Part shown: one piece after another, positions 1 through 64,000 of the stretch
How positions within the stretch are numbered: the first letter of the stretch is position 1
Layout of the letters: each line of letters begins with the position of its first letter
DNA from: Arenicellales bacterium
Lineage (GTDB): Bacteria > Pseudomonadota > Gammaproteobacteria > Arenicellales > JAJDZL01
DNA: 64,000 bases
Assembly: GCA_958295885.1 (NCBI GenBank)
Contig: OY282380.1
Location: 3,100,001 to 3,164,000, forward strand
Direction: 5' to 3'
Notes under the pieces: generated by a model
What the model was told of the DNA's origin: nothing
What the model saw: the letters and a program-made list of their open reading frames with translations, nothing else
The model's database searches: none
Translations under genes and position numbers: made by a program

Positions 1-1312
1 TTGTATCCAAGGCGAAGACATCGGTAACGAGCGGAGGTGCGATTTGCCTATTTGTCTTAAATTTTAAGAATTGGCGAACTTGTAACGCGAGTGCTGGATA
101 ATCATCCACGATCACAGTTAGCGGAAATATCATCTGCGGTTGGTCGGAAATTGTAATCTTCTTCCCGTCCTTGCAACACAAAGTGACGGAAGGGTCACCC
201 AATAACTCAGCGCAATTCAACGCTTGGTTAACGGCATCTTGAATAGCTGCTTTGAAGTCATTTTGTAGTTGGCGTTCATTACCTTTTCGGGCTTCGAGTG
301 TTAGCTTCTTCGATTTCGCTTGTAGCACTATGGCTCGATTTCCGAAGAGCACGAGCACATCTATTTCACCCAAAATATTGCTTTTTGATTTGAAGATTTC
401 AACATTTTTAAACACCCGGCCAAACCCAAATACTCGAGCAAGCCGCTCGGCCGCAAATGCTTCAGTGAACTCTCCGCGATGTTTGAGAGCGGTTGAAGTA
501 TATGACTTGTCAGCGAACATCCAGTAAAACGGTGTCTCATAGAGTGCTTCGGGAAATCCATAAAATTGCAACATGAGCAACTTATCTGCCCTCATCCGTA
601 TAAAAGGATAGATATAGGCTGAATTGAAAGCATGCAGAGAGGTAAAAGTACAGTTTCGCTCGCTCTCCGGTAAGGTAAATGCTTCAACAACGGACTTTAT
701 ACTGTTCAGAGACTGGTTTGTGCGAATAGCTAGTTCATCACAAGAAAAAGTAAACCCGGGTAAGATGTTCCTTTCTTCCATTGGTTTTCCACTAAGATCT
801 TGCAATGTTTTGACAATTCGCCGATTCAAGAGCTCAACAAGGATTCGGCACATCTCCCGTCCAACCTTTAGGTCAATACCCTTGGTTCGCATTAGCCAGT
901 TAGAATCAGCACTGTATTTTCGAGGTGCCAGATCACGATACTGGAAAGAGTACGCGGAATCCCCACGATAGAAGATCGCTTCACGAATAAAATTGCTAAA
1001 CGTGGAAAAATTGGACATGGATTGATGCAGCTCTTCAAGCAATGCTTCTGTTTGCCAAATATAGTCAGAGATGATTCTAGGCGTTGGCAAATTAAAATCT
1101 ATCGGTGCGCGCATCATCAGTCCAATTAGAGTTGTCACTTCGGTTCGGATCAGACGTTTCTCCGAGTGCAAATTCGCCATGTCTTCGGCATTCATTTCAT
1201 CTTTGAAGAAAACAAAGTTATCCCGAATAAAGATTGAAGCAATGGCGTGAATATATCCCTGCGAACGGCAAAGGGCTGCCAGATCATCAAATATCTCGTG
1301 TTCTGAACGCAT
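1..1312 (-). CDS. NERD/PD-(D/E)XK-like nuclease-domain protein, C-terminus cut by window edge
   Basis: An open frame of 437 codons runs from an ATG at 1312 off the left edge with no stop. Its first ~280 residues match nothing I recognise. Around residues 305-330 there is a nuclease-like signature: GEID, nine mostly hydrophobic residues, then LQAKSKK. This resembles motifs II and III (D...QxK) of the nuclease-related (NERD) branch of the PD-(D/E)XK fold. Such domains occur in DNA-processing and defence proteins, and the neighbours here are also nuclease-like. The start was chosen because the frame is closed upstream of 1312. The true C-terminus is unseen. Function is unknown; the nuclease assignment rests on one motif. 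Confidence 0.6.
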   Translation of the reverse strand, partial: MRSEHEIFDDLAALCRSQGYIHAIASIFIRDNFVFFKDEMNAEDMANLHSEKRLIRTEVTTLIGLMMRAPIDFNLPTPRIISDYIWQTEALLEELHQSMSNFSTFSNFIREAIFYRGDSAYSFQYRDLAPRKYSADSNWLMRTKGIDLKVGREMCRILVELLNRRIVKTLQDLSGKPMEERNILPGFTFSCDELAIRTNQSLNSIKSVVEAFTLPESERNCTFTSLHAFNSAYIYPFIRMRADKLLMLQFYGFPEALYETPFYWMFADKSYTSTALKHRGEFTEAFAAERLARVFGFGRVFKNVEIFKSKSNILGEIDVLVLFGNRAIVLQAKSKKLTLEARKGNERQLQNDFKAAIQDAVNQALNCAELLGDPSVTLCCKDGKKITISDQPQMIFPLTVIVDDYPALALQVRQFLKFKTNRQIAPPLVTDVFALDT

Positions 1313-1452
1313 CAATTTTTCCTAGGAAAATTCACTTTCTAAAAAACTTGTACAAGTCTAATGAAATTTCGAGTGTAACAGACGACAGAATGAAATAGTA
1401 CAAGGATAGTACCATCACAAGCGGTCAAATAAGACATCGGCGCACAAAGTAA

Positions 1453-2001
1453 ATCAATGGTTGCATTGCGACTATCGTCGTGGACTATTATGGTATACCG
1501 ATGGGTGGGGCCAGAGAATAATCAGGCCGCGCAGAGTCCTCAAGTAGTCCATTCACAATGAAAGCCAAAATTGTGAAGGACCGAATATCGCAAGCTGTCC
1601 AGTCGCAAATGGGGAATACCTACTACAAGAGTCGTTTTGTTCCTTACTTGATGATGTACGAATTTGAAGCACTTCTCTTCAGCGACTGTAAGAGTTTTTT
1701 TCACAGAATCGGACGGCCTGAACTAATCGAAAAATTTCAAAGAAATCGAGATCAGTTTGCGAATCCTGAAGAGATAGATGAAACACACAATCAAACTCCT
1801 TCTCAACGATTACAAGCACTCGTTGAGAGCTATGAAAAACCAATTTTGGGAACACTTGCTGTGTTAAACATTGGTCTGAATCAAATCCGTACAAAATGTC
1901 CAAATTTTTCCAGATGGATGGATAAACCAGAAAGTCTTCCAAAGATATACAATGGATGCTTGAACCCTATTTTCGATTTTCAAGAATCATCTGTAAACTG
2001 A
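1453..2001 (+). pseudogene. DUF4276 family protein, 5' end decayed
   Basis: The 147-codon open part starting at 1558 has the DUF4276 core: RFVPYLMMYEFEALLFSD, then a Pro-Glu-Glu-Ile-Asp segment and a C-terminal IGLNQIRTKCPNFSRWM. In the same frame upstream the sequence still encodes TIVVDYYGIP and GRAES, which are N-terminal family motifs, but TAA codons at 1519-1521 and 1450-1452 interrupt it. Intact members are ~200 residues or more, so this is a gene with a lost N-terminus. DUF4276 proteins are often found beside AAA/ABC-type ATPases in defence settings; no ATPase partner is visible here. A shortened protein starting at 1558 cannot be excluded. Confidence 0.7.
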
Positions 2002-2376
2002 TTGATCATCGTATGCTGGATTGAGTTGGTCCAATCCATGTTCAAACCCGCTTTGCCATCCATTATTGTTGTCTCCAGCAACCTAGCGAGAAAAATCATT
2101 TCATTCTGTTCACATCTGTTTTGGGAAGTCGAAACATTTGTGTTCAAGTACATCGAATCCTAATCGAAATGCTGTTAGCCTGCTCCCGGCAAGGATCAGC
2201 AATGTTATAGGAACCTCTATTAATTCCAGATTCTCAAGGCTATCGAGCACAGTGCGAAAGTTCTAAAAAAATTATTGCGGTCGGTTATGGTCGATAATGT
2301 GAAAATCGGAATCTTACATCGCATTTCGCTAAATTTTATTTCTCTATCAAAAGTGCAGATATGGTAGGGATTAAAT
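2002..2376. other. Non-coding gap with no recognised gene
   Basis: No convincing reading frame. A perfect 7-bp dyad (TGGATTG / CAATCCA) lies just after the DUF4276 stop but has no T-run. An AGGGA Shine-Dalgarno-like sequence at 2366-2370 precedes the next gene. Confidence 0.5.
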
Positions 2377-3672
2377 TTGAGAATTTCTAAGGTGTACCAA
2401 ACAAAAACAAAAGACCTCCGGTCATTGGAAGAAGCTACCGGTGCATTGGAGAACTACACTTCCCTTGTAGGACGTGAATACAGCCACCTTCTTGCCGACA
2501 CAGCTTCAAAGCGAAAAAAGTTCCACACCCCAGAAAAATTTAATTTGTTCACTGTCCTCCGTAAGGAATCTGATGAAGTGAATTTGCACTCTAAATTTCT
2601 GTATGAGTTACTTAACCAGCCAGGGAAACAGAATTTAGTGGATTTTTTGGAGCATGTAGGGATAGACAATTTTAGCCATTCTGATTTGAAAGTGGCGCGT
2701 GAAAAGTACAGAATTGACCTCTTGATCACGAACGGCCGGCAGCAGGCGATTATCATCGAGAATAAAATCTACGCAGTCGACCAACCTCAACAACTCTATC
2801 GGTACTACAAGGAACTGGAGAAACGTGATTACCGGGATATTCAGTTGATATACCTAACGCTTGATGGTCGCTTACCCTCGGATTCTAGTATTAATGGATT
2901 GGACAAATCTGCCCCTGAACTGTTAAAGACTATTTCCTACAAGTGTGAAATTCCCAAATGGCTAGAAAGCTGTCTACGTAATACTGACGAATCAGCATTG
3001 CAGAGTGCAATTAGACAATACATTGAACTCGTCAACAAACTGTGCAAGGAATACGAATACATGAGTCACTTAAAGAAACTATTGCGGACCGACAACAACC
3101 TTTGTATCTTCGGAGACTTAAAGCAACTCGTTGAAGACTTGGAAGAGGCGGAAATTGCGATTAAGGATTCATTCTTTCGAAAACTCTGGCGGGAAATTTA
3201 CTACTCAATAACGGAAAAGCTTCCAGAGCTTCAACTAGCTAAAGACGACAGCATCATGAAATGGGCGGTGAATCCGAAAAATGGTTCAAATGACGAAATT
3301 AATTTCGGTAAGTTCCATTATGTTGGCCTTTACTATTCGTTGAAGGGTGACAATGCTACACTAGGTGTTGAAATGCTGGCCGAAGGGCAGATAAATATTG
3401 GGGTACGTTGCAGTAAAAAGCACAACGAAGATTACGAAGTTTTTTACAAGAAATTAAAAGAAAACAAAGGAATATCACAAAGCAATTGGTGGTGGCCTTG
3501 GTGGAGGGAGCTAGAAGATAGAGAAGTGGATTTCAGGAAATTTGATAAAGCTGCAATCAAGCTGCTCAATGATAAGAGTGATAGAGAGGAGTATGTGAAT
3601 AAGATTTCGGACAGCGTTAAAGAAATTTGGGGAATACTAGACAAGGCCGAACTGACTGCCAGCTACTCTTGA
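2377..3672 (+). CDS. PD-(D/E)XK nuclease superfamily protein (PDDEXK_4 type)
   Basis: A 431-residue protein with the layout of the PDDEXK_4 family. Residues 64-80 carry an acidic N-terminal motif (ESDEVNLHSKFLYELLN). The catalytic core has D114 in YRIDLLI and E128-N-K130 in AIIIENKI, followed by DQPQQLYRYY. These fit motifs I-III of a PD-(D/E)XK nuclease. The rest is a helical C-terminal region of unknown role, consistent with a family common in defence and mobile regions. The start is TTG at 2377, with AGGGA at 2366-2370 giving a 6-nt spacing. The gene appears intact although its neighbour is broken. The biological target is unknown. Confidence 0.75.
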   Translation: MRISKVYQTKTKDLRSLEEATGALENYTSLVGREYSHLLADTASKRKKFHTPEKFNLFTVLRKESDEVNLHSKFLYELLNQPGKQNLVDFLEHVGIDNFSHSDLKVAREKYRIDLLITNGRQQAIIIENKIYAVDQPQQLYRYYKELEKRDYRDIQLIYLTLDGRLPSDSSINGLDKSAPELLKTISYKCEIPKWLESCLRNTDESALQSAIRQYIELVNKLCKEYEYMSHLKKLLRTDNNLCIFGDLKQLVEDLEEAEIAIKDSFFRKLWREIYYSITEKLPELQLAKDDSIMKWAVNPKNGSNDEINFGKFHYVGLYYSLKGDNATLGVEMLAEGQINIGVRCSKKHNEDYEVFYKKLKENKGISQSNWWWPWWRELEDREVDFRKFDKAAIKLLNDKSDREEYVNKISDSVKEIWGILDKAELTASYS

Positions 3673-3930
3673 AATTCTTCTGATGCAACATCATTTTGAG
3701 CATTGATTGAATTAGAGCAGCGTTATCCTAAATCGAGAAGAATTTATTGACGAGCCCAGACAATAGCGAGCTACTTTCCGCCCAAAATCATGATCCAGGC
3801 TCAGAGAGGTTTGCAGCCATCCATCAGATGAGTTAGGACGGAGGTGGCATTTAATTTAAATCTCTAAAAGTTTAAATTTCCTACCTCTTCTCTGTTTTTC
3901 TCTAAGAACAGAAATCAAGAATTTTGATAT

Positions 3931-4007
3931 TGGTGCCGGTGAGAGGATTTGAACCTCCGACCTACTGATTACGAATCAGTTGCTCTGCCGAACTGAGCTA
4001 CACCGGC
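3931..4007 (-). tRNA. tRNA-Thr (anticodon CGT)
   Basis: Read on the minus strand, the sequence folds as a complete cloverleaf: acceptor stem GCCGGTG/CACCGGC, D-arm GCTC/GAGC, anticodon stem ACTGA/TCAGT with loop TTCGTAA (anticodon CGT), variable region AGGTC, T-arm GGAGG/CCTCT with TTCAAAT loop, discriminator A and an encoded CCA. Its 3' end faces the nuclease-rich strip at 1-3.9 kb, the usual orientation for islands integrated at a tRNA 3' end. Confidence 0.97.
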
Positions 4008-4375
4008 AATTTGATAAGTTTGATCCCTTGTTGGTTTGATTCCCAATTCACTGCGACTCAAGATTTCGAGAACACTGAAAAGATTGTATTTATATCAATA
4101 AAATAGAAAATTGGTTTAACTACTTCTGCTTCACAGGCCTCGCATTTGAGACATTAGCGGCAGACAATGTCCGAAACTAGAGAACGAGTTGACGTTCCAA
4201 ACACCCTGTTAAATTAAGATTTAAATTGAGACAAGGAGTCGGTGACGACGCATTCAATGGTTTCATGCGCTGTGTATAGACTGACCGCGAGACCCGAAGC
4301 TCTGAGTCGGAAACAGCAGCTCAATAATGCCAAAGCTTTTTTTTATTTGTAAGCAACCTGAAAATAGGACTTAAG
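4008..4375. other. Intergenic gap between tRNA-Thr and the copper-chaperone pseudogene
   Basis: AT-rich sequence holding the tRNA 5' flank and the downstream side of the broken PCuAC gene. I see no gene, repeat or clear terminator. Confidence 0.5.
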
Positions 4376-4906
4376 TCAATTCAGTGTGTCTGGCGCGCAT
4401 GCCATGTCGGGCGCCGGTGGAATTTCATCCTGTGCGATAACCCTGACATCCACTTCTACTGTTTCAGATTCTGCAAATTTGAGAGTTGCTGGAATCGTAC
4501 TTCCTGCAGCAAGCGGATGATTGGTTTCCAGTAACATCAAGTGCAGTCCTGCCGGGCTCAGTATGAGCGGTTTGGTGTGGCTGAACTGCAAATCATTTGC
4601 AGCCTCCATTACCGCGAATCCACTTTTGACCAGAATATCATGAACTTCGACTCATTTTGCGGCAGTAGATGTAGCGCCAACAAGTTCATCTGTGTGACCT
4701 TCCTGAGCAAGCATGTGTGCGAAAACCTTGCCGACTTTCTTGCCCTGTGAATCATATGCCCAAGGAGAATCGATGCAAAGAACGCGGTTTTGAAATCGAA
4801 ACTCATCATCCGCCTTGACAGTACCTGAAATGCACGCGATGAGTGACAGGCAAAGACTGAACCAGCAGACGTGGATTGCTCGCGGGATTGAAATTTGGTG
4901 CAGCAT
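4376..4906 (-). pseudogene. PCu(A)C-type periplasmic copper chaperone interrupted by one TGA
   Basis: Two open pieces (4652-4906 and 4376-4609) lie in one frame, separated only by a TGA at 4652-4654 and the codons up to the next start. Joined, they give a full PCu(A)C protein of ~176 residues: signal peptide, PWAY, a VGKVFAHML segment, DELVGATSTAAK, [TGA], VEVHDIL, then LSPAGLHLMLLE and PLAAGSTIPATLKF. The family normally has Arg at the TGA position (RVELH), so CGA to TGA is the simplest lesion. PCu(A)C proteins deliver Cu(I) to cytochrome oxidase. A sequencing error would restore an intact gene. Confidence 0.82.
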
Positions 4907-4936
4907 GATCAGATCCTGAAAATCAACTGAAAGGAT

Positions 4937-5410
4937 TTAATCCAAGCGTGCGCTCGCGATGTATTGCGAGAATGCCTCACACCAAACAATGACATTGTCG
5001 AACTCGTCAAGATTGATGTCTGCCGGGAGCTCAAATTCCAATGGACCGGAAAATGTCTTCAATTTTGAAATTTGAAGCGCCTGTGACTTGATTCTGCTGA
5101 ATCCATCCCTGGTATCGACAAATTTCTTTGTCATATAAATTCGATAATCCGGTCCAGGAGCCAATTTAACGTCCTCTCCGAAAAACAATTTCCCTGATGA
5201 AATTCGCACCGTACCTTCTCCCCAATGCAATGCGTCGGAACCTGGACTGTTTCGATCAAATTGACCTTTAGGATCACTTTGAGTAAAGACTTGTTCCGTA
5301 ATGGGCTTATCGTTCGCTGCTCTCCATTCAATGAGGATGGGCAAACTGTAAATTCCCAGGGCAAAACCGATGACTCCACCCACAACTAAGCCAAATAATA
5401 TTTTCTTCAT
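4937..5410 (-). CDS. DM13-domain protein, membrane-anchored or exported
   Basis: 157 residues with an N-terminal hydrophobic segment (KILFGLVVGGVIGFALGIY, residues 3-21) that should act as anchor or signal. The rest is a DM13 domain: HWGEGTVRI, a FGEDVKL segment, GPDYRIYMT, and a C-terminal NVIVWCEAFSQYIASARL containing the single Cys typical of the domain. DM13 is proposed to serve in extracytoplasmic electron transfer. It lies 30 bp upstream of the copper-chaperone gene on the same strand, so both probably belonged to one envelope redox or copper operon. The exact role is unproven. Confidence 0.82.
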   Translation of the reverse strand: MKKILFGLVVGGVIGFALGIYSLPILIEWRAANDKPITEQVFTQSDPKGQFDRNSPGSDALHWGEGTVRISSGKLFFGEDVKLAPGPDYRIYMTKKFVDTRDGFSRIKSQALQISKLKTFSGPLEFELPADINLDEFDNVIVWCEAFSQYIASARLD

Positions 5411-6237
5411 CTGTAATTTCTTGGTTTAGATTAACGCCTCAATAATTAACCATTCAAAATAATTCACCGTTTCAAGGAGAGAAACGAAAGCAAATACTAA
5501 AAATGAGTTGGCAATTATATTAGTTGAAATATGAGAAAGGGCCTTACTCTAGACGCACAATCTGTTTTCTAAAAAAACGCTGATGGTAGTGAGATTGGCA
5601 GCGATGCGGTTGCATCAAATGATCTTCGAGCAGGTTTGACGGAAAATTTAAACGGGCGTCGAGGTTGCTGCCACAGGTCAGGTGTCGTAGTAATTCCGCA
5701 GCCGCCAACAGTTGCGACAGGCGAAAAACATGCGACACTAGCTATCCGAATTGACTTGACCGCCAGGATTCGAGCTGCTGGCAGGACAGGATGCCATGCC
5801 CCAATTCTCTCCATTTGCAAAACCAACTCATTCACATGGCTGCGGCGCGTCTCGGAAACCTTCGCTTTGGACCTTGAGGTTTTCGAATGCAGAATCAATG
5901 TATTCCACAATTTTGAATTTCCAGCGTCGTCGGCATAGAGTCGATCTCTGAGATTGCAGCTTAGTGCGTCAAGCGAGGTCAGAGTGCCAAGACACAATAA
6001 AGAAGGTTTCGATTCTTATCAATGAGCTCTTTGTACGGTGAGTTCATACCGAAAACTTCGGTTTGAAAACCAAACGCAACTCTATTTGTGCGATGCTGAC
6101 AAAAATCGAAGCTCAAAGCTCAATCTATGAAATTGGCGGCATACATAATCATTTGATGGATAGTTCTGATCTCACTTATGAATGCAGAATCGGCTGACAG
6201 ATGCAGTCAGATGCAGCAATCACTTCAAGCCATTAGT
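5411..6237. other. 827-bp gap with no recognised gene
   Basis: Open frames exist here (for example 5569-5997 minus, 5636-5938 plus), but their proteins overlap each other on opposite strands, lack known motifs and have the composition of chance frames. Probably decayed sequence or regulatory DNA of the DM13 gene. Confidence 0.45.
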
Positions 6238-7212
6238 TCATGCAGCCGCGGTTTTTCGAGATTTGACTGCCGTTTTACCCGGCATCGAGTCTTCCATGAC
6301 TTTATCAAAGGCTTTTTGAGAAATTGCAGCTTCCTGCAGAAGCCACTTTCGAAATGCATTGATTCTCGGTTTTATGATTGTTTTGTGAGGACAGACAATA
6401 TAGTAGGAAACCGGTGACTTGCTGTATACATTGAAGAGTTTGATCAATCGATTTGCAGCTAAATCCTTTTCTACGTGCGCACTTCGCGCCAGCGCAATTC
6501 CTTGACTGTCAATCGCAGCTTGTATCGAAAGGGAAGTATCGGGAAATCGGGATCCTCGCGGCAGTGTTCTTACGATCAAACCTGCATCTCTGAACCAGTC
6601 GCGCCAGCGAGGACAGTTATCAAACGAATGTCGATACAGCAGCGGATATCGAAGCAGATCTATTGGTTTTTCGGGCGGAGTCAATCGCACCAGAAATCGT
6701 GGACTGCAGACAGGAAACACGTACTCATCAAGCAGAAGTTCCACATGCATATCTGACCATGGTCCATGTCCCAGACGAATTGCAATATCCACTTCGTCCC
6801 TGTCGAAATTAACCAACTCGTCCGAGGTTGAGATCCAGACGCTCAAATCGGGATACAGCTCGTTGAACTTACCCAATCTGGGCACCAACCACTTCACCGC
6901 AAACGACTGCACCAAACTGACTCGAATGGATGATCTCGATTCTGAATTCGTGATCTCAGTCAATACGCGGTTCAGGCTGCCGAGAAAATCTCGTACGATA
7001 GGGACTATCATTTGACCTTCTTTGGTAACGATCAAGTGCTTGCCCTGTCGTTCAAACAGCTTGAATTCCCATAGCTTTTCAATGCTTCGAATCTGATGGC
7101 TGACCGCACTCTGCGTGATATACAGCTCATTCGCGGCTTTTGTAAAACTTAAATGTCGGGATGCAGCTTCGAGAGTGCGAAGCGCACCGATTGGCGGAAG
7201 TCGATTCAACAT
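6238..7212 (-). CDS. LysR-family transcriptional regulator (GcvA-like)
   Basis: 324 residues. Residues 6-65 form the winged helix-turn-helix: PPIGALRTLEAASRHLSF, then TKAANELYITQSAVSHQI and LFERQGK. This N-terminus (PPIGALR.F/L.AA.R) is typical of the GcvA-like branch. The remainder is the substrate-binding domain, including WISTSDELVNF, DVDIAIRLGHGPW and LSIQAAIDSQGIALA. The last ~25 residues are a basic, Ala-rich tail. It is divergent from the dehydrogenase gene at 7569, the classic arrangement for a LysR regulator and its target. A perfect dyad at 7291-7314 lies between them. The effector is unknown. Confidence 0.93.
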   Translation of the reverse strand: MLNRLPPIGALRTLEAASRHLSFTKAANELYITQSAVSHQIRSIEKLWEFKLFERQGKHLIVTKEGQMIVPIVRDFLGSLNRVLTEITNSESRSSIRVSLVQSFAVKWLVPRLGKFNELYPDLSVWISTSDELVNFDRDEVDIAIRLGHGPWSDMHVELLLDEYVFPVCSPRFLVRLTPPEKPIDLLRYPLLYRHSFDNCPRWRDWFRDAGLIVRTLPRGSRFPDTSLSIQAAIDSQGIALARSAHVEKDLAANRLIKLFNVYSKSPVSYYIVCPHKTIIKPRINAFRKWLLQEAAISQKAFDKVMEDSMPGKTAVKSRKTAAA

Positions 7213-7290
7213 GACAAACCTCCTCTTTTGAAGACGATAGTCAATTCACTCATAATAAAACACACATTCATAAAAATAAATATTGCGCAT

Positions 7291-7314
7291 TGTTTCAAAG
7301 AATTATATGAAACA
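7291..7314. promoter_or_regulatory. Probable LysR operator dyad
   Basis: Perfect inverted repeat TGTTTCA-N10-TGAAACA in the 356-bp region between the divergent LysR gene and the COG4091 gene. A second overlapping dyad, TTAT-N7-ATAA at 7303-7317, contains a T-N11-A core of the LysR-box type. The rest of 7213-7568 is AT-rich and holds both promoters. Confidence 0.5.
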
Positions 7315-7568
7315 TAAGAATAGTTTATCATGAACATTTTTACATGGCATTCTCTTCAGTCTAGAAACTCAGGCATCACGGAGATCAAATTGCATTAATT
7401 TGAACTGAATTTGATTTTCGGCACTGAACTGAGTCGAAAATTTTCTCGCTTGCAGGACTGACCGGTAAAACTTCATGCATCTTCCGTTGATTAAAGGATA
7501 ATTGAATCTTTCGATTGTCTGAATGCCTGACTTCCACAATTTTAAAATCAAAAAGTTGGATTGATTCA

Positions 7569-8906
7569 ATGAATCTTTATTCCTTGCTGCAGAAACGCGA
7601 ACTCGAAAACAATCCGGTGCGGGTCGGAATTATTGGTGCGGGCAAGTTCGCGACCATGTTCATGTCACAAGTCATTCGAACTCCCGGGATGAGCCTTGAT
7701 GTCGTTTTTGACTTAGACCGAAAACGCGCGCGAGAAAATTTAATCAAAGCAGGATTTGATTCAGAGCTGCTGCGTGAAAATCATCGAAGTCCCTGCTCCA
7801 AAGCCGAAGTGTTCGTCACGGATGATGGCAGCCAAATGTTTAGGGAAGGAATGCTTGACGTTGTCATTGAATCAACCGGTGATCCGATCTGCGGCACCGA
7901 GCACGCCATTCGGTGCATCGATCAAGGGCTCGATGTAGTAATGGTTAATGTTGAAGCTGACGTGCTGGCTGGGTTTGAACTCGCAAAGAAGGCGAGAGAG
8001 AATGATGTCATTTATTCCCTCGCATACGGAGATCAGCCCGCATTGATTGTTGAACAGGTCGATACCGTTCGGTCGATGGGTTTGGATGTTGTCTGTGCTG
8101 GCAAGGGCACAAAATATATGCCGTCGTACCATCAGTCTACCCCTGAAACGGTATGGGACCATTACGGGCTGACGCCGGAAGAAGCCGCACTCGGAGGCAT
8201 GAACAGCAAAATGTTCAATTCGTTTCTGGATGGAACGAAGTCTTCGATTGAGATGACTGCAGTTGCGAACGCGACCGGACTGAAGTCCCCAGCCGATGGA
8301 TTGGCGTTTCCAGCATGTTCCATCGATGACCTGAGTTCAGTATTGATTCCAAAAGCGCAAGGAGGGGTTTTGGAACAAAGTGGGATGGTGGAAGTCATTT
8401 CATCTCTGAATCGCGATGGATCTGAAATTGAAAGAGATTTGAGGTGGGGTGTGTACGTCGTGTTTGAAGCAGGAACGGAATATGTCCGCAGGTGTTTTCG
8501 AGAATATGGACTGGTTACGGATCGTTCCGGTCAGTATTCGGCACTTTATCGACCATACCACCTTATCGGTCTGGAACTGGGAGTCAGCGTCGCGTCCGTA
8601 GCGCTGAGAAGAGAACCAACTGGAGTGCCGGTTTCATTTTCTGCGGATGTAGTTTCAGTTGCAAAACGCGATTTGAAAGTCGGAGAAATTTTAGATGGAG
8701 AAGGTGGCGGAACAGTTTGGGGGAAGATATTGCCGGCTGAAACTTCACTTAAATCAAGAGCCGTGCCGATCGGGCTGTCCGCTCAACTGCAGGTTGTCCG
8801 CCCCATTCAGCGGGACAGAATCGTGACTTGGAACGATGTGAAAGTGAATGAGCGCACTACGGCCCACAAATTGCGGCGGCAGATGGAAATCAGTTTCAGT
8901 GGCTGA
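7569..8906 (+). CDS. COG4091-type NAD(P)-binding dehydrogenase with C-terminal SAF domain
   Basis: 445 residues from the ATG at 7569; an in-frame extension to 7515 lacks family similarity. Residues ~18-30 form a Rossmann motif (VGIIGAGKFATMF), and ILE-DVVIESTGDP and DVVMVNVEADV follow as in homoserine-dehydrogenase-like NAD(P)-binding domains. The C-terminal ~100 residues (VAKRDLKVGEILDGEGGG and following) look like an SAF domain. This two-domain layout is COG4091, annotated as predicted homoserine dehydrogenase, members of which sit in sugar-acid or polyol catabolism clusters. The divergent LysR gene suggests induction by its substrate. The true substrate is unknown. Confidence 0.8.
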   Translation: MNLYSLLQKRELENNPVRVGIIGAGKFATMFMSQVIRTPGMSLDVVFDLDRKRARENLIKAGFDSELLRENHRSPCSKAEVFVTDDGSQMFREGMLDVVIESTGDPICGTEHAIRCIDQGLDVVMVNVEADVLAGFELAKKARENDVIYSLAYGDQPALIVEQVDTVRSMGLDVVCAGKGTKYMPSYHQSTPETVWDHYGLTPEEAALGGMNSKMFNSFLDGTKSSIEMTAVANATGLKSPADGLAFPACSIDDLSSVLIPKAQGGVLEQSGMVEVISSLNRDGSEIERDLRWGVYVVFEAGTEYVRRCFREYGLVTDRSGQYSALYRPYHLIGLELGVSVASVALRREPTGVPVSFSADVVSVAKRDLKVGEILDGEGGGTVWGKILPAETSLKSRAVPIGLSAQLQVVRPIQRDRIVTWNDVKVNERTTAHKLRRQMEISFSG

Positions 8907-8935
8907 TTCAGGATTGAATCGCCTGCACCAGGCTG

Positions 8936-9343
8936 TCAGCCGTGCGCAACGCGTTCAAAGCATGCACTTTGTGCAGGGTGGTCTGCTGCCGCGCTCGCCG
9001 CTGTAATCCTGACCTGATCCCCTTTCGCAGCTGTGTCACAGAAAAGACGACCTAGAGTGTAATTGTCCGCACCTTGCATCTTGATCAATGCAAAGTAAAT
9101 CGCCCTGTTTTCTGAATCTCTGCACTGCGTGATCTCAGCGATCTGCCCCGTTCCATTCAGCTCCAGCCACTCGGTCTGTTCATGGTCCTTATGGCAGATC
9201 AGCCGAGGTGGATAACTGACGTAATCGCATTCAAGACAGCGGGACGCAAGCGTTCGGCCCTCGGACAGTGCGTCAAAGTAGGGTTTTAAGTCTCCGACCG
9301 AGTATGAATAGTCCAGTTCAATTTGCAGTGAAAAATAATTCAT
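8936..9343 (-). CDS. DUF35 / OB-fold zinc-ribbon protein
   Basis: 135 residues with the DUF35 layout: an N-terminal helix (VGDLKPYFDALSEGR), a rubredoxin-like zinc ribbon with C36-x2-C39 and C50 in PPRLICHKDH (the fourth ligand appears to be His rather than Cys), then an OB-fold stretch ELNGTGQIAEIT and ending near ALIKMQGADNYTLGRLF. Such proteins partner thiolases or acyl-CoA and aldolase enzymes and help bind acyl-CoA. No thiolase is adjacent; the neighbour on the same strand is a 2OG-Fe(II) oxygenase 100 bp upstream. The partner is therefore unknown. Confidence 0.8.
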   Translation of the reverse strand: MNYFSLQIELDYSYSVGDLKPYFDALSEGRTLASRCLECDYVSYPPRLICHKDHEQTEWLELNGTGQIAEITQCRDSENRAIYFALIKMQGADNYTLGRLFCDTAAKGDQVRITAASAAADHPAQSACFERVAHG

Positions 9344-9445
9344 GGGCTGAATGTCAGTTCAGTAAATGCTGTGAGGCTGGCTGATCGCAGCGCGGGCGCG
9401 TCCATCAATCTCAGAGAAATACTGAAAAGGACTTCCCATTCAGCT

Positions 9446-10090
9446 TCAGCGCAGCTTGGTTTCATCATGGCGGAGTCCAAAAACCCATCTTTCTTCGGCA
9501 ATGTCTTCAAGATAGTGAAAGGGCCTTTTCTCCAAATTTTTAAAGCCAGGACCAGGCATCAGAATCACGTCACCGGGAAAGTTTGAAATTTCAGTCTGAT
9601 TTTTCTTCTGTCGATCTTCGGCAATAAAGAATCGTCCGCGCCCGGAAAGAACGAACAGGCAGATGATGTGGCGATAGTCCGTTCGGTCCAGATGCGGAGT
9701 GATGCCGCCCGATCCGACCTCGTACTTCTGAACGATCATGTCGTTGAACACGACGCGGTCATCGAAATAAAGTCTGTGATCAACCGAACTGTCAAACAGC
9801 TCCTGAAAAAGTTTCGTCAGCCGGGCAAACAGGCCGTCTGATCTCAGCTGGTCCTGTAGCAGCATGTCCTGACTGACCTGATTCGCTCCCTTTCCTACGG
9901 TATTGCGGGCAGCTCGCAGCGGGTACCGACTTGCTTCATCAAGAAGCTCCAGCCGAAATTCGTCTGCGAGAATCGGCAGTGAAAGCGCACGAACGAACTG
10001 AAGACTGCGAATTGAGCCGGCAAGCTGCCGAGACGATGCGATCAATTGAGGCACGTCTGACTGATTTTGATCTGCCGAAGGGTCTGACAT
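9446..10090 (-). CDS. 2-oxoglutarate/Fe(II)-dependent oxygenase
   Basis: 214 residues. The C-terminal half has a double-stranded beta-helix signature: H133-L-D135 in GITPHLDRTDYRH, a hydrophobic strand ICLFVLSG, the turn FPGDVILMPGPGF, distal H192 in RPFHYLEDI, and nearby Arg residues (201, 207) able to bind 2-oxoglutarate. These are the facial triad and co-substrate site of 2OG-Fe(II) dioxygenases. The N-terminal ~80 residues are unassigned. It is transcribed toward the DUF35 gene and may form a two-gene unit with it. The substrate is unknown. Confidence 0.78.
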   Translation of the reverse strand: MSDPSADQNQSDVPQLIASSRQLAGSIRSLQFVRALSLPILADEFRLELLDEASRYPLRAARNTVGKGANQVSQDMLLQDQLRSDGLFARLTKLFQELFDSSVDHRLYFDDRVVFNDMIVQKYEVGSGGITPHLDRTDYRHIICLFVLSGRGRFFIAEDRQKKNQTEISNFPGDVILMPGPGFKNLEKRPFHYLEDIAEERWVFGLRHDETKLR

Positions 10091-10472
10091 CAGTAATTTG
10101 CGAGCAGTTTTACCGGAAAGTGAACTAAGATGGATTGATTGAGACCTGCATTTTATTACTAGGAAATCAGGTAAGTTAAGTAGAATAAGTACAGTCGCGA
10201 GTGAAGTTTCTCATTCAATTTTGCAATCTGGCTCAACTGAGGCGATGTTCGCGTGTGCTGGAATACACCAATGCAGGACATTTTCGACCAAATATTGCAA
10301 AATTAGTGTTCCATATTTAACGTTTCGCGATAATATATTCAAAATATACTATCTAGCGTTGCTTCTCTTAAATTTTTATTTACAAACAGCTGGGATAGAA
10401 GTAAATTTATAGAATAAGAAAAAATTAGTTCATCAATTGCTTGATTCAACTTTTGAATCAGGAGGAGAGTAT
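10091..10472. other. AT-rich upstream region of the molybdoenzyme/methyltransferase array
   Basis: Contains no gene. It holds the AT-rich palindrome at 10329-10353 (listed separately) and a strong ribosome binding site, AGGAGGAGA, just before the ATG at 10473. Confidence 0.55.
10329..10353. promoter_or_regulatory. Operator-like palindrome upstream of the molybdoenzyme gene
   Basis: Inverted repeat with 11-bp arms, GATAATATATT and AATATACTATC, around a 3-bp centre; 10 of 11 arm positions pair. It lies ~120 bp before the start codon of the first array gene, a plausible site for a dimeric regulator. The regulator is unknown. Confidence 0.45.
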
Positions 10473-12584
10473 ATGGAAGCGTCGACGGACCTCGGTTCGC
10501 GTCTTGCCAAAATCAAAGGGGCGAAAGTCATCAAAAGCTTTTGCTATACCTGTCCATGGCAATGCCCGACTGAAGTTTTTGTGAGGGATAACAAGATCGT
10601 TTATCACAAAGGAAACCCTCAGGCCCCCAACAATATCGGGTCCAGATGTGCGAAGGGCATGGCGAGCTGGCATGTAACGCGCGATCCGGATCGCCTGAAG
10701 CATCCGCTGCTGCGTACGAATGCCAAAGGAAAGCCAGGCCAATTCAAAAGAATCTCGTGGGACGAAGCATATTCGTATATTGCGGGAAAGCTGGAGTCAA
10801 TTGCGAAAGAGTACGGTCCCGAAGCGGTCGCACTCACCTGTCACCACGATCCGAACACCCAGTTTTATCGTCATCTTCTTGGCGAACTCTATGGTTCCCC
10901 CAATCTGTATTCTCACACTTCCGGGTGCGAACAGGATCGAAGATCTGCCTGTCTCACCCTGTTCGGGCATGTCTTCCCCATGCACGATTTTGCAAATTCC
11001 AAGTATGTAATGCTTTGGGGCATGAACAATCTTGGTGCAAATCAAGGCCTCTGGGAGAGCAGGGCGCTCATTGATGCGCAGTCCAGAGGATGCAAACTGG
11101 TTGTTGTGGACCCAAACTTCACCGAAACAGCACAAAAAGCGAGCGAATGGATTCCGATCAAACCCGGAACCGACGGCGCTCTGGCTCTGGCGATGTGCCA
11201 TAGCATCATCAGCAATCGACTTTATGACTCAGACTTCACGAGCTCCTACTGCAGCGGTTTTGATGGATTCCGAGATCATCTGTCAGAGAAAGGTTACTCG
11301 CCTGAGTGGGCTGAATCAATCTGTGGCATCGACAAGGCAACGATTGAGCGGCTGGCTCGAGAATTTGCGACCACGAAACCCGCGATGTCTGCGATCTTCA
11401 AGGGCTCGGGTTATTACACAAACGGCGCGGATGCAGGTCGAGCATGTTACGCGCTGAATGCAATTTGCGGTGAAGTTGACAAGCCCGGCAATCTGCACTT
11501 GAAGGATTGGGCGCCCTTGGGCTTGCCCATCATCATTCCAGACGAAGTGAAACGTGCGCCGACAAAGGATCCTCTGCATGCGGCAATGGGCTACCCATTG
11601 GCGCCGGATCTGCCAAATTCCAGGCTTCCCGAGGCCGTGATCGACGGCAATCCTTATCCGGTGAAGGGCCTGTTCGTACACGCAACAAATCCTGTCATGA
11701 GCGATCCGAACCGCGACCGCGTGCTGGAAATGTTCAGGCATCTGGAATTTGCAGTGGCATGTGAGCTCTATATGAGTGAAACTGCCTTGGAATGCGATAT
11801 CGTACTGCCTGAAACTTCGTTTTATGAACAGGCGGAAATTCGCCAGGGCATGTGGCTGGGGCCAGAAGTGGTGCTGTGTCAGCCTGTTGTCGACCCGGTC
11901 GGGGAATCCAAGCCTCCCTATGAAATTGCGCAGGGAATTGCGCAGAAGATGGGATGGGGCGAACACTTCTCCTACGAGAAATGGGAAGACTGGGGTGAAA
12001 CCATGATGGAAAATGTTCCCATGTCTCTCGACGAATTGAAAAGTCAGGGTTTTTGGGCTGGCGAGATCCGATATGACCGAGTGCCGGAAGGGCTGCCGAC
12101 GCCGTCTGGTAAAATTGAGATTTACTCCAGCAGTTATGCGGATGCCGGATTCAGCGCTTATCCTGAATATACGGATCGAACTGTAATTCCAGATCATGAA
12201 TATCCACTGCAGCTCACGCACTCGAAATTGAGCATGCACTGCAATATCGTAACTCAGAACAACCCGTACCTGATGGAGATCTGTGGAGAAAACTGGGTTG
12301 AGATCAACAGTGTCGATGCTGCAAGATATGGAATTCAAAACGACAGCATGGTAGTCCTTGAATCGCCCAAAGACCACATCGAAATTCGGGCAAAAGTGGT
12401 TGAAGGACTGGTGCCCGGCTGCGTCAGTGTCCGACATGGGCACGGATTCGGGCACTGGGCGATGGGTTCTACAGCCAAAGGCCAAGGTGCGCATTCCAAC
12501 AATTTGATGGACATCCACACCAATCCAATCACCGGGGCGAACTGTTACAACGAGTGCAAAGTTCGCATTCGAGCGCTGAATTGA
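10473..12584 (+). CDS. Molybdopterin oxidoreductase, DMSO-reductase superfamily, catalytic subunit
   Basis: 703 residues from the ATG at 10473, chosen for its AGGAGGAGA site; upstream in-frame codons are not needed. The N-terminus binds a [4Fe-4S] cluster through C24, C27, C31 and C59 (CYTCPWQC...RCAKG). C152 in TSGCEQDRR sits where the Mo/W ligand falls in Cys-ligated members such as PsrA/PhsA. The pterin-binding body and C-terminal molydopterin-dinucleotide domain (LTHSKLSMHCN through VRHGHGFGHWAMG) are present. There is no Tat signal, so the enzyme should be cytoplasmic. The ferredoxin subunit follows after 15 bp. It differs from textbook periplasmic reductases and heads a methyltransferase operon; the substrate is unknown. 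Confidence 0.93.
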   Translation: MEASTDLGSRLAKIKGAKVIKSFCYTCPWQCPTEVFVRDNKIVYHKGNPQAPNNIGSRCAKGMASWHVTRDPDRLKHPLLRTNAKGKPGQFKRISWDEAYSYIAGKLESIAKEYGPEAVALTCHHDPNTQFYRHLLGELYGSPNLYSHTSGCEQDRRSACLTLFGHVFPMHDFANSKYVMLWGMNNLGANQGLWESRALIDAQSRGCKLVVVDPNFTETAQKASEWIPIKPGTDGALALAMCHSIISNRLYDSDFTSSYCSGFDGFRDHLSEKGYSPEWAESICGIDKATIERLAREFATTKPAMSAIFKGSGYYTNGADAGRACYALNAICGEVDKPGNLHLKDWAPLGLPIIIPDEVKRAPTKDPLHAAMGYPLAPDLPNSRLPEAVIDGNPYPVKGLFVHATNPVMSDPNRDRVLEMFRHLEFAVACELYMSETALECDIVLPETSFYEQAEIRQGMWLGPEVVLCQPVVDPVGESKPPYEIAQGIAQKMGWGEHFSYEKWEDWGETMMENVPMSLDELKSQGFWAGEIRYDRVPEGLPTPSGKIEIYSSSYADAGFSAYPEYTDRTVIPDHEYPLQLTHSKLSMHCNIVTQNNPYLMEICGENWVEINSVDAARYGIQNDSMVVLESPKDHIEIRAKVVEGLVPGCVSVRHGHGFGHWAMGSTAKGQGAHSNNLMDIHTNPITGANCYNECKVRIRALN

Positions 12585-12599
12585 GCAGGAGGAAGCGTC

Positions 12600-13148
12600 A
12601 TGCAATATGGTTTTTATTTTGATCACAAAAAATGTGTGAAGTGTCACGCCTGCGAAATCGCCTGTAAGTCGTGGAATGAAATAGATGTTGGCCCGCGCTG
12701 GCGGGAAGTCGTCAAGATTGAATCGGGGACCTACCCCAATGTGACGGCGATGAACGTTTCAATGGCCTGCATGCACTGCGGTGATGCTCCGTGCCGCAGC
12801 GCCTGTCCGGTAAATGCGATTACAAAGAGAGTCTCAGATGGGATCGTGGTTGTGGATCAGAACGCCTGCATCGGGTGTGGCTTCTGCACCTGGGCCTGCC
12901 CGTTCAATGCGCCCCAGCTGAGCTCCACATCGGGCAAGATGGAAAAGTGCAATTTTTGTCAGACACCTGGGAAGGAAAGACCATTGGACATGCCTCGCGC
13001 CTGCGAAGAAATCTGTCCTACCGGTGCGATTCAGTCAGGATCAATGGCGGAACTTGCCAATGTCAATCGTAAAAGTGCTGCGAAACGTCTGGCATCTCAG
13101 GGGTTTCCAGGAATCGTCGCGGATGCTGCATCTAGATTTGGATCTTAG
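12600..13148 (+). CDS. Four-cluster 4Fe-4S ferredoxin subunit (DmsB/PsrB-like)
   Basis: 182 residues with four Cys groups that bind four [4Fe-4S] clusters: CVKCHACEIACK (C12, C15, C18, C22), CMHCGDAPCRSACP, CIGCGFCTWACPF, and CNFC with CEEICP. This is the electron-transfer subunit layout of DMSO, polysulfide and related reductases. No signal peptide is present, matching the cytoplasmic catalytic subunit encoded 15 bp upstream. The start has a GAGGAAG ribosome binding site. It should carry electrons between the molybdenum subunit and a quinone-linked membrane protein, perhaps the cytochrome-b-like protein at 15543. Confidence 0.93.
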   Translation: MQYGFYFDHKKCVKCHACEIACKSWNEIDVGPRWREVVKIESGTYPNVTAMNVSMACMHCGDAPCRSACPVNAITKRVSDGIVVVDQNACIGCGFCTWACPFNAPQLSSTSGKMEKCNFCQTPGKERPLDMPRACEEICPTGAIQSGSMAELANVNRKSAAKRLASQGFPGIVADAASRFGS

Positions 13149-13205
13149 CTGTGACGTTCTTCAAGCACGCAGTTTACCTGAAATTATCTTAATCGGAGGT
13201 TGGTG

Positions 13206-14573
13206 ATGGCCGAAATCATAAGCAATGCAATGCCGCCGCAGCGCAAACGAACTATTGATGCCCTGCACCTGATAGAACCGGATTATGTCCCGATCGGCCT
13301 GTGGGGCACGATCGAAGGCTACCAGAATCTGCGCAAAGGTCTTGGCATGGACTACAAGGCTGATCCCGATGACTATCGAACGGGTTCGACGACCTGGACC
13401 ACGGACGTGAGTTTTGAACTTGACGTCGCGGACCGACTGGGCGTTGATTTCGTACGAATAGCCATCGGCACTCCGGGGGGGTCGCCCGGATTCCGAGAAA
13501 TAGCCTTTGACGAAATTCCATTTGACATGGGCATTCCGCCGCCGGATATGGACATCAATGTAGATGAATGGGGTGTGATTCGAAAATGGACGCCACATGA
13601 ACAGGGCGGTTACTACGAAATGATCGGCTATCCCCTGTTCCATGCCACCAGTGCGCCATTGGAGGAAGGCCTCAGAATTCTGGACGAATTCCCCTGGCCT
13701 GACCCGTGGGATGAATCCTGCTGGGATGACTCTCCCATACCCGGAATGACATTGCGCGAATACTGCAGGTTCGTTCGGGAAGAAACCCCGTTTGCACTGT
13801 TGGGACAAGGCGGGCGAGGCGGGATTTTCGAGCAGGCGAAGTACATGGTGGGTTACGCCAAGATTTTTTCGGATTTTATTGAATCTCCGGATTTTCTTGA
13901 GGCCATGCTCACGCGGTTGACTGACATTGAAATCGACTTCAATAAAGCCATCATCGATGAGTGTGGTGAATACCTGGATTGGATGCGAATGAGCCCGGAA
14001 GATATTGCCAGCGAAAAAACTGCGTTTCTTTCACTCAAAATGTTTGACCGTCAGATCAAGCCGCATTACATCCGAGCGTTTACGGAAATCAAAGAATACT
14101 ATCTGAAAAAGAATCCCAAAGGAAAAATTCAGTTTCACAGTTGTGGAGCGATCCCTGAGCCGTTCATGCGAGGTCTGATTGAATCTGGTGTTGACGGATA
14201 CGACAGTCTGCCCCCAAAAGTTGCGCGTCACTCAAATCCAGCTGCAAAAAAACGACAGCTCGGCAGAGAGATGTTTTTTTATGGGGGAATCGATGTGCAG
14301 GAAACTCTGCCTTGGGGCAGCGTTGAAGACGTGAGAAGTGAAGTGCGTCAGCGAATCTGGGAAATGGGACATGGCGGAGGTTACCTGCTCAGTTCGTCCC
14401 ATCGACTGGAACACGACGTGCCAACGCCCAACGTCATCGCCATGATTGATGAAGCAAGGAAATACGGAAAATATCCTTTGCCCAGTGAACCCCCTCCGGG
14501 TGCTGATACCGGCGAAGGCTATAAACCCTGGACGGGCGCGCGCAAGCGCAGACGAAGACCCAAAAGACGATGA
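13206..14573 (+). CDS. Uroporphyrinogen-decarboxylase-family (URO-D) methyltransferase
   Basis: 455 residues from the ATG at 13206, with GGAGG at 13195-13199. The fold family is URO-D, and the protein belongs to the methyltransferase branch (MtaA/MtbA-like), not haem synthesis. A probable zinc ligand pair lies in QFHSCG (H311, C313), followed by GGIDVQETLPWG and a C-terminal HRLEHDVPTPN. In such systems the zinc protein moves a methyl group between a substrate or thiol and a corrinoid protein. The very next gene encodes a corrinoid protein, which supports this. The C-terminus has an unusual basic tail (RKRRRRPKRR). Substrate unknown. Confidence 0.85.
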   Translation: MAEIISNAMPPQRKRTIDALHLIEPDYVPIGLWGTIEGYQNLRKGLGMDYKADPDDYRTGSTTWTTDVSFELDVADRLGVDFVRIAIGTPGGSPGFREIAFDEIPFDMGIPPPDMDINVDEWGVIRKWTPHEQGGYYEMIGYPLFHATSAPLEEGLRILDEFPWPDPWDESCWDDSPIPGMTLREYCRFVREETPFALLGQGGRGGIFEQAKYMVGYAKIFSDFIESPDFLEAMLTRLTDIEIDFNKAIIDECGEYLDWMRMSPEDIASEKTAFLSLKMFDRQIKPHYIRAFTEIKEYYLKKNPKGKIQFHSCGAIPEPFMRGLIESGVDGYDSLPPKVARHSNPAAKKRQLGREMFFYGGIDVQETLPWGSVEDVRSEVRQRIWEMGHGGGYLLSSSHRLEHDVPTPNVIAMIDEARKYGKYPLPSEPPPGADTGEGYKPWTGARKRRRRPKRR

Positions 14574-14620
14574 CGCCGGTTTTCTAAACGTTTTTCTTTG
14601 TTCACCCTGAAAATATTGTT

Positions 14621-15481
14621 ATGCCCCTAATTATCGAAACGGAAAAAGAATGGGATCTGGAAGATCTGCAGTACGACTTTGAAGATTCTTTGGAAACTGA
14701 TCGTTGGACTGATGCACCTGAGGATGTGAAAGAACTCTTTCACGAAATCGAATGGAACATCATTGACGGTGAGCATGAAGACACTCCCGATCTGATCCAT
14801 CCCGCACTTGACTACGAAATCTCGCCAAGAACTCTGGTAGCAGGTCCGATGGCGACTGGAATCGCAGAAGTGGGCCGCCGCTTCAAAATGGATGAGTACT
14901 TTCTCCCGGAAGTGATGATGTCCGCAAAATGCATGCATGCGGCTCTGGCCATCCTGAAACCCTTGATCATTGCGGAAAAATCGGAAGATATCGGAACCGT
15001 AGTTGTCGGCACCGTCCAGGGGGACCTGCACGATATCGGAAAGAGAATTGTGGCAATGATGCTCGAAGCGGCAGGTTTTACGGTGATTGATCTCGGCGTC
15101 ACGGTGCCGCCGGAAGATTTCATTGCGGCCATTCGAGAACACAAACCTCAGATCGTTGGTTTTTCAGCGCTGCTGACGACGACTATGAACATGCAGTGGG
15201 AAACCATTAAGCATATTCAAGCGGAAGGACTGCGGCAGGATGTAAAAGTCTTTGTAGGAGGCGCCCCAATCAGCCAAACCTGGTGTGACAAGATCGGTGC
15301 CGATGCATATGGAGCGGACGCCCTTATTGCGGTTGAAAAAGCCAAAGCCTGTGTTCAGGAATACAAGGAAATCAAAGGGGGTGATGCTGCATTGCATGGC
15401 GCCATGCTGGCCTTGGATGTGCAGCGGGTTGCAGAGCAGGCAGCGCAGGTGGAACTGGAGGCTGCAGAAGCAGGTGGATGA
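14621..15481 (+). CDS. Corrinoid (B12-binding) methyl-carrier protein
   Basis: 286 residues. After an acidic N-terminal stretch of ~60 residues comes the helical cap domain (GIAEVGRRFKMDEYFLPEVM) and then a cobalamin-binding Rossmann domain with D135-L-H137-D-I-G140, in which H137 is the lower cobalt ligand. VDLGVTVPPEDF and GFSALLTTTM also match. This is the MtaC/MtbC/MtvC-like family that shuttles a methyl group between two methyltransferases. The acidic extension and an Ala/Glu-rich C-terminal helix are longer than usual. No reductive activase (RamA/MtvD-like) is seen in the window; it must lie elsewhere. Confidence 0.92.
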   Translation: MPLIIETEKEWDLEDLQYDFEDSLETDRWTDAPEDVKELFHEIEWNIIDGEHEDTPDLIHPALDYEISPRTLVAGPMATGIAEVGRRFKMDEYFLPEVMMSAKCMHAALAILKPLIIAEKSEDIGTVVVGTVQGDLHDIGKRIVAMMLEAAGFTVIDLGVTVPPEDFIAAIREHKPQIVGFSALLTTTMNMQWETIKHIQAEGLRQDVKVFVGGAPISQTWCDKIGADAYGADALIAVEKAKACVQEYKEIKGGDAALHGAMLALDVQRVAEQAAQVELEAAEAGG

Positions 15482-15542
15482 TGACGGCGCAGTCAGAGTA
15501 GGTTCTGGTTTGATTGGTTCTGATCACTTGGATTTGCTGTAG

Positions 15543-16700
15543 ATGGATACAACGGCTGTTCAAACTCGAAAAAGGCTGAGAAGGACAGTGCTCCCTCTCA
15601 CGGCAGGCATTGTTGTTTTCGGCTTTCAGCTGTCCGGACAGTTCGGAGCAGGCTTAGGCTACGGACTGCTGCTGGTTTCGGTAATCACGCTTTTCGGAAG
15701 TCTTTGTTCTGTTTTGCTGTTGCTGCTGACCAGGGGATTTTCTGCGAAGGCGCTAAGTCATTCGGCTCGATGGTTATTTTGGCTGGGCGCATGGTTTTAT
15801 GTCATCGGAGTTCTCGCACTTTCCGGATACTTCATCAGTGAAGCGCTCGCTGGTCGCGTCGACCTGAAGTGGATCTTCTTCGGTCCCGCTGCCATCATCA
15901 GCCTGATTCTGTTTGACATCGGCATCTATCGAATCGTAGTTCAGAAGAATAAACCTTCATGGATGCGTTATCGAGATGTGATTTCCCGCGAGCACATGCA
16001 GCCCGACAGAATGCGAAAAGTTTTGATGCAGGACGTGGTGTTTCATACGAAATTATTTTCCCAGAGTGGATTGAGGTGGCTGCGGCACACGCTGATGCTT
16101 TGGGGATTCGTACTGATGTTCGCAGTTGAGATATTTGCCGTGTTCGTGCGAGAGGGTTTTCCAGCCTTTGGATTCCCGGACATCTGGGAAATCTCTAATC
16201 ATCCCGTTCGTCTTGCATTTGATTTTGCATTCGATTTCTTTGGTTTTATGGTTTTGGTCGGATGCCTGCTTTCATTTCTTTGGCGAATCAGAGCGGCTGG
16301 CACCGAAGAAAAGAAGTATTCCGATACCCCGTCTGCCGTTTTCTTGTTTTTCGTGGTCATTTCGGGATTTTTCGTTGAAGCAGTGCGCCTGATTCAAGAC
16401 GGAATTCCGCCTGGAAGTGGAATTTCATTTGCCGGGTGGTTTCTTGCATCGATGATGTCGAGCGGCGGTGCCACGTTCAGTGGCGCGTACACGCCCCTGT
16501 GGTATTTTCACGTGTTCGGTTCTTTGGCATTCATCGTATACGTTCCGGCTCATCGGCTTGCGCATTCCTGTGCAACCCCGATCGGAAGGTTGATGAATTC
16601 ACAGACTGATCTGCTCGAAAAAAAACGCATTCGGTCGATCAAAGGTCTGATGCAGAAAGCAAATCAGTCAATTATTACTAATGTTGAGATGGATAAATGA
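15543..16700 (+). CDS. Multispanning membrane cytochrome-b-like protein (NarI/HdrE-like)
   Basis: 385 residues with about eight hydrophobic segments. Histidines near membrane segments, including LRWLRHTLMLWGF, ISNHPVRLAFDFAF, WYFHVFGSLAFIVYVPAHRLAH, fit a di-haem b arrangement like nitrate reductase gamma and heterodisulfide reductase HdrE-type subunits. It lies among cytoplasmic redox and methyl-transfer genes, so it is the likely quinone-linked anchor for the ferredoxin and molybdenum subunits. The stop overlaps the next gene by 4 bp. The family match is by topology and His placement; heme content is inferred. Confidence 0.72.
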   Translation: MDTTAVQTRKRLRRTVLPLTAGIVVFGFQLSGQFGAGLGYGLLLVSVITLFGSLCSVLLLLLTRGFSAKALSHSARWLFWLGAWFYVIGVLALSGYFISEALAGRVDLKWIFFGPAAIISLILFDIGIYRIVVQKNKPSWMRYRDVISREHMQPDRMRKVLMQDVVFHTKLFSQSGLRWLRHTLMLWGFVLMFAVEIFAVFVREGFPAFGFPDIWEISNHPVRLAFDFAFDFFGFMVLVGCLLSFLWRIRAAGTEEKKYSDTPSAVFLFFVVISGFFVEAVRLIQDGIPPGSGISFAGWFLASMMSSGGATFSGAYTPLWYFHVFGSLAFIVYVPAHRLAHSCATPIGRLMNSQTDLLEKKRIRSIKGLMQKANQSIITNVEMDK

Positions 16701-17503
16701 GTCAAATCATTGCGATTTATGGAAAAACCTGCTGCTTAAAGTCCGATGTTGCCCGCGCTATTTCGAGGCTGACCGGATACAAACTGGCGAGTCGCGGCGA
16801 ATGGATTACGACGTTGGCCATGATGGACAAGCTCAAAGGCGGCATCGAAATCGATCTGGACGTACATCGTAAATTGGACGAAGAAACAAGGTCGATGGTT
16901 TCGTGGTCGGACCCGGTCCTGATTTTAGAAAGTCGGTTCATGGATGCTGTGCTGCACGAGATGGACGACATATTTTTTGTGCACCTGACAGCTGACGACG
17001 ATGTCAGGAATCATCGGTGGGAGCATCGGCGCGAAGAAGGAGGTGGCCGAACCAGACAGATTGGGGACGGAGTGGCCGCACGCGACCGAGAAGATGAACA
17101 GCTGAGCAATCTGTTGTATGCAGATGCAAAGCCAGTTGCTCCCACGATGGCTTTTGATACTTCAGAGGGTACTGCAGAGGACTACGCCCTTCAGATCTGG
17201 TCGAAATTTACGGGCGAGGATTTATCCTATCTGCAGGTAGCGGGCACGACGGAAATGGACAAGAAGCAGACAAAAGGTCTGAAACCTGGACCGTCTGCAG
17301 GCGAAGTTGCCGTCTACAACGCACTGCGGAATCCGTTCGGAGGCTATATTACCGATGATTTAAGCGGACGGAATGTGTTCATTCATAAAAGTGTTGTTGA
17401 AGCGAGCGGACTCAAAGAGCTTTCTCAAGGCCAGAGAGTGACATATGTAATCGTTGAAGACGGGTTTGGAGGTTTCCGAGCGTCCAATGTTGAGGCGGAG
17501 TAG
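16697..17503 (+). CDS. Cytidylate-kinase-like P-loop protein fused to a cold-shock domain
   Basis: 268 residues. Residues 4-19 (IIAIYGKTCCLKSDVA) form a P-loop in which the second Gly is replaced by Leu (GxxxxLKS). RDREDEQLSNLLYAD resembles the lid/substrate region of CMP-kinase-like proteins. Residues ~205-268 form a cold-shock domain: GEVAVYNALRNPFGGYI, VFIHKSVVEASG and LSQGQRVTYVIVEDGFGG. The combination suggests a nucleotide- or RNA-responsive role, not a classic CMP kinase. It overlaps the membrane gene by 4 bp (ATGA), so translation is probably coupled. Function unknown. Confidence 0.75.
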   Translation: MSQIIAIYGKTCCLKSDVARAISRLTGYKLASRGEWITTLAMMDKLKGGIEIDLDVHRKLDEETRSMVSWSDPVLILESRFMDAVLHEMDDIFFVHLTADDDVRNHRWEHRREEGGGRTRQIGDGVAARDREDEQLSNLLYADAKPVAPTMAFDTSEGTAEDYALQIWSKFTGEDLSYLQVAGTTEMDKKQTKGLKPGPSAGEVAVYNALRNPFGGYITDDLSGRNVFIHKSVVEASGLKELSQGQRVTYVIVEDGFGGFRASNVEAE

Positions 17504-17516
17504 TCCCTGAAGATTC

Positions 17517-17792
17517 ATGGCAGATCTCAAACATGTTCTGCCCGGACTGCTGGAAGATATTTCCTATCGCAATACGCGCGCATACTCGCTGAGAGACCAG
17601 CGCGTAATCGCCATGAAGCTGACCAGTGGAGCGCCCTGTTCGACGCATAGCGAGCTGTTCGCGGCCTGGCCGGGCCCAGAACAGGGCATTGCAAAATGGT
17701 TCATCCTGGAAAACGGCGCAGCAGTCGGCATGTTTGGCGAACAGGCAGAGCAGCAGGGATTTCCAGTCGTCGAAATCAGCTCCGATCCTTAA
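17517..17792 (+). CDS. Small hypothetical protein in the methyl-transfer array
   Basis: 91 residues, 13 bp after the kinase gene and 8 bp before the CDGSH gene, so very likely co-transcribed. No known domain is recognised. A C-terminal segment, GAAVGMFGEQAEQQGFPVVEIS, has a soluble alternating pattern; there is one Cys and no signal or membrane segment. Its reality rests on spacing and on the absence of a better frame. Confidence 0.65.
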   Translation: MADLKHVLPGLLEDISYRNTRAYSLRDQRVIAMKLTSGAPCSTHSELFAAWPGPEQGIAKWFILENGAAVGMFGEQAEQQGFPVVEISSDP

Positions 17793-17800
17793 TTTTCGAC

Positions 17801-18061
17801 ATGAAAATTCCCGCCTGCCCGCGCAAAGCTCCCTACGTTGTGATGGTAGAGTCGGGTGTCAGATACGCATGGTGCAGCTGCGGACTCAGCAGAATACAGC
17901 CATGGTGCGATGGTGCGCACAAGGGTACGGATTTCAAGCCGATTAAGTTTGTAGCGCCGATATCCGGCGAGTTCTATATGTGCGGATGCAAGCAGTCCGA
18001 CAACGCACCGTACTGTTTTGGAAATTGCATGGGGTATGCTCCGCTGAGCAAATCCTTCTAA
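17801..18061 (+). CDS. CDGSH-type iron-sulfur protein, tandem domains
   Basis: 86 residues from the ATG at 17801; an in-frame extension to 17696 overlaps the previous gene and is not needed. The first CDGSH motif is complete: WCSCGLSRIQPWCDGAH, whose three Cys and one His bind a [2Fe-2S] cluster. A second motif, CGCKQSDNAPYCFGNC, is similar but lacks the final His and may bind a cluster differently or not at all. MitoNEET-like CDGSH proteins carry labile 2Fe-2S clusters for electron or cluster transfer. Placement in this array suggests redox service to the molybdenum/corrinoid system. Confidence 0.88.
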   Translation: MKIPACPRKAPYVVMVESGVRYAWCSCGLSRIQPWCDGAHKGTDFKPIKFVAPISGEFYMCGCKQSDNAPYCFGNCMGYAPLSKSF

Positions 18062-18076
18062 ATTGAGTCCATTTGC

Positions 18077-18385
18077 ATGCCTTCACTTGTAGTCGTTCGG
18101 CACAATCTGGTTGAAGAAATACGGCATGACGTCAGCGTCGAGGGAGATTTTCGCCTGCTGCAGACGAATTTGGAAGCTGGAACTTTGCTGTCGGAGAATT
18201 ATCGAACCAATGGCTGCATTGATGGCAGATATTGGTTCGATGATGTGGAGCGCAGCAAGGCTTTTGCAGAGATCAGCATGGATTTTGTGAAAAAAATGCT
18301 CGAAAACAGAATCAAGCGAATCAGTCAGCTGAGTCAGCAGGAGGAATTCATTGCCCTGACGGCGGACTCTTTCCTCGTTTCGTGA
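18077..18385 (+). CDS. Small hypothetical protein, translationally coupled to the hydrolase
   Basis: 102 residues starting at ATG 18077, 15 bp after the CDGSH gene. No known domain is recognised. The C-terminal half (DFVKKMLENRIKRISQLSQQEEF) is predicted helical. Its stop codon overlaps the GTG of the hydrolase gene (GTGA), implying coupling. One Cys is present; there is no signal peptide. Function unknown. Confidence 0.65.
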   Translation: MPSLVVVRHNLVEEIRHDVSVEGDFRLLQTNLEAGTLLSENYRTNGCIDGRYWFDDVERSKAFAEISMDFVKKMLENRIKRISQLSQQEEFIALTADSFLVS

Positions 18386-19269
18386 AGTCTTCCGAATTCC
18401 ACCGTGAATCGATCAGACAGGGGATCGGGACTGTCGCAAACAGTCTGAATCTGCCGGTCAGGCGGAGTTTTCAGCTGGTCCGCAGATTGGCGGCGGCAGT
18501 GATTGTTTTAAGTCTGCTGCCGTTCGTCGCTGCAGCAGCTGAATCACCGGATTATGAGCGGGAAGAGAGACTCGCCCAGGAAGCAATCGCCGGACTATTT
18601 GATGGTGAAGTCGTTTACCTGAACGCTGGCAGTCGAGAATTTCTGTCCTTATTCACGGAAGGAGAAGATGCGAATTCCAAAGCTGCACTCATACTGCTGC
18701 ATGGAAGGGGATTTCATCCTGACTGGCCGCAGGTTGCAGGGCCGCTGCGAGAAAAATTCACCGAGGCGGGCCTGACGACGCTGGCACTGCAGATGCCGGT
18801 TCTCGAAAAGGGTGCGAAATACTACCAGTATCTGGAAATTCTTCCGCTTTCTTTTCCTAGAATCGATGCCGGCATCCAATTTCTTGTAAGCAAAGGATAT
18901 GGTTGGATTGGAGTGATCGCTCACAGCTGTTCCGTCCATATGTCAATGGCTTGGATTCGAGCTCGGGGCGATCGTGAGATCGACGCATATGTCGGGATTG
19001 GCATGGGAGCGACGGACTATAAGCAGCCCATGCTCGAACCGTTTCCGCTTGAGGATATGACGGTTCCCATTTTGGATGTGTATGGTTCCGACGATTATCC
19101 GGCTGTGATCAAAGGTGCAGTCAGTCGCAGAATCGCAATTGAAAATGCCGGAAATGGCAAATCGAGGACCGTCGAAGTCCCCGGTGCCGATCACTTTTTC
19201 GAGGATTATGAAGACAGTCTTGCGGAAGCGGTCATCGAGTGGCTGAAATCAGTCTCGAGTCTGCAATAG
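18382..19269 (+). CDS. DUF3530-type alpha/beta hydrolase-like protein, exported or anchored
   Basis: 295 residues from a GTG that overlaps the preceding stop. Residues ~33-53 are a hydrophobic segment ending in AAAAE, a probable signal peptide after a long basic N-terminus. The rest is an alpha/beta-hydrolase of the DUF3530 type: ALILLHGRGFHPDWPQV, LALQMPVLEKGAKYY, and IGVIAHSCSVHMSMAW at the nucleophile elbow (SCS, not GxSxG). An acidic-His end is seen in YGSDDYP and VPGADHFFEDYEDS. Catalysis is unproven. It ends the ten-gene array, 4 bp from the convergent PhoU gene. Confidence 0.75.
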   Translation: MKSSEFHRESIRQGIGTVANSLNLPVRRSFQLVRRLAAAVIVLSLLPFVAAAAESPDYEREERLAQEAIAGLFDGEVVYLNAGSREFLSLFTEGEDANSKAALILLHGRGFHPDWPQVAGPLREKFTEAGLTTLALQMPVLEKGAKYYQYLEILPLSFPRIDAGIQFLVSKGYGWIGVIAHSCSVHMSMAWIRARGDREIDAYVGIGMGATDYKQPMLEPFPLEDMTVPILDVYGSDDYPAVIKGAVSRRIAIENAGNGKSRTVEVPGADHFFEDYEDSLAEAVIEWLKSVSSLQ

Positions 19270-19273
19270 CCGA

Positions 19274-19963
19274 TCAGTTCGCGATATCGTCAATGTTAAG
19301 GTGACGAATGTCTTCTCCTTTCACGAAAAAGATGACGTGTTCGCAAATATTGCAGGAGCGGTCTCCGACGCGTTCAAGCGAACGAATTGCATACAGAATA
19401 TCCACTGCGTCGGGAACTGAATCCGGGTCTGACATCATCCATTTGCGGATTCGTTTCAGCGTCGCCCGAAATTCCTTATCCACTTTCTTGTCGTGCCGAA
19501 TGAGTTCAAGAGATCTGACTTCGTCAGTCTGTTCAAATGCAATGAGCGTTTCATGAAGCAGCTTTGAAACGCGTAATCCGAGTTCCTGTATGTTACTGAA
19601 ATTTGGAAACTCACCGGGCCTTTCAGTAACTCGGCTTCCCATGAGCGCAACGCGGCAGACTTCGTCTCCCATGCGTTCAAGATCGTTCACAGTCTTGATC
19701 ACCATCAGCACGAATCGCAGGTCACTGGCCTTGGGCTGTCGGAGTGCGAGCAGCTGAATGCATTTCGCATCAATGTCGACTTCCAGGCGATTGACCTGAT
19801 CTTCAGTTTTGGCGACTTGGGCGGCGAGCAGAAGATCCCCATCGACCAGCGCTCGAATCGCAAATCTCAACTGTTTCTCGACGAGTCGCCCCATCATCAG
19901 GGTTTCGTTGCTCAGTTCAGTCAACAGTACGTCGAATTTAGCGGAATAATGGCCTTCTATCAT
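19274..19963 (-). CDS. phoU: Phosphate transport/signalling regulator PhoU
   Basis: 229 residues with two PhoU helical repeats. Each carries an ExxxxxGD-type motif: VNDLERMGDEVCRVA and AIRSLERVGDRSCNI. LRQPKASDLRFVL is also typical. PhoU represses the PhoR/PhoB system via the Pst transporter and controls phosphate uptake. No pst or phoB genes are next to it; its start is at 19963, and the gap at 19964-20777 lies upstream. It is convergent with the DUF3530 hydrolase, 4 bp away. Confidence 0.93.
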   Translation of the reverse strand: MIEGHYSAKFDVLLTELSNETLMMGRLVEKQLRFAIRALVDGDLLLAAQVAKTEDQVNRLEVDIDAKCIQLLALRQPKASDLRFVLMVIKTVNDLERMGDEVCRVALMGSRVTERPGEFPNFSNIQELGLRVSKLLHETLIAFEQTDEVRSLELIRHDKKVDKEFRATLKRIRKWMMSDPDSVPDAVDILYAIRSLERVGDRSCNICEHVIFFVKGEDIRHLNIDDIAN

Positions 19964-20777
19964 TGAAGTTCCTCGTTGTTCTGCTATTGGAGATCTGTGC
20001 CAGTCAAATGTTATTATTCAGAATACTTGATTGACTCGCTTCAATTCAAATCAAATCTCCAATTTACTTCAGAATTTCGTCTATTTTACTGATTCAAGCT
20101 TGACCGACCAATGCGAATTCCACACTGCAGTTGTTTCGGTACTCGTGAATTGATGCATGCACTTTCTTAGCATGATGAACGGTTCCAAATCCAACGGCAG
20201 GAAACTGTATTCTGCAGATCGTCCTAGAGTCACTATCTGCTGCCGGTCACCGTCCCTCCAAGACTGTGATCAAAGCGTGCCGAAACACCTTCTATTTTGT
20301 TGGCGCGGCGACTTTGAATTGTGTTATCAATCACAAAGAATCCCCGCAGCAGCGACCGCTTAGTGTCCACAGCATCGGCAGATCGCACAAACCACACGTG
20401 AGTTTAGACTTCACAAGTTGAGGTCTTACTGATTGAAAAATTCCTGCATCTGTTTCCGATAGAACATGGCGATTGAGAACAATTCCAGCCAACACCACGT
20501 CAACAGCAAAAATACTGTTTCATTCGTACTCAATGAACAACGGTGCCGACAAGTTCAGCGGCATGTTAGAATGTCGTTTTAATCACTAGGTTGCGTAAAA
20601 GCGTTCACAGGAAATGATCTGAGTTGCACTGACAACGGAGTTCCTAAGTTCGAAACGCGCCAGAGTCCAATACCATGACGATTACAAAGATGGAACTTGA
20701 TATCGCGGGACGACCGAGCGAGCGCATCAGCATCGAGAATTAAGATTGGAAAGCGAGCACTTTTTTGGAGTCGAGCA
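19964..20777. other. 814-bp gap between phoU and the GHKL/helicase pair
   Basis: No frame with recognisable protein features. It contains the phoU promoter region on one side and the leader of the large GHKL gene on the other; GGAG at 20767-20770 is the ribosome binding site for 20778. I find no terminator, repeat or RNA fold I trust. Confidence 0.45.
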
Positions 20778-23700
20778 ATGAGGGGATACACTACAGATTA
20801 CGTCAATCTGATTGCAGACAATCTTCGGGACCGTTATCAGAACGGCTTCCCAATCCTCAAGGAGCTGATTCAGAATGCCGATGACGCCAAGGCTCGCAGA
20901 TTGATCTTTGGAACACATAGTGGCTTCCCGGACACGCACCACCCGTTACTGAAAGGTCCCGGTCTCTGGGTCTTCAACGATGGTGTATTCACAGAGAGCG
21001 ATGCCGAAAATCTTCGATCCTTTGGCATCAGCGGCAGGGCCGGCGACAGCCATGTTATCGGTAAATTCGGCCTCGGGATGAAGAGCGTATTCCACCTTTG
21101 CGAAGCTTTGTTCTACGTAGCGAAAGGCAAGGATCAATTTTATTGCGAGGGACTTAGCCCCTGGATAACAGACAGCAATAGACGAAAACGTGGTTTCATG
21201 AAGTTTATTCCAGAGAGACGTAAACACAGGAAAAAAGAGCGCCGTACACTACATGAGGAATGGGACGAAATCAGTCAAAGTGATTGGAATTATTTGAAAG
21301 ATCTCGGTAAGAAATTGGCTGCCGACTCAAGTCAAAATCGAACTTGGTTTCTGCTGTGGCTTCCCTTGCGAAAGAGAGAGCATCTGCAAACAAGTGCAAA
21401 TGAGGAGATGGGGTGCATCATCAGCCGATTTCCGGGTGACGATCCCAATCCTGATCTTGAATTTCTATATGATGAACGCCTTGCTTACGACATGGCAGAG
21501 ATCCTTCCGTTACTGCGACATCTTGGGAGCATTGAGCACAAAGGGGAGAAAAACTCCTTCGTGTTAGAACTATCTGTTGAGCAACGGCTTCTAGCCAGTT
21601 GTCCTCGTACCGAAATCTGCGGCGAAGTTCAGCTGTTTGGCGGACATCAGCCACTTGACTTTTCTGGGCTGAGGGACATGAGTGAGGACAGTTGTTTTAA
21701 GGACATGAGGAATTTGGAAACGTGGCCCAGCACTCGGTATCGCGACGAATTGAGACACGTGTGCTACGCCTCAGATAGATCCAAGCCGGAGGCGGCAGTG
21801 CTGTTCTACTCCCGTCCGAGCAGCGAAATCTTTTTTCATGTTCACTGGGCAGTGTTCCTGCCGGTGGAGGACCACGCTGAAGAACTTGAAAAACGAACCT
21901 ACTCTCTAGCTCTTCACGGCCAGTTTTTCCTTGATGCAGGACGAAAAAAGATCCATGATTTTAAACATTTGCACGATGAGCCGAAGGCTATAGATAGAAC
22001 TACTATCGACGAAAGATTGCTTCGCAGGGCCTGGAATCAAAGACTGGCCCAAATGGTCTTGCTCCCACTGGTGCTGCCTGCCTTGCAATTGCACGTCAAG
22101 AAACAGAAATTATCCGACAGTGAGTGTACCTTACTGACTGAGGCTATCTGCAAATCTGACTTTTTCACTAAATTCCAGCAGTATATCTGTGGGAATAGCA
22201 TATGGCTGCGCACACTACAGCGCGGTGCCGACTCTCAATGGCGTCTGATCGAGGGAGATTGCTGTTCTCGGTTGCGACCTCTCCCAAATCCGCCGAATAA
22301 TGAATTAAATCGACCTTGGCAGGTGTTCCCTAAACTTAGCGATCACGTTATACCCTATGATGTTGACGAAACGTACCTAAGCAGTATGCAAAGTCCGGGC
22401 GCGTGGCCGAACGAGGAACTTGATAAACTGCTGACTCGGGTACATGGCTTGTTTGAGAGTGCTACGCACATGGATTATCTGATCGAGTTCCTCAATACCT
22501 GTGTGAGCGATGAACACAGAAGTTCCTGCCGCTTTCAGCGTCGGTTGCTGGACATAATGAGAATCGGACTGTCAAATTCCGAGCCCGCTAAAAGGCGTCA
22601 AGTGGCAAAAAAGGGAAGCAGACTCGTCGGAATACTCGATTCGAATATGCGGTTGGAAATCTCGACTAATTTACCTGAGTCGATTCTAGACGATTTGTGG
22701 AATATTGACGCACCGCTTTTGCTTGTCCCAAACGGAATGGATTCGGAACCCAAAGGTAAAGCTTCTCCCGATGAGGAGACATTGGCTGAATGGCTGAAGA
22801 TACTGGACGAAGCCTTAAAATTACGAGCGAATCATGGAGATCGGGAGCGGATAATCGGGGCAATACAAGGGTTGCTGCGAGCTTTGCCCGAGGCAGAGCG
22901 GCGGCAATTTCTACAGCAGCATCAGACACTCAAAATCATCAAGGTGCAGGATGCACCGAACGGCGCGGATAATCTACTGTCTGTCGAAGACCTAAATCAG
23001 AGAAGGAACGCTGGCACTCTATTCCGTTTTGCGGGAGGACTAAGGAGGGCAGTGATGGGAATCACTCCGCGGCTTGCTAGGGCGATTCCCGATGCCAACG
23101 TCTGTTTGATCAACACCTATACCTGCCGCGATATTTTTGGGGACGAACACGACATTTCCGGTGCTAACAATGAATTAGCCAGTCTGGCGGCCGTAGGTAA
23201 TTATTGTGGTCAATTGGGAAGCATTGCCGAGCGGCGAGCATTGCTTGAAAGCGCTAACAATCCGGGAACAGACGATATGGCGCTGCGCGGCCTGAGATTC
23301 CTGTTGCACGGCTCGCGCGGCAATCGCGAAGACGACGAAATTCAGCTCTGGGTCCAGCGGCTTGACCAACACTCAGCTTGGCGTAGCCTCTGGGCTGAAA
23401 CGCACCCCAATAGGGAGTGGAGCCTCATACGCAATGAACTTGTCGACGTGGTGCCTCGTAACCTCTGGAACCGGGCGCAAATCGCTGAGATTGACGCCCA
23501 AAATCTTATCGAATTGTTGGACCGAGAGGAAGTTACCATCGAGAATCCGGAGGAATTCTTAGTCGAAGAGCGCAACGAGATCCTATCGAAAATCACGAAT
23601 ATGGGTCTTTGGCGGCGGCTGCCGCTACATTCGACGGTGGATGAACGCCTCACCTCGGTTACTGAATATGTCTATCTGGAAAACCCGCAGATATACTTTG

Positions 23701-26700
23701 ATGTACCGTCGAACTGCGGAGTGACCTTGATCGCGTTGAACGAGAACGAGGATGTTGCAGACAAACAAAGGCGCTGGCTGCGTCCCCTGGACCGCGTTGC
23801 CGGAATAGAAATCTGGTTGAACACCCCGAATCCTGAAGTTTACTGGTGTGAGATCATGGACGCGGTGAACGGGTTGCAGGACAATATTCCGGTCGATTTG
23901 GGAGATCAGCTACGAGAAACAGTCTGGCTTCCAACGGCTGACGGCACACCGGTCAAGCCTAGAAATGTCATCGAATTCCGAGAGTGTCTTGAAGATGAAG
24001 CCCATCTCATCGTCACCAATCATCGGAACCCTAATAGGACCCGTTACGCTGTACCCGATGAATTCAGTGCAGAAGTACAAGCTCACAATGCGTGGAAGCT
24101 GATCCGTGATGTAGGATTCTCAGCTGAAGATGAGGGGCTGGATCTTCTAGCGCGGTTACTGGAAGACTTGCCGGACTATCGTATCGGAGATTGGCAAGAG
24201 CCGCCGGCTGATTATGTAATGAGACTATTGGCTCACAACAAAGATCTTCCGGGCTGGCGATTGTTAGAGAGGGTAGCTAATTCGTTCGACCTGGAGACAG
24301 CGTGGGCCAAACTTAGTGGCGCACTCTCGCAAGAGATCCAAGTTGAAATATTGACAACAGTGCTCAACTGGCTCGCCGAGTCTAGAGACGAATGGGATGT
24401 CCGAAAATCAGCCCACGATTCTTACTTGAGACAACTGGCGAGTCAACTGCAGACGCGCAATCAAAATGGAGCCGCTTTCCTCAATGAACTGAAGCTTGCG
24501 GCCGCCAACAAATCTTGGCAGAATGCGAAAAATTTGTGTGCCGGTGCGCACAGCGTAGTTGCAGAAAAACTTTTAGACCAGCATCAGCTACACATGCTCG
24601 GGAACCTTATCTGCAACGCGATTGCATGCGAATATGATGAGGTCAGGCGTCAAAATAATGGCGAGTTTGACGAAAATCATGTCGGTGATGTCCTGTGTAA
24701 TTACTTTAAAACTTGGGATGCGAATCTTGTGCCAAGACCGATGATCGGTTTGGTACTGGCTCTGCTCGGGCAGGATTTCAGACCAATTGCCAACGATTAC
24801 CTGAGTCCGCACAGCTTTGAGTGGATTGTCAGACAGCTGCCGTGGCGTGCTCCGAGCTCTCGTCCTTATAAGTTTGACTCGTACTCTCAAGAGTGGCGAG
24901 TGATAGATAACTGGATGGGAGGCAGAAACATATATGAGGCACTGGATTGCATTGTCGCGAACGTGGGAGTGCACCATTTGGAAGATACAATTCAGGTGCT
25001 GAACCTCCAGGGTGACTGTATTGAGGTTTCTCTCGACCCGAATATTGATAATTTACTTATCGGTGGAATTGAGCGGCAGAATGAGTACAACGTGAGGATT
25101 TCCTTTCGTAGCATTGATGTTCGCAAATACAATCCAGCGCAGCTCCGCGAAATGCTGCGTGCTACCGCTGAAATCCTCTATCACCGTATTTACAATCAAA
25201 ATAACGTAAACTTCGACAATCTTTGGCAAGAGCTGGATCAAAGCCATCAGCTCGAAATTGAGGTTGCCCGTCGCCTGATTCTCAACCATATCCCGTTCTA
25301 CCTCCGTCAGCTCACCGTAAGATGCGAGACTATTGAGCAGCATCTGGAGATTTTCGATCGTTTACGGTATCGGATAGCCGAGGCAGAAATTGACAACGAA
25401 AATTTAGCGGATGACTACAGGCAGATATGGCAAAACGCACTCGACAATCTTGCTTGTTGCATCGACCAAAACCCGAATGTACAGAATGCTGTGGTGCAGG
25501 CTGTCAAGGATAAGCTCAAACAATATCAATACGATCTGTCCAGCATCCCGTTGGAGTTGTTCCAGAATGCCGACGACGCTGCCGTCGAGCTGGGCCAGTT
25601 CCATGCCCCTCTTCTCGAAGGTCGTCAAGTGCCATCTGAAGCACAGTACTTCGTGGTGGAAGAACGGGAAGACGGTCTAAGGTTCATTCACTGGGGGCGG
25701 CCGGTCAACGCCCGCGGTCCAGTTGGATTCGACGGTGAAAATCGAGGCTATCACCGCGACTTGGAAAAGATGCTCATCCTGTCTTCCACCGACAAGCTCA
25801 ATGATGACATTGTGACCGGCAAGTTCGGACTCGGGTTCAAGAGCGTATTGCTTGCCTCCGAGCAACCTCGAATTCTAAGCGGTCACTTGGCCATCCGTAT
25901 CGCGGCGGGAATATTGCCACAAATTTGGGATGATCCCGATGAAGCGCAGCAGAGACTCCGATTTCATAGCCGCCAGAATTGCAGGCTACCTGGAACACTC
26001 ATCGATTTGCCAGACGTAAACAAAGAGCACCGCGATTATCTTCTTCAACGATTTCGGCAACTAGCGGGAATCCTTTGTGTCTTCGGTCGAGCCATCCGAA
26101 CCATTAAGCATGTTAATTCAGAGACGCAAACGGACTTCCGCTGGCAATGGCAGCCAAGAGAGATCTGCCACGGCGTGGAGATTGGAGAATTGGACCTGAA
26201 TGGCAAGGGCGTTCGCACAAAGGCACTTTGTATCCGCACCGACAACGGTAGTGTACTAATGGCCATCGGACCCCAAGGGTTTCGTTCTTTGCCGGATGAC
26301 GTACCTGCACTATGGGTCACTGCACCGACCCGAGAATCCTCGGATGTTGGCTTCGCTGTCAATAGTGATTTTGATCTAGATGCCGGCCGCGGACGATTGG
26401 CTGGCAACCCAGAGAACAACTTGCAAAAAGCGAAGGAAATTGGCAGCAAGGCCGGTGCAGCTCTTAGTGTCTTGTTCAAACATTCCAAACATTCTCGTGA
26501 AAATTGGGTCTCTGTACAATCGGACTTGAGTCTAACGAAGAACCTTGACATACTGAATTTCTGGGAGAGCATCTGGTTGGGACTGACAAAGAGAATATTG
26601 AAACGCCATCGTGGCAACGGAGGAAATCTTACATGGGAGGTCGCATTTGGCGCGCTTACTCAACTGTGCAACTGTGACTGTCCTCGTGTGGTTCCGAACG

Positions 26701-28331
26701 GTTTGAAGGGGTCGTTGCGTGCATTTTCGAATGTGAAAGAGATACGCTACGAGTTTAGGGGGATTTTGCTAGGCGAAGAAATAGGGAAATGGTTGAGTAA
26801 CTGGGAACGTTTTAAATCTAAATATCGTGGCGAGGAGTGTGTTTCCAAAGAAATCGCTGACATTCTGAGAAATACCGATGTCCAAATGGATAAGCTACAG
26901 CCCCTTGACCTCTTTGCACTGGTGAATTTGTTGGAGAACGACCGGGTCAATTCCGAAGATGCCGAAGTGTTGGGACGGTTGTACCTTCTGACCAAGAATG
27001 CGCCGGACTGGGGATCGAAGAACCTGATGAAACGTCTCAAGAAGCTGTCATTTCTGTCCCAGAATGACCGGTGGACTGAGTCCCAGAGGCTGTTAGCGAG
27101 TCACGGAACTGGTCTCGACTTGGATGAGCCACGAAGACACTCGTTGGCACCGCGTAAATGTCGCATGCACTCCGACTACTACGTGGAATCGGCCGATGAG
27201 CCGGCAGTAACATTCTTCCGAATTTGCCGCCAACGTATGCAGGCACCTCCAGAGAAGATCGCTGATTGGGTGCTGGCTGCGAACTCTGACGAGGAACGAC
27301 GCAACGCTCTTTTCTACCTTGTCGACGGTGAGCATGGTGAGCGAGTCGCTGAGCTCGTGCGTGGAAAAGAGTGGCTGCAGACTGCGCTCTATCTTCCCAA
27401 TCTAAAGGAATGGTTAAAAGAAGAACAACTGGACAAGCTACGTCGTCTTCTAATCCGACAATGGCAAATCCATCAAGCCGTTTCTCAGAACGGAAAACAC
27501 CCGCTCGATCATGATGATCTGCTCCCTAATGTAAGTCTTGATGTCGCTATGAATCGACTTTACGAATGGTCGGAAAATGAGGGTTGCGAGAAGATCAAAA
27601 ATTACAGAAGTGACATTTTTCCCAACGATACCCCAATCCGTGATTTAGCCCCAAAGATTGGACTGCTCCACCAACCTTCATGGTTTCTGCTTCTCGCATT
27701 GGGAAGCTTCCAGAGCATTGGCCGTACCAAAGATGGACAACATAGTAGATTTATCCGCCTTTGTCGGGATAAGGGATGGTGGCAAATCTTTACAGAGTGT
27801 GATCCGAAGGAACAACCCGAGAGGTGGATGGATGTCATTGAGGAGTACGCCGACGAGCAGCATGATGATGAGAAATGGATTCAATGGCTAATGCAATTCC
27901 CTAAGCTTTATCGGCTACGTCGTTGGCTGGACGATTACATCAACCTCTTCCTGTCCATTAACCGATTTCAAGGACCATTCAATCGCGACACAATTCTTGC
28001 TCCAAAGGCTAGCTCTGAATTTCAGGGTGGCGGCATTGACCCACCCCCGCTTACAAGAACGTTGAAAGTCGGTTTCCCTTTCGTCGTTCGGGAACTGCTA
28101 TATCGCGGTGTGGTCAACAACCGCCACGCAGTTCCGCATGCGTATGCGCCAATAGAACGCATTCGGCGCTTTTTTCGCGCGTTTGATGAAGAAATTGAAA
28201 CGTCAGAGAAAATTCACGAGATTCTGACGGAACACTTAGGTGAGGAAAAGGCCAAATTCAACGGAGCTTACGACATTCCACTTCGGATTGTTTCTGCTTC
28301 TGCTTCGTTACGCGATAAAATTCTTTTATAA
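20778..28331 (+). CDS. Giant sacsin/Hsp90-like protein with two GHKL ATPase modules
   Basis: 2,517 residues from the ATG at 20778 (GGAG, 7-nt spacing); an extension to the TTG at 20697 is less likely. The first GHKL ATPase module is residues ~10-180: N-box ELIQNADDAKA (29-39), the FNDGVFTESDA loop near 65, and GKFGLGMKS (95-103). A second module is at ~1590-1800: LELFQNADDAAVE, then LSSTDKLNDD and GKFGLGFKS (1681-1689). This resembles the repeated ATPase modules of sacsin. The ~1,400 residues between and the C-terminal ~700 residues show no domain I know. An SNF2 helicase is encoded 80 bp downstream, which suggests a DNA-directed defence or repair complex. Confidence 0.85.
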   Translation: MRGYTTDYVNLIADNLRDRYQNGFPILKELIQNADDAKARRLIFGTHSGFPDTHHPLLKGPGLWVFNDGVFTESDAENLRSFGISGRAGDSHVIGKFGLGMKSVFHLCEALFYVAKGKDQFYCEGLSPWITDSNRRKRGFMKFIPERRKHRKKERRTLHEEWDEISQSDWNYLKDLGKKLAADSSQNRTWFLLWLPLRKREHLQTSANEEMGCIISRFPGDDPNPDLEFLYDERLAYDMAEILPLLRHLGSIEHKGEKNSFVLELSVEQRLLASCPRTEICGEVQLFGGHQPLDFSGLRDMSEDSCFKDMRNLETWPSTRYRDELRHVCYASDRSKPEAAVLFYSRPSSEIFFHVHWAVFLPVEDHAEELEKRTYSLALHGQFFLDAGRKKIHDFKHLHDEPKAIDRTTIDERLLRRAWNQRLAQMVLLPLVLPALQLHVKKQKLSDSECTLLTEAICKSDFFTKFQQYICGNSIWLRTLQRGADSQWRLIEGDCCSRLRPLPNPPNNELNRPWQVFPKLSDHVIPYDVDETYLSSMQSPGAWPNEELDKLLTRVHGLFESATHMDYLIEFLNTCVSDEHRSSCRFQRRLLDIMRIGLSNSEPAKRRQVAKKGSRLVGILDSNMRLEISTNLPESILDDLWNIDAPLLLVPNGMDSEPKGKASPDEETLAEWLKILDEALKLRANHGDRERIIGAIQGLLRALPEAERRQFLQQHQTLKIIKVQDAPNGADNLLSVEDLNQRRNAGTLFRFAGGLRRAVMGITPRLARAIPDANVCLINTYTCRDIFGDEHDISGANNELASLAAVGNYCGQLGSIAERRALLESANNPGTDDMALRGLRFLLHGSRGNREDDEIQLWVQRLDQHSAWRSLWAETHPNREWSLIRNELVDVVPRNLWNRAQIAEIDAQNLIELLDREEVTIENPEEFLVEERNEILSKITNMGLWRRLPLHSTVDERLTSVTEYVYLENPQIYFDVPSNCGVTLIALNENEDVADKQRRWLRPLDRVAGIEIWLNTPNPEVYWCEIMDAVNGLQDNIPVDLGDQLRETVWLPTADGTPVKPRNVIEFRECLEDEAHLIVTNHRNPNRTRYAVPDEFSAEVQAHNAWKLIRDVGFSAEDEGLDLLARLLEDLPDYRIGDWQEPPADYVMRLLAHNKDLPGWRLLERVANSFDLETAWAKLSGALSQEIQVEILTTVLNWLAESRDEWDVRKSAHDSYLRQLASQLQTRNQNGAAFLNELKLAAANKSWQNAKNLCAGAHSVVAEKLLDQHQLHMLGNLICNAIACEYDEVRRQNNGEFDENHVGDVLCNYFKTWDANLVPRPMIGLVLALLGQDFRPIANDYLSPHSFEWIVRQLPWRAPSSRPYKFDSYSQEWRVIDNWMGGRNIYEALDCIVANVGVHHLEDTIQVLNLQGDCIEVSLDPNIDNLLIGGIERQNEYNVRISFRSIDVRKYNPAQLREMLRATAEILYHRIYNQNNVNFDNLWQELDQSHQLEIEVARRLILNHIPFYLRQLTVRCETIEQHLEIFDRLRYRIAEAEIDNENLADDYRQIWQNALDNLACCIDQNPNVQNAVVQAVKDKLKQYQYDLSSIPLELFQNADDAAVELGQFHAPLLEGRQVPSEAQYFVVEEREDGLRFIHWGRPVNARGPVGFDGENRGYHRDLEKMLILSSTDKLNDDIVTGKFGLGFKSVLLASEQPRILSGHLAIRIAAGILPQIWDDPDEAQQRLRFHSRQNCRLPGTLIDLPDVNKEHRDYLLQRFRQLAGILCVFGRAIRTIKHVNSETQTDFRWQWQPREICHGVEIGELDLNGKGVRTKALCIRTDNGSVLMAIGPQGFRSLPDDVPALWVTAPTRESSDVGFAVNSDFDLDAGRGRLAGNPENNLQKAKEIGSKAGAALSVLFKHSKHSRENWVSVQSDLSLTKNLDILNFWESIWLGLTKRILKRHRGNGGNLTWEVAFGALTQLCNCDCPRVVPNGLKGSLRAFSNVKEIRYEFRGILLGEEIGKWLSNWERFKSKYRGEECVSKEIADILRNTDVQMDKLQPLDLFALVNLLENDRVNSEDAEVLGRLYLLTKNAPDWGSKNLMKRLKKLSFLSQNDRWTESQRLLASHGTGLDLDEPRRHSLAPRKCRMHSDYYVESADEPAVTFFRICRQRMQAPPEKIADWVLAANSDEERRNALFYLVDGEHGERVAELVRGKEWLQTALYLPNLKEWLKEEQLDKLRRLLIRQWQIHQAVSQNGKHPLDHDDLLPNVSLDVAMNRLYEWSENEGCEKIKNYRSDIFPNDTPIRDLAPKIGLLHQPSWFLLLALGSFQSIGRTKDGQHSRFIRLCRDKGWWQIFTECDPKEQPERWMDVIEEYADEQHDDEKWIQWLMQFPKLYRLRRWLDDYINLFLSINRFQGPFNRDTILAPKASSEFQGGGIDPPPLTRTLKVGFPFVVRELLYRGVVNNRHAVPHAYAPIERIRRFFRAFDEEIETSEKIHEILTEHLGEEKAKFNGAYDIPLRIVSASASLRDKILL

Positions 28332-28411
28332 GCTATGGTGAATATTATGATATTTCGTGTAGAGAAGTCGTTGAATCGACATGTAAATCCTAAGAAAGAC
28401 GAGGCCTTGTA

Positions 28412-31063
28412 GTGTTCAGAAAGGATCAGCAAGTTCACCACTCTCGCTTCGGGACAGGACGTGTGATCGCTGATCAAGAAGGCAACACTGTCTATGTCCG
28501 CTTCGGAGATCACATAGAGTCCTGTGAAGCTGATAGCCTGTCCCTACGCTTGGCAGTTGCTGATGAGGTGAAGCAGGGCCAATGGTCTCCGTTGCTGAAT
28601 GTAACTCTTAAAGGCCAGGCTGCGGCCATACGTTCGTTGAACGATGCATGGGGGGTATTCTCCCGTTCGCGCATTGATCTTCTTCCTCATCAGCTCTGGG
28701 TCTGCCACCGGGCGTTGCAGCAGTGGCCTATCCGGCTGCTGGTTGCTGATGACGTCGGATTGGGAAAAACCGTAGAGGCTGGGTTGATTCTGTGGCCCTT
28801 GCTTTCGAGCGGCAAAGTCAGGAGGCTGTTGATCCTGACACCTGCCGCACTCGTGGAGCAATGGCAGTTCCGGCTGCGAACGCTATTCGACATTCGTATG
28901 TCAATGTATCGCCCTGATGTGGATCGGCCCAGAGCTGACTTCTGGAATACCCACCACCAAGTCATTGCATCCCTGCAGACATTGCGTAGCGATCACGCAG
29001 GGAGACACGAACGGCTTTTTGACGCTCCTGTCTGGGACATGCTAATTGTGGATGAGGCGCATCATCTTAATGCCAACGAACAAACAGGCAGTACGCTAGG
29101 TTATAGGTTTGTCAGACGTCTGATTACGGAGCAACGCGTACAGTCATGCCTTTTCTTTACGGGCACACCGCATCGAGGTGATCCATACGGTTTTTGGTCA
29201 CTGTTGAAACTGCTTCGTCCGGAGGACTTCGATCCCAACTTGTCGGATGATGAGCAACTGCCGCTGCTGAGGGATGTGCTGATCAGGAACTTCAAGCAAA
29301 AGGTTACCGACATGGCGGGTGAACAGTTGTTTCAGTCTGTCAACAACAATCCCGAAACCTATGATTACTCAGATACGGAAGAGAAATTCTATCAGCTCCT
29401 GACAGACTTCATTCTCGCGGGGAACGCCTATGCGTCAAGACTGAGGCTGAGCCAGCGTCAACAGGTGAATCTGGTTCTCATCGCCATGCAAAAGATCGCA
29501 TCCAGCTCGGTCGCTGCAATCCGTGCAGCACTGGCCAGACGATTGTACAAACTCAATAACGAAGTAGATGAACTGCGAGAACGTTTTGAGGCAGAATATC
29601 CTCCGGGCGTGGAGGATGCCGATGAAATCGGCGCACTTAATCGCTGGATGAATCAACAAAGATTTCGGCTGCTGGAGGACGAGCTGCCTCACCTCAAGAC
29701 TTTGCTTGAAGCTGCCGAGCAAGTAGAGGAAGAAAGCAAAATCGCTCGCATTGGCGAGATCATTGAGAACCAGTACAGAGACCGTTCTATTCTGTTGTTC
29801 ACTGAGTATAAAGCAACCCAGGCCCTGATGGTTTCGACGCTCATGATGCGCTTCGGCGAAGACCAAGTGGGCTTCATCAATGGGGATGATCGTTTGCTCG
29901 GCGTTCGAAAACCATCAGGCGAAGAAGTCACACTCTCGGCAAACCGTGAAACGACAGCGGCGGCGTTCAACCAAGGCAGAATTCGATTTCTCGTTTCCAC
30001 AGAAGCAGGCGGTGAAGGAATCGACCTTCAGGAGAACTGCCATACGCTGATCCACGTAGATCTGCCGTGGAATCCGATGCGACTCCATCAGAGGGTTGGT
30101 CGATTGAACCGTTATGGTCAATCTCTACCCGTTGATGTCGTTACTATACGAAACCCTAGTACTGTAGAATCCAGGATCTGGACTAAGCTGGAAACCAAGC
30201 TTGGTCACATCATGGAGGCTCTCAGCTATGCCATGGACGAGCCCGAGGACTTGATGCAGATGGTCATCGGCATGGCTGGTCCAGATTTCTTTAATGAGCT
30301 GTTTACGCAGGGACAGTCTGTAGGGCCGGAACGCCTTGACGAGTGGTTCGACGCGAATTCTCGGAGTTTAGGCGGAAAGTCTGCGATTGAGACCGTGAAA
30401 GACTTGGTAGGTCATTGCCAAAGCTTCGATTTGTCCCAACTCGAGGATGTTCCAAAAATGGACTTGCCGGATCTGGAGCCTTTCTTCTACGGATCACTTA
30501 TCAAGAATCGGCGCAGACCGGACCGGACAGGCAGGTCGTTCAGCTTCAGAACACCTAAAGAGTGGCTCGGCTCCCCAGGCGTACGGCAGCGTTACGATAA
30601 TTTGATCTTTCGCCGTAGTCTCCGCGACACTGAGGAGGCCATACAAATTGTGGGCGTCGGGCATCAGGTGTTTGATCAAGCACTGTCCCAAGCGGCGGAC
30701 ATGGACGGTGGATTGGCGCTGTTTCGAGAGTCCAACCATCCAATGGCGGTGTTTCAGATACAGGATGCGGTGACGAGCCGGCAGGTTCACTTACGTCAAG
30801 TGGTCGTTGCTGTTACGGAAGGACAGGGGAATGGATTAATACTGTTGCAAGACGAACAGATTCTGGAGCAGCTGAATCAGCTTCGACCAAGGCGAAAGGA
30901 GAGGAATCTCGCTGATCTATCGATTTCGAGTGAGTTGATGTTGGATTGGCTAAATCAAGCTCGTGCCCACGCCTTGAGAGAGGTCTGTAGCCTCAAACTG
31001 CCATTTAAGGAAATTCTGATTAGTGATCTGGCACTATTTTGGCCGAATGCGTTAAAACTTTAA
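28412..31063 (+). CDS. SNF2-family helicase/ATPase partner of the GHKL protein
   Basis: 883 residues from a GTG at 28412, 80 bp after the GHKL gene. Helicase motifs are all present: Walker A DDVGLGKT (113-120), DEAH at 214-217, TGTPHRG at 250-256, TEAGGEGIDLQ near 530, and QRVGRLNRYGQ near 560. The first ~50 residues (VHHSRFGTGRVIADQEG) form a small beta domain like those at the N-terminus of RapA/HepA-like SNF2 proteins. The C-terminal ~240 residues are unassigned. The enzyme should translocate on double-stranded DNA. It is probably co-transcribed with the GHKL protein and ends at a terminator at 31255. Confidence 0.92.
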   Translation: MFRKDQQVHHSRFGTGRVIADQEGNTVYVRFGDHIESCEADSLSLRLAVADEVKQGQWSPLLNVTLKGQAAAIRSLNDAWGVFSRSRIDLLPHQLWVCHRALQQWPIRLLVADDVGLGKTVEAGLILWPLLSSGKVRRLLILTPAALVEQWQFRLRTLFDIRMSMYRPDVDRPRADFWNTHHQVIASLQTLRSDHAGRHERLFDAPVWDMLIVDEAHHLNANEQTGSTLGYRFVRRLITEQRVQSCLFFTGTPHRGDPYGFWSLLKLLRPEDFDPNLSDDEQLPLLRDVLIRNFKQKVTDMAGEQLFQSVNNNPETYDYSDTEEKFYQLLTDFILAGNAYASRLRLSQRQQVNLVLIAMQKIASSSVAAIRAALARRLYKLNNEVDELRERFEAEYPPGVEDADEIGALNRWMNQQRFRLLEDELPHLKTLLEAAEQVEEESKIARIGEIIENQYRDRSILLFTEYKATQALMVSTLMMRFGEDQVGFINGDDRLLGVRKPSGEEVTLSANRETTAAAFNQGRIRFLVSTEAGGEGIDLQENCHTLIHVDLPWNPMRLHQRVGRLNRYGQSLPVDVVTIRNPSTVESRIWTKLETKLGHIMEALSYAMDEPEDLMQMVIGMAGPDFFNELFTQGQSVGPERLDEWFDANSRSLGGKSAIETVKDLVGHCQSFDLSQLEDVPKMDLPDLEPFFYGSLIKNRRRPDRTGRSFSFRTPKEWLGSPGVRQRYDNLIFRRSLRDTEEAIQIVGVGHQVFDQALSQAADMDGGLALFRESNHPMAVFQIQDAVTSRQVHLRQVVVAVTEGQGNGLILLQDEQILEQLNQLRPRRKERNLADLSISSELMLDWLNQARAHALREVCSLKLPFKEILISDLALFWPNALKL

Positions 31064-31254
31064 ATGATTCTGCCAATATTCAAAAGGATGAGTTCCTGCC
31101 CTAGAGAATTTCTTTTTTCAAATTTAGCGAAATATTGGATTTAGTCTCTGACTTGAATCATGCAGTGCTAGAGAAATTAAGTCTTATTTCGGACTGAACA
31201 TTTCATTTTTATTGTGGCGCAACGGTCGCGATGAGCTCAAATTTGTCAGATAAG

Positions 31255-31283
31255 CGGGGGTGCTTATTTGGCCCCCGATTTTT
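31255..31283 (+). terminator. Rho-independent terminator after the GHKL/helicase pair
   Basis: Hairpin CGGGGG (31255-31260) and CCCCCG (31272-31277) with an 11-nt loop, followed by ATTTTT. It sits 192 bp beyond the helicase stop and overlaps the tail of the methyltransferase fragment on the other strand. Confidence 0.65.
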
Positions 31284-31557
31284 CTGTAATACTTTGAGAT
31301 AAACGAATGATATTTGCTAGAGTTTTAGTAACATGACCCAAATCCAGAATTTTCAGATTCTCTTCCTCTTGTTCACTCCACATCCATGTATCTTTAAACG
31401 CTTCAACAGGTTTTAGATTTTTATATTTACCCTTGAATGGAAGGTTATATGTGCTTTTGGAATTGAATGGTGGATCAAGATAAATCAAATCCACACTGCT
31501 CGTTGGCCATGCAATTTCATCAGTCAAAACACTCAAACAGTCATCGGCTAAATGATT
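31264..31557 (-). pseudogene. DNA methyltransferase N-terminal fragment (DPPF motif)
   Basis: The open frame from the TAG at 31558 to the stop at 31264 encodes DCLSVL, then VDLIYLDPPFNSKSTYN, FKGKY and DTWMWSEQEEE. This is the catalytic motif IV (DPPF) and the following strand of an amino-methyltransferase of restriction or modification type. Start and the rest of the protein are missing: it lacks the SAM-binding FxGxG motif. It is a remnant. Confidence 0.75.
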
Positions 31558-31590
31558 CTATTCACTCTCACTCCTCATAAATTCATAAAT

Positions 31591-31902
31591 CTACTCGTCA
31601 TCCCATACATACTGTTCGTTAATATCATCATATACAGTTGCCCTGTCTCCAAATTTAGTAACTATGACTAGTTTTCTAATTGGATAGATTTTAAAGACTA
31701 ACCTGTAATGGTCGTCTTTGGCTCTGAGTATTCCATCTATGTTTACGAATATTGTCTGAACATGATAAGCACAATAAGTATGTTGAAAACCTTTTAATTT
31801 TTTTATTGCGCTTTCTAAGGGGTCGTTAATTATGTCGGCTAAAAATTCTTCGATATCATCTTTTTCATCTTCTGAAAAATCATAAGAATCAATTTGATCC
31901 AT
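31591..31902 (-). CDS. Small protein, possible RelE/ParE-type toxin
   Basis: 103 residues, AT-rich. The C-terminal half (ILRAKDDHYRLVFKIYP, then KLVIVTKFGDRATVYDD) has the alternating strand and basic pattern of a RelE/ParE-like fold, but no clear catalytic signature. It lies downstream of a 61-residue, Lys/Glu-rich gene on the same strand, which resembles a toxin-antitoxin pair in size and order. The assignment is tentative. Confidence 0.5.
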   Translation of the reverse strand: MDQIDSYDFSEDEKDDIEEFLADIINDPLESAIKKLKGFQHTYCAYHVQTIFVNIDGILRAKDDHYRLVFKIYPIRKLVIVTKFGDRATVYDDINEQYVWDDE

Positions 31903-31966
31903 TACATTATCATAAATGTTGTGCTTCCATTTTGACTGCAGGTTTTGTTTTTTCTTGGCAATTTAT

Positions 31967-32152
31967 TTAACCCCGCCAAATCTTTATAAAGTCTTCAAAT
32001 TGCAAAAATCTTTCTGGATGCTTCTCATAAAATTTTAGTACCTTCTTCGTATCCTTTATGTCAATTTTATCTTCCAATGCCTCAATTTCTTTAAGGGAAC
32101 ATTCATTCTTTTCTTCTAAAAATTTTTTAAACGAGTTTAATTTTTTACTCAT
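31967..32152 (-). CDS. Small Lys/Glu-rich protein, possible antitoxin
   Basis: 61 residues from the ATG at 32152 (an upstream in-frame start at 32182 would add ten). It is helical and charged (SFKKFLEEKNECSLKEIEA and FYEKHPERFLQFEDFI). It precedes the 103-residue candidate toxin by 64 bp on the same strand. No domain match; antitoxin status is inferred from context only. Confidence 0.45.
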   Translation of the reverse strand: MSKKLNSFKKFLEEKNECSLKEIEALEDKIDIKDTKKVLKFYEKHPERFLQFEDFIKIWRG

Positions 32153-32168
32153 TTCACTTCTTCTTTGT

Positions 32169-32450
32169 TTAATTGCTTTCAATAATATTCATTCTGCCAT
32201 CTTCACCAGAAACCAAATTTTTATACTTCAATCTTTTTCCAACCATACCAGCAACAACTTGTTCCATCTGGATAATTGTGTCTAGTTCTCGAAGGTTATG
32301 TCATCCAGCAAATTCTTCAACATCCATAACGGATTCTCGGATTCGATGCTCAATAAACGAAGCTGTTTTCTGAGTAACACCTAAATCTCTATGAAGCTTC
32401 ATGCTCGCAATTCCCTTCAAATCGGTTAGTTGACAGTAAATCGAAATCAC
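32169..32450 (-). pseudogene. IS1595-family transposase remnant, core deleted
   Basis: The frame encodes LTDLKGIASMKLHRDLGVTQ, KTASFIEHRIRES, then directly EEFAG, [TGA], HNLRELDTIIQ and VAGMVGKRLKYKNL. These are the mid and C-terminal motifs of ISXO2/IS1595 transposases, joined after loss of the DDE catalytic core between them. The TGA replaces the Arg found in intact copies (GRHN). The N-terminus is also absent. It is a dead fragment, unlike the larger IS1595 element at 61.7-63.4 kb. Confidence 0.75.
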
Positions 32451-32478
32451 CTATTTACGAAGCGGAAGCTGTGCTTTT

Positions 32479-33186
32479 TCAGTGTTCAATCGCCTCATCC
32501 ATTTGACGCTCGAGGTTCTTGATTATTGACAGCGTCAACTGCAATTGTGGCACTAGGACTGCGATCTCAATCGCTTCTGGAGGAGCCATCGGATCGACGC
32601 CTGGAAACGTCTGCTGGCGCAGAATTGGCAGCAAAGCATCGGCATCGAAACGACGGATGCGATGTTCTTTGAGCAGTTTCTGCAGCTCAGTACGGGTCAT
32701 CCTCTGAGCTTGATGTAGAGTCCGAGCCTGCTGCAGCAAACTCAAAAACCAGCTCTGAGCAACATCTTCGACATTCTCCAACAGGGCTGGAAAACAGGCC
32801 TTTGACAATTGATTTAACTGATTGGATAAATCGACTCATTGTTGAATCAATCTGCTTTTGCAATGCACCAGGCTGCGCATTGTGCGCTGTGCATTTCGGC
32901 AAGCGCGGGCACCTTCCGAAAGGCGTGCTGATCGGTGCGAAGCGCACTGGCGATGACCTGCGCATTGCGTCGCTCGTCCTTGGTGCCGGCGACCGAGAAA
33001 CGGTCGCCAAAGCGGCTCGACTGCTTGGGATTGATCGACCATAGCGTCATGCCAAAAGCCTGCAGTGCCAAGACCAAAGGAACGGTTGGGATTTCCAAGC
33101 CGATTTTCAGATTCTCGACCTAGTGATTGACCCGCTGCAACCGCGACAGCGTCATCTGACGGATCGGTTCGGCCAACTCTTGCAAT
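32479..33186 (-). pseudogene. IS110-family transposase remnant (several frame breaks)
   Basis: The minus strand carries IS110 pieces in order: GMTLWSINPKQSSRFGDRF, SVAGTKDERRNAQVIASALR and TDQHAFRKV (around 32.9-33.1 kb), then, in another frame, QARTLHQAQRMTRTELQKLL and IRRFDADALL (32479-32808). Upstream, an in-frame TAG breaks the N-terminal part (33120 region). The DEDD N-terminal domain and the middle are thus represented but not in one frame, and the C-terminal Ser domain is absent. No intact element ends are seen. Confidence 0.8.
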
Positions 33187-33214
33187 TGACAACCAAGACT
33201 TATTTCGTATCGCT

Positions 33215-33388
33215 TTACGAAGGATGGAACCCTATGACATCAATGACACTGTAGCTCGAATCCATATTTTTTACAAAATCTGGATGGTCCTTATGCGATC
33301 AGTATTTGATATTGAGTTGAACAAAATTCCCTTGGTGGATTAAGTATTCTTCTACGAGTTGCTCAAGAGTGACTTCTTTAGTTGCCAT
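33215..33388 (-). pseudogene. N-terminal remnant of a nuclease-like protein (DSSxSxIDVIG motif)
   Basis: The frame from the ATG at 33388 reads EQLVEEYLIHQGNFVQLNIKY, a TGA, then SHKDHPDFVKNMDSSYSVID and VIGFHP. This N-terminal signature (HPDF...DS..S.IDVIG) is one I associate with a family of restriction-endonuclease-like proteins, in which the TGA position holds Arg. It stops just before the IS110 remnant, which probably truncated it. Confidence 0.5.
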
Positions 33389-33593
33389 AGTCGTTTATGC
33401 AATGCATCGGTGGGCTCCTACGGAAAGAATTCAAATTTCAACTGCAATTTCTTTGCAAATTGATTGTTGTAATGTTCTCAAGATAACAATGCGCGTAAAA
33501 TATATGTTATGAAATGCGTTCTGTCTAATGAACAAGATTAGAAAAATACAAATCGTACGCCATTTCGTGCGATCTCTGCCATGGTGAACAAAG

Positions 33594-33836
33594 ATGACGA
33601 AGATCAGCGTTTCAGAGGCGCGCACTAAGCTGTACAGTTTGATTGACGAAGCAGTGGAATCGCACAAGCCGGTCGTCATCACCGGAAAAGGAGGCAACGC
33701 AGTGCTTCTCGCGGAAGAAGACTGGAATTCCATCAATGAGACGCTGTACTTACTGTCCATTCCCGGTATGGGCGAATCCATAGTTGATGGCATGGATGCC
33801 GATATTGAAAAATGTCATGAGGAACTTGACTGGTAG
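33594..33836 (+). CDS. Phd/YefM-family antitoxin
   Basis: 80 residues with the YefM/Phd core: MTKISVSEARTKLYSLID, then KPVVITGKGGNAVLLAEEDW and ETLYLLSIPGM. The N-terminal half binds DNA as a dimer and the C-terminal acidic tail wraps the partner toxin. The partner here, a YoeB-like toxin starting 2 bp later, has a nonsense codon, so the antitoxin may now be solitary. Operon autoregulation would be expected from the family. Confidence 0.9.
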   Translation: MTKISVSEARTKLYSLIDEAVESHKPVVITGKGGNAVLLAEEDWNSINETLYLLSIPGMGESIVDGMDADIEKCHEELDW

Positions 33837-33838
33837 CG

Positions 33839-34096
33839 TGGAAACTATGCTTCACCCGGCAAGCGAAAAAGGACGCAGAAAAACTGGTTGCTGCTGGCTT
33901 TAAGAAAAAAGCGGAGGAACTGATTTCAATTGTTCAGAATGACCCTTTTCAAACTCCACCTCCTTTTGAAAAACTCGTAGGCGATCTAGCGGGTGCGTAC
34001 TTCCGACGAATCAACTTCCAACACTGACTGGTTTATCAAGAGCTGGAAAACGAGAACACTGTTAAGGTGCTCTGTCTATGGACGCACTACAATTAG
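33839..34096 (+). pseudogene. YoeB/Txe-type mRNA-interferase toxin with an in-frame TGA
   Basis: The frame encodes a recognisable YoeB/Txe toxin: WKLCFTRQAKKDAEKLVAAG, DPFQTPPPFEKLVGDLAGAY, FRRINFQH, [TGA at 34025-34027], then LVYQELENENTVKVLCLWTH. Intact toxins have Arg at the TGA (QHRLVYQ) and this residue is functionally important. No ATG, GTG or TTG lies in frame near the 5' end, so the start may also be lost. It directly follows the antitoxin gene. Confidence 0.85.
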
Positions 34097-34884
34097 TGGC
34101 AAAAAAATGGATGCGAATTAACCTATCCTGAAGAGTCGCTTTAGTCTATCCGCAGCTTCAGCCAGGAAGCTGTGCAAGAATTCTTATTTTTGTAAGATTC
34201 CTAGTTCAGAAAAAAATTTAAATAAATTAAAACAATAAGTTATATTTCTAATATCAACGATAATCAGACTGACGTGGCGATTCTTTCACGGCCTCCGACT
34301 CGCCGTTTGCCATTGTAGCCATTACTCATTCGGCAGGCATCACAGTCGCCGCGACAGGCAATCTATGTCCTGACCCAAGCTGTAGCCGGAAATCGCGCTC
34401 AGCAACCGATAGAATTCTGCCCTGATTGAATTAAATTGGACGAAAGGCGCGCAAACATACCCCTTGTTTCGATAAGATTTGCGCATTGTTCGCACTACTC
34501 AGCATGCAAAATCGTTCTATAAACCCAACAAAAATTTGCCGTTTTGCAGCGGGTATGGAGTGGAAAACTTTTGAAGGGCCGGCATACTTCATCAAGACGT
34601 GATTCTTGATTTTGGCGTAAAAGACTGGCTGTTGCTTGTTGAGTCAGTGACCAGTCAAGGTTTGGCAAACGCTTAACGCCATAAAGAACTAGGTGAATTG
34701 ATCGTGGGTTCAACTGTTGCCTTGTTTACGTGGTGGCTTTTCCAGATTGTGGAGTGATGGAGTGATGGAGTAATATTTGAGTAAAATATTGTTGGAAACC
34801 GAAGTTTCGTGAGTAGATGGGCCGACCAACCTTATTAACGTCAATGGGGAAAGACTTTTGGGGACCGTATGAAAGAGATTAGCA
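34097..34884. other. 788-bp gap, no recognised gene; short tandem repeat and AT dyad
   Basis: No convincing protein. At 34751-34774 an 8-bp unit GGAGTGAT repeats three times (the last copy GGAGTAAT), and at 34772-34790 there is an inverted repeat AATATTT / AAATATT. Both lie ~100 bp upstream of the small membrane protein gene and may be its regulatory region. Confidence 0.45.
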
Positions 34885-35307
34885 ATGGCCGATGAACGGA
34901 AGCAAAAACACTTGGAACTGATACAAGGCGTAATTAACCGACTTTCTACAAACTCGTTTTTATTGAAGGGTTGGAGTGTTATTCTGGTTTCTGCGTTATT
35001 TGTGCTTTCTGCTGCCGACGGGCAAGCCGCTTTTGTGTTCCTAGCTTCTATTCCTGTAATTGTATTTTGGGGTTTAGACGGCTTTTTTCTATGGCAGGAA
35101 CAACTGTATAGAAAGCTCTATGATCATGTCCGCCAGATCAATGATAGCGACATTGATTTTTCGATGGATACCGAACCATTCGAAAATGAAGACCGTTCGC
35201 CAACGTGGGCGAAAGCCATATTTTCGAAAACATTAATACCGTTTCACGGCGTTCTGATTCTTGCTGTTATCGTCGTAGCGGGTGTAACAATCGCCTCTCA
35301 GGGATAA
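34885..35307 (+). CDS. Small two- to three-TM protein beside a TIR-like remnant
   Basis: 140 residues. A charged N-terminal helix (KQKHLELIQGVINRLSTNSF) is followed by two hydrophobic segments (GWSVILVSALFVLSA and AFVFLASIPVIVFWGLDG), a soluble stretch with KLYDHVRQINDS, and a third hydrophobic segment near the C-terminus (GVLILAVIVVAGVTIA). This layout is typical of small membrane proteins found next to TIR-like DUF1863 proteins in defence settings. It appears intact; the TIR partner next to it does not. Effector role is inferred. Confidence 0.7.
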   Translation: MADERKQKHLELIQGVINRLSTNSFLLKGWSVILVSALFVLSAADGQAAFVFLASIPVIVFWGLDGFFLWQEQLYRKLYDHVRQINDSDIDFSMDTEPFENEDRSPTWAKAIFSKTLIPFHGVLILAVIVVAGVTIASQG

Positions 35308-35312
35308 CAGCA

Positions 35313-35699
35313 AGCCAGTGCACAGAGTGTTTTAAGTTTCCATCACACGCCAAATAACGGGTGCGCGGCATCGATGTGATTGAAGGTAATAAGCCCGCAT
35401 CGGATTATGATTGGGAAACCGTGAAGAAAGGTGGAGATACGGCTATCGAGAAATGGATTGCCGATCAAATAAAAGGTCGATCCTGTACGGTCGTATTGGT
35501 TGGTACAAAAACTGCCCGGCGCAAATGGATCACTTACGAAATCATTCAATCGTGGAACAAAGAAATGGGCGTGGTTGGCATTTACATTCATGGCCTGACA
35601 AATTCAGATGGAAAGGTTTCCAACAAAGGCAGGAACCCGTTTGACTCAATTCGCTATAGCAACACCGGAAAATACCTATCTTCAATCGTGAAATGCTAA
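35313..35699 (+). pseudogene. TIR-like (DUF1863/MTH538-type) domain protein, N-terminus frameshifted
   Basis: From GTG at 35361 the frame reads VRGIDVIEGNKPASDYDW, KKGGDTAIEKWIADQIKGRS, VVLVGTKTARRKW, YEIIQSWNKEMGVVGIYIHG and KGRNPFDSI, the body of the TIR-like DUF1863/ThsB-like family. The family's N-terminal strand (SFHxxxD) is visible in another frame just upstream (VLSFHHTPNN, ~35322-35355), and TAA precedes the GTG in frame, so a small deletion has separated them. A protein starting at 35361 would lack the first beta-strand of the fold and is probably not functional. Confidence 0.65.
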
Positions 35700-36060
35700 G
35701 ACCCTGTTGGAACGAGTCGCAAAATGAATTGCGACCGGATCAAATAGCACTTGGCTAACGCGATTGCCGAGCCTAACAAAATCCGCTGGGAATATTTATT
35801 CCCTCTTAAATTTTTCTGTGTATTGTCATTTGAGGAATAGCAAGAAAGGCAGTCGATGGAAGGGTAACAGGAACTTGGCGAGCCAAAGAATTTTACATCC
35901 AAACCGAGTGAAACAATAAAAAAACCGCGCTTTGGCCATCAAGCGACTGCCGCTGATTGTTGGTAGTTGAAGATCCGGAGTGAAGAACTCCCAAGCTTTG
36001 ATTCTTCGCACATACTTGTCGAGTCGGCGTTTTTTCAGTGGAGGCGTTCGCTAAGATTAG
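35700..36060. other. 361-bp gap without recognised feature
   Basis: Lies between the TIR remnant and the DUF3604 gene, which is convergent. Short open frames on the minus strand show no motifs. No clear terminator. Confidence 0.45.
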
Positions 36061-38304
36061 TCAGTTAATGATGTAGATAGGACTTGACCAAGCCACATGT
36101 CCATCTTCAAAAGTGACTCTGACATAAAAGGCATTGTCACGGTCATTGCACACCGAAAAGTGTCGCTCCAAAGTAATTTGTAAATGAGGATTTGCATCCG
36201 GCAGTCGAAAAACTCGAATGCGTCGGTCAATTCCTCCGTTAGCAAAAATCAGATCATCGCGTCCAATCGAAGCAACAGGAATCGTTTGCTCAACCAAGTT
36301 CGTTCGTATTCGAAGGGTCCCTGTACTCGGGTCCTGCAAAAATGAATCAAATCCCCCAAATCCTCCTGTGGTCAGCGCAGTCCACTCAATCCGATTGGAA
36401 GCCGTCTGTTCGAATTTCTTGTCCAAATTGTAATGATTGATGGGTGAAGGATCTTCGAATCGATTGTCTTTCAGTTCGGCTGAACCGTCCCAAATGGTTT
36501 CTCGACCTCGACCTCGGTATTCAGAACCTTCCCAGACCACGCGAATTCGCCGGCCAAGGTCCTGATCGGAATAAGGTCGAAATGTTTCCACCGTTTCCAA
36601 TCCATTTCGCAGATCAATGCGCTCGATTGGGGAAGGTCCATGTACATTTACGCAAAATTTAACTCGGTCGGCCTGTGACCGAAGCACATCTCCCATCATC
36701 GCTTCTCGTACGAGTTTCGAACAATTTGGATTTTGCTCTGGATAGTCAGCCAATAATTCTGCTTCCTGTTCAAACATCAAACGCGTGTCAAGGATGCACC
36801 GGTTCCCCGTCGTTCCGTAATGATGCCGTCTTCTCAGACCATCCATGATGCCTGCGCGGGTAAACTCTGGCGCCAGCACGCAGGTCAGGCCGCCATAGGC
36901 ACCGAACTTTGTCGCTCCAGGATGGGATGCGTCCGGTCGTCCCTTGTGTCCGTCCGAGTTCGCGACAATGCCGATTCGATATCCCTGTTCGAATGCATCG
37001 TGAAGCAGCCACTCGAAGGTGCCCCATGCAGAGTGCACTTCAACCGCGCGTTCGAGGTGCGAATCATGGAACAGTTTGATATCCGCATATCGTCCGCCTA
37101 TGTGGGCAAAAACAACGCAGTCTTCATCTTTGATGCTGGCAAACAGATGGTCTGCTGAATTTGCATCGTCAGCGATGTCGGAGTGATCAGACACCAGCGC
37201 ATGTGATGAACGATGGATTGGGCGCCCTTCGGACATGAGAAGAACATTTCTGTCACCTCCCAGTCCAGTATTGCCCGACCATTCCCAACCGGGAAACGTA
37301 ATGAAGCGGTCATCTTCGTTGAATTCGGCAGACAGTTCGTTGAGATGCTGCCAAAACTCAGTTGTAATCTGGAAATCATTGCCTTGGTGCACGCAGATGT
37401 CCAAGAATGCTTTATCGCGGGCAAAGTCGTAGAATTCGCGTGCGGAATTGGTTCCGATCGTTTCTTCGGACTGTCCGTGCAGATCACCCCAGTACGGCAG
37501 GAGTGACGCACTTTGAACAATGCGGCAGGGATTTGTTCGAGTTACGGTTTCTCCGCGCTCATTCACCAGCGAAATGATCAGGACTCCCGGTTCTTCAACG
37601 GTCAGCTGCCCAATCACCAGCGCAAATCTGCCTTCAGTGAACTGAATTTCTTCAGGCAGGCCATAAACGGGAAGATTCGCGGTCAGCTTCATTCGGTCAC
37701 TGCATTGATCTGAAGGATTTCCCCATCGGTCGACTCCCTTAAGACACAAGCGAAACGACTGACTGATTTCACGCTGGGTCGGAATGACCGCCTGATACTG
37801 TGCGGGCTGCCCCGGGACAATGGAAATTTCTGGCTGAATCGGAAGCTGCACATAATCGTAGGTCGCAAATGCATCGACTAAAATCCGAAATTCAAACGTT
37901 TTTTCGCAGAAGGTCTGAACGCGGATTCCAGGTCCGCCGCTGCGTCGGTCGCCAAATCGAACCGTAATTCGGTCGCCTGCGCGCAAAAATCCCCGAACTA
38001 CTTTAATGTAAAGCGTTTTGTCCCATGGGCGAATATTTCGTTTCGGGTCGTACTCTACATGTAAAACCGCACCGTTCGATGCTTCCACGGTTGTGTAATT
38101 TGCAGCAGTCGGGTCCGTGAACTGAGGGCGTCCCATATCGGATGCGAATCGATGAACCACCTTGATCGAGCCGGTGTCGTCAATGCCAAAGTAGCCGGCG
38201 GTATAGGTGAGCGTGAACTCCTGAAACGATCCTGCTTCAAACTCACCTGCAGGGGAAATGGCGGCGGTGCCCATCTTGTCCGGCAGGTAAGTCGACAGAG
38301 GCAT
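36061..38304 (-). CDS. DUF3604 / PHP-superfamily phosphoesterase-like protein
   Basis: 747 residues. The N-terminal ~250 residues are beta-rich. At ~269-285 the signature LPYWGDLHGQSEETIGTNS opens a metal-binding PHP-like domain; HQGNDFQ, FPGWEWSGNTGLGGDRN, VFAHIGGRYAD, VEVHSAWGTFEW and NSDGHKGRPDASHPGAT supply the other metal ligands expected for DUF3604. These proteins are common in marine bacteria, with unknown substrate. There is no signal peptide at this start. It lies immediately downstream of lipA (28 bp) on the same strand. Confidence 0.88.
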   Translation of the reverse strand: MPLSTYLPDKMGTAAISPAGEFEAGSFQEFTLTYTAGYFGIDDTGSIKVVHRFASDMGRPQFTDPTAANYTTVEASNGAVLHVEYDPKRNIRPWDKTLYIKVVRGFLRAGDRITVRFGDRRSGGPGIRVQTFCEKTFEFRILVDAFATYDYVQLPIQPEISIVPGQPAQYQAVIPTQREISQSFRLCLKGVDRWGNPSDQCSDRMKLTANLPVYGLPEEIQFTEGRFALVIGQLTVEEPGVLIISLVNERGETVTRTNPCRIVQSASLLPYWGDLHGQSEETIGTNSAREFYDFARDKAFLDICVHQGNDFQITTEFWQHLNELSAEFNEDDRFITFPGWEWSGNTGLGGDRNVLLMSEGRPIHRSSHALVSDHSDIADDANSADHLFASIKDEDCVVFAHIGGRYADIKLFHDSHLERAVEVHSAWGTFEWLLHDAFEQGYRIGIVANSDGHKGRPDASHPGATKFGAYGGLTCVLAPEFTRAGIMDGLRRRHHYGTTGNRCILDTRLMFEQEAELLADYPEQNPNCSKLVREAMMGDVLRSQADRVKFCVNVHGPSPIERIDLRNGLETVETFRPYSDQDLGRRIRVVWEGSEYRGRGRETIWDGSAELKDNRFEDPSPINHYNLDKKFEQTASNRIEWTALTTGGFGGFDSFLQDPSTGTLRIRTNLVEQTIPVASIGRDDLIFANGGIDRRIRVFRLPDANPHLQITLERHFSVCNDRDNAFYVRVTFEDGHVAWSSPIYIIN

Positions 38305-38332
38305 AACTTCCGATACCTTAGAAGTAGAGATT

Positions 38333-39307
38333 CTAGGCAGAATTCAGTTTTTTGATGACTCCAGGGGCGTGCTGGTCCGCTCGATAGGATGAACGAACCA
38401 AAGGTCCCGATGCGACATGACTGAACCCGAGCGTTTTTCCAATTTCTTTATACTGTTCGAACTCTTCGAGTGGGGCATAGCGTTTGACGGGCAGATGATA
38501 GCGGCTGGGCTGCAGATATTGTCCGATGGTTAAAATGCTGACTGCGTAGTCTCTTAGATCTTTCATCACTTCGATGACTTCTTCTTTGGTTTCTCCTACT
38601 CCAATCATAATTCCCGATTTCGTTTCAACTTCCGGGTGCTGTTCCCCAAATCGTTTCAAAAGTTCAAGTGAATGGATGTAATCGGAACCAGGTCGAACGG
38701 CGCGGTAGAGCCTCGGCACTGTTTCGATATTGTGACTGAAGACATCTGGTGGAGCAAGTGCTAGATTGACCAGGGCTTTGTGCATTCTGGTACGAAAATC
38801 TGGTGTTAGGATTTCTACTGCAGTAGCAGGGCACTGTTTGCGCATTTCGCGAATGCAGTCCGCAAAATGCGACGCTCCACCGTCGCGTAAGTCATCTCGG
38901 TCGACTGAAGTGACAACGACGTATCGAAGATTCATGTGCTTGACGGTACGTGCCAAATTCAAGGGCTCCGCAACGTCAGGTGGGTTGGGACGACCGTGTG
39001 CGACGTCACAAAATGGACATCGGCGCGTGCAGATGTCCCCCAGAATCATAAAGGTGGCGGTTCCGTTGCCAAAGCATTCACCGATATTGGGGCAGGATGC
39101 TTCCTCACAAACTGTATTCAGATTGTTTTCCCGAAGAATTTTCTTTAGTTTGATGACTTCGGGCGTGCCTGGAAACTTTGCGCGGATCCAAGGAGGTTTT
39201 CTCAGTCTTTCTGACTTGGATTGAGGCTCAATGCGAACGGGAATGCGATTTAATTTTTCGTACCCCCGCAGTTTTTGGCCGGATTGAATCGTATTTGAAC
39301 TGGGCAC
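38333..39307 (-). CDS. lipA: Lipoyl synthase
   Basis: 324 residues with both iron-sulfur sites of LipA. The auxiliary cluster is bound by C67, C72 and C78 ([12 protein letters not shown]), with the C-terminal RSSYRA supplying the serine ligand. The radical-SAM cluster is bound by C93, C97 and C100 (CTRRCPFC). LipA inserts two sulfurs into octanoyl groups on pyruvate and 2-oxoglutarate dehydrogenase and the glycine cleavage H protein. No lipB is adjacent. A 137-bp decayed copy of its interior lies ~160 bp upstream of its start. Confidence 0.97.
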
Positions 39308-39462
39308 GGGTAAAAACCAGTTGGTTTATAGGTTCCTCTTATTTTATGCCATCAACTGACGATGTGAAGTCCGGAATCTGCAAAAAGTTTGGCAAATATG
39401 TCGACATCCAGCAGGCAGCTGAATCATCAGGATGAGTTTCCTGCAGCTTAGGACAGGATGTT

Positions 39463-39599
39463 GTTCCCCAAATCGCTTCAAAAGTTCAAATGAGTGAACT
39501 TAATCAGAAGCAAGTCAAATAGCACGCTAGAGCTTGGTAACTGTTTCTATATTGTGGTTAAAGACATTTGACGGGGTAGGAGATAGGTTGGCCAGGGCT
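39463..39599 (-). pseudogene. Decayed partial copy of lipA
   Basis: Aligns without gaps to 38641-38777 in lipA; by hand I count ~105 of 137 identical positions (~77 %), with most differences transitions. It is in the same orientation as lipA and upstream of it. Flanking sequence (39308-39462, 39600-39845) shows no further obvious similarity and no intact gene; it is AT-rich toward the Fic gene. Confidence 0.85.
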
Positions 39600-39845
39600 C
39601 TCGGTGGTGATTCAAAGGTCAATTCATCCAATTCGGCTAGCCATATACGAAGAATTTTCAAGAATTCATAGTTGGGATTCAACAGGCAGCACTTGTGCAA
39701 TCATTTATCAAGATATTGACTTAAAATAATAAACAAATGAATGAATAATTAACTCAAAATTTATAAAATATATTTAATAAAAAACAGCATAAATACATAT
39801 AGATATAGATTTTAACTACAAAACTAACGATAATATTAGGATAAA

Positions 39846-41060
39846 ATGACACTACGATATAGAATTCCAGAACATTGGATTAAGTATGATCTTGTGGCAG
39901 TCATTGAAGAATTAGCAAATGCAAAAGCATCAATTTTTTCAATTGCAAGCTTACCTTATCAACAATCTTGGGCGCAAAACCTCCAAGAATTGGAACTAAA
40001 GCGGGAAGTGGCCGGCACTTCCCGCATTGAGGGTGCTGAATTTACTGATCATGAGTTTGAAGTAGCAGTATCGAGTGAGGTTGCTGGTAAATATTTCAGT
40101 CGATCACAACGACAGGCGAGAGCCGCAATCAATACATACCGCTGGATAGCGAAATTACCGTCGGATGTGTCAATCAATGAAGAGCTAATTAAACAGATAC
40201 ATAGAAGAATAGTTACTGGCTGTGACGACGACCACTGCCCACCTGGCAAATATCGTGAAGTTGATCAAAATGTCACTTTTGGTCGTCCACGGCACAGCGG
40301 AGTTGAAGGCGGGTCTGAATGTAAGTCCGCTGTGCAGTTACTTGTGAAGGCAGTGAACGGAGAATTCAATGCGCATGATGATTTAATCAAAGCGTTGGCG
40401 ATACACTACCATATTGGAGCAATGCATCCTTTTCCAGATGGAAATGGACGAACAGCGCGAGCAATTGAGGCTCTAGTTCTTCAACGTGCTCGACTGAAGA
40501 ATTCACTTTTTGTCGCAATGTCCAATTACTATTATGAAGAAAAGGATGCTTATCTAGATAGCTTGAGTCAAGTGAGGTTGAACAACCATGACCTCACTCC
40601 GTTTATTAAATTTGGCCTCCGTGGAATCGCACTACAGTGTGAGCGATTAGCCCAGCAAATCCGTGTTCACCTTCAGAAAATTCTTTTTCGTGACGTTATG
40701 ACAAAGATGTTTGGTCGATTGCGTTCTAAGCGAAAACGTGCTTTAGCTTTACGGCAATGTGAAATTCTCAACGAATTGCTTGTTCGAGATCAAGAAATAG
40801 AATATTTGGAGTTATATGAGAAATTGGAAATGCAATACGCTAACTTAAAAAAACCTCTGAGTGCATTTGTCCGCGACTTAAATAAACTTTCGAGTATGAG
40901 AGCAATTTCTGTTCGGCTAGAGGACGACGAAAGATTCGACTTCAATAGATACTTTGTTAGGGTGCGCGTGGAGTGGGCGACTGAAATTACCGAAACCGAA
41001 TTTTTTCAGAAAATTAATCAGCTGCCTCGAGCGAAAACTAAGTTAATCACCACAATGTAA
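39846..41060 (+). CDS. Class II Fic-domain adenylyltransferase
   Basis: 404 residues. The Fic motif HPFPDGNGRTARA starts at H194, and the inhibitory motif T58-S-R-I-E62-G63 lies N-terminal, the class II arrangement. An N-terminal RYRIPEHWIKY and a C-terminal region with a possible winged helix (~300-390) are also typical of the DUF4172/Fic-like proteins. Fic enzymes transfer AMP (or similar) to target hydroxyls; targets are not predictable from sequence. The gene appears intact. AT-rich DNA upstream and a neighbourhood of decayed genes suggest transfer. Confidence 0.92.
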   Translation: MTLRYRIPEHWIKYDLVAVIEELANAKASIFSIASLPYQQSWAQNLQELELKREVAGTSRIEGAEFTDHEFEVAVSSEVAGKYFSRSQRQARAAINTYRWIAKLPSDVSINEELIKQIHRRIVTGCDDDHCPPGKYREVDQNVTFGRPRHSGVEGGSECKSAVQLLVKAVNGEFNAHDDLIKALAIHYHIGAMHPFPDGNGRTARAIEALVLQRARLKNSLFVAMSNYYYEEKDAYLDSLSQVRLNNHDLTPFIKFGLRGIALQCERLAQQIRVHLQKILFRDVMTKMFGRLRSKRKRALALRQCEILNELLVRDQEIEYLELYEKLEMQYANLKKPLSAFVRDLNKLSSMRAISVRLEDDERFDFNRYFVRVRVEWATEITETEFFQKINQLPRAKTKLITTM

Positions 41061-41213
41061 TTCAACTGAACCAGTATATTGGGACAACGAGAGCGAATCG
41101 TTGAAGAATTTTAGTGAATAAACCGATTCGGAAGTTGGATTCTATCGTTTCGAAATAATTTAAATTCGGAGTTCAACATTAGCCTTAAAGATTTTGTAAT
41201 CAATTGATTTAAT
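41061..41213. other. Gap upstream of the nadA promoter
   Basis: AT-rich, no gene recognised. It ends at the -35 element of the predicted promoter. Confidence 0.4.
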
Positions 41214-41243
41214 TTGATATTATTCACTCCCAAATGCTATAAT
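41214..41243 (+). promoter_or_regulatory. Predicted sigma-70 promoter for nadA
   Basis: -35 TTGATA (41214-41219), 18-bp spacer, and extended -10 TG-C-TATAAT (TATAAT at 41238-41243). Start of transcription would be near 41250, leaving a ~280-nt leader before nadA. Confidence 0.6.
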
Positions 41244-41284
41244 ACAGTAACTTATTATTCAACGCAATTGGATGGGAGGTTACC

Positions 41285-41332
41285 GTGAATAACTTCAGAA
41301 GTGCTCTTCATGCAGTTGCGATTAGGTTTTAG
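41285..41332 (+). CDS. Possible 15-codon leader ORF in the nadA leader
   Basis: GTG at 41285 with GGGAGG at 41275-41280 and stop TAG at 41330-41332 encodes MNNFRSALHAVAIRF. The ribosome site is good but the codons show no run of any one amino acid. Could be a leader peptide or chance. Confidence 0.35.
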   Translation: MNNFRSALHAVAIRF

Positions 41333-41377
41333 GTCACAGGGTGGGAGAAATATCCTATCCATTTCATGTTTTCGGAT

Positions 41378-41398
41378 TGATTTAGTCAGTCTAAATCA
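41378..41398 (+). promoter_or_regulatory. Stem-loop in the nadA leader
   Basis: Perfect 8-bp stem TGATTTAG / CTAAATCA with 5-nt loop, ~130 nt into the predicted leader and not followed by a T-run. More dyads lie downstream (AAAATC-AGT-GATTTT within ~41445-41465). Confidence 0.4.
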
Positions 41399-41531
41399 TG
41401 GTTGTTTATAATGAAATTGTCGAAATCTTGATTGAAGGCCGCCGAAAAATCAGTGATTTTAATTGACTGACGGCTTGAATTTGGCATGCTTTTACCAAGA
41501 GTGTCTATTGTTAAGTGAGGAGTGCGTCTGA

Positions 41532-42611
41532 ATGGTAGTTGAATTACAGCAAAATTCGTCTACGGTAAACGAAATCGTTAATGCAGCGAATTTCGCTCGC
41601 AGTGTTCCGGGTATTGAAGCGAATGAAATCCAGAAGGAAATTCTGTTTGAGGAAATCAGTGATCTCCTGAAACAGCGGGATGCGGTTCTGGTCGCTCACT
41701 ATTACGTGGACAGTGATCTTCAGGACCTGGCTGAACGAACCGGAGGCTATGTTGCAGATTCATTGGAAATGGCTCGATTTGGTTTTGAACATCCGGCTTC
41801 AACGGTTGTCGTCGCCGGCGTGCGATTCATGGCTGAAACAGCGAAAATATTGAGTCCTGAAAAAAATGTATTTGCAGTTGAAACCGAGGCGAACTGTTCT
41901 TTGGACCTCGGCTGTCCGATTGATGAATTCAGCCAGTTCTGTGATCAGAATCCAGAACGGACGGTCGTCGTGTATGCAAACACAAGCGCTGCAGTCAAGG
42001 CGCGTGCGGACTGGGTCGTCACCTCGGCAATCGGTCTGAAACTAGTTCAGCATTTGCATGAACAGGGCAAGAAAATTCTATGGGCTCCTGACAAGTATCT
42101 GGGTGACTATATTCAGAGAGAATCAGGGGCGGACATGCTGATGTGGAACGGCGCCTGCATAGTTCACGAAGAATTCAAAGCGGTCGTGTTGAGAAATCTG
42201 ATGCAAAAGCTTCCTCATGCCAAGGTGCTCGTGCATCCGGAGTCTCCCAAAAGCGTAATTTCATTGGCGGACGCGGTCGGGTCGACGAGTCAGATTATCA
42301 ATGCATCGCTGTCAATGAAAGAAGATACGTTCATTGTCGCAACTGAATCGGGAATTCTGCACAAAATGCAGACCTTGGCGCCTCACAAGAAGTTTGTGAT
42401 CGCTCCAACTGCCGGTGAAGGTGCGACCTGTGAAAGCTGTTCGCACTGTCCGTGGATGAAAATGAATGATCTGTTCGGAGTGAAACGAATTCTGACCCGT
42501 TTTGAAGGTGAAGTTGTGATTGAAGAATCAATTCGCAAAAAGGCGGAACGTTCGATTCGAAGAATGGTTGAATTTGGCAGAGAGCATACCGTTCGACTGC
42601 CGGTTGTTTGA
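41532..42611 (+). CDS. nadA: Quinolinate synthase
   Basis: 359 residues. NadA motifs: [44 protein letters not shown], and the three [4Fe-4S] Cys at ~C122 (ANCSL), C209 (NGAC) and C300 (GATCESC). It condenses iminoaspartate with dihydroxyacetone phosphate to quinolinate in NAD synthesis. nadB and nadC are not in the window. The start has GAGGAGTG upstream. hemH follows after ~18 bp. A long structured leader precedes it. Confidence 0.97.
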
Positions 42612-42629
42612 CGCAGTTTCATAAAGTTG

Positions 42630-43661
42630 ATGGCGAAGTATAAGAATAACTTCGTCCACCCGTCCGAAAACAACCGCTTTGGAGTTCTGCTCGTCAATCT
42701 GGGCACTCCAAAATCTCCTAAGACTTCGGATGTCCGTCGTTATTTGCGACAATTTCTGTCGGATTCACGCGTCGTTGAGTTGCCAAAACCGATATGGTGG
42801 TGCATACTGAATGGGGTGATTTTGGTACTGCGTCCGAAGCGGAGCGCACACGCTTACGAAGCGATCTGGACCGCAGAGGGTTCTCCACTTCTGGTCAATT
42901 CGCTTCAACAGCGCGACGCTTTGGAATCTTACCTGAAATCCGCGGAAGTGAGCAATGCTCATGTTGGCTGTGCGATGCGTTATGGAGAACCGTCAATTGC
43001 GCACGCGATTGAAGAATATGAAAATCTTGGAATTGATCGAATCTTGGTAATACCGACGTACCCCCAATATGCAGGGGCGACAACAGGATCCGTTTCGGAT
43101 GAAATTGGAAACGTGCTTCGACAAAGGCGCGTCGTTCCATCGTTTCGATTTGTGAACGGATATGCTCAGGAACCATCTTACATTCGAGCTTTGCAACAGT
43201 CAGTCTTGGAACATTGGGATCAGAACGGGCAGGCGCAGAAGCTGGTGATTTCGTTTCATGGCCTGCCCGAAGAAACATGCGGCAGAGACGGTGATCCCTA
43301 TCATTCGCAATGCCTGTCGACGGCAGATTCGCTGGCCGAAGCACTTGATCTGCTGGAACACCAGTGGCTTGTATGCTTTCAGTCGCGGGTCGGGCCCAAA
43401 GAATGGCTGCAGCCTTATGCCGAGTCGGTCTTTCGGAATTTGCCCAAAGAGGGCATTCAGCATGTTGACGTCATCTGTCCGGGATTCGCCGCGGACTGTC
43501 TGGAAACCCTGGAGGAAGTCGACATTGGCTATAGAAAGCTGTTCCTTGAATCCGGCGGCAGAAAATTCCATTACATACCCTGCCTGAATGATCATCCACA
43601 GCACATCCTCATGTTCGCTGAGATTGTTCGCAATTCAGCGCTGGATTGGATTGCCAGCTAG
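42630..43661 (+). CDS. hemH: Ferrochelatase
   Basis: 343 residues from the ATG at 42630 (a TTG directly before it is an alternative). Motifs: FGVLLVNLGTPKSPKTSDVR, RYLRQFLSDSRVV, AMRYGEPSI, IPTYPQYAGATTGSVSDEI, catalytic H210 in VISFHGLPEE, and CPGFAADCLETLEEV with the second catalytic Glu. It inserts iron into protoporphyrin IX, the last step of protohaem synthesis, at the membrane. The AddB-like gene follows after 12 bp, so it is likely co-transcribed with nadA through the helicases. Confidence 0.96.
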   Translation: MAKYKNNFVHPSENNRFGVLLVNLGTPKSPKTSDVRRYLRQFLSDSRVVELPKPIWWCILNGVILVLRPKRSAHAYEAIWTAEGSPLLVNSLQQRDALESYLKSAEVSNAHVGCAMRYGEPSIAHAIEEYENLGIDRILVIPTYPQYAGATTGSVSDEIGNVLRQRRVVPSFRFVNGYAQEPSYIRALQQSVLEHWDQNGQAQKLVISFHGLPEETCGRDGDPYHSQCLSTADSLAEALDLLEHQWLVCFQSRVGPKEWLQPYAESVFRNLPKEGIQHVDVICPGFAADCLETLEEVDIGYRKLFLESGGRKFHYIPCLNDHPQHILMFAEIVRNSALDWIAS

Positions 43662-43673
43662 TCTGCGCTTCCC

Positions 43674-46424
43674 ATGGTTCTTATTCCAATAGAGTCGAGC
43701 GCTCCAGCGAGCACTGTGGAAACAGCAGTTGAACTGCTCAATCGCGGTTTGACCATTGTGACCGATACTCGGAGGCTGAAACATCTGATCGATGATGCAT
43801 ACAACCTGTCAGCGCGAAATGCAGGCCGCACCAGCTGGCAGACTCCCCCGGTTTTTACCTGGGACGTCTGGATGCGCAGTCTTTGGGTGAATTATGAAAA
43901 TCACGCGCAGAAAGAGTCTCCGCTTCTCCTTTACCCCAGTCAGACCAAGCAGCTGTGGGAAAACGTGATTGGTCGCGACGTGCGCCAAAATTACGAAGAA
44001 GAATTTGAATATCTGTTATGGAACATCAGTTCGACGGCGTCGAAGGCGAAGTCTGCGTACCAAATTCTGTGCAACTACCAAATTTCAAAAGATGAATTTA
44101 AGGATTGGATGAGTGAGGATGCGCGGCATTTCTTAGGTTGGCTGAACAGGTACGAAGCGATTCTCAAAGAAAATCATTGGCTGGATTCGGAGTCGCTTCC
44201 CCAAAAGATGACTTTGATGCCTGATTCAGCGAATTTGACGGCTGGCCTGAAGATCGCGTTGGTCGGATTTTCTGAGTGGTCCCCTCAGCAGCAGTCATTT
44301 CTCGAATGGCTGAAAGAAAACGGAGCAGCAGTCCAACGGCTGGAGCACTCGATCAAAGATGACTGCAGCCGCGGTCCATCTTTTGAATTCGAGAACCTGG
44401 ATCAGGAACTGGAAACCTGTGCAAGGTGGGCTCGGGCTGCCATTGAGACGAATCCAGATGCGCACCAGGTGGGAGTCGTGATTCCAGGCATTGCTGAAAT
44501 GCAGGTTCGGGTGCGTCGAGTGTTTTCATCCATCCTGAATCCGGATTCGCTCTTGGAAGATCGACAGCCAGGCCAATTGTCTTTTCATGTCACTGTTGGA
44601 TCACCTCTGACTCATACGCCGTTGGTCGTCGATGCGTATAATCTGCTTCAGTTGACTCGACCTCGAATCGACACAGCCGTGATGCAGGACATCATTGCTT
44701 CTGATCGGATCAAAGGGTGGTCTGTGGAGTGGGAAGACCGCTTTCGGCTGGCTGACGCTTTGGTATCGGTCGGCGGCGGCAATGTTTCCATTGACAACGT
44801 TGTGGAGCTGGCAAAACGGGAACAACAGATTCAGTGCCCGCGCCTGATCCGGCTGTTGAAGAGCGCGGATCAAGAACGAAAGGGAGCCCCAAAAACGGCA
44901 GAATTTTCATTTTGGGGACGTTATTTCGTGGACTGGCTGGCGCGCTTTACGGAAACCGCAGGACATCGTGGATCATTAGGTTCCAACGAACTGAACGCGC
45001 ACAGAGCTTGGATGTCGGCCATTGACGGCCTCGCTGAGCTCGGCTTGGTGTCAGGTCGGGTTAGTTCGGAGTTTGCGTTGTCCAAGTTGACCAGATCGGC
45101 AGGTGAGCAGAATATTCAGCCTCAGGCGGCTCGAGTGCCGATTCAGATCGGGGAAGATGTTTCCATGCTGGGACAATCCTTCACCCATCTGTGGATACTG
45201 AACATGAACAACGAAACTTGGCCCGGTTCAGCAAATCCAAATCCATTTATCCCTCGTTCCATTCAAAAACAGCACAAGGTTCCGAACAGTTCTCCCGAAC
45301 TGTTCAAGAAGTCAGTCGATTATCGTATGAACATGCTGCTCAGCAGCAGTCGCAATGTGGTTCGGTCCTGTGCCAAATCAGATGGCGGCAACAGTTATCA
45401 GCCAAGCCCAATGTTAGGGCACCCGCAGGAATATCAGCACGATGCCGATTCAGACCTGTCTCGTTATAAAGACTTTCAAACGGTCATCGCCGAGGAAAGA
45501 AATCAGTGTGAGCTCTTCGCTGATTGGAAGGTTCGAGCTGTCGAAGATCTCCAATCCCTGCGCAGTGTGAGGGCAATTCTCAAGAATCAATCCAACTGTC
45601 CGTTCCGCGCCTTTGCTGAACATCGACTCGATGCGGGCCCCATAAATACCAAAACAGTCGGATTTCATGCAATGGACAAAGGGAGTTTGGCTCACCGGAT
45701 GTTCGAAAAAATCTACGATGTGCTGACTTCCCATTCTGAGCTGAAAGAGTGCGGGAAAAGCGGGTATCAGAATCTTGCCAGAACGGCAGGTCAGCAGATT
45801 CTGAAAAAGTTCAATGCCAGACGGCTCCAGCCCATTCCAGATGAATGGCTGCAGATTGAGCTGCAGCGCTTGACCGATCTCGCAGGACAGTGGTTTGAAG
45901 TGGAAACATTCTATCGTGCTGACTTTAAAGTAATCGAGAAAGAGCAGTTGAAAGAGATTGACATTGCAGGAATTCCGGTGCGAATTCGCATTGATCGGGT
46001 CGACCAGGTCGGCAGCGACAAAATCGAAGTCATTGACTACAAAACTGGAAACTGCACCTTGAATGATATTCTTGGGGAACGCCCGAGAGATCCTCAGCTC
46101 ATGATCTATGCATGTTCCATGGACAAAATCGATGATGTCGCATATGCGCAGATCAAACGGGGTGACGTCGGACTCAAGGCCCTTTCAGACTTCAGAGTCA
46201 AGGATGTTACAGGCTACAGTCGATACGGCGATCTGACTCAGGAAGTCATCGATAGCTGGAGGGAAACCATATTTAAACTCGCCAATGAATTTTTAGAGGG
46301 TGAAAGTGAGGTTTCACCGCTGGACTCCAATGTCTGCAGTTACTGCCATCTCGACTCTCTATGTCGAATTGGAGACACTTCGGACCAGGTTTCAGTGCAA
46401 TCTTCTGAACAAAGCCATGAATGA
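43674..46424 (+). CDS. AddB-like PD-(D/E)XK nuclease (probable DNA-repair protein)
   Basis: 916 residues. It begins as a degenerate helicase-like protein without a Walker A, and ends with a RecB-type nuclease: IDRVDQVG and IEVIDYKTG (residues ~775-796). The Fe-S-linking Cys, as in AddB/Cas4, are C642 in NCPFRAF and C888, C891, C897 in CSYCHLDSLC. It matches the gammaproteobacterial 'probable DNA repair protein' family. It overlaps the UvrD-like gene by 8 bp (ATGAATGA), so the two probably form an AddAB-like double-strand-break processing complex. A normal RecBCD could also exist elsewhere. Confidence 0.88.
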   Translation: MVLIPIESSAPASTVETAVELLNRGLTIVTDTRRLKHLIDDAYNLSARNAGRTSWQTPPVFTWDVWMRSLWVNYENHAQKESPLLLYPSQTKQLWENVIGRDVRQNYEEEFEYLLWNISSTASKAKSAYQILCNYQISKDEFKDWMSEDARHFLGWLNRYEAILKENHWLDSESLPQKMTLMPDSANLTAGLKIALVGFSEWSPQQQSFLEWLKENGAAVQRLEHSIKDDCSRGPSFEFENLDQELETCARWARAAIETNPDAHQVGVVIPGIAEMQVRVRRVFSSILNPDSLLEDRQPGQLSFHVTVGSPLTHTPLVVDAYNLLQLTRPRIDTAVMQDIIASDRIKGWSVEWEDRFRLADALVSVGGGNVSIDNVVELAKREQQIQCPRLIRLLKSADQERKGAPKTAEFSFWGRYFVDWLARFTETAGHRGSLGSNELNAHRAWMSAIDGLAELGLVSGRVSSEFALSKLTRSAGEQNIQPQAARVPIQIGEDVSMLGQSFTHLWILNMNNETWPGSANPNPFIPRSIQKQHKVPNSSPELFKKSVDYRMNMLLSSSRNVVRSCAKSDGGNSYQPSPMLGHPQEYQHDADSDLSRYKDFQTVIAEERNQCELFADWKVRAVEDLQSLRSVRAILKNQSNCPFRAFAEHRLDAGPINTKTVGFHAMDKGSLAHRMFEKIYDVLTSHSELKECGKSGYQNLARTAGQQILKKFNARRLQPIPDEWLQIELQRLTDLAGQWFEVETFYRADFKVIEKEQLKEIDIAGIPVRIRIDRVDQVGSDKIEVIDYKTGNCTLNDILGERPRDPQLMIYACSMDKIDDVAYAQIKRGDVGLKALSDFRVKDVTGYSRYGDLTQEVIDSWRETIFKLANEFLEGESEVSPLDSNVCSYCHLDSLCRIGDTSDQVSVQSSEQSHE

Positions 46425-49400
46425 CCAGCGCGAACGCGAACTAGCTCTTGACACGAGGAAATCGTTCATCGTTCAAGCGCCCGCGGGCTCCGGCAAAACG
46501 GAGCTTCTCATCAGCCGATACATCTGTCTTCTCGCTGTGGTCAGGCAGCCTGAAGAAATTCTGGCAATGACATTTACGCGCAAAGCGACCGCTGAGATGC
46601 GAAGTCGAGTGCTTGAAGCTTTGGACCCGCAGTCGGGTGTCAAACTGCACTCCAAAGCCGCAAGACGCGCAGTCGATAAGGCACGGGAAAAATCGCAGAA
46701 ACTTGGCTGGGATTTGCATAATCAGCCATCCAGACTGCAGATCAAAACCATTGACAGCCTGACGAACGAACTTGTTCGAAATATGCCATGGTCTTCAAGA
46801 TACGGTGCGGTCCCGAGATTCACGGACAAATTGGATGAGGTGCTGACCGCAGCTGCGGAAAGTACGATTGAATCCATCCAGCCGAACACAGAGCAGAGTC
46901 ATGCGATTGCTGCACTTCTTTTTGCTGTGGACAATAACGCTGACAGGCTGGTCGAGTTGATCGTGACCATGTTAAGAAAACGAGATCAATGGATTCGCAT
47001 CCTCCAGGAAAACAATTTCGAATTTGATGATCAGGCTCGAAATAGAATCGAAACGGTAGGTCGCTCATTTGTGAAACGTCTGCTGGATGACCTGCGAGAC
47101 AAATTCCCACGCGAAGCTTTCAAGCTTCTGCGGCTGCATGAGTTAGATCATTTAAATCGAGACGATATCAAAGTCTGGAACGAAATCGCTGACGGATTGC
47201 TGGTTCAGAGCAATGCTTGGCGAAAGAGGATTAAAAAGCTGTCAGCCCTGCGTGGACTAGACAGTGATGAAATCAAGAAAGTCATCAGCGAATGCAGGAA
47301 AGTACCCAATCTGGATGCAGAGTTGGGCCGCTACGGCCGCTACTGTCCTTTCTATCAGTATGAAGACAGACAGTGGGAGCTGCTGCAGGCAATTTCCGTG
47401 GTATTGACCTTTGCGCTGGCTCATCTGAAACTGGAATTTCGGAAACGAGGTGAAGTGGATTTTATCGAGATCGCTCAACAGTCGGTTAAAGCGCTCGGCA
47501 CTCCCGAAAATCCGACAGATCTGATGTTTGTTCTTGACTATCGGTTTCAACATATTCTCGTCGACGAATTTCAGGATACTTCAATTACCCAGCTGAATCT
47601 GATTCAGTCTCTTATTGGCGGCTGGCAGCCGAACGATGGTCGAACCTTGTTTATGGTGGGTGATCCGATGCAGTCGATCTATCGATTTCGGGAAGCTGAA
47701 GTTGGGATTTTTCTATCGGTCATGAAATATGGCATCGGCGCCTTGATGCCAAGGCCGCTGCACCTCACCCAGAACTTCAGGTCGAATCGTGATTTAGTCA
47801 ATTGGTTTAACGTCGTTTTCCAGGCATCTTTCCCGATCAATCCAAACATACTTCGCAGTGAAGTCGCCTACGCGCGGTCTGCATCTGCGAATGAAAACTT
47901 AGGATCTCAGGCGGTACGGATTCGACTTCAGCCAAATAAGCTCAAACAGCATATCACGCTGCCTAGAGAAGCCGCTCAGCTGGTGTCCGATCTCAAAAAT
48001 TTTCTGGAGCGAAATCGGGAATCCAATGTGCGCGCTGCAATCCTGCTGAGAGCTCGAAAACACGCAAACGACATCGTTCCTCTGCTGCGAAAAGACAATG
48101 TAAAATTCTACGCGGACCAAATGTTCACGCTGTCTGAGCGGCTGGTGATCAAAGATTTGCTGTCACTCACCAGGGCTCTCCTGAAGCTCGAGAGCAGAAC
48201 AGCCTGGCTGGCTGTATTACGTGCGCCGTGGTGTGGCTTGACTCTGGACGATCTGCTGACGATTGCATCGGATAAAAACTTAATTTGGCGATCAATCAGC
48301 AAAGATACTGTCCTCAGTCGTCTGTCGGAAGACGGCCGCACTCGAATTAAGAGAGTGCGGAATACATTTCAGCGGGCGTTCTCAGCGCGTGGACAGATGG
48401 AACTTCGACAGCTGGTGGAGGACACATGGGTGCTTCTCGGCGGTCCCGCCTGCGTCTCCCCAAGTGACCTTAGGAATGCCCAGCTTTTCCTTGACCTGGT
48501 GGAACGGTATTCGAAAGGTTCGTCAGTCGAACACTTGGACCAATTTGAGCAGAAACTAAGCAGTCTGTACGCTGTGCCGGAATGTACTTTAGACGATGCC
48601 GACGTTTATGTTTCAACCATTCATAATGCCAAAGGCCTGGAATTTGACGCGGTTTTTCTGCCGTCTTTCAACAGATCACAAGGCCGCTCCGAAGATTCTC
48701 TGATTGAATGGTCTGAAGTTGTGACAGAGAAAGAAGAACAGCAGTTCATCGTATGCCCCATCAAACGAACCGGCACAGACGACATTGAAGTGATTTACCC
48801 ATACATTAGAAAATGGAACAGTGATAAGGACGATCAGGAAAGGATCAGGCTTGCCTATGTGGCATGTACTCGCGCAAAAGGAGAGCTTTATATCTACGGC
48901 GCTGTGAGAAAAATCAAAAAGGCGCCTGGTTCGAATTTGGATTTCAGCGCCTATAAAGGTTCGCTGCTGGGCTGTCTGCTGCCTGGTATTGCTGCGAGCG
49001 AATGCCAGTATGTATCATGGTTCGGTAGTGAAGAAAAGAGTGAAGCTGAACATCTTGCAGAAGGACAATCCTCTACGCTGCCTGTTTTAGCCCGATTGCC
49101 GAATCCCTGGGTGATGCCGGAAGCCCCCGCTTCACTGCGATTTTCCGATCAGGAGTTGGAAACTCCCGGTGATTTGGATTTCATTAAGTTCGACTGGGCG
49201 GGCAGCGTAGCAGTTTGGGTTGGGACAGTCGTTCACAGATGGCTTGAACGGATTGCCCTTACGGGACTGGAAACGTGGAGTATCGACCGACTCAGGGGAG
49301 AGCGGTCAAAGTGGAAGAGTCAGCTTCGGCAGTTAGGTCTCGCAGACGATAAAGAGCAGCTGTCCCATGCGCTCAGCAGAATCGAGACTGCATTGTCCAA

Positions 49401-49728
49401 TGTTCTTTCTGACCGACGCGGACACTGGCTGCTCAACTCACACCACCGTCACGCTGAATCAGAATTTCGTATCACAGGCTATATTGACGGCGCATTCAGA
49501 AATGTCGCACTGGACCGTACGTTTGTCAATGCGGACGATGTTCGTTGGATCGTAGACTACAAGACGGGTTCGACAAAGGGAAACATTGAGCAGTTTCTTG
49601 ATGCGGAAGTATCGCGGTACAGAAAACAACTCGTAGACTGCAAAAGAATTATGGCGGGAATGGAGTCGCGCACCATTCGAATGGGCCTGTATTTTCCGAT
49701 GTTCCCGGCATGGCGCGAAGTCACCTGA
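46417..49728 (+). CDS. UvrD/RecB-like helicase-nuclease (AddA-like)
   Basis: 1,103 residues from the ATG at 46417, in the overlap with the previous gene. Superfamily-1 helicase motifs: QAPAGSGKTELLISRY (~20-35), MTFTRKATAEM, ILVDEFQDTS (~380), VGDPMQSIYRFREA, HLTQNFRSN, STIHNAKGLEFDAVF and RLAYVACTRAKGELY. The C-terminal nuclease domain has WIVDYKTG near 1045, the RecB motif. It is the motor partner of the AddB-like protein. The start upstream at 46300 would overlap the neighbour by 125 bp and is not needed. Confidence 0.93.
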   Translation: MNDQRERELALDTRKSFIVQAPAGSGKTELLISRYICLLAVVRQPEEILAMTFTRKATAEMRSRVLEALDPQSGVKLHSKAARRAVDKAREKSQKLGWDLHNQPSRLQIKTIDSLTNELVRNMPWSSRYGAVPRFTDKLDEVLTAAAESTIESIQPNTEQSHAIAALLFAVDNNADRLVELIVTMLRKRDQWIRILQENNFEFDDQARNRIETVGRSFVKRLLDDLRDKFPREAFKLLRLHELDHLNRDDIKVWNEIADGLLVQSNAWRKRIKKLSALRGLDSDEIKKVISECRKVPNLDAELGRYGRYCPFYQYEDRQWELLQAISVVLTFALAHLKLEFRKRGEVDFIEIAQQSVKALGTPENPTDLMFVLDYRFQHILVDEFQDTSITQLNLIQSLIGGWQPNDGRTLFMVGDPMQSIYRFREAEVGIFLSVMKYGIGALMPRPLHLTQNFRSNRDLVNWFNVVFQASFPINPNILRSEVAYARSASANENLGSQAVRIRLQPNKLKQHITLPREAAQLVSDLKNFLERNRESNVRAAILLRARKHANDIVPLLRKDNVKFYADQMFTLSERLVIKDLLSLTRALLKLESRTAWLAVLRAPWCGLTLDDLLTIASDKNLIWRSISKDTVLSRLSEDGRTRIKRVRNTFQRAFSARGQMELRQLVEDTWVLLGGPACVSPSDLRNAQLFLDLVERYSKGSSVEHLDQFEQKLSSLYAVPECTLDDADVYVSTIHNAKGLEFDAVFLPSFNRSQGRSEDSLIEWSEVVTEKEEQQFIVCPIKRTGTDDIEVIYPYIRKWNSDKDDQERIRLAYVACTRAKGELYIYGAVRKIKKAPGSNLDFSAYKGSLLGCLLPGIAASECQYVSWFGSEEKSEAEHLAEGQSSTLPVLARLPNPWVMPEAPASLRFSDQELETPGDLDFIKFDWAGSVAVWVGTVVHRWLERIALTGLETWSIDRLRGERSKWKSQLRQLGLADDKEQLSHALSRIETALSNVLSDRRGHWLLNSHHRHAESEFRITGYIDGAFRNVALDRTFVNADDVRWIVDYKTGSTKGNIEQFLDAEVSRYRKQLVDCKRIMAGMESRTIRMGLYFPMFPAWREVT

Positions 49729-49952
49729 ATGACTTGCCCTCTTCTTTCGGCATTGATGTCAGATCAACAAAGAACACATTGGCAGTCCATGAAAATGGAG
49801 GTGCACGGCATTCCTTTTCCTGTCAGGGCAGTCCCGTATTGCAGATTAAGAATGGATGTTTTCGGTTCGGTGCAGGAAATTTAATTGATTAAATCGTTAT
49901 AATTTTTGTTTCCTCGTAGCTTCACGAATTTGCTTGACTTGATGAATCAATT
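49729..49952. other. Gap before rpe
   Basis: No gene. A TATAAT at 49898-49903 lies 50 bp before rpe but has no good -35 element; probably the rpe promoter region. Confidence 0.35.
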
Positions 49953-50621
49953 ATGGACAGTGTGATTGCACCTTCTATTCTTTCCGCTGACTTTGCGCGG
50001 TTGGGGCAGGAGGTTGAAGCGGTAGTTGAAGCGGGTGCTGACTGGATCCATTTTGATGTCATGGACAACCATTTCGTGCCCAATCTGACAATCGGTCCGA
50101 TGGTCTGTAAAGCGCTCAGAAACTACGGAATCAATTCACCGGTTGACGTTCACCTGATGGTTCAGCCTGTTGACCGCCTCATCGGAGATTTTATTGAAGC
50201 TGGCGCAAACTCCATCACGTTCCATCCCGAAGCATCACAGCACGTTGACAGAACGATCAGCCTGATTCGAGAAAACGGCTGTTCTCCTGGCATTGTATTG
50301 AATCCAGCGACTCCTTTGACTTGGCTGGACTACACCATCGACAGCATTGATCTTATTCTGATCATGTCGGTCAACCCTGGATTTGGGGGACAAAAGTTCA
50401 TTCCGTATGTATTGGACAAAATCAAACAGGTAAAATCCCGCATTGACAGTCAGTCCAGACCGATCAGACTTCAGGTCGACGGCGGCGTAAAAATTGACAA
50501 TATTGGAAAAATCGCGGGAGCAGGAGCGAATGCGTTTGTTGCAGGGTCCGCAATTTTTGAGTCGGAGTCATACGAAGAAACCATTCGTCTGATGCGGGAT
50601 GAAATTGCAAAAGCGAGCTGA
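49953..50621 (+). CDS. rpe: Ribulose-phosphate 3-epimerase
   Basis: 222 residues, normal length. TIM-barrel signatures: [58 protein letters not shown] and [11 protein letters not shown]. It interconverts ribulose 5-phosphate and xylulose 5-phosphate in the pentose phosphate pathway. In many gammaproteobacteria rpe, gph and trpE are neighbours; here gph is absent between rpe and trpE. Confidence 0.97.
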
Positions 50622-50733
50622 TTTTCCTGCCTTTAGCGTATCGTGATTCGGTTTAATTCGCATAATGTGGTGACGCTGCCGTAACCGCTCATTATCGTTC
50701 CAGATTTCGGCCTCACAAGTTCAGCAGACATTC

Positions 50734-52221
50734 ATGCTTACGCACGATCAATTTTACGATTATTGTCGTCAGGGTTACACCCATCTGCCCTTTGTACGGG
50801 AAATTCTAGCGGACTTCGATACGCCGCTCAGCACCTACTATAAACTTGCGAATCAACCGTATTCATACTTGTTTGAGTCCGTGCAGGGCGGTGAAAAATG
50901 GGGTCGATTCTCCATTATTGGGTTACCACATTCAGTCCGGCTTGAAGCTCGCGAGAACGAGCTTACACTTTGGGAAAACGGCAGAATTGCCAAGTGCTGG
51001 AACAGCGAAGACCCGCTGGAAGACGTCAGAGAGTTTCATGAGCAGTTTCGCGTCCCTGAGATGCCGGAACTGCCCAAGTTTACCGGTGGATTGGTCGGCT
51101 ACTTCGGATACGACACCGTACGTTACGTTGAACCGACACTGCAGGATGGTCGAAAACCAAGAGACATGGATGTCCCAGACTTATGCTTGATGGTGTCGGA
51201 TGAGGTTGTCGTATTCGACAATTTATCGGGTCGGCTTTTTATTGTGGTGCATGTCGATACGACCCGCGGTGAGGATTGGGAGTACGGTGTCGCACGATTG
51301 AATTCACTGACTGAAAAACTGCGGGCCCCGGTTGCATCCAGGCCGGCATTGTCACTTCATTCGGAAGCCAAAGAATCTGAATTCGAATCGATCTTCGGTA
51401 AAGAATCCTATGAGAATGCGGTCCGAAAGTGTCGTGAATATGTTCTGGCAGGAGATGTATTCCAGGTTGTCATTTCGCAGAGACTGTCTGCGAAATTTAA
51501 AGGGAATCCGATTGACCTGTATCGTGCGTTAAGAACGCTCAATCCGTCCCCCTATATGTACTACCTGAATTTGGATTCTTACCAAATTGTCGGCGCGTCT
51601 CCCGAAATATTAGTGCGCTCTGAAGATGGCATTGTTACGATTCGGCCTCTCGCCGGAACCAGACCGAGAGGCGCGGACGAGGAAGAGGATCGACAGCTTG
51701 AAAAAGACTTGCTAGCTGATGAGAAGGAGCGGGCAGAACATGTAATGCTTGTCGACTTGGGACGGAACGATGTGGGCAGGGTTTCCAAACTAGGGACGGT
51801 TCGAGTGTATGACGTTATGGAAATTGAGCGATATTCTCACGTGATGCACATTGTTTCCAATGTTACGGGGGAACTCAATGAAGGGATGGACGCAATTGAC
51901 GTGCTTCGTGCTGCGCTGCCCGCCGGAACCGTGAGCGGCGCTCCCAAAGTTCGCGCGATGGAGATAATTGACGAGCTGGAACCGCATAAACGGGGAATTT
52001 ACTCAGGCGCGGTCGGTTACATTGGCTGGAATGGAAATCTGGATACCGCAATTGCGATTCGCACAGCAGTTCTGATCGGGGATCAGGTTCATGTCCAGGC
52101 AGGGGCAGGGCTTGTCGCAGATTCAGTTCCGGAAACTGAATGGTTTGAAACCATGCACAAGGCCCGTGCAATTTTGCGCGCCGTTGCAATTGCTGAGAAT
52201 CCGGAGGAATCGAGTGATTAA
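50734..52221 (+). CDS. trpE: Anthranilate synthase component I
   Basis: 495 residues, chorismate-binding family. Feedback-site region at the N-terminus (YSYLFESVQGGEKWGRFSIIG), then catalytic motifs TIRPLAGTRPRG, EHVMLVDLGRNDVGRV, AGTVSGAPKVRAMEIIDEL and the final QAGAGLVADS. It makes anthranilate from chorismate with TrpG. No trpG or trp leader is seen. Its last codons overlap the channel gene by 8 bp, and that gene's ribosome site (GGAGG at 52203-52207) lies inside trpE. Confidence 0.97.
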   Translation: MLTHDQFYDYCRQGYTHLPFVREILADFDTPLSTYYKLANQPYSYLFESVQGGEKWGRFSIIGLPHSVRLEARENELTLWENGRIAKCWNSEDPLEDVREFHEQFRVPEMPELPKFTGGLVGYFGYDTVRYVEPTLQDGRKPRDMDVPDLCLMVSDEVVVFDNLSGRLFIVVHVDTTRGEDWEYGVARLNSLTEKLRAPVASRPALSLHSEAKESEFESIFGKESYENAVRKCREYVLAGDVFQVVISQRLSAKFKGNPIDLYRALRTLNPSPYMYYLNLDSYQIVGASPEILVRSEDGIVTIRPLAGTRPRGADEEEDRQLEKDLLADEKERAEHVMLVDLGRNDVGRVSKLGTVRVYDVMEIERYSHVMHIVSNVTGELNEGMDAIDVLRAALPAGTVSGAPKVRAMEIIDELEPHKRGIYSGAVGYIGWNGNLDTAIAIRTAVLIGDQVHVQAGAGLVADSVPETEWFETMHKARAILRAVAIAENPEESSD

Positions 52222-53035
52222 AGTCTGCAAATCAATTGTCGAATGGCCTTGGTTCGAGCGATCAATTCTTTCTTTGATCGTTCTGAATGGAGTTGTGCTT
52301 GGTTTGGAAACGTACCCGTTTCTTGCATCCAACTTTCATCTCCAATTTGTGACGTTCAATCAGTTGGTGCTGATTGTTTTTGTTGTCGAAGCTGTGATTA
52401 AAATCATCGCAGTCGCTCCTCGATTTCAACTTTATTTCCTGAATGGATGGAATTTGTTCGATTTCACGATCGTGGTGTTTTCTCTCATTCCACAAACGGG
52501 CGAGTATGCGCTGATTGCGAGAATGGTGAGACTTCTGCGCATCATGCGTCTCATCACGGCTGTACCGGAGCTGCGGCTGATCGTGGTCACGCTGATTCGA
52601 TCGCTGCCCGGCCTAGGTCATGTGATTCTGCTTCTGGCAGTGCTTTTCTATATCTATGCAATCGCAGGTTACCATCTCTTTCATGAACATGATCCTTTTC
52701 ACTGGAACTCACTCGGCATCTCTTTAATCACTCTGTTCCGGGTTTTGACGCTTGAAGACTGGACTGACGTGATGTACACAGCGATGGAACTCCATCATCT
52801 AGCGTGGGTTTACTTTGTAAGTTTTGTTGTGGTTGCTGCATTTGTTGTGATCAACATGTTCATTGCTGTGGTTTTGAACAATCTGCATAAAACTCAGCAG
52901 GAAAGTGAAATCACGCAGGTCTCAAACGTAAGAGGGCAGATTATCTACGAACTTCGAGAATCTCGAAAGACCTTGGAAAGAGTTGAACGAGCGCTGAAGC
53001 GCAGTCAGCAGGAGCTGAACCGACCTCAAGATTGA
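52214..53035 (+). CDS. Voltage-gated ion channel, NaChBac/NavAb family, acidic filter
   Basis: 273 residues from the GTG at 52214. Six-segment single-subunit layout. S4 holds spaced Arg residues (RMVRLLRIMRLI); S6 ends with FVVINMFIAVVLNN, and a C-terminal coiled coil follows. The selectivity filter is T179-L-E-D-W-T-D185, whereas Na+-selective members have TLESWSM. The added Asp at positions equivalent to NavAb 178 and 181 resembles the Ca2+-selective CavAb design (TLDDWSD), so calcium permeation is plausible but inferred. It overlaps trpE by 8 bp and is probably translationally coupled to it. Confidence 0.9.
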   Translation: MIKVCKSIVEWPWFERSILSLIVLNGVVLGLETYPFLASNFHLQFVTFNQLVLIVFVVEAVIKIIAVAPRFQLYFLNGWNLFDFTIVVFSLIPQTGEYALIARMVRLLRIMRLITAVPELRLIVVTLIRSLPGLGHVILLLAVLFYIYAIAGYHLFHEHDPFHWNSLGISLITLFRVLTLEDWTDVMYTAMELHHLAWVYFVSFVVVAAFVVINMFIAVVLNNLHKTQQESEITQVSNVRGQIIYELRESRKTLERVERALKRSQQELNRPQD

Positions 53036-53145
53036 AGGAACGCACTGCCGACCAGCATTAGACGGCCGGAGTTCCCGCAGTTGACGGATTTGAAACCTTG
53101 TGAAATTTCTGTAAGGCCATTCCATCAAAGACATGCATTGACAAC

Positions 53146-54165
53146 ATGGTAGTGCTCGGAATCGAAACCTCTTGTGACGACACGGGAGTCGCAGTTTATG
53201 ATTCAGCGAAGGGACTTCTTACGAATCGCTTTTCCTCTCAAATTGAAATCCATCGGCTGTATGGAGGAGTCGTGCCCGAGCTTGCGGCACGCGACCATAT
53301 TCGAAAAGTCATTCCTCTGGTCATGTCCGTGCTGGAAGACTGCGGTCTCGAAGCATCGGATATTGATTCCGTTGCTTATACTGCAGGTCCAGGACTCGTG
53401 GGCGCTCTGTTGGTTGGCGCGACTGTCGGTCGAAGCTTGGCCATGGCGCTGTCTATTCCATCGATTGGCGTGCATCATATGGAAGGACACCTGTTGTCGC
53501 CCATGCTGGAAAACGAATTTCCAGAATATCCATTTCTGTCGCTGTTGGTGTCAGGCGGTCATTCGATGTTGGTTGATGTTCGATCGCCCGGATGCTATCG
53601 ACTGCTCGGGCAAACGCGTGATGATGCTGTTGGTGAAGCCTTTGACAAGTTCGCGAAAGTCTTGGGACTGCCTTATCCGGGCGGCCCCAGCATTGAGAAA
53701 ATTGCGAAATTCGGTTCGAAACGGCGCTTCAGATTTCCACGGCCCATGGCACGGCACAAGTCGTTTGATTTCAGCTTTTCCGGTTTGAAAACACATGCCA
53801 GTCTGGAAGCGGCGAAGCATGCCATGGATGAAGAGACGAGATGTGATTTAGCCTTTGCTTTCCAGGAGGCAGCGGTGGGCGCCTTGATCATCAAATGCAA
53901 ATTCGCTCTTGAGCATACGGGATATCGGTCTTTGGTTGTTGCTGGCGGAGTCGGTGCGAATCAACTGCTTCGAAAGCAAATACAGGAACTTATGCACAGT
54001 TTGAATGGTAAAGCCTATTTTCCTTCACTGCAGCTTTGTACGGACAACGGCGCAATGATTGCCTATGCTGGGTTTCTCAGATTACGGACTGGCAACCGGG
54101 AATCTCTCAGTTATGAGGTTTGGCCCCGCTGGTCGCTGGAGAGCCTGCCTCCAATCCCGCTGTAA
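53146..54165 (+). CDS. tsaD: tRNA N6-adenosine threonylcarbamoyltransferase
   Basis: 339 residues of the ASKHA/Kae1 family. MVVLGIETSCDDTGVAVYD begins the nucleotide-binding fold; H111 and H115 (HHMEGH) bind the metal; LLVSGGHSM, GEAFDKFAKVLGLPYPGG and VVAGGVGAN are further motifs. With TsaB, TsaC and TsaE it makes t6A37 on ANN-decoding tRNAs. It stands alone here. A 7-bp dyad TGGAATC / GATTCCA at 54216-54238 follows the gene and might end transcription. Confidence 0.97.
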   Translation: MVVLGIETSCDDTGVAVYDSAKGLLTNRFSSQIEIHRLYGGVVPELAARDHIRKVIPLVMSVLEDCGLEASDIDSVAYTAGPGLVGALLVGATVGRSLAMALSIPSIGVHHMEGHLLSPMLENEFPEYPFLSLLVSGGHSMLVDVRSPGCYRLLGQTRDDAVGEAFDKFAKVLGLPYPGGPSIEKIAKFGSKRRFRFPRPMARHKSFDFSFSGLKTHASLEAAKHAMDEETRCDLAFAFQEAAVGALIIKCKFALEHTGYRSLVVAGGVGANQLLRKQIQELMHSLNGKAYFPSLQLCTDNGAMIAYAGFLRLRTGNRESLSYEVWPRWSLESLPPIPL

Positions 54166-54249
54166 CATCGATTGCGCTGTTTAAGAATTCAGCCTCTGAT
54201 GGCTGTTGCAGTTCCTGGAATCTGAGAATCCGATTCCAGATTCTGCTTC

Positions 54250-54927
54250 TCAAGTATTTTTTAGGTAAGCTTCGACTTCTTCGAGCCGTTTCATAGTGCC
54301 AACATCAAACCAGATGCCGGTGTGAACAGTCCCCCACAACTGCCGAAGTTCGATTGCCGACTTGAAGAGCTGGTTCAGCGGAAACACAGATTCTCGAGCG
54401 CACGCAAACATGTCTTTGCGAAGTCGTCCAATTCCGCTATAGGTCAAAGTCGGAGAATTTTTAAGATTGGTCGGAAGATCGACCCGTCCATCCGACAATA
54501 CGAAATCGCCGTTTGGATGATGATGAGGATTGCTGACAAGAACCAGGCAGCTTTTATCAGCATCCAGCATTAGCAGGTCCGAAAAATTGTAGTCGCACCA
54601 GATGTCAGCGCTGACGACGATGAAGGAGTCCGATTCAATGAGCGGCAATGCCCGTACGATTCCACCACCTGTTTCCAGAGGGACTTCCCCTTCGTCTGAG
54701 TAAACGACTTCTAAATCGTATTTGGAACCACTTCCGATGAATTCGCTGAACTTTCTGGCAAGATAGGAGCGGTTGACGATGACGCGGTTGACACCGGCTT
54801 TTTTCAGGTTGACGAGGTGGTACTCGATGAGTCGATACTTCCCAACTTCAATCAGCGGTTTTGGAAGAGTGTGTGTGAGCGGCCTCATTCTTGTGCCAAG
54901 GCCGGCGCTCAGAATCATGGCATCCAT
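54250..54927 (-). CDS. murU: N-acetylmuramate alpha-1-phosphate uridylyltransferase
   Basis: 225 residues. Nucleotidyltransferase signature SAGLGTRMRPLTHTLPKPL at the N-terminus, YLARKF, and the metal-binding SADIWCDY. It is encoded directly after the sugar kinase AmgK, the same pair and order as in Pseudomonas, where it makes UDP-MurNAc in peptidoglycan recycling independent of de novo synthesis. It starts 11 bp after amgK ends. AmgK/MurU confer fosfomycin bypass in organisms that have them. Confidence 0.92.
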   Translation of the reverse strand: MDAMILSAGLGTRMRPLTHTLPKPLIEVGKYRLIEYHLVNLKKAGVNRVIVNRSYLARKFSEFIGSGSKYDLEVVYSDEGEVPLETGGGIVRALPLIESDSFIVVSADIWCDYNFSDLLMLDADKSCLVLVSNPHHHPNGDFVLSDGRVDLPTNLKNSPTLTYSGIGRLRKDMFACARESVFPLNQLFKSAIELRQLWGTVHTGIWFDVGTMKRLEEVEAYLKNT

Positions 54928-54938
54928 AGAAAAATGAT

Positions 54939-55949
54939 TTAATTCAAGTTCTTGATGAGTTCATGCAGTTGCTTCAGCTCTTGATGTTTATTGCTAACAT
55001 TTTCAATGTACTGCAATGTGGTTGGAATGCTTTGCAGGAATTGTTCCTTGCCATCTCTGTAGTATAATCTAGAAAAAATTCCCGCTATTTTTAGGTGACG
55101 CTGAACTCCCATCAAATCAAACCACTGTGCGAATTCTCTCTCATCACAGCCTAGATTCAATCCAGCTTGGTCGGCTTTGGACAGATAAAGTCGAATCCAT
55201 TTCTGAACCTGTTCTTCGGACCACACGATATAGACATCTCGCAGCAGCGACATCAGGTCATACGTTACAGGCCCGAGAACTGCATTCTGAAAATCGATTA
55301 CTCCAGGATTCCTGCGATCAACATACATGAGGTTTCGAGAGTGATAGTCAAGATGAACCCAAACTTTCGGTTGTTCCAGTGCTTTGCTGATGAGAAATTC
55401 AAATGTGTTTTCGAGGACGTCAGTCCATCTTGCGTTCAATGACAGGTTCAAATGTTTTGCAATATACCATGAAGGCAGCAAATTCATTTCCGTACGCAGC
55501 AAACTGTCGTCATACGGAGGAAGAAACTCCGGGTCCGACGCTGTTGCCTGCTGGATCCTGATCAGTGTTTCCAATGCGTCATCATATAAATAATCAGCGG
55601 TGGAGTTGTTTAGAATCTGTAGGTAAGTTGTTGTGCCAAAATCTGTGATTAACATGAAACCTTTTTGGAAGTCAGCAGCAAAAATCTCTGGAACATTAAT
55701 ATTATGTTCAATGAATTTTCTTGAAATGCGAGCGAAAGGTTCGATCGACATATGTTCAACTGGTGCATCCATAACTATATAACTACGATCACCATGAAAA
55801 ATTCTGAAGTACCTGCGAAAACTGGCGTCTTCTGAGGCGAATTCAATTGAAGTGATGTTGTTGTCTAAAATACTTGAAACCCAGTAAATCAGTTCTCGGA
55901 TACGCGGGTCGTTCCGAGCGAATTGTCTGAGTGGAAGAGCGGCCGACAT
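54939..55949 (-). CDS. amgK: N-acetylmuramate/N-acetylglucosamine anomeric kinase
   Basis: 336 residues from the ATG at 55949; an upstream in-frame start would push the N-terminus into the lptD side. Aminoglycoside-phosphotransferase fold: FRRYFRIFHGDRSYIVMDA, the catalytic WVHLDYHSRNLMYV, and GVIDFQNAVLGPVTYDLM for metal binding. With MurU it turns MurNAc into UDP-MurNAc. It is divergent from lptD, the arrangement seen in Pseudomonas and relatives. The shared intergenic DNA is only ~53 bp. Confidence 0.93.
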   Translation of the reverse strand: MSAALPLRQFARNDPRIRELIYWVSSILDNNITSIEFASEDASFRRYFRIFHGDRSYIVMDAPVEHMSIEPFARISRKFIEHNINVPEIFAADFQKGFMLITDFGTTTYLQILNNSTADYLYDDALETLIRIQQATASDPEFLPPYDDSLLRTEMNLLPSWYIAKHLNLSLNARWTDVLENTFEFLISKALEQPKVWVHLDYHSRNLMYVDRRNPGVIDFQNAVLGPVTYDLMSLLRDVYIVWSEEQVQKWIRLYLSKADQAGLNLGCDEREFAQWFDLMGVQRHLKIAGIFSRLYYRDGKEQFLQSIPTTLQYIENVSNKHQELKQLHELIKNLN

Positions 55950-56002
55950 TATGATAAGAATTTTCCCGAGACGAAATTGGGATAACAAGCTAATAAAACT
56001 AA

Positions 56003-58120
56003 ATGAGAATACTGAATAGATGCACACTTAGAAGAATATCAATTATACTGTTTGCTCCATTGCTGCTGATGTTTAACCCAAACACTGTCAGTGCGCAGCA
56101 GACTTCTCTTTGTGCTGATCCAGACGAATTTACACCTGAATTGACCGGAAGTGCTCAATCGGACCCTAGTGCCGAAGGCCAAAATAGAGCTTCGGGCGAG
56201 CTGACCGCTGATGAATTCATAGTGTTGGACAATGGCTTTTTTCAGGCAACAGGTGACGTAAGGCTGGAACATCCTAGATTGCTGATGCAAACTGAATCCA
56301 TGACATTTGACCAAGAAGTTGAGAGCTTTCAAATTGAAGCGATGAATTTGAAGGTGTTCAACGCGGATGATGAAGATTCCAGCGAAAGAGAGCTGTTGGT
56401 TCGGGCCATCGCAGACTCTCTTACTTTAGATTCTGGGGTGCTGCAATTCGAGAACGCCAGGTTCACCAACTGCCCTGAGGGCAATTATGACGTGGTGCTC
56501 AGTTCACCTGACATTCAGCTTGACTCCAATACTGGGTTCGCCAGGGCGCGCAAAGCGACATTGAAATTCAAGAACGTGCCCATTATGTATTTTCCTGTCC
56601 TAATATTTCCAATTTCAGACGTCAGAAAAAGTGGATACCTGATGCCTAAATTGGGGTTCAACAGAGATTCAGGATTGTCCGTTCATGTGCCATATTATTT
56701 CAATTTGGCTCCCAATGCCGATGCAACCCTGAGCACAAACGTCATTTCAAAGCGAGGCGTTCAGTTACAGACTGAATTTCGGTACGCAGGAAGGCACTCT
56801 GATACGGTCGTAGAAGCAGAATTTCTGTCTAAAGATCGGGCATGGAGCGGGGAAGGTTCGCGCGAAGCGGTAAATGTCGAGTCTGTCTGGCACAACAAAA
56901 AGCGTTTTTATTCCAGTTTGGATGCGGAGTGGGTATCGGACAACGATTATTTTTCGGATTTTGACAGCGTTTTTGAAGACCGCAAGTCCATTTACCTGAA
57001 TCAAAGCGCCCAGCTCAGCTTGGTCGGAACCGATTACAAAGCCTCGTTCGGGGCCGACAGGTTTTCGGTCTCATCTTCAACAGTGACCAAAGATCAGCTG
57101 CCACCGAACCAACTGCCTTGGATGACTGTTGAGCGGGACTTCAGGCTGACCGATCAGACGCGCTGGAAAACCATCGTCTCCTCACACGAATTTCGGCACA
57201 CTTCTGATCCTTCGGGCAGACGAGTTCGAGTCGATTCTTATGTCGAACACGAGCAGCAGCTGGATTTTCTTTTGATCAAGCATAAACTGGGTGGTGAATT
57301 CATCAATTCTCGAGTTCGTCCGCAGAACGGGCACAGAGCTCAAAAAGCTTCGATTTCAGGCGCACATTACAGTCTCGACGCCAGTTTTGCACTGGATCAG
57401 ACCGCCAGCTCGAAAAACGGCGGCAGATGGACGCTTGAACCGAGGGTCAAGCTGAATTTTGCAAAGGACAAGGATCAATCGAATATTCCCAAGTTCAATA
57501 CAACGCTGACCAACATCTACAAATACTCGCATCTGTATCGCGACACGTTCTATGCCGGTGGTGACCGCGTAGCAGATACAAAGCAGGCGAGTCTTGGGTT
57601 GTCCGCCAGCTACGTAGACCCGGCGAATCCAAATCAGCTAAGCCGAATTAATTTCGGAAGAGTACTCTTTCCAAATGCTGATGAAAAAGATGCAGATACG
57701 CTGATGCTGAAAGAGAAGTACTCCGGATATTTTGTTGGAACCGAGTTTGTACGGACAGATTGGGAATTCGACGCCGGAGTTTTATTCAACGGCGATGCGG
57801 ACAAAATTCAGCAGGCGACGTCCAGCTGGACTTTTCAATTGACCCCAAAAACCAAGATACGGAGTTTTTATCAATATTTTCTCGATGATGAGCAAGTTTC
57901 GGGAATTCTGGAATCGAACCTGAACCCTTATTGGTCGTTGAAATTGAGACATGCGACGGCGCTGGATGACAGTCCGCTGCAAGAATCAGAAATTCTCTTT
58001 CAGCACAGGTCCTGCTGCTGGGGTGCGAGCATCAGCTTGGAACGATCAGTTGACAAGAACGGGATAGGAGATAATTCGATTAATCTAATCTTCGATTTAC
58101 AGGCATTCAAGGCAAATTAA
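56003..58120 (+). CDS. lptD: LPS-assembly outer-membrane protein LptD
   Basis: 705 residues. Residues 10-31 are a signal peptide ending in VSA. An OstA-type jellyroll follows (TADEFIVLDNGFFQATGDVR), then a beta-barrel. Cys at C37, C157 and the adjacent pair C671-C672 (RSCCWG) match the two inter-domain disulfides of LptD (C31-C724 and C173-C725 in E. coli), so the redox-controlled assembly is probably conserved. LptD receives LPS from LptA and exports it to the outer leaflet. surA starts 1 bp after its stop. Confidence 0.96.
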   Translation: MRILNRCTLRRISIILFAPLLLMFNPNTVSAQQTSLCADPDEFTPELTGSAQSDPSAEGQNRASGELTADEFIVLDNGFFQATGDVRLEHPRLLMQTESMTFDQEVESFQIEAMNLKVFNADDEDSSERELLVRAIADSLTLDSGVLQFENARFTNCPEGNYDVVLSSPDIQLDSNTGFARARKATLKFKNVPIMYFPVLIFPISDVRKSGYLMPKLGFNRDSGLSVHVPYYFNLAPNADATLSTNVISKRGVQLQTEFRYAGRHSDTVVEAEFLSKDRAWSGEGSREAVNVESVWHNKKRFYSSLDAEWVSDNDYFSDFDSVFEDRKSIYLNQSAQLSLVGTDYKASFGADRFSVSSSTVTKDQLPPNQLPWMTVERDFRLTDQTRWKTIVSSHEFRHTSDPSGRRVRVDSYVEHEQQLDFLLIKHKLGGEFINSRVRPQNGHRAQKASISGAHYSLDASFALDQTASSKNGGRWTLEPRVKLNFAKDKDQSNIPKFNTTLTNIYKYSHLYRDTFYAGGDRVADTKQASLGLSASYVDPANPNQLSRINFGRVLFPNADEKDADTLMLKEKYSGYFVGTEFVRTDWEFDAGVLFNGDADKIQQATSSWTFQLTPKTKIRSFYQYFLDDEQVSGILESNLNPYWSLKLRHATALDDSPLQESEILFQHRSCCWGASISLERSVDKNGIGDNSINLIFDLQAFKAN

Positions 58121-58121
58121 A

Positions 58122-59453
58122 GTGACAACATTCAAGTCAAGTACGAAACATTCATGCTGCTTCGAGTTTTTAGCGATATTTCTGGCAGTATTCATCTGCG
58201 TGTTCTGGTCTGTGAACCTTCGCGCGCAGCCCGAGAAGCTCGACCGAATTGTAGCAACAGTAGACAGTTATTCGGTTACCGAGTCGGCAGTTCAGAGAAG
58301 AATCAAATTCATGCGTCTGGAGGCAAATCAGACGGTCAACGCACCCGTTGACGATGTATTGCGACAGCGGGCGATTGAAGAAGAAATCTCCTATGAACTG
58401 CAGCTGAGGCAGTTGGCGAGATTTGGTGGACGAATCACGTCGGACGATGTCGCCGAGCGCTTAGCTGCTTTGAGCGAACAGAACGGGCTGACTGTAGAAG
58501 AGTTTGTCGATCAGTTCAAAGCTTTCAACATGGTTCAAGATGACGTTGAAAAACTAGCGCTGCAAACCTTGGCGGAAGAGCAGCTGACTCAGCGCGTTCT
58601 GATACCAAATGTGGAAATTCGAGAAACAGAAATTGATCGTTATCTGCGGCTGAACGCCGCTAGTTTTGACCAGGGCATCTCTGAGTACAATCTGGACGTC
58701 ATCGTAGTGCGAGCAGGAGAGGTGGCATCTTCCGAACACCGTCAGCAATTGCTACAAGTCGCAGCGGAAGTCGAAAGTGAATTGAATCGAGGCGCTAAAT
58801 TTGAGGACATTGCAGTAGCTGTGCAAAGAATTGGCGGCATTGACGTGGGGCAGCTGGGCTGGAGACGCGCTGACGACATTACCCCTGAACTGTATGCGGT
58901 AATTTCCAGAAGGGGAAACAAAAGAACAGTCGGGCCGGCTGAAATCGATGGCAATTTAATATTTGCCAGAGTCAGGGATGTTCGGTCCAGCTCAGGGGTA
59001 AATCTCCCTGAAGTCCGGCAGTTTCACTATGCCATCATTATTCTCCAGGCGTCAAACGAATCTGGGTTGGAACTCATCCAGGAACAGTTGGAACACATAC
59101 GAAAGAACGTGCAGGATGGGGCAGATTTTGCTGCACTTGCGAAACTGCATTCTCATGACAATCGCACTCGAAAAAAAGGTGGTGATTTAGGTTGGCGATC
59201 CGAAGACAATCTGCAGTTTGATCATCTTGAGATACTGTCGAATCTGCAGGTCGGAGACGTGTCAGAAGTTCAGGTACAGCAAAATACGGTTTTTTTGCTG
59301 CAGCTGGTCGGGATTCGCGATGCCAATGTTGAAGAGCGAAAACGCAGTTATGTGAGGTCCATTCTGCGTACCCACAAGCTAAATAATGTGAGACTCAAAA
59401 ACTTGGACCAGCTTCGTGCACGGGCTGAGATTGAATATCGAACTCAATTCTAG
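58122..59453 (+). CDS. surA: Periplasmic chaperone SurA
   Basis: 443 residues from a GTG at 58122. Signal peptide to about residue 35 (FWSVNLRA-QP). The N-terminal SurA chaperone core is at ~40-180 (LDRIVATVDSYSVTESAV, IEEEISYELQLRQLAR). Two parvulin-type rotamase domains follow, each with the GxLGW signature: GGIDVGQLGWRRADDI and KGGDLGWRSEDN. SurA folds outer-membrane barrels, including LptD, whose gene it follows with 1 bp between. pdxA and ksgA, the usual next genes, are missing here. Confidence 0.95.
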   Translation: MTTFKSSTKHSCCFEFLAIFLAVFICVFWSVNLRAQPEKLDRIVATVDSYSVTESAVQRRIKFMRLEANQTVNAPVDDVLRQRAIEEEISYELQLRQLARFGGRITSDDVAERLAALSEQNGLTVEEFVDQFKAFNMVQDDVEKLALQTLAEEQLTQRVLIPNVEIRETEIDRYLRLNAASFDQGISEYNLDVIVVRAGEVASSEHRQQLLQVAAEVESELNRGAKFEDIAVAVQRIGGIDVGQLGWRRADDITPELYAVISRRGNKRTVGPAEIDGNLIFARVRDVRSSSGVNLPEVRQFHYAIIILQASNESGLELIQEQLEHIRKNVQDGADFAALAKLHSHDNRTRKKGGDLGWRSEDNLQFDHLEILSNLQVGDVSEVQVQQNTVFLLQLVGIRDANVEERKRSYVRSILRTHKLNNVRLKNLDQLRARAEIEYRTQF

Positions 59454-59479
59454 CTGGATGATCGTTCAGACCGTTTTCT

Positions 59480-59776
59480 TTGTCTCAGAAGATGGGCTTT
59501 GAAAGTTCTTCCAACTCCATGGGAAGCAAAGACCGGCTGATGTCTGCGGTCGGTCTGCTCCTGCCGTCGGAACTGCAGGAGGATGTCAAGAAAAATTTTC
59601 TTAATTCAATCCGCTTGATGTTTGAGAATATGGAATTTGTTACCCGAGAAGAAATAGAGGTGCAGGAGATCGTTCTGCGTCGAGCGAGAATGAAGATTCG
59701 CGAGTTGGAATCAAGAGTCGACGCTTTGGAGTCAGAACTCAAACGTTCCAAATCAACGAAAGATGTGCTCGAATGA
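59480..59776 (+). CDS. ubiK: Ubiquinone biosynthesis accessory factor UbiK
   Basis: 98 residues from a TTG at 59480 (an in-frame ATG at 59492 is possible). The family core is LPSELQEDVKKNFLNSIRLM, then VTREEIEVQEIVLRRARMKI and a C-terminal coiled coil RELESRVDALESELKRSK. UbiK (BMFP) binds UbiJ and lipid in the aerobic ubiquinone pathway. A 7-bp dyad GAATGAC / GTCATTC spans its stop at 59771-59790, and the cytochrome gene is convergent. Confidence 0.85.
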   Translation: MSQKMGFESSSNSMGSKDRLMSAVGLLLPSELQEDVKKNFLNSIRLMFENMEFVTREEIEVQEIVLRRARMKIRELESRVDALESELKRSKSTKDVLE

Positions 59777-59830
59777 CCGTTCCGTCATTCGAAGGATTCG
59801 GGCCTGAAGCCTGGAGTCTGTCTATTTCAG

Positions 59831-60349
59831 CTACTGGACGAGATTGACCAGGTAATCAACGGCTGCTTTCACTTCCTCATCTGAGAGCAGTAAATTACCG
59901 CCTTTTGGAGGCATGATTCCAACCTGCCCCTGAAAACCACCAACCGCGTTCGCATACAGAGTTTCAACGCCTTTGTCGATTCTCGGTTTCCAGTTCTCGG
60001 CGTCTCCGGGTTTAGGCGCTCCTGTCAATCCGGGATTATGACAGATGTAGCATGCTGTATCGTAGACTTCCTGACCGCTTTTTGATGCTTGCGCGACCTG
60101 AACGGTTTCTTCTACTGCTTGTGCCGATTCTGCCGATTCGATTTCGCCTACATTGAGTGATCCGACCGGTTGAGTGCGCTGCGCAATTACAGTCTGTGTG
60201 TATTCTTCCGCTTGAACTCTAAGTTTGGAATCAATAGACCCTCCGATCCAAACACCAAGTAAGATCAGTAACAGCGTAAGCACTATCAAGAGAACGATCA
60301 TTTTGAAGAATGATCTACCAAATTCACTGTCAGACATAATTTTTGCCAT
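59831..60349 (-). CDS. Cytochrome c5-type protein, membrane-anchored
   Basis: 172 residues. One N-terminal hydrophobic segment (IVLLIVLTLLLILLGVWIGG, ~18-37) anchors it; residues ~65-90 are a flexible linker. The C-terminal domain carries the CxxCH haem motif (CYICH), a GAPKPGD loop, and the axial-Met MPPKGG, all c5-like. It should pass electrons in the envelope, perhaps to a terminal oxidase. It is convergent with ubiK. Confidence 0.92.
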   Translation of the reverse strand: MAKIMSDSEFGRSFFKMIVLLIVLTLLLILLGVWIGGSIDSKLRVQAEEYTQTVIAQRTQPVGSLNVGEIESAESAQAVEETVQVAQASKSGQEVYDTACYICHNPGLTGAPKPGDAENWKPRIDKGVETLYANAVGGFQGQVGIMPPKGGNLLLSDEEVKAAVDYLVNLVQ

Positions 60350-60659
60350 GCGCGATTTATCCTTCTAGTATTCGAGTGTTATTAGACATAAGAAATAAAC
60401 AAGCACTTCTCAAGTCGACATGGCAGTCGACTCAAGAATGAAAGCTTTATTTTACTACTTACTTACCTGAATTAAAACTATGTCCTTGCGCTGATGGCAT
60501 TGTTTTCCAATCACTTCGTTGCAAATCGAACCTTTTCTGCCTGGCAGCGGCTTCGCAGCGCTTAAGAAAAACGATTCGAAAAAACCAGATTTCCCTGCAA
60601 TGCTGTTACTACGAAGATATTGGAGCATATCGTTTCAAGTCAATCACTAATTCGGCAGC
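60350..60659. other. Gap between the cytochrome and methyltransferase genes
   Basis: 310 bp with no gene seen. It contains the cytochrome promoter region on the minus strand and the 3' flank of the methyltransferase. No terminator I would trust. Confidence 0.4.
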
Positions 60660-61505
60660 TCAATCCGGACTGCCGGACTTGATCGTGTAAGCGGTCACGT
60701 GTGGCGGTAGAAAAAAGGGCCGTTTCAGCGCGTTGACTTCATTTTTCACTCTATCCGCGAGCGTGTCTATCCCGACTTCCTCAGCGGTCGCAATCTGTAG
60801 GTCTACGAGCAGTGGCAGCAAACTTCTGAAACTCTGTTCGACATAAGAGAATCCTGGCCACGACTCTGAGCATCCGATTGGCGCTTCGTAATGCATGTCT
60901 GGGTCCGGCAGCCCTGCTTCTTTGAATAATTTGTAGAGGTCCAAACCCATCGCAGTGTTGCCACCGGTGCGTTTGAACACTTCCAGAGTCCAGTCGATCA
61001 AGTTGTTTGTTACGGGCGTATCAGGATGTTTTGTGGCTGTATACGGAGTCATATCGACTTCTTGGAAAGCGACAATGCCCCCGGTGTTCAGCAGACTCAA
61101 AAGATTTTCAAATGCTTTTCCAACTTCGGGAATGTACATCAGCACCAGACGGCCAACGAGCGCATCGAATTCTGAATCCAGATCAGCATCACGAACGTCG
61201 CCGGCTATGAAAGTAATATTTTGCAATCCGGCGGCTTCAGCGCGACTTCGGGCGATATTCAGAATGTCAGCGTTGACATCTACGCCAACGACTTGACCCT
61301 CTGACCCCACCATTTCAGCCGCAATCATTGCTACGTCTCCAGCTCCACTTCCGATTTCCAGCACCTTCATTCCACTCGAAATTCCAGCTCTGGCAAAGAA
61401 ATTTCTTGTTATCGCGTCATAGAGCTGCGACTGCTTTATCAAGCGCTGAGTTTCGCCTTCGCTTCTTCCCATGGTGTAAATTTGCTTTGTGTCTGAATTT
61501 GTCAT
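60660..61505 (-). CDS. Class I SAM-dependent methyltransferase
   Basis: 281 residues. SAM motif I is VLEIGSGAGDVAMIAAEMVG, then VVGVDVNADILNIAR (II) and FIAGDVRDADLDSEFDALVG. A UbiE/COQ5-like Rossmann domain with a C-terminal extension (EALRPFFLPPHV-like). Substrate unknown; similar proteins act on small molecules. It starts at 61505; the AT-rich region 61506-61704 separates it from the IS1595-like element. Confidence 0.9.
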   Translation of the reverse strand: MTNSDTKQIYTMGRSEGETQRLIKQSQLYDAITRNFFARAGISSGMKVLEIGSGAGDVAMIAAEMVGSEGQVVGVDVNADILNIARSRAEAAGLQNITFIAGDVRDADLDSEFDALVGRLVLMYIPEVGKAFENLLSLLNTGGIVAFQEVDMTPYTATKHPDTPVTNNLIDWTLEVFKRTGGNTAMGLDLYKLFKEAGLPDPDMHYEAPIGCSESWPGFSYVEQSFRSLLPLLVDLQIATAEEVGIDTLADRVKNEVNALKRPFFLPPHVTAYTIKSGSPD

Positions 61506-61704
61506 TTATGTATTCCTCGCTTTGAAATCATATGTAACGATGTTTTGATTGATTGTGATTGCTTTCCTAATTCTCTTTCCATCAATGAAAGAGAATTTTC
61601 CCAAATTGGCGAAATGGCGTTCCTACAAAAGAAAACATCCAGTTCAAATCTAGGTCCACCAAGAACTTCAATTTTACCAAATGATCAAAACACACCAATT
61701 AATA

Positions 61705-61830
61705 GGGGCTTAAATACTTGACTAAACCAATGAAAGGTTTTTTCGAAATCTATCCTTTGTTCAAAATTATTTCGCTTTGCGTTCTGCATTTTCAGCACGC
61801 TTGCGTATATTCATCGGTAGCGCTGCCAGC
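61705..61830 (+). repeat. Left inverted repeat of the IS1595-like element
   Basis: Matches the reverse complement of 63311-63438 over ~110 bp, roughly 80 % by eye, including TTTCAGCACGCTTGCGTAT and CGCTGCCAGC. A short reading frame across it (starting 61718) is part of the repeat, not a gene. Confidence 0.75.
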
Positions 61831-61994
61831 CGTGGACGGGATCGGTTTAGTTCAATCTCTACGGATTAAGTGGGAGTACAACAATGACCGAGTGAACCTT
61901 GGAGGTAGCCAACGAACCCGCCGAGCAGCACTATCAATGCTACCCGTCTACTCATCATCATCATCCGCTCATCCCGTCTCAGAACAAAGTACCT

Positions 61995-62627
61995 TTATTG
62001 CCTCGGAACCGTGATACCTTCAAGGTCTTGCCCATACAAGTCCACACAATAGCAATGCCGGCCGATCGGAAGTTCTTCGGAGGTCTCGCACCAACCCGAC
62101 AGTGTCGAGCAAACTGCGCGGTGTGAAGTGCTCAAACCATCCAGACATTCGCCGAAAGAACAACCATCTCCGCCGCTCTCGCGTCCGTAAGAATCGTCAC
62201 TGTAATTCGGCGGCAGCGGACGGGCAAATCCCGGTATCCAATTGGTATGGACGACGGACCAGTCTTCATATGGAAATCGCTGCCGCTGCAATGCAACGTA
62301 CTCCAACTCCAGTCGCGCCTTCTTAAAGGTATCCTCAAAAGTACAGTGGACAGACGAGAGATAACTCAACATAATTCCTGCATTTTTCAAATCAATACGG
62401 AAATCAAGCTGAGCGCGGGTAAAGTCATAGAGATAGTCGCCAAGAAATATCTCGCTGAAATACGTGACCTTATCTTCTTGGACACTGGCGAAGCAATACA
62501 AATAGTCGTCGTCGGCTGCGCTCGCTACTTTTGCTAACGTGCATCCAATGACCGCAAAGACAATCGTAACGCGCACCGCCAATGCACCCGATGGACCGGC
62601 TCGTGTATTTTCGTTGAGGAATTTCAC
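61995..62627 (-). CDS. Secreted Cys-rich passenger protein, unknown
   Basis: 210 residues from a GTG at 62627. A signal peptide is clear (VRVTIVFAVIGCTLAKVASA, then ADDDYLYC). The mature part has eight Cys, including a cluster in the C-terminal third (DGCSFGECLDG, RAVCSTLSGWCET, RHCYCVDLYG), suggesting disulfide-bonded structure outside the cytoplasm. No domain is recognised. It lies inside the IS1595-like element's inverted repeats, transcribed opposite to the transposase, so it is probably a passenger gene. A TTG or GTG slightly downstream could be the true start. Confidence 0.65.
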   Translation of the reverse strand: MKFLNENTRAGPSGALAVRVTIVFAVIGCTLAKVASAADDDYLYCFASVQEDKVTYFSEIFLGDYLYDFTRAQLDFRIDLKNAGIMLSYLSSVHCTFEDTFKKARLELEYVALQRQRFPYEDWSVVHTNWIPGFARPLPPNYSDDSYGRESGGDGCSFGECLDGLSTSHRAVCSTLSGWCETSEELPIGRHCYCVDLYGQDLEGITVPRQ

Positions 62628-62663
62628 TTCATCTTTTTCCGCAGTCCAATTTTACTATAAGAG

Positions 62664-63223
62664 CTTGACTGCGTCGCGGTGTGCCACCGCTGCGGCGGCA
62701 CCAACACCTACGAGGTCAAAAGCGAAACAAGCACGATTCGAGCAAGCTCAAGGCCGGGCGCGGCGGTGTCGGCAAGACTGTGGTAGTGGGACTGAAAGAA
62801 CGCGAATTGAGGCCGGTTGTCGCACAGGTGGTAGTGGACACCAAACGCACAATACTGCACGGATTCATCCCCGCCAACGCTGAACAAGGCACTGAGGTGT
62901 CGGGCGATGACTTCATCAGCTATCAGCAACTTGACGGCTACAGGCAAAAATTTGTGCGTCGTTCAGTGGGCGAATTTGCGGTGGGTGATGTCCTTGTCAA
63001 CGGAATCGAGTCGTACTTGTCGATGCTCAGGCGTGCACACAAGGGCGCCAATCACAAGATGAGTGGCAAGCATCTCGGCAGGTATGTCAGTGAGTTTGCG
63101 GGACAGCACAATATTCGCGAGCTCGACACTGCCGATCAGATGGCAGCCATTGTGGCGGGCTTTGTGGGGCAGCATTTGATGAACGAGGACTTGGCTGCTG
63201 GAGTCGACGGCCGGCTGTACTGA
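62664..63223 (+). pseudogene. IS1595/ISXO2 transposase with large internal deletion and frameshift
   Basis: The first piece encodes the N-terminal zinc ribbon, CVAVCHRCGGTNTYEVKS (one frame, from 62670). In the next frame the sequence resumes with QKRNKHDSSKLKAGRGGVGK, TVVVGLKERELRPVVAQVVV, LHGFIPANAEQGTEVSGDDF, VGEFAVGDVLVNGIESY, LSMLRRAHKGANHKMSGKHL and TADQMAAIVAGFVGQHL. The region between (about 100 residues, including the first catalytic Asp) is missing. So the DDE domain is incomplete and the two parts are out of frame. Confidence 0.82.
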
Positions 63224-63310
63224 TGTTATGAGGTCGGATCGGTTGAAAGTCAGGCCGTCGCAGATTTCCGCTGAAGAGAACCTGCGGACGAGGCCGCTTA
63301 CATGCCGGGT

Positions 63311-63438
63311 GCTGGCAGCGTCACCGATGAAAATACGCAAGCGTGCTGAAAAAGCAGAACGCTAAGCAAAATAATTTCGAATAAAGGACAGAATTCGAAA
63401 GAACATTTCATTGGTTTAGTCAAGAAGTATATACCCCC
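63311..63438 (-). repeat. Right inverted repeat of the IS1595-like element
   Basis: Reverse complement of the left repeat; its outer end is CCCCC at 63434-63438, next to the AATTAAAA octamer. It encodes no protein. Confidence 0.75.
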
Positions 63439-63460
63439 AATTAAAATGTTCTTAAAAACT

Positions 63461-63580
63461 ATGATGTTCGAAAATCTCGAATATTCCAATTTTCTCACCA
63501 TCCGCGCCAGTCGAGAGCATGTCGCCGAATTGCTGACGAAGCTGGATTTTCCAGTACGGGTCGATACGTACGTTTTCTAA
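63461..63580 (+). CDS. 39-residue hypothetical fragment after the element
   Basis: ATG at 63461 to TAA at 63578. The translation, ending SREHVAELLTKLDFPVRVDTY, has a balanced protein-like composition, suggesting the remains of a real gene cut by the insertion. I recognise no family. Low confidence that it is expressed. Confidence 0.3.
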   Translation: MMFENLEYSNFLTIRASREHVAELLTKLDFPVRVDTYVF

Positions 63581-64000
63581 GTCCTATAGCGACCGAGACT
63601 GTGAATGAATCAAGATATGAATTTCAAAAATTCGATCGAATAGGGGATGTAGGAGATGACTTTGACTGTAGATATTGGTACTGCCCGCGGATGCATTGCC
63701 AATTATTTTCTACATTATTGACGTGGATATTAGCGCGGGATTAAAAGTCTGCCCGGTTCGAACGTGCAATGTACGACCGTCCTCAAGAGATGCGGCTGTG
63801 CACAGCTGTTCAGCCGAGTTATGTAAAAGATTGCGAATTTTCGCAGGTAAATCGGCTAGGCCGTAAAGCCGACCGACGTATCGGGTAATAATCCCAGTGT
63901 GTCGGAAATTGTCGTTGCCAAGTGCTGAGTGCATTGCGATTGACGAGGGTTTTCAAGGGTCGTTGCGAGCAGGTCCGGTCCGCATGCGGAGGCATGCTCG
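63581..64000. other. Right-edge stretch without assignable gene
   Basis: Overlapping frames on both strands (e.g. 63710-63934 minus) have no family features. A minus-strand frame runs off the right edge and could be a partial gene; I cannot assign it. A palindromic CCGCATGCGG lies at the extreme end. Confidence 0.35.

Follow-up and report, generated by a model that had tools for sequence, protein, structure and literature searches.

Two open reading frames on the same strand of Arenicellales DNA, one encoding a giant protein with GHKL ATPase modules and the next an SNF2-type helicase, raise three questions: whether the two genes form a unit, what such a unit does, and whether it already has a name. 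They lie in a stretch of 64,000 nucleotides, called the window here. The original prediction described an unnamed two-gene system without a nuclease, methylase or protease partner, acting against mobile elements. The pair is also a bacterial, genetically simple model of a sacsin-type multi-module ATPase; the ATPase cycle and clients of human sacsin (ARSACS ataxia) are poorly understood.

Anatomy of the two genes

The features of the pair are as follows, all on the + strand of the window, with conservation given as sequences out of 49.

20778..28331, +, giant double-GHKL (sacsin/Hsp90-type) protein, open reading frame of 2,517 aa from ATG
20862..20888, +, module 1 N-box ELIQNADDA, residues 29-37; E29, Q32, N33 and D36 invariant (49/49)
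21060..21086, +, module 1 G2 motif GKFGLGMKS, residues 95-103; G95, G98, G100 and K102 invariant (49/49)
21915..21944, +, module 1 HGxFFxDAGR motif, residues 380-389; H380, G381, F384 and R389 invariant
25554..25580, +, module 2 N-box ELFQNADDA, residues 1593-1601; E1593, Q1596, N1597 and D1600 invariant (49/49)
25818..25844, +, module 2 G2 motif GKFGLGFKS, residues 1681-1689; G2 glycines invariant in the 49 giants
26361..26399, +, module 2 middle-domain motif NSDFDLDAGRGRL, residues 1862-1874; G1870 and R1871 invariant (49/49)
27375..28328, +, all-helical C-terminal region, residues about 2200-2517; conserved, mostly of high pLDDT
28412..31063, +, SNF2/RapA-type motor, 883 aa, GTG start; PF00176, PF00271
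28412..28591, +, N-terminal Tudor-like domain of the motor, residues 1-60; profile match to the UvrD domain of 7egt, E 1.9e-5
28748..28771, +, Walker A DDVGLGKT, residues 113-120; 49/49 throughout, save L117 (42/49)
29051..29062, +, Walker B DEAH box, residues 214-217; D214, E215 and H217 49/49, A216 48/49
30089..30121, +, motif VI QRVGRLNRYGQ, residues 560-570; 49/49 save N566 (40/49) and Y568 (44/49)

The start codon of the giant agrees in position with its homologues, which are 2,320-2,626 aa long. Two GHKL modules in one chain had been predicted, and the profile searches bear this out: Pfam SACS (PF25794, E 2.6e-29) and NCBIfam P_loop_sacsin (NF047352, E 2.4e-32) each match in two stretches, and module 2 matches module 1 in profile-profile comparison (E 1.3e-9), giving more than one ATPase module per chain. 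Among solved structures, sacsin SR1 is the nearest in sequence. The sacsin entry 5v44 matches module 1 at E 1.6e-24, far more strongly than MORC2 does (E 0.0016), and GKFGLGMKS aligns with GRFGIGFNS of SR1.

R389 is a candidate ATPase arginine of an Hsp90-middle-like domain, since its distance from the N-box (356 residues) resembles that of Arg474, the proposed catalytic arginine of sacsin (PMC9880540). The invariant arginine of module 2, R1871, sits within FxLDxGR and is a putative counterpart. The modules differ at motif G1, where module 1 has the usual N-D/N-G and module 2 has H-W-G-R; with HWGR replacing the usual NDG, adenine contact and nucleotide use may differ in module 2. Conservation climbs to 0.46-0.50 in the C-terminal region, with residues 2300-2517 highly conserved among the 49 sequences.

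The second gene begins 80 bp downstream and, as had been claimed, encodes a full SNF2 motor, carrying SNF2, ResIII and Helicase_C domains with intact motor motifs. Its closest solved relative is RapA (E about 3e-47). The Tudor-type domain of UvrD/PcrA, which its N-terminus resembles, binds RNA polymerase. A terminator had also been placed behind the helicase; that claim is not borne out, as a search for terminators gave no candidate close to 31063 and no more hits than shuffled sequence did.

Pairing, distribution and surroundings

A single-sequence query found no match among genome contigs, and an alignment of four giants succeeded: used as a profile against 84,980 prokaryote genomes, it yielded 80 loci, to which loci from plasmids and from genomes of relatives were added. 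Pairing was counted over loci with a complete giant followed by 1.5 kb or more of readable sequence. A homologous helicase is the next gene on the same strand in 58 of 58 complete giants, these being the best matches of a search seeded from the window protein, with loci not de-replicated. In 55 of the 58 pairs the two reading frames overlap or are separated by no more than 64 bp, and the commonest spacing of the predicted genes is a 4-bp overlap. The three wider-spaced pairs belong to Thiocystis, Thiodictyon and Lamprocystis, where Phd/YefM antitoxin and PIN toxin genes are inserted in between (L012, 17560-18200; same spot in L016 and L039, all Chromatiaceae).

The reverse test gives the same picture. 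In 18 whole genomes all 20 helicases scoring above 780 bits are at giant loci, and the score then falls to 284 bits (785 versus 284). Among 72,556 plasmids the best five helicases (45-49% identity) adjoin giants, and the sixth drops to 27%. Giant-linked helicases form one clade with branch support 100/100 when set against 18 other SNF2 proteins. Pairwise distances of giants and helicases correlate at r = 0.86 with species kinship left in, a value reached in none of 2000 permutations.

According to record titles, paired loci occur in Pseudomonadota, Desulfobacterota (with Geobacter), Acidobacteriota, Planctomycetota, Gemmatimonadota, Chloroflexota, Verrucomicrobiota, Bacillota, Cyanobacteriota, Bacteroidota, Neomarinimicrobiota and Deinococcota. 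Several come from metagenome-assembled genomes, in which binning errors are possible; isolates alone place the pair in Pseudomonadota, Desulfobacterota, Planctomycetota, Cyanobacteriota and Deinococcota. The helicase partner is nearly always kept with the giant across about twelve phyla, and the two are almost certainly a conserved functional unit. Clustering of the neighbour genes found no third gene family recurring in more than 7 of 57 loci; no nuclease, methylase, protease or plasmid-maintenance gene recurs beside the pair, in keeping with the predicted lack of such a partner.

At some loci two overlapping or adjacent genes encode the giant, with the break near residue 800-840 (L007, L083, L034, L054, L072 and L086, mostly cyanobacteria); at others the giant is split near residue 1600-1700 (L011 and L042).

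Divergent relatives point to the part of the giant that may meet the motor. In two cyanobacterial loci (L054, L072) and one plasmid locus (L010) the giant diverges or ends before the C-terminal region (about residue 2200, or earlier), and there is no helicase of the giant-linked clade; in L086 the C-terminus is replaced and the helicase is present as a remnant. Because the helicase-less relatives lack or replace the C-terminus, and because residues 2300-2517 are so well conserved, the comparison suggests the C-terminal region as a candidate helicase-docking part. At L065 (2228-12829) a distant Verrucomicrobial giant is followed downstream by a different SNF2 protein, so the partnership of giant and SNF2 protein may predate the giant-linked helicase clade.

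In the window the pair is flanked by phoU and a PDC-M50A/B-like pair, with a SoFic-like gene farther on:

34885-35307, PDC-M50A-like gene
35361-35699, PDC-M50B-like gene with ThsB-type TIR; N-terminus about 20 residues short as called
39846-41060, SoFic-like Fic gene; a defence entry in PADLOC

The original prediction had called these neighbours defence debris. The defence-type context stands, but 'debris' gives way to identified genes: the PDC-M50A/B-like pair (34885-35699), whose second member has a ThsB-type TIR, and the SoFic-like Fic gene. The phoU and lipoyl synthase (lipA) genes are far apart in a same-genus relative (G004) used for an empty-site comparison. Beside the intact lipA of the window is a degenerate second lipA fragment with three stops (39431-39604). 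Elsewhere in the window (16697-17503) an AAA_18/cytidylate-kinase-like domain is fused to a C-terminal cold-shock domain, an unusual combination.

At other loci the surroundings are again of defence or mobile type. Many copies are chromosomal, amid restriction-modification (RM), DISARM or other defence genes; others are on plasmids of Deinococcus, Trichormus and Sphingomonas. On an IMG/VR contig the pair adjoins a type I RM operon and an integrase, a conjugation-type ATPase-like gene (judged by eye) lies near the pair in L003, and at L054 (17515-21822) the helicase-less giant is directly followed by BREX PglZ and BrxD. The DISARM genes drmA/drmB are near the pair at three loci only (L007, L017 and L061). 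The defence and mobile context is strong in qualitative terms. In numbers, pair-flanking genes matched 268 PADLOC models, versus 78 for control genes taken in equal number from those genomes, an excess that is only suggestive because the control regions contained BREX and Tiamat genes. The pair is rare: it is present in 2 of 145 genomes of a sample of relatives, the window's own included, and class- and phylum-wide samples gave at most one fragmentary extra match. No giant was found in the phage records searched. Homologues usually lacking the helicase, or housekeeping surroundings, had been named as findings that would speak against the proposal; the pairing and neighbourhoods described above do not speak against it. 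A housekeeping role is rejected, being contradicted by the patchy distribution and the defence or mobile context.

Predicted structures and proposed mode of action

AlphaFold models were made for giant residues 1-1180 (pLDDT 86.8) and 1566-2517 (pLDDT 89.4), with two plasmid-record sequences left out of the underlying alignments. Foldseek matches of the first model are sacsin SR1, DNA-bound MORC2, SMCHD1 and Hsp90; those of the second are Hsp90 forms, module 2 being likest the N-middle domains of Hsp90. The remainder of both models is mostly helical, and the best matches of both are GHKL proteins without exception.

What is directly seen for the pair comprises its anatomy, catalytic residues, strict pairing, co-divergence, and a mobile or defence context at many loci. 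We consider it likely that the pair is an antiviral (anti-phage) defence system. Our reading as a whole is tentative, and we hold it at less than an even chance: a horizontally mobile two-gene system against phages and plasmids, combining an Hsp90-like clamp gated by ATP with a motor that translocates on dsDNA. A clamping or remodelling mechanism without a nuclease is, taken by itself, likewise a possibility to be put forward with reserve.

The steps would be these. The giant would be an ATP-gated machine of Hsp90/sacsin type, each chain carrying two catalytic modules, and the RapA/DrmD-like dsDNA translocase would dock on it, probably at the C-terminal region. The UvrD-type Tudor domain could recruit the motor to RNA polymerase or to the DNA travelled, and the motor would then translocate along invading DNA. 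An encounter with foreign or stalled complexes would trigger ATP-dependent closure of both GHKL modules, and the closed modules would clamp or remodel the DNA-protein complex, blocking transcription or replication, presumably with no cutting. A clamp on DNA moved by the helicase had been offered as speculation; the MORC2/SMCHD1-type and Hsp90-type folds, together with the UvrD-type Tudor domain on the motor, lend the idea some support. The more specific proposal is a widespread immune system in which a sacsin-type double Hsp90-like machine keeps foreign DNA silent through clamping or remodelling that depends on ATP, with neither nuclease nor methylation, its RapA-like translocase perhaps riding with RNA polymerase; we regard it as rather doubtful. 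If defence without a nuclease is true, the pair joins a small set of systems that act on foreign DNA by silencing and not by cutting, and if the silencing reading is true, the sacsin module architecture could plausibly stem from bacterial defence.

The strongest alternative, although somewhat unlikely, is defence by means of a destructive effector. Infection would be sensed by the helicase and GHKL modules; DNA or RNA would then be degraded, or the cell killed, in an abortive or restriction-like manner, either by the giant (through its C-terminal region or residues 1180-1566) or by an enzyme recruited from the host, as in GHKL-Shedu, which uses a fused nuclease. GHKL ATPases do keep such company: Vibrio cholerae VcSduA joins one to a nuclease (PMC12137116), and prokaryotic MORC/paraMORC operons have a GHKL ATPase gene and an SF2 helicase, in one class SWI2/SNF2, with nucleases in RM operons (Iyer et al. 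2008, PMC2292703). The PIN-domain toxin-antitoxin pair between both genes in three Chromatiaceae fits this alternative too, and residues 1180-1566, which match no database entry, could hide an effector. On the other hand, searches with Pfam, NCBIfam, PADLOC and PDB sequence profiles recognised no nuclease or HEPN family in the giant, its top structural matches are all GHKL proteins, and no nuclease gene is recurrent beside the pair.

It is unlikely that the giant is instead an Hsp90/sacsin-like chaperone that remodels or disaggregates phage or host complexes (e.g. RNA polymerase or replisomes), delivered off the DNA by the RapA-like motor, with no clamping of DNA. The resemblance of module 2 to Hsp90 N-middle domains and of module 1 to sacsin SR1 would suit a chaperone, as would the kinship of the motor to RapA and its UvrD Tudor-type N-terminus; but no Hsp90 dimerisation domain was recognised in the giant, nor were the J and HEPN domains that animal sacsin carries, and module 1 also matches the DNA-bound MORC2 and SMCHD1.

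Quite improbable is a role for the pair in the maintenance or transfer control of mobile elements (plasmids, integrative and conjugative elements) in place of host anti-phage defence. The plasmid copies in three genera, the conjugation-type gene in L003 and the integrase on the viral contig would agree with it, whereas the many chromosomal copies amid RM, DISARM and other defence genes, and the lack of a recurrent plasmid-maintenance gene among the clustered neighbours, count against it.

Relation to named systems

Matches to PADLOC, Pfam and NCBIfam are confined to shared ATPase and helicase cores, upholding the claim that no named system fits. The likeness to Tiamat lies in TmtA, a large protein with an N-terminal sacsin-type GHKL ATPase that is listed as anti-phage in PADLOC/DefenseFinder. 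Seven PADLOC TmtA models match the giant essentially in the GHKL region only (best stretch 17-108; one model 1592-1727). The TmtA profiles are 1,302-1,655 long, and the likeness ends after about 100 residues. Tiamat is a single gene not known to have an obligate helicase, whereas the giant is not stand-alone. Membership in Tiamat is rejected, as there is no full-length TmtA similarity and the giant is not a single-gene system.

The likeness to DISARM lies in DrmD, a RapA-like SNF2 defence motor; the PADLOC model PDLC02634 fits the helicase at full length with 881 bits. The NCBIfam DrmD model gives 276 bits against a curated cut-off of 610, and a DrmD above that cut-off (L136) falls outside the giant-linked helicase branch (support 100/100). 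None of drmA, drmB and drmC flanks the pair within the window, they are absent at most loci, and the partner of this helicase is a sacsin giant. DISARM membership is rejected on these features: absent core genes, the score and the separate branch. PDLC02634, labelled DrmD, probably mislabels giant-helicase loci as DISARM.

That the pair belongs to a named system, either as a subtype of DISARM or as a variant of Tiamat, is very improbable: the full-length PDLC02634 fit, drmA/drmB near three loci and the TmtA matches to the N-terminal ATPase favour it, but the helicase is far below the curated cut-off and outside the bona fide DrmD branch, the DISARM core is missing from the window and most loci, and TmtA models cover about 100 of 1,300-1,650 positions. 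A strict two-gene unit of about twelve phyla is without a name in the searched libraries, and current tools would label its halves Tiamat or DISARM fragments.

Two further relatives differ in other ways. RapA (HepA) is a housekeeping RNA-polymerase recycling factor, whereas the helicase of the pair is an accessory gene tied to the giant. Eukaryotic sacsin (SACS) shares repeated Hsp90-like ATPase modules and middle-domain-like parts in one giant chain, but has three repeats plus ubiquitin-like, J and HEPN domains, none of which was recognised in the giant, and has no known helicase partner.

A search of open-licence papers on sacsin- or Hsp90-like anti-phage systems with SNF2 helicases, which could miss a subscription paper, found no description of the pair. 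Because named systems match only in part and no paper was found, we call it an unnamed, probably defensive GHKL-helicase pair of sacsin-type architecture. MORC/paraMORC operons encode a GHKL+S5 module, endonucleases and often methylases (PMC2292703), whereas the pair has two sacsin-type modules in about 2,500 residues and no recurrent nuclease or methylase. A GHKL gene neighbouring an SF2 helicase is common to both, being found for all 58 giants, and of the concepts described so far, MORC/paraMORC operons that include SNF2 helicases come nearest to the pair.
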